Shown one piece after another: positions 1-7,644 of a stretch of 7,644 nucleotides of DNA. The stretch's first letter is position 1. The number at the start of each line of letters is the position of its first letter. The position numbers and the translations under genes are program-made. Origin of the DNA: Nitrospinota bacterium. Its GTDB lineage: Bacteria; Tectomicrobia; Entotheonellia; J063. The stretch covers positions 1-7,644 of the forward strand of contig RFHZ01000530.1 in assembly GCA_003696125.1 (NCBI GenBank), given 5' to 3'. Under the pieces are notes generated by a model, which made no database searches, was not told the DNA's origin, and saw only the letters and a program-made list of their open reading frames with translations.

Positions 1-572
1 CCGCCTCACCTGCCGATATCCGCCATAAACCCGGCAGCGTGGGAAAGCCCTTGCTGTTCTCTTCCGTGCGCATCGTGGGAGAGGAGGGAAGGGAGCAGGG
101 ACCAGGAGAGATCGGGGAGATCGTTGTCAGCGGTCCTACTGTGATGCAAGGCTACTACAAGCAGGAGCAGGCGACCGCAGCGGTACTGCGGGACGGAGAG
201 CTGTACACCGGGGATCTGGGGTACAGGGATGAAGAGGGAGACCTCTGGGTCGTCCAGCGACGTGCCGATCTGATCATCACCGGGGGAGAAAACGTGTACC
301 CGGCAGAAGTGGAGCAGATCATGCTTTCTCATCCGGCAGTGAAGGCGGTCTGCGTGGTCGGCGTAGAAGACGAAGAGTGGGGACAACGGGTAGCTGCCGC
401 CGTAGTGGTGCAGGAAGACACGCCGGTGACCGAAACCGAACTTCTCCGCTTTTGTGCAACACGGTTGGCCGGCTATAAACTCCCCCGTCTCCTTCGCCTG
501 GTCGATTCTCTTCCCCAGACCCCTTCCGGCAAGGTACGCCGGGAAGCGGTAAAGGCATTATTTTCAGCCTGA
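1..572 (+). CDS. menE: Acyl-CoA synthetase (AMP-forming), probable o-succinylbenzoate-CoA ligase MenE, C-terminal part
   Basis: This is the 3' end of a gene that begins upstream of the window; the frame is open from base 3 and ends at TGA 570-572, giving 189 residues. Enzymes of this ANL family activate a carboxylic acid with ATP and then transfer it to CoA; MenE does this for o-succinylbenzoate in menaquinone synthesis in the cytoplasm. Visible motifs, in order, are KPGSVGKPL, the TGDLGY block with the ATP-ribose aspartate, the hinge block RRADLIITGGENVYPAEVE, and near the end PQTPSGKVRR with the A10 lysine. The hinge block and the short tail after A10 look most like MenE, but a different medium- or long-chain acyl-CoA ligase is possible because the substrate-binding N-terminal domain is not in view. 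A GTG at 39 is internal and not a start. The gene converges on the peptidase gene with a 76-base gap and no clear terminator. Confidence 0.7.
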   Translation, partial: ASPADIRHKPGSVGKPLLFSSVRIVGEEGREQGPGEIGEIVVSGPTVMQGYYKQEQATAAVLRDGELYTGDLGYRDEEGDLWVVQRRADLIITGGENVYPAEVEQIMLSHPAVKAVCVVGVEDEEWGQRVAAAVVVQEDTPVTETELLRFCATRLAGYKLPRLLRLVDSLPQTPSGKVRREAVKALFSA

Positions 573-648
573 CCTCTCTCTAACCGACCAGGGAATCCCA
601 TACCGGGAGCACGCAACCTGCTATCCAACATCAGGCCGGTGTAGAGAA

Positions 649-1383
649 TCAGACCTCAGCCAGAAGTTCCCGGATCTTCCCTTTCGTGATCGGACCGGCA
701 ATCCCATCCACCTGCAACCCATGTCTGCGCTGGAACTTCCGTACCGCCTCTTTCGTCTTTTCCCCGTAGATGCCATCGACCACCAGACGGGTGCGCAGGA
801 GTTTGTTCAAGGAGGCCTGAAGCCACCTGATCTCCTCTTCCTGTCTTTGGGCACGGGTAAGGCCAGCGCGATTCCCGATTTCCTCTTTCATGGCCCGGGC
901 CATGGCCGCATATCCATGCTGGGCCCTGTACTCCTCCCAGCGCTCCTCCCGAAACTCATAGTGCCAGCACTCCGGTCCGGTCAGGGTCTCGACAATATGG
1001 GTCCATCCATGCCGGTTCAGCAACTCCCGGACCCGCCTATGACCGATGCCGGTATCAAAGGCATCGATATCGATGGCGCGAGCCGCCTCGTGAACACTGG
1101 AACAGGAGGGGGGACTGAAGGCCGATTTCCGGCCGAGCTTCCAGTCTTCGTGTGCCTTCTGTTGCTGGGAAGCAGAACGGAACATGTCGCTGATATAGAG
1201 ATGCCCCCCTTCGCGCACGATATCCTGGTAGACTCTCTGTAAAGCCACGGCTGCCGGTTCAACCAGCTTGGCCATCCGCCGGGGTAACGGGTCCCCTTTC
1301 CGGCCGTAGATGCCGGGAACCCGCACCTTGACCACGCCTTGTAACCGCTCATCTGCACCGAGAATCTCACATCTCATCTCCAT
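649..1383 (-). CDS. M15-type D,D-/L,D-carboxypeptidase-like zinc peptidase with C-terminal peptidoglycan-binding domain
   Basis: This is a complete 244-residue protein starting at ATG 1383-1381, with AGGAG at 1394-1390 six bases upstream. Residues about 35-145 form a peptidase M15 (VanY/YcbK-like) domain. The SxHxxxxAxD motif gives zinc ligands His98 and Asp105, and ECWHYEF gives candidate catalytic Glu138 and zinc ligand His141. Residues about 183-241 are a PG_binding_1 domain with the repeated VDGIYG...VDGIAG pattern and the FQRRHGL core. The family trims peptide cross-bridges or stem peptides of peptidoglycan. I see no signal peptide or membrane helix at the N-terminus, so export is unexplained; phage-type endolysins have a similar domain mix and also lack a signal. 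The gene stands alone between a convergent and a divergent neighbour, so context adds nothing about its role. It has its own candidate promoter and a leader hairpin. Confidence 0.88.
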   Translation of the reverse strand: MEMRCEILGADERLQGVVKVRVPGIYGRKGDPLPRRMAKLVEPAAVALQRVYQDIVREGGHLYISDMFRSASQQQKAHEDWKLGRKSAFSPPSCSSVHEAARAIDIDAFDTGIGHRRVRELLNRHGWTHIVETLTGPECWHYEFREERWEEYRAQHGYAAMARAMKEEIGNRAGLTRAQRQEEEIRWLQASLNKLLRTRLVVDGIYGEKTKEAVRKFQRRHGLQVDGIAGPITKGKIRELLAEV

Positions 1384-1416
1384 GCTCTTCTCCTCTTCAT
1401 CACAGGTAAACCCTCC

Positions 1417-1443
1417 CTGTCCCTGCTTTCATTCCAGGGACAG
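1417..1443 (-). repeat. Perfect 9-bp inverted repeat in the leader of the peptidase gene
   Basis: CTGTCCCTG (1417-1425) and CAGGGACAG (1435-1443) are exact inverted repeats around a 9-base loop. On the minus strand the structure would lie in the untranslated leader, with its 3' arm ending 33 bases before the ATG and upstream of the ribosome-binding site. No T-tract follows on either strand, so it does not look like a finished rho-independent terminator. It could stabilise the transcript, bind a regulator or influence translation. Confidence 0.6.
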
Positions 1444-1468
1444 CAGCTCGCTTCCCTCCCTCCAGAAA

Positions 1469-1496
1469 TGATCCGATCAGTTGACCCAGTATACTG
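1469..1496. promoter_or_regulatory. Two short palindromes at the minus-strand start region (operator candidates)
   Basis: TGATC-C-GATCA (1469-1479) is a perfect odd-centred palindrome just downstream of the predicted minus-strand transcription start near 1481. CAGTATACTG (1487-1496) is a perfect 10-bp palindrome that covers the minus-strand -10 hexamer. Both positions would suit a repressor, but both sites are short and could be chance. Confidence 0.3.
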
Positions 1497-1516
1497 CACA
1501 TCATGCTGCTGTCCAA
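1488..1516 (-). promoter_or_regulatory. Candidate sigma-70-type promoter for the M15 peptidase gene
   Basis: Read on the minus strand, TTGGAC (1516-1511) is followed by a 17-base spacer and TATACT (1493-1488). The -10 box matches TATAAT at five of six positions; the -35 box keeps only the TTG core. Transcription would start near 1481 and give a leader of roughly 98 bases that contains the 1417-1443 hairpin. Confidence 0.5.
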
Positions 1517-1585
1517 CCTCTATTTTGCGGTATCGGTTTCTGGTTCATTGTGGTCAAGTTTTCCCTGCTCAGCGAAAGCGGATAG

Positions 1586-1622
1586 GGGTAGCGCCCCCGC
1601 TTCTACCAGACCTCCGCTACCC
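1586..1622. repeat. 8-bp inverted repeat in the intergenic region
   Basis: GGGTAGCG (1586-1593) is the exact inverse complement of CGCTACCC (1615-1622), separated by 21 bases. It lies upstream of the plus-strand promoter, so it would be an operator, a remnant, or part of an RNA that I do not recognise. No T-tract follows. Confidence 0.35.
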
Positions 1623-1697
1623 TCTCCAGGTGGCGTGAGCTCTGCCCACCACCAAGGAAAGTCCCCTGCCAGAAAGGGGCTCTCTCAGGCAGACTCG

Positions 1698-1711
1698 ACC
1701 TGTTGCCAGGT
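1698..1711. promoter_or_regulatory. Operator-like inverted repeat upstream of the operon promoter
   Basis: ACCTG (1698-1702) and CAGGT (1707-1711) form a 5-bp inverted repeat with a 4-base centre, ending 23 bases before the -35 box at 1735. The position would suit an activator or regulator site, but the arms are short. Confidence 0.25.
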
Positions 1712-1734
1712 AAAGGAGAAGGGGCAAGAGGAGA

Positions 1735-1763
1735 TTGACAACGCGACCGAGATGGCTTACAGT
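1735..1763 (+). promoter_or_regulatory. Candidate sigma-70-type promoter of the five-gene operon
   Basis: A consensus -35 box TTGACA (1735-1740) is followed by exactly 17 bases and TACAGT (1758-1763), which matches TATAAT at four of six positions. Transcription would start near 1770, about 57 bases before the first start codon. It is the best plus-strand promoter match that I see upstream of the operon. Confidence 0.65.
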
Positions 1764-1815
1764 ATCAGGCGTAGTTGTTGTAATGAATAGGTTAGAAGAA
1801 AGGCGTGAGAAGAGA

Positions 1816-1820
1816 AGGAG
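1816..1820 (+). promoter_or_regulatory. Ribosome-binding site that decides the lyase start
   Basis: AGGAG at 1816-1820 stands six bases before ATG 1827 but only three bases before the in-frame GTG at 1824. The spacing favours the ATG. Confidence 0.75.
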
Positions 1821-1826
1821 TCAGTG

Positions 1827-2831
1827 ATGAGTGATATCCCGAAATTTGTGCACATTTACGAACAGGGTCCCCGGGAAGGATTTCAGATCGAAAGCGCCAT
1901 GATCAAGACCGAGGACAAGGTGCGATTCATCGATGCCCTCTCGGAGACCGGGGTGAAACGAATTCAGATCACCTCCTTTGTCAGCCCTAAATGGGTACCG
2001 CAGATGGCAGATGCGGATGAGGTCTGTGCCCGTTTTACCCCCAAGCCGGGTGTGGCCTATACGGCACTGGCCCTCAACGAGAAAGGCCGGGAACGGATGC
2101 GGAAATGGGCGCACAAGCTCACCATCGAGGATGAAGCCCGCAGCCTGATCTGGGCCACGGACGAGTTTTCGCTGCGCAATAACAACCGTACCCGCCAGGA
2201 ACTCCTCTCCTGGATCCCGGAACGGGCAAAAAAGGCGAAGGAGGCTGGAGCCAAAGAAGCCACGATCGGGGCAGGAGCAGCCTTCGGCTGTAACTTCCAC
2301 GGGGAGGTGCCGCTGGAAGAGCTCCTCTGGGTCCTGGAACAGCAGTACAACATCTGGACCGAGGCAGGGCTTCGGGTGACCGGTCTCAGCCTGGCCGATA
2401 CCATGGGCTGGGCCATGCCCTGGCAGATCAAGCGCACCCTGGGGGCGATCCGGGAGAAGTGGCCGGAGATCACCAACATCTCCCTCCACCTCCACGATAC
2501 GCGCGGCATGGGCATTGCCAACTTCATGGCCGGACTGGAAATGGGGGTGTCGCACTTCGATGCCTGCTGCGGCGGGTTGGGAGGCTGTCCGTACAGCGGG
2601 AACGGACAGGCGGCCGGCAACGTCTGCACCGAGGACCTCGTCTTCCTCTGCCAGGAGATGGGGATCGAGACCGGGATCGATCTGGATGCCATGATCGAAT
2701 GCGCCAAGATGGCGGAACAGATCGTCGGGCATGTCCTTCCTGGTCACCTCTACAAGGCCCTGGGTCTGCCCCGCAAGGGGACCAAGCTCCACGAGCTGTA
2801 CAACGCGCAAAAACTCGGCGCCAAGGCATAG
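1827..2831 (+). CDS. HMG-CoA-lyase-like enzyme (DRE-TIM metallolyase), candidate citramalyl-CoA/HMG-CoA-type lyase
   Basis: The 334-residue product is a full-length TIM-barrel lyase of the HMGL-like family, in which members cleave 3-hydroxy-3-methylacyl-CoA to acetyl-CoA and a keto acid in the cytoplasm. Evidence: GPREGFQ at 14-20 with Arg16; SFVSPKWVPQM at 50-60, nearly identical to classical HMG-CoA lyase; HLHD at 221-224 supplying metal ligands His221 and His223; and the GLGGCPY loop with Cys254, followed by Asn265. Two acidic active-site positions differ from the classical enzyme: the metal-binding Asp (human Asp42) is Glu17, and the position of human Glu72 appears to be Gln47. The cysteine loop is also two residues longer. 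This suggests a substrate other than HMG-CoA, such as citramalyl-CoA. The ATG at 1827 is preferred over GTG 1824 because of ribosome-site spacing. It is the first gene of the operon, nine bases before the next. Confidence 0.85.
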   Translation: MSDIPKFVHIYEQGPREGFQIESAMIKTEDKVRFIDALSETGVKRIQITSFVSPKWVPQMADADEVCARFTPKPGVAYTALALNEKGRERMRKWAHKLTIEDEARSLIWATDEFSLRNNNRTRQELLSWIPERAKKAKEAGAKEATIGAGAAFGCNFHGEVPLEELLWVLEQQYNIWTEAGLRVTGLSLADTMGWAMPWQIKRTLGAIREKWPEITNISLHLHDTRGMGIANFMAGLEMGVSHFDACCGGLGGCPYSGNGQAAGNVCTEDLVFLCQEMGIETGIDLDAMIECAKMAEQIVGHVLPGHLYKALGLPRKGTKLHELYNAQKLGAKA

Positions 2832-2840
2832 GAGCGAGGG

Positions 2841-4034
2841 ATGGAAGGAGCACTGGCCGGTATCCGGGTGCTCGATCTGACCCACTATATCGCGGGACCG
2901 TTCTGTACCCGCCTCCTGGCCGATCATGGGGCCGAAGTGATCAAGATCGAAAAGCCGGGAGAAGGGGAAGGGGCCAGGAGGATGGGACCGTTTGTCGGGG
3001 ATGACCCCCATCCGGAAAAGAGTATCCCCTTCCTCTATCTCAACTGGAACAAGAAAGGGATCACGCTGAATCTCAAGGCCGAACGGGGACGGGAGCTCTT
3101 CCGTGCCCTGGTCCGGGAAGCGGATGTGCTGGTGGAAAACTTCGAGCCGCGGGTGATGCCGGGCCTCGGTCTCTCCTACACCGAGCTCCAGCAGATCAAT
3201 CCCGCTCTCATCATGACCTCTATCTCCAACTTCGGTCAGACCGGTCCCTACCGCGACTACAAGGCGCAGGACCTGATCCTCTATGCCATGAGCGGTATCA
3301 TGAGCATCAGCGGGAGACAGGACCGGGAGCCGATCAAGCATGGGCTCTTCCAGGCCCAGTACGCCGGGGGGATAAACGGGGCCCTGACCACGGTCCTGGC
3401 CCTGTACATCCGCGAGCTGTGGGGCAGGGGACAGCATATCGATGTCTCCATCGCCGAATGCCTCACCTCAGAACTCGTCCTGGCCCTCCCCTACTACACC
3501 TATACCGGTGGGGTCCAGGGACGGATGCCCCCCCAGGGAGGAGCCTTCGGCAACATCATGCCCTGCCAGGATGGGTACGTGGTGGCCCAGATGGGGGTGG
3601 GAACCAGGTGGGAGGATTTTGTGGATTTCCTCGATATTCCGGAGTTGCGGGATCCCAAGTTCGCCACGGCCGAGGGACGCATCCGGCATGGAGCCGAACT
3701 CGATGCCCTGCTCGTAGAAAAATTCCGGAAGATGAAGAAGTGGGATCTCTATCATACCGCCTCCCAACGCCGCTTCCTCTTCGGAGTCGTGCAGGACCCT
3801 GCCGAGCTGTCCCGCTGTCCCCACCTGGAAGCGCGTAACTTCTTCCGGGAGATCACGCATCAGGTGGTCGGATCGCTCCGCTATCCGGCTGAGCTCTTCA
3901 AGATGACCGAAACCCCGGCGCAATTCAGACGAGGAGCACCCCTGCTCGGTGAACACAACGAGGAAATCTACGAAGGACTCCTCGGCCTGTCCGCATCAGA
4001 GAGAGAACAACTGCAGGCAGAAGGGGTGATCTAG
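2841..4034 (+). CDS. Class III (CaiB/BaiF) CoA transferase, subunit with Gln in place of the catalytic Asp
   Basis: The 397-residue protein has the usual length of family III CoA transferases, which move CoA between carboxylic acids through an enzyme-bound aspartyl intermediate. Family signatures are LAGIRVLDLTHYIAGP near the N-terminus, ADHGAEVIKIEKP (28-39), LNWNKKGITLNL (67-78), SNFGQTGPY (129-137), WGRGQHIDVSI (194-204) and the C-terminal PLLGEHN. The catalytic Asp normally sits just before a glycine pair (D-x-x-G-G); here that position is Gln173 in QAQYAGG, with no Asp beside it. It is therefore probably a non-catalytic or altered partner of the next protein, which keeps the Asp. Succinyl-CoA:malate and benzylsuccinate CoA transferases are known to use two different CaiB subunits. 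ATG 2841 follows the previous stop by nine bases, with GGAG at 2831-2834. Substrate unknown. Confidence 0.9.
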   Translation: MEGALAGIRVLDLTHYIAGPFCTRLLADHGAEVIKIEKPGEGEGARRMGPFVGDDPHPEKSIPFLYLNWNKKGITLNLKAERGRELFRALVREADVLVENFEPRVMPGLGLSYTELQQINPALIMTSISNFGQTGPYRDYKAQDLILYAMSGIMSISGRQDREPIKHGLFQAQYAGGINGALTTVLALYIRELWGRGQHIDVSIAECLTSELVLALPYYTYTGGVQGRMPPQGGAFGNIMPCQDGYVVAQMGVGTRWEDFVDFLDIPELRDPKFATAEGRIRHGAELDALLVEKFRKMKKWDLYHTASQRRFLFGVVQDPAELSRCPHLEARNFFREITHQVVGSLRYPAELFKMTETPAQFRRGAPLLGEHNEEIYEGLLGLSASEREQLQAEGVI

Positions 4035-4040
4035 AGGAGG
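4034..4040 (+). promoter_or_regulatory. Strong ribosome-binding site overlapping the upstream stop codon
   Basis: GAGGAGG (4034-4040) begins on the last base of the TAG stop of the preceding gene and lies four bases before GTG 4045. It supports the GTG start, since the first in-frame ATG comes about 30 codons later and would remove the N-terminal CaiB signature. Confidence 0.75.
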
Positions 4041-4044
4041 CAAG

Positions 4045-5556
4045 GTGTATATAGAACAGGCACAACCACTGGCCGGTATCCGTATCCTCGATTCGACCTA
4101 TGTCTATGCCCTCCCCTATGCGGCCGGGCTGATGGCCGATCTCGGGGCTGAGGTGATCAAGATCGAAGCCTGCCGCCACCCGGATATTGTCCGGGTAGGA
4201 GGGATCGCTTCGGTCTTCCCGGAAAACCGGGTAGGGGAAAGGTTTTGGGAACAGGGGGGAACGTTTCACACCCTGAATCGGGGGAAGCGTTCCCTGACCC
4301 TGGACCTGAACCACCCGGCCGGTCAGGAAATCTTCAAAAGATTGGTTGCCATCAGCGATATCGTGCTGGAGAACTTCACGCCGCGCGTGATGCGGAAATG
4401 GGGTCTCGATTATCCCAACCTGAAGGCGATCAAGCCGGATATCATCATGCTCTCCAACACCGGCTACGGACACGGTGGTCCCTATTCCCACTACGGGAGT
4501 CAGGCCACCTCGCTGGAGGCAACACAGGGGACAGCCTATCTGACCGGCTATATCGACGGTCCCCCGGCCAAGGCCGGCTTTGCCTACACCGATTTCCTCG
4601 CCTGCTGGACCGCCCTCTTTGCCCTGTTTACCGCCCTGCTCTACCGCAGGCGGACCGGTAAGGGACAGTGGATCGATCTCGGCATGTACCAGCTCGGGGT
4701 CGCCTTTATCGGGGAGGCGGTGATCGATTATATGGTGAATGGGGCTCCAGGAGGGACAGAGGGACAGAGGCACAGAGGCACAGAGGGACAAAGGGACAAA
4801 GGGACAAAGGCACAAAGGCACGAGGGAGAAGAGGCACAAAGGGGCGAGAGGGGAGGCAACGAGTCCCAGCCTGGTCGAAGGGTACAGATGCGCCTGGGGA
4901 ACCGGCATCCCACCCAGGCACCGTACGGTTGCTACCGGTGTCGAGGCCGGGATCGCTGGATCACCGTTGCCATCTCTGATACAGCGGAATGGGAGGCCCT
5001 CTGTAAGACCATCGGCCATCCCGAACTCCTGCAGGACAGCCGGCTGCAAGACGCACAGGGTCGCTGGAAACACCATGACGAGCTCGATCGCATCATCGAG
5101 TCCTGGACCAGGGAGCAGGACCCTTATGCAGCGATGCACCGGCTGCAGGAGGCCGGTGTGCCGGCCGGGGTGGTCATGGATACACGCGATCTGCTTCGCG
5201 ATCCGCATCTGAAGGCACGCGGCTTCTTTGAGATGGTGGAACAGGCCCCGAGTAGCGAAGCGGGAAAACGGCCGGTGATCGGGAGACCGTGGAAGCTCTC
5301 CGCCACCCCGGTACGCATCCGCCGGGCCGCACCGACCTTTGGACAGGATAACGATTATGTGCTGAAAGAGCTCCTGCAGATGCCGGATGAGGAGATCGAG
5401 CGGCTGAGAGGAGAGGGGATCATCGGGGAAAAACCGGCCGGTCTCACCCCTCCCCGCCTCCTCTCTCCTGCAGAGATGGTGCGCCTGGGCCGCTTTGCCT
5501 ATCATGATCCGGAGTACCGGAAAAACTGTGGGATAGACGAGAAGGAGAAGGAGTAA
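4045..5556 (+). CDS. Class III (CaiB/BaiF) CoA transferase, catalytic-Asp subunit with octamer-encoded insertion
   Basis: The 503-residue protein is about 100 residues longer than most of its family. Core signatures are LAGIRILD (9-16), DLGAEVIKIE (32-41), TLNRGKRSLTLDL (76-88), GYGHGGPY (140-147) and TGKGQWIDLGM (204-214). The expected catalytic aspartate is Asp183 in YTDFLACW, so this is likely the active member of the pair with the preceding gene. Two additions explain the length. Residues about 236-281, between VNGAP and RLGNRHP, form a charged insertion built from 8-residue units (GTEGQRHR, GTEGQRDK, GTKAQRHE, GEEAQRGE) encoded by a DNA octamer repeat. Residues about 461-503 extend past the normal family end (RGEGII) with a polar tail. 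The start is GTG 4045 with GAGGAGG four bases upstream. The stop lies three bases before the next gene, suggesting translational coupling. Substrate unknown, probably a dicarboxylate or its CoA ester. Confidence 0.9.
   Translation: MYIEQAQPLAGIRILDSTYVYALPYAAGLMADLGAEVIKIEACRHPDIVRVGGIASVFPENRVGERFWEQGGTFHTLNRGKRSLTLDLNHPAGQEIFKRLVAISDIVLENFTPRVMRKWGLDYPNLKAIKPDIIMLSNTGYGHGGPYSHYGSQATSLEATQGTAYLTGYIDGPPAKAGFAYTDFLACWTALFALFTALLYRRRTGKGQWIDLGMYQLGVAFIGEAVIDYMVNGAPGGTEGQRHRGTEGQRDKGTKAQRHEGEEAQRGERGGNESQPGRRVQMRLGNRHPTQAPYGCYRCRGRDRWITVAISDTAEWEALCKTIGHPELLQDSRLQDAQGRWKHHDELDRIIESWTREQDPYAAMHRLQEAGVPAGVVMDTRDLLRDPHLKARGFFEMVEQAPSSEAGKRPVIGRPWKLSATPVRIRRAAPTFGQDNDYVLKELLQMPDEEIERLRGEGIIGEKPAGLTPPRLLSPAEMVRLGRFAYHDPEYRKNCGIDEKEKE
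4752..4847 (+). repeat. In-frame octamer tandem repeat AGG(G/C)ACA(G/A)
   Basis: Eight uninterrupted 8-base units run from 4752 to 4815: two AGGGACAG, two AGGCACAG, three AGGGACAA and one AGGCACAA. Decayed units continue to 4847, including a 7-base unit at 4816-4822. Three octamers equal eight codons, so the array encodes an 8-residue repeat without interrupting the frame. The plus strand has no T at all from 4747 to 4863 (117 bases). All three forward frames stay open across the array. It looks like a simple-sequence expansion rather than a transposon; no target duplication or terminal repeats are apparent. Confidence 0.92.
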
Positions 5557-5559
5557 GCC

Positions 5560-6099
5560 ATGACAGAACCGGAAACCTATATCACCGACGAAGTACGGGC
5601 CCTCATCGGGAAAGAATCCCCTCCCATCACCGCCTTTCATGCGGTGGAGAGTAGCGAGGTGCGTCGCTTCATCCAGGCCATCATGGATGACGATCCGATC
5701 TACTGGGATGCGGAGTACGCCAAGAAGACCAAATATGGGACGGTGGTGGCTCCTCCCCTCTTCCCCGAGATCATGTTCCGCCGGGAGCCGGGAACCCCAG
5801 ACCCGCTAGCAGAGGCGGCCACCAATCCCGACTTTGATGGGAGTGGAGGAGGACAGGGAACCGGTCTTCCCCCCGTGCCCTTAAAAGGGCTTCCCCGTCT
5901 TCTCAACGGGGGTAGCGAGGTCGAGATATACAAACTCGCCGCCTTAGGAGACCGCATAACGGCCAGGAGCAAGTACGTCGATATCTACGAAAAGCGGGGA
6001 CGCTCCGGGCTCATGGTCTTTATCATCACCGAAACCACGTACACCAACCAGAACGGAGAGGTGTTGCTTATCAAACGCCAGACCACCATCCGTCGCTAA
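5560..6099 (+). CDS. MaoC-family hotdog protein, N-terminal-type (FAS1-DH/MaoC_dehydrat_N) subunit lacking the catalytic His
   Basis: The 179-residue protein resembles the N-terminal hotdog domain of double-hotdog enoyl-CoA hydratases. Residues 34-68 carry the hydratase-like pattern VRRFIQAIMDDDPIYWD, then AEYAKK, then VVAPPLFP, and residues 118-138 begin the second half (GGSEVEIY, DRITARSKY) ahead of the strand-rich end ITETTYTN. In active MaoC enzymes the loop reads D-x4-H. Here the Asp equivalent is present (Asp43) but the His position is Tyr48, as is common in the structural, non-catalytic domain. It should therefore pair with the product of the next gene to make a complete hydratase. Residues about 76-115 are a Gly/Pro-rich stretch. 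ATG 5560 has AAGGAG at 5548-5553, six bases upstream and inside the end of the previous gene. Confidence 0.85.
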   Translation: MTEPETYITDEVRALIGKESPPITAFHAVESSEVRRFIQAIMDDDPIYWDAEYAKKTKYGTVVAPPLFPEIMFRREPGTPDPLAEAATNPDFDGSGGGQGTGLPPVPLKGLPRLLNGGSEVEIYKLAALGDRITARSKYVDIYEKRGRSGLMVFIITETTYTNQNGEVLLIKRQTTIRR

Positions 6100-6113
6100 G
6101 AGGAGGAGAGGGG

Positions 6114-6605
6114 ATGGGTACAGCAACCAAGAAAAAACAGCTCTACTACGAGGATGTCGAGGTAGGGATGGAGATCCCTCCGCTGGTGAAGGGGCCGATG
6201 ACCCCCTGTCATCTGATGCGCTGGTCTGCAGCCATGGAAAACTGGCACCGGATCCATTACGACTGGCATTATGCGGTGGAACATGATAAGCTACCGGAGC
6301 GACTGGTGAACGGATCCTGGAAACAGCAGGTCCTGGTGCAGTTGATGAAGGACTGGCTCGGTGAAGAGGGCTGGCTCTGGAAGATCTCCTACCAGTTCCG
6401 GGGCATGGACCCGGTCTGGTCTACACTCACCGTGTGGGGACGGGTGGTGAACAAGTACGAGAAGGACGGACTCGGCTTTGTGGAGTGCGAAATCGGGATC
6501 CGCAATCAGGATGGCCAGGAAGGGACGCCGGGGACGGCGGTCGGTGTGCTCCCCTTACGCGGGGGACGCAAGGTTCCCTATCCCTTTGTCCCGCCCGGAA
6601 CCTGA
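6114..6605 (+). CDS. MaoC-family hotdog protein, probable catalytic hydratase subunit
   Basis: The 163-residue protein opens with the MaoC-type sequence LYYEDVEVGMEIPPL (10-24). It has the active-site loop ENWHRIHYDWHYA (42-54), followed by LPERLVNGSW (60-69) where the family usually has a conserved small-residue turn, and the hotdog strands FRGMDPVW and LTVWGRVV. His48 aligns with the catalytic His of R-specific enoyl-CoA hydratases; the residue five positions earlier, normally Asp, is Asn43. The enzyme is thus either a variant hydratase or needs the partner encoded just upstream to complete the site. Hydration of an enoyl-CoA before cleavage by the operon's lyase is the natural inferred role. 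ATG 6114 has AGGAGG at 6101-6106, seven bases upstream; the gap to the previous gene is 14 bases. Confidence 0.85.
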   Translation: MGTATKKKQLYYEDVEVGMEIPPLVKGPMTPCHLMRWSAAMENWHRIHYDWHYAVEHDKLPERLVNGSWKQQVLVQLMKDWLGEEGWLWKISYQFRGMDPVWSTLTVWGRVVNKYEKDGLGFVECEIGIRNQDGQEGTPGTAVGVLPLRGGRKVPYPFVPPGT

Positions 6606-6624
6606 AATTTCGGTGTAACCATAA

Positions 6625-6664
6625 GAAGCCCGCAGGGAGCGGTTTCTATTCCTGCATGGCCTTC
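6625..6664. repeat. Imperfect inverted repeat after the operon
   Basis: GAAG (6625-6628) and GCAGG (6632-6636) can pair with CTTC (6661-6664) and CCTGC (6651-6655), with a small internal mismatch and a 14-base loop. It sits between the last hydratase gene and the adaptor gene. The bases after it (TAATAATTT) are not a proper T-tract, so it is at best a weak terminator. TAATAATTT could also be part of a weak -10 box for the adaptor gene, though no good -35 accompanies it. Confidence 0.3.
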
Positions 6665-6688
6665 TAATAATTTGGAAGGGGAGCCGGG

Positions 6689-7644
6689 GTGTATAGACTG
6701 ATCCGTATCTGGTGGGTAGCGGTACTGCTGGTGGTGATCTGGCCGGGAGAAAAGGGGCTTGTCTCTGCCGGCCGGCCCGACTTCCCCGTCTCTGTGGTGG
6801 TGAGCAAGGTGGTGGAGCAGCCGATTGTCGGAACCCTGAAGACAGTGGGAACGGTCGAACCGCTCATCACCACCACCTTAAGTGCAGAGATTGCCGGTCT
6901 GGTCGAACGCTTCGACCTCCACGCCGGGGAGTACGTGGAGAAGAACAAGACGGTGATCTGCCAGTTGCGTAACACCAGCCTGCGCATCTCGCTTCGAGAG
7001 GCAGAGGCCATGCTGGCCAGGGCCCGGGCCGAAGCGGAGAAGCTCAAGCGGGGACTGCGACCAGAAGAGGTTGCGGAGCGTCGCGCCCGGGTCAAGGAAC
7101 GGGAAGCCCTGCTCAAGAAGTTTGCCGATGACCTGGAACGGGCCAAGAACCTCTTCCAGAAACGGGTGATCAGCCGCTCCGACTACATACAGGCCGAGAG
7201 TAACTACCTGGCAGCCACCGCCCAACTGGAGCAGGCGACCCAGCAGTTCCGTCTGGCCGAACAGGGAACCCGCAAAGAGGATATTGCGGCCGCAGAGGCA
7301 GAGGTGCAGCGCATGCAGGCCAATGTCGATCGCATCCGGGAGGATCTGCGGAAGACAACCATCCGTTCTCCTATCTCCGGCTTCCTGGTGCGCAAGTACC
7401 TGGAGGTCGGGCAATGGGTGGAAAGAGGAGGGAAAGTGGCCGAGATCATCGATCTGGAGACCGTGCTGGTGCGGGTAGGGGTCAATGAGCGCGATATCCG
7501 TCATCTGGCCGTAGGGGACAGGGCGGTCCTGACCGTGGATGCCTACCCGGAAGAGGAATTTCAGGGGAAGATCCGGTATATCATCCCCCAGGCCGACCCG
7601 ACCAGCCGCAACTTTCCGGTCCAGATCGCCGTGCAGAACACCCC
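6689..7644 (+). CDS. HlyD/RND-type periplasmic adaptor (membrane fusion protein), 3' end beyond the window
   Basis: The frame starts at GTG 6689, preceded by GGAAGGGGAG ending about five bases upstream, and stays open to the window edge (318 full codons). Residues 1-27 look like a signal peptide: basic MYRLIR, hydrophobic WWVAVLLVVIW, and a VSA cleavage-type site. Residues about 55-93 are the first half of the lipoyl domain (TVEPLITTTLSAEIAG, then AGEYVEKN). Residues about 100-222 are a long charged heptad-rich helical hairpin (coiled coil). Residues about 223-255 are the second lipoyl half (TTIRSPISGFLVRKYLEVGQ). From about 258 a beta-barrel begins (VRVGVNERDIRHLAVGD). Such proteins link an inner-membrane pump to an outer-membrane channel. 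The 83-base gap and unrelated function suggest a separate unit from the catabolic operon, although read-through is possible because no strong terminator is seen. A pump gene would be expected next. Confidence 0.9.
   Translation, partial: MYRLIRIWWVAVLLVVIWPGEKGLVSAGRPDFPVSVVVSKVVEQPIVGTLKTVGTVEPLITTTLSAEIAGLVERFDLHAGEYVEKNKTVICQLRNTSLRISLREAEAMLARARAEAEKLKRGLRPEEVAERRARVKEREALLKKFADDLERAKNLFQKRVISRSDYIQAESNYLAATAQLEQATQQFRLAEQGTRKEDIAAAEAEVQRMQANVDRIREDLRKTTIRSPISGFLVRKYLEVGQWVERGGKVAEIIDLETVLVRVGVNERDIRHLAVGDRAVLTVDAYPEEEFQGKIRYIIPQADPTSRNFPVQIAVQNT

Follow-up and report, generated by a model that had tools for sequence, protein, structure and literature searches.

The question raised by this locus is whether five closely spaced genes of a Nitrospinota bacterium act together on one substrate, as an original prediction proposed, through activation, hydration and cleavage of an unsaturated carboxylic acid, and, if so, which class of acid they serve. 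The genes lie in a stretch of 7,644 nucleotides (contig RFHZ01000530.1 of assembly GCA_003696125.1; hereafter the window). Coordinates and family matches agree with the predicted arrangement of one HMGL-like lyase, two CaiB and two half-size MaoC genes on the same strand (Table 1), separated by gaps of 9, 10, 3 and 14 bases. Third-position GC is strong in all five frames, and a purine-rich AAGGAG/GGAGG-like stretch lies upstream of all five starts. The single good promoter that had been predicted is present as a sigma-70-like match. Shuffled sequences, however, contain 2.0 +/- 1.7 such sites against the 4 found, which is no excess over chance, and taken alone the match carries no significance. 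A search of the + strand for terminator-like sites was negative, as was an Rfam search of the window. The contig ends at 7.6 kb, and the accessory genes that flank related cassettes are all absent from it.

Table 1. Features of the five-gene operon and its surroundings (positions in the window).
Feature	Position	Strand	Description
Sigma-70-like promoter match	1735-1763	+	TTGACA-17-TACAGT; 10/12 positions match
HMGL-like lyase gene	1827-2831	+	334 aa; PF00682, E 1.4e-34
CaiB1 gene	2841-4034	+	397 aa; PF02515, E 3.8e-100
CaiB2 gene	4045-5556	+	503 aa, GTG start; PF02515, E 1.1e-104
8-bp tandem repeat (minisatellite)	4751-4852	+	In-frame inside CaiB2
MaoC-N (MaoN) gene	5560-6099	+	179 aa; PF13452, E 2.6e-22
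MaoC-C gene	6114-6605	+	163 aa; hot-dog hydratase by profile and predicted fold

The two CaiB genes were originally read as two transferases. The family is right, but the products most likely form one two-subunit family III CoA-transferase, in which CaiB1 would be catalytic and CaiB2 its partner. In alignments to 9fn0_A and 4ed9, CaiB1 has the catalytic Asp (D144, 3270-3272), whereas CaiB2 is without it and has Ala at that position (A154, 4504-4506). The same pattern is repeated in chains A and B of 9fn0 and in the halves of fused orthologues: in Diaphorobacter and Variovorax, CaiB1 and CaiB2 correspond to one protein of 846-865 aa, whose N halves are 45/36% and C halves 41/38% identical to the window proteins. 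Additionally, the branching order is alike in the CaiB1 and CaiB2 subtrees. Fusion, Asp pattern and matched subtrees together argue strongly against two separate transferases, a reading that was set aside for a single heteromer. In the Rhodococcus CaiB1, Glu occupies the catalytic Asp position.

The best PDB match of CaiB2 is 9fn0_B, a subunit of benzylsuccinate CoA-transferase (BbsEF), and in the tree CaiB1 groups with chain A and CaiB2 with chain B. Like the window pair, BbsEF consists of two unlike CaiB subunits with the catalytic Asp in one only. The relationship is distant, with scores of 178 and 213 bits and long branches, and no bss or bbs genes were found within the 7.6 kb window, at the end of which the contig ends. 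Unlike in the BbsEF context, the steps that would follow the transferase in the window are a MaoC-type hydration and an HMGL-type cleavage. The minisatellite adds about 45 extra residues to CaiB2, of which aa 246-292 are predicted to be disordered (pLDDT < 50). The same 8-bp minisatellite is present on other contigs of this genome.

Similarly, the hydratase role predicted for the two MaoC proteins stands, with the correction that they most likely form a single heteromeric enzyme whose second subunit carries the active-site motif. MaoC-N has DDDPIYWD in place of the active-site motif and no active-site His, and matches the HadA model (1.7e-7), which argues for a non-catalytic, HadA-like subunit. 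MaoC-C, which had no Pfam match of its own in the domain search of the protein, has the motif N43-W-H-R-I-H-Y-D50 (6240-6263) and is the putative catalytic subunit. Itaconyl-CoA hydratase is the best PDB match of both halves: the MaoC-N profile hits its N domain first and the MaoC-C profile its C domain, the latter over the active-site motif. These matches are short and low in score (24.7 and 30.9 bits). The AlphaFold model of MaoC-C aligns with the PhaJ1 hydratase (Z 13.2), HadB (12.1-12.4) and ChsH1-ChsH2 (11.7). As in the window pair, HadAB and ChsH1-ChsH2 have two half-size hot-dog subunits with the catalytic motif in one only. Their substrates are ACP-bound (HadAB) and steroid (ChsH1-ChsH2), and the N-x-H-R-I-H-Y-D motif of MaoC-C is as in itaconyl-CoA hydratase and unlike theirs. 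Across 386 genomes sampled throughout the domain, no further case of the MaoC subfamily reached an orthologue-level score. The same held for 394 genomes of one class, but that search had no positive control and carries little weight.

The predicted HMG-CoA-lyase-like lyase does belong to the HMGL family, but motifs and tree place it outside the canonical HMG-CoA lyase type. It scores above the cut-off of the broad subfamily model for HMG-CoA lyases (PRK05692, 259.5 bits against 246). Among solved structures its closest relatives are HMG-CoA lyases (1ydo, 6nds and 2cw6), with which it has in common the PF00682 family, the catalytic Cys loop and an H-x-H motif. However, it lacks two marks of a canonical enzyme, an R-D-G motif with the catalytic/metal Asp and a short GCPYAPGASGN loop. 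R16-E17 (1872-1877) replaces R-D of that motif, and the loop that carries the catalytic Cys (C254, 2586-2588) is enlarged to GGCPYSGNGQAAGN, longer by at least two residues than in the three solved enzymes. The window lyase also differs from these in its DTMGWA motif, which accompanies PREG[FM]Q, and falls in a separate clade. In a motif comparison, REG and the enlarged loop occur together in the window lyase and L021-L043, and RDG and the short loop in L044-L099. By sequence, then, this is a distinct REG subfamily of HMGL. In Roseobacteraceae, lyases of the REG type are also found within acyl-CoA carboxylase clusters, which suggests that the subfamily is not restricted to C4-dicarboxylates.

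Synteny was proposed as a check on the operon, with a lack of conservation elsewhere as the refuting result. That result did not arise, since the gene set is conserved in at least three other, unrelated bacteria: Rhodococcus sp. USK10, Diaphorobacter sp. HDW4B and Variovorax sp. SRS16 each have all five parts together, a recurrence that is beyond chance. When 72,556 plasmids were ranked by CaiB2, these cassettes took places 1-3; those of Diaphorobacter and Variovorax are plasmid-borne. In Rhodococcus the order is HMGL, MaoN, MaoC, CaiB1, CaiB2 and acyl-CoA dehydrogenase (ACAD), all contiguous, and the Variovorax MaoN is annotated at only 93 aa. The lyases of the four five-part cassettes do not form one clade in the HMGL tree (p-AU 0.038), and a single ancestor of all MaoC-linked lyases is rejected (p-AU 9.6e-7). 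ACAD is present in all three related cassettes and absent from the window. Elsewhere the cassettes adjoin ACAD plus MmgE/PrpD or LeuCD (LeuC 703 bits, cut-off 560; LeuD 172, cut-off 116). Their other neighbours include proteins for dicarboxylate uptake and TPP enzymes that process 2-oxoacids, among them TctC, MatC, members of the acetolactate synthase/benzoylformate decarboxylase superfamily and a PDH-type E1. Beta- and alphaproteobacteria have a sister version of the cassette that includes an AMP-forming ligase. A 5' acyl-CoA ligase fragment in the window (3-569) was considered as an activating enzyme and rejected, since an opposite-strand gene intervenes and the fragment is just 36% identical to the sister-cassette ligase.

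The gene set was not originally recognised as a named pathway; it is a variant of known modules, combining the logic of an itaconate/methylsuccinate cluster with a BbsEF-like transferase. In Pseudomonas and Cupriavidus that cluster (ict, ich, ccl, mcd, mmgE) encodes a transferase, hydratase, lyase, ACAD and MmgE/PrpD (PMC12290011). There as in the window, a CaiB transferase, a hydratase and a lyase would lead to acetyl-CoA and a 2-oxo acid, and the Variovorax and Diaphorobacter clusters likewise add ACAD and MmgE/PrpD. The window differs in lacking mcd and mmgE, in pairing a catalytic with a non-catalytic transferase subunit, and in splitting the hydratase over two genes. Its lyase is of the PF00682 HMGL type and not a CitE-type (S)-citramalyl-CoA lyase, the type to which Ccl belongs.

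The operon thus probably encodes three catabolic enzymes, built from five subunits, that act on a substituted C4-dicarboxylic acid, either unsaturated or hydroxylated. The sequences themselves show the gene content, the pairing of subunits, the residues of the active sites and the conserved linkage; we infer the order of reactions, the CoA donor and the substrate class. CaiB1 and CaiB2 would move CoA, probably from succinyl-CoA, onto the acid, with D144 of CaiB1 carrying the acyl group. MaoC-N and MaoC-C would then hydrate the acyl-CoA to a tertiary alcohol, an R-substituted malyl-CoA, and a metal-dependent retro-aldol reaction of the lyase would yield acetyl-CoA together with a 2-oxo acid, which would be pyruvate for a methyl R group and a larger acid otherwise. 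Protein families, active sites and synteny all give good support to the predicted activation-hydration-cleavage scheme. The PrpD, LeuCD and 2-oxoacid enzymes near cassettes in other bacteria point to substituted C4-dicarboxylic acids of the itaconate, mesaconate or alkylmalate type as candidate substrates; characterised MmgE/PrpD enzymes all act on a 1,4-dicarboxylate backbone (PMC12290011).

Within this class, a tentative possibility is an undescribed route for larger 2-substituted malic, succinic or itaconic acids, such as 2-isopropylmalate or arylalkyl-succinates, with the lyase as an "alkylmalyl-CoA lyase". A narrower C5 form appears doubtful. Here itaconate, mesaconate, citraconate or citramalate would yield acetyl-CoA and pyruvate through an HMGL-type R-citramalyl-CoA lyase, a non-orthologous second route. 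Itaconyl-CoA hydratase is the closest solved hydratase for both MaoC halves, and the Variovorax and Diaphorobacter clusters parallel the itaconate/methylsuccinate cluster function for function. In Chloroflexus, moreover, a CaiB gene (succinyl-CoA:citramalate CoA-transferase) adjoins the gene for R-citramalyl-CoA lyase, which is HMGL-like; this pair is without a hydratase. However, the known substrate of BbsEF is bulky, and the adjoining TPP enzymes and dehydrogenase E1 suggest a 2-oxo acid that needs decarboxylation and may exceed pyruvate, although pyruvate dehydrogenase also fits. 2-Methylfumaryl-CoA isomerase (TIGR04253), the marker for a Chloroflexus-type genome, gave no match over the cut-off.

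In a leucine/isoprenoid-type route, a 3-alkylglutaconic acid would pass through 3-hydroxy-3-alkylglutaryl-CoA to acetyl-CoA and either acetoacetate or a longer 3-oxo acid. The relationship of the lyase to HMG-CoA lyases, the Roseobacteraceae carboxylase clusters and the finding of no second full-length HMGL in this genome are consistent with such a route. It is nonetheless unlikely, given the Glu for the canonical Asp, the enlarged loop and a cassette without a carboxylase; class relatives instead have a canonical HMGL adjoining ACAD/ECH, and the neighbours of full cassettes fit C4-dicarboxylates. Finally, this genome has many CaiB genes, and clustering is common in such families, so that a pair of independent CoA-transferases and a pair of unrelated MaoC proteins could simply be adjacent, with no single pathway. 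The fusion in two bacteria, the matching subtrees, the Asp pattern and the repeated linkage of all five parts make this highly improbable.

The cassette is testable and is common to an uncultured lineage, Actinomycetota and Betaproteobacteria, and the same hydration-cleavage module is combined with a CoA-transferase in some cases and with an AMP-forming ligase in others. It also brings out a subfamily of HMGL proteins whose annotation as HMG-CoA lyase is probably wrong. If the route for larger acids is true, it would amount to citramalate/isopropylmalate synthase chemistry reversed through CoA esters, using a CaiB transferase that is either heteromeric or fused, a hydratase split in two and a lyase from a new subfamily, with the 2-oxo acid then decarboxylated.

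The ORF coordinates agree exactly with the original prediction of five same-strand genes separated by gaps of 9, 10, 3 and 14 bases. The single good promoter proposed ahead of them fared less well: a match is present, but such matches do not exceed the number found in shuffled sequence.

Genes of the five-gene cassette
Gene	Position	Strand	Pfam search
HMGL-like lyase	1827-2831	+	HMGL-like
CaiB1	2841-4034	+	CoA_transf_3
CaiB2 (GTG start)	4045-5556	+	CoA_transf_3
MaoN	5560-6099	+	FAS1_DH_region
MaoC	6114-6605	+	no match of its own

CaiB1 aligns with 4ed9 and with the chain of benzylsuccinate CoA-transferase that bears the Asp (9fn0_A), and the best solved match of CaiB2 is the other chain of that enzyme (9fn0_B). 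The catalytic position holds Asp in CaiB1 (D144) and Ala in CaiB2 (A154), and Asp and Gly in chains A and B of 9fn0, respectively. Plasmids of Variovorax sp. SRS16 and Diaphorobacter sp. HDW4B encode fused orthologues (865 and 846 aa, respectively), with a CaiB1-like N half (45% and 36%), a CaiB2-like C half (41% and 38%), and the catalytic Asp in the N half only. Phylogenetically, the four CaiB1s and four CaiB2s fall into two supported groups (98/97 and 100/99) that share their internal branching order and each adjoin one 9fn0 chain, these chains being long branches. An exception to the residue pattern is Rhodococcus CaiB1, with Glu at the catalytic Asp position. From the 9fn0 matches, Asp pattern, fused orthologues, and matched branching, we conclude at the sequence level that CaiB1 and CaiB2 would form one heteromeric transferase. 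CaiB2 also contains an in-frame 8-bp tandem repeat (GAGGGACA/GAGGCACA; window 4751-4852) that adds approximately 45 residues and is absent from all orthologues. The same repeat is on at least 10 other contigs of the genome (31 matches, versus 0 for the reversed control), and residues 246-292 of the CaiB2 model are disordered, with folded halves on either side.

When profiles built from MaoN, MaoC, and their relatives were searched against the PDB, itaconyl-CoA hydratase (8khg/8huc) was the first match of both, with low scores (31 and 25 bits). The MaoN profile matches its N-terminal domain, and the MaoC profile its C-terminal domain, across the HRIHYD motif. MaoN is without the motif His and is similar to HadA, which serves HadAB as its non-catalytic partner. 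The nearest structures to the MaoC model (mean pLDDT 76.6, with a poor prediction for the loop round the motif) are R-hydratase PhaJ1 (Z 13.2), HadB (12.1-12.4), and ChsH1-ChsH2 (11.7). Based on these profile matches, the HadA likeness, the missing His, and the model likenesses, we conclude that MaoN and MaoC would be different subunits of one hydratase. With the transferase and the lyase, the five genes would encode three enzymes.

The 79 best lyase relatives in named genomes split cleanly into REG proteins with a longer loop and RDG proteins with a short loop. In the window lyase and those of loci L021-L043, the motifs are R-E-G and a slightly varying DTMGWA, and the Cys loop is longer by 2 residues or more, whereas L044-L099 have the R-D-G and short loop of HMG-CoA lyase. 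The Asp of R-D-G is essential in the human enzyme. A Caballeronia plasmid relative (L122) keeps R-D-G with a still longer loop. The 16 sampled canonical lyases form one clade (100/100). No second full-length HMGL was found in the window's genome; its class relatives carry a canonical HMGL adjoining acyl-CoA dehydrogenase (ACAD) and ECH genes.

All five parts are clustered in Rhodococcus sp. USK10, Diaphorobacter, and Variovorax. In Rhodococcus they are separate genes (HMGL-MaoN-MaoC-CaiB1-CaiB2-ACAD), neighboured by a MatC/CitMHS transporter, a dehydrogenase E1, and LeuC and LeuD, both scoring over curated cut-offs. Neighbours in Diaphorobacter and Variovorax include MmgE/PrpD, TctC binding proteins, and TPP enzymes of the acetolactate synthase/benzoylformate decarboxylase superfamily. 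A second version, in many Betaproteobacteria and one alphaproteobacterium, joins HMGL-MaoN-MaoC to an AMP-forming ligase, TctC, and Asp/Glu racemase-like proteins, and its MaoC proteins form a separate clade (100/99). A single clade for the lyases of both versions was rejected (p-AU 9.6e-7); therefore, REG lyases came together with MaoN-MaoC pairs on more than one occasion, or exchange took place.

Ligase-type clusters at L030 and L033-L042 often have two racemase-like proteins, a lactonase-like protein, and a GlcD-like oxidase; they look like an uncharacterised dicarboxylate pathway, possibly with a maleate isomerase-like step. A Bacillota cluster (L022, L023, L027) comprises ETF, CaiB, REG-type lyase, ACAD, ECH, MmgE/PrpD, FAA hydrolase, a gentisate dioxygenase-like cupin, an FAD monooxygenase, and finally a CaiB without catalytic Asp and a second HMGL; it may encode a related route coupled to an aromatic pathway. 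Elsewhere in the window, the contig start truncates an AMP-forming acyl-CoA ligase (3-569) to its C-terminal 189 residues, which share 36% identity with the ligase of the second version. The minus-strand protein at 649-1383 carries a peptidoglycan-binding domain (PF01471) and weakly matches a VanY-type peptidase; it may be an endolysin-like hydrolase of the cell wall. An HlyD/RND-type membrane fusion protein (6689-7642) continues past the contig end.

The cassette parts all come from known families, and the overall scheme is likewise known; a search of a limited literature collection found no description of the gene combination, fused transferase, or lyase subfamily. A 1,4-dicarboxylate substrate is common to the known MmgE/PrpD enzymes, and the Pseudomonas/Cupriavidus itaconate/methylsuccinate cluster encodes a transferase, hydratase, lyase, ACAD, and MmgE/PrpD (PMC12290011). 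The Variovorax and Diaphorobacter clusters have this set of functions, although their lyase is from another family and their transferase is two-part. LeuCD and the 2-oxoacid enzymes are consistent with alkylmalates and with formation of a 2-oxo acid. Given the MmgE/PrpD substrates, this parallel, and these neighbours, we infer that CoA transfer would be followed by hydration and then retro-aldol cleavage to acetyl-CoA and a 2-oxo acid. Less probably, the lyase could act in a 3-hydroxy-3-alkylglutaryl-CoA route, in keeping with REG-type lyases on Roseobacteraceae plasmids (7001-7960 in both L151 and L152) that lie within acyl-CoA carboxylase clusters; the subfamily therefore spans more than one pathway. 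As for the transfer, hydration, and cleavage route, ACAD is absent from the window, which suggests that the substrate there is already unsaturated or hydroxylated.
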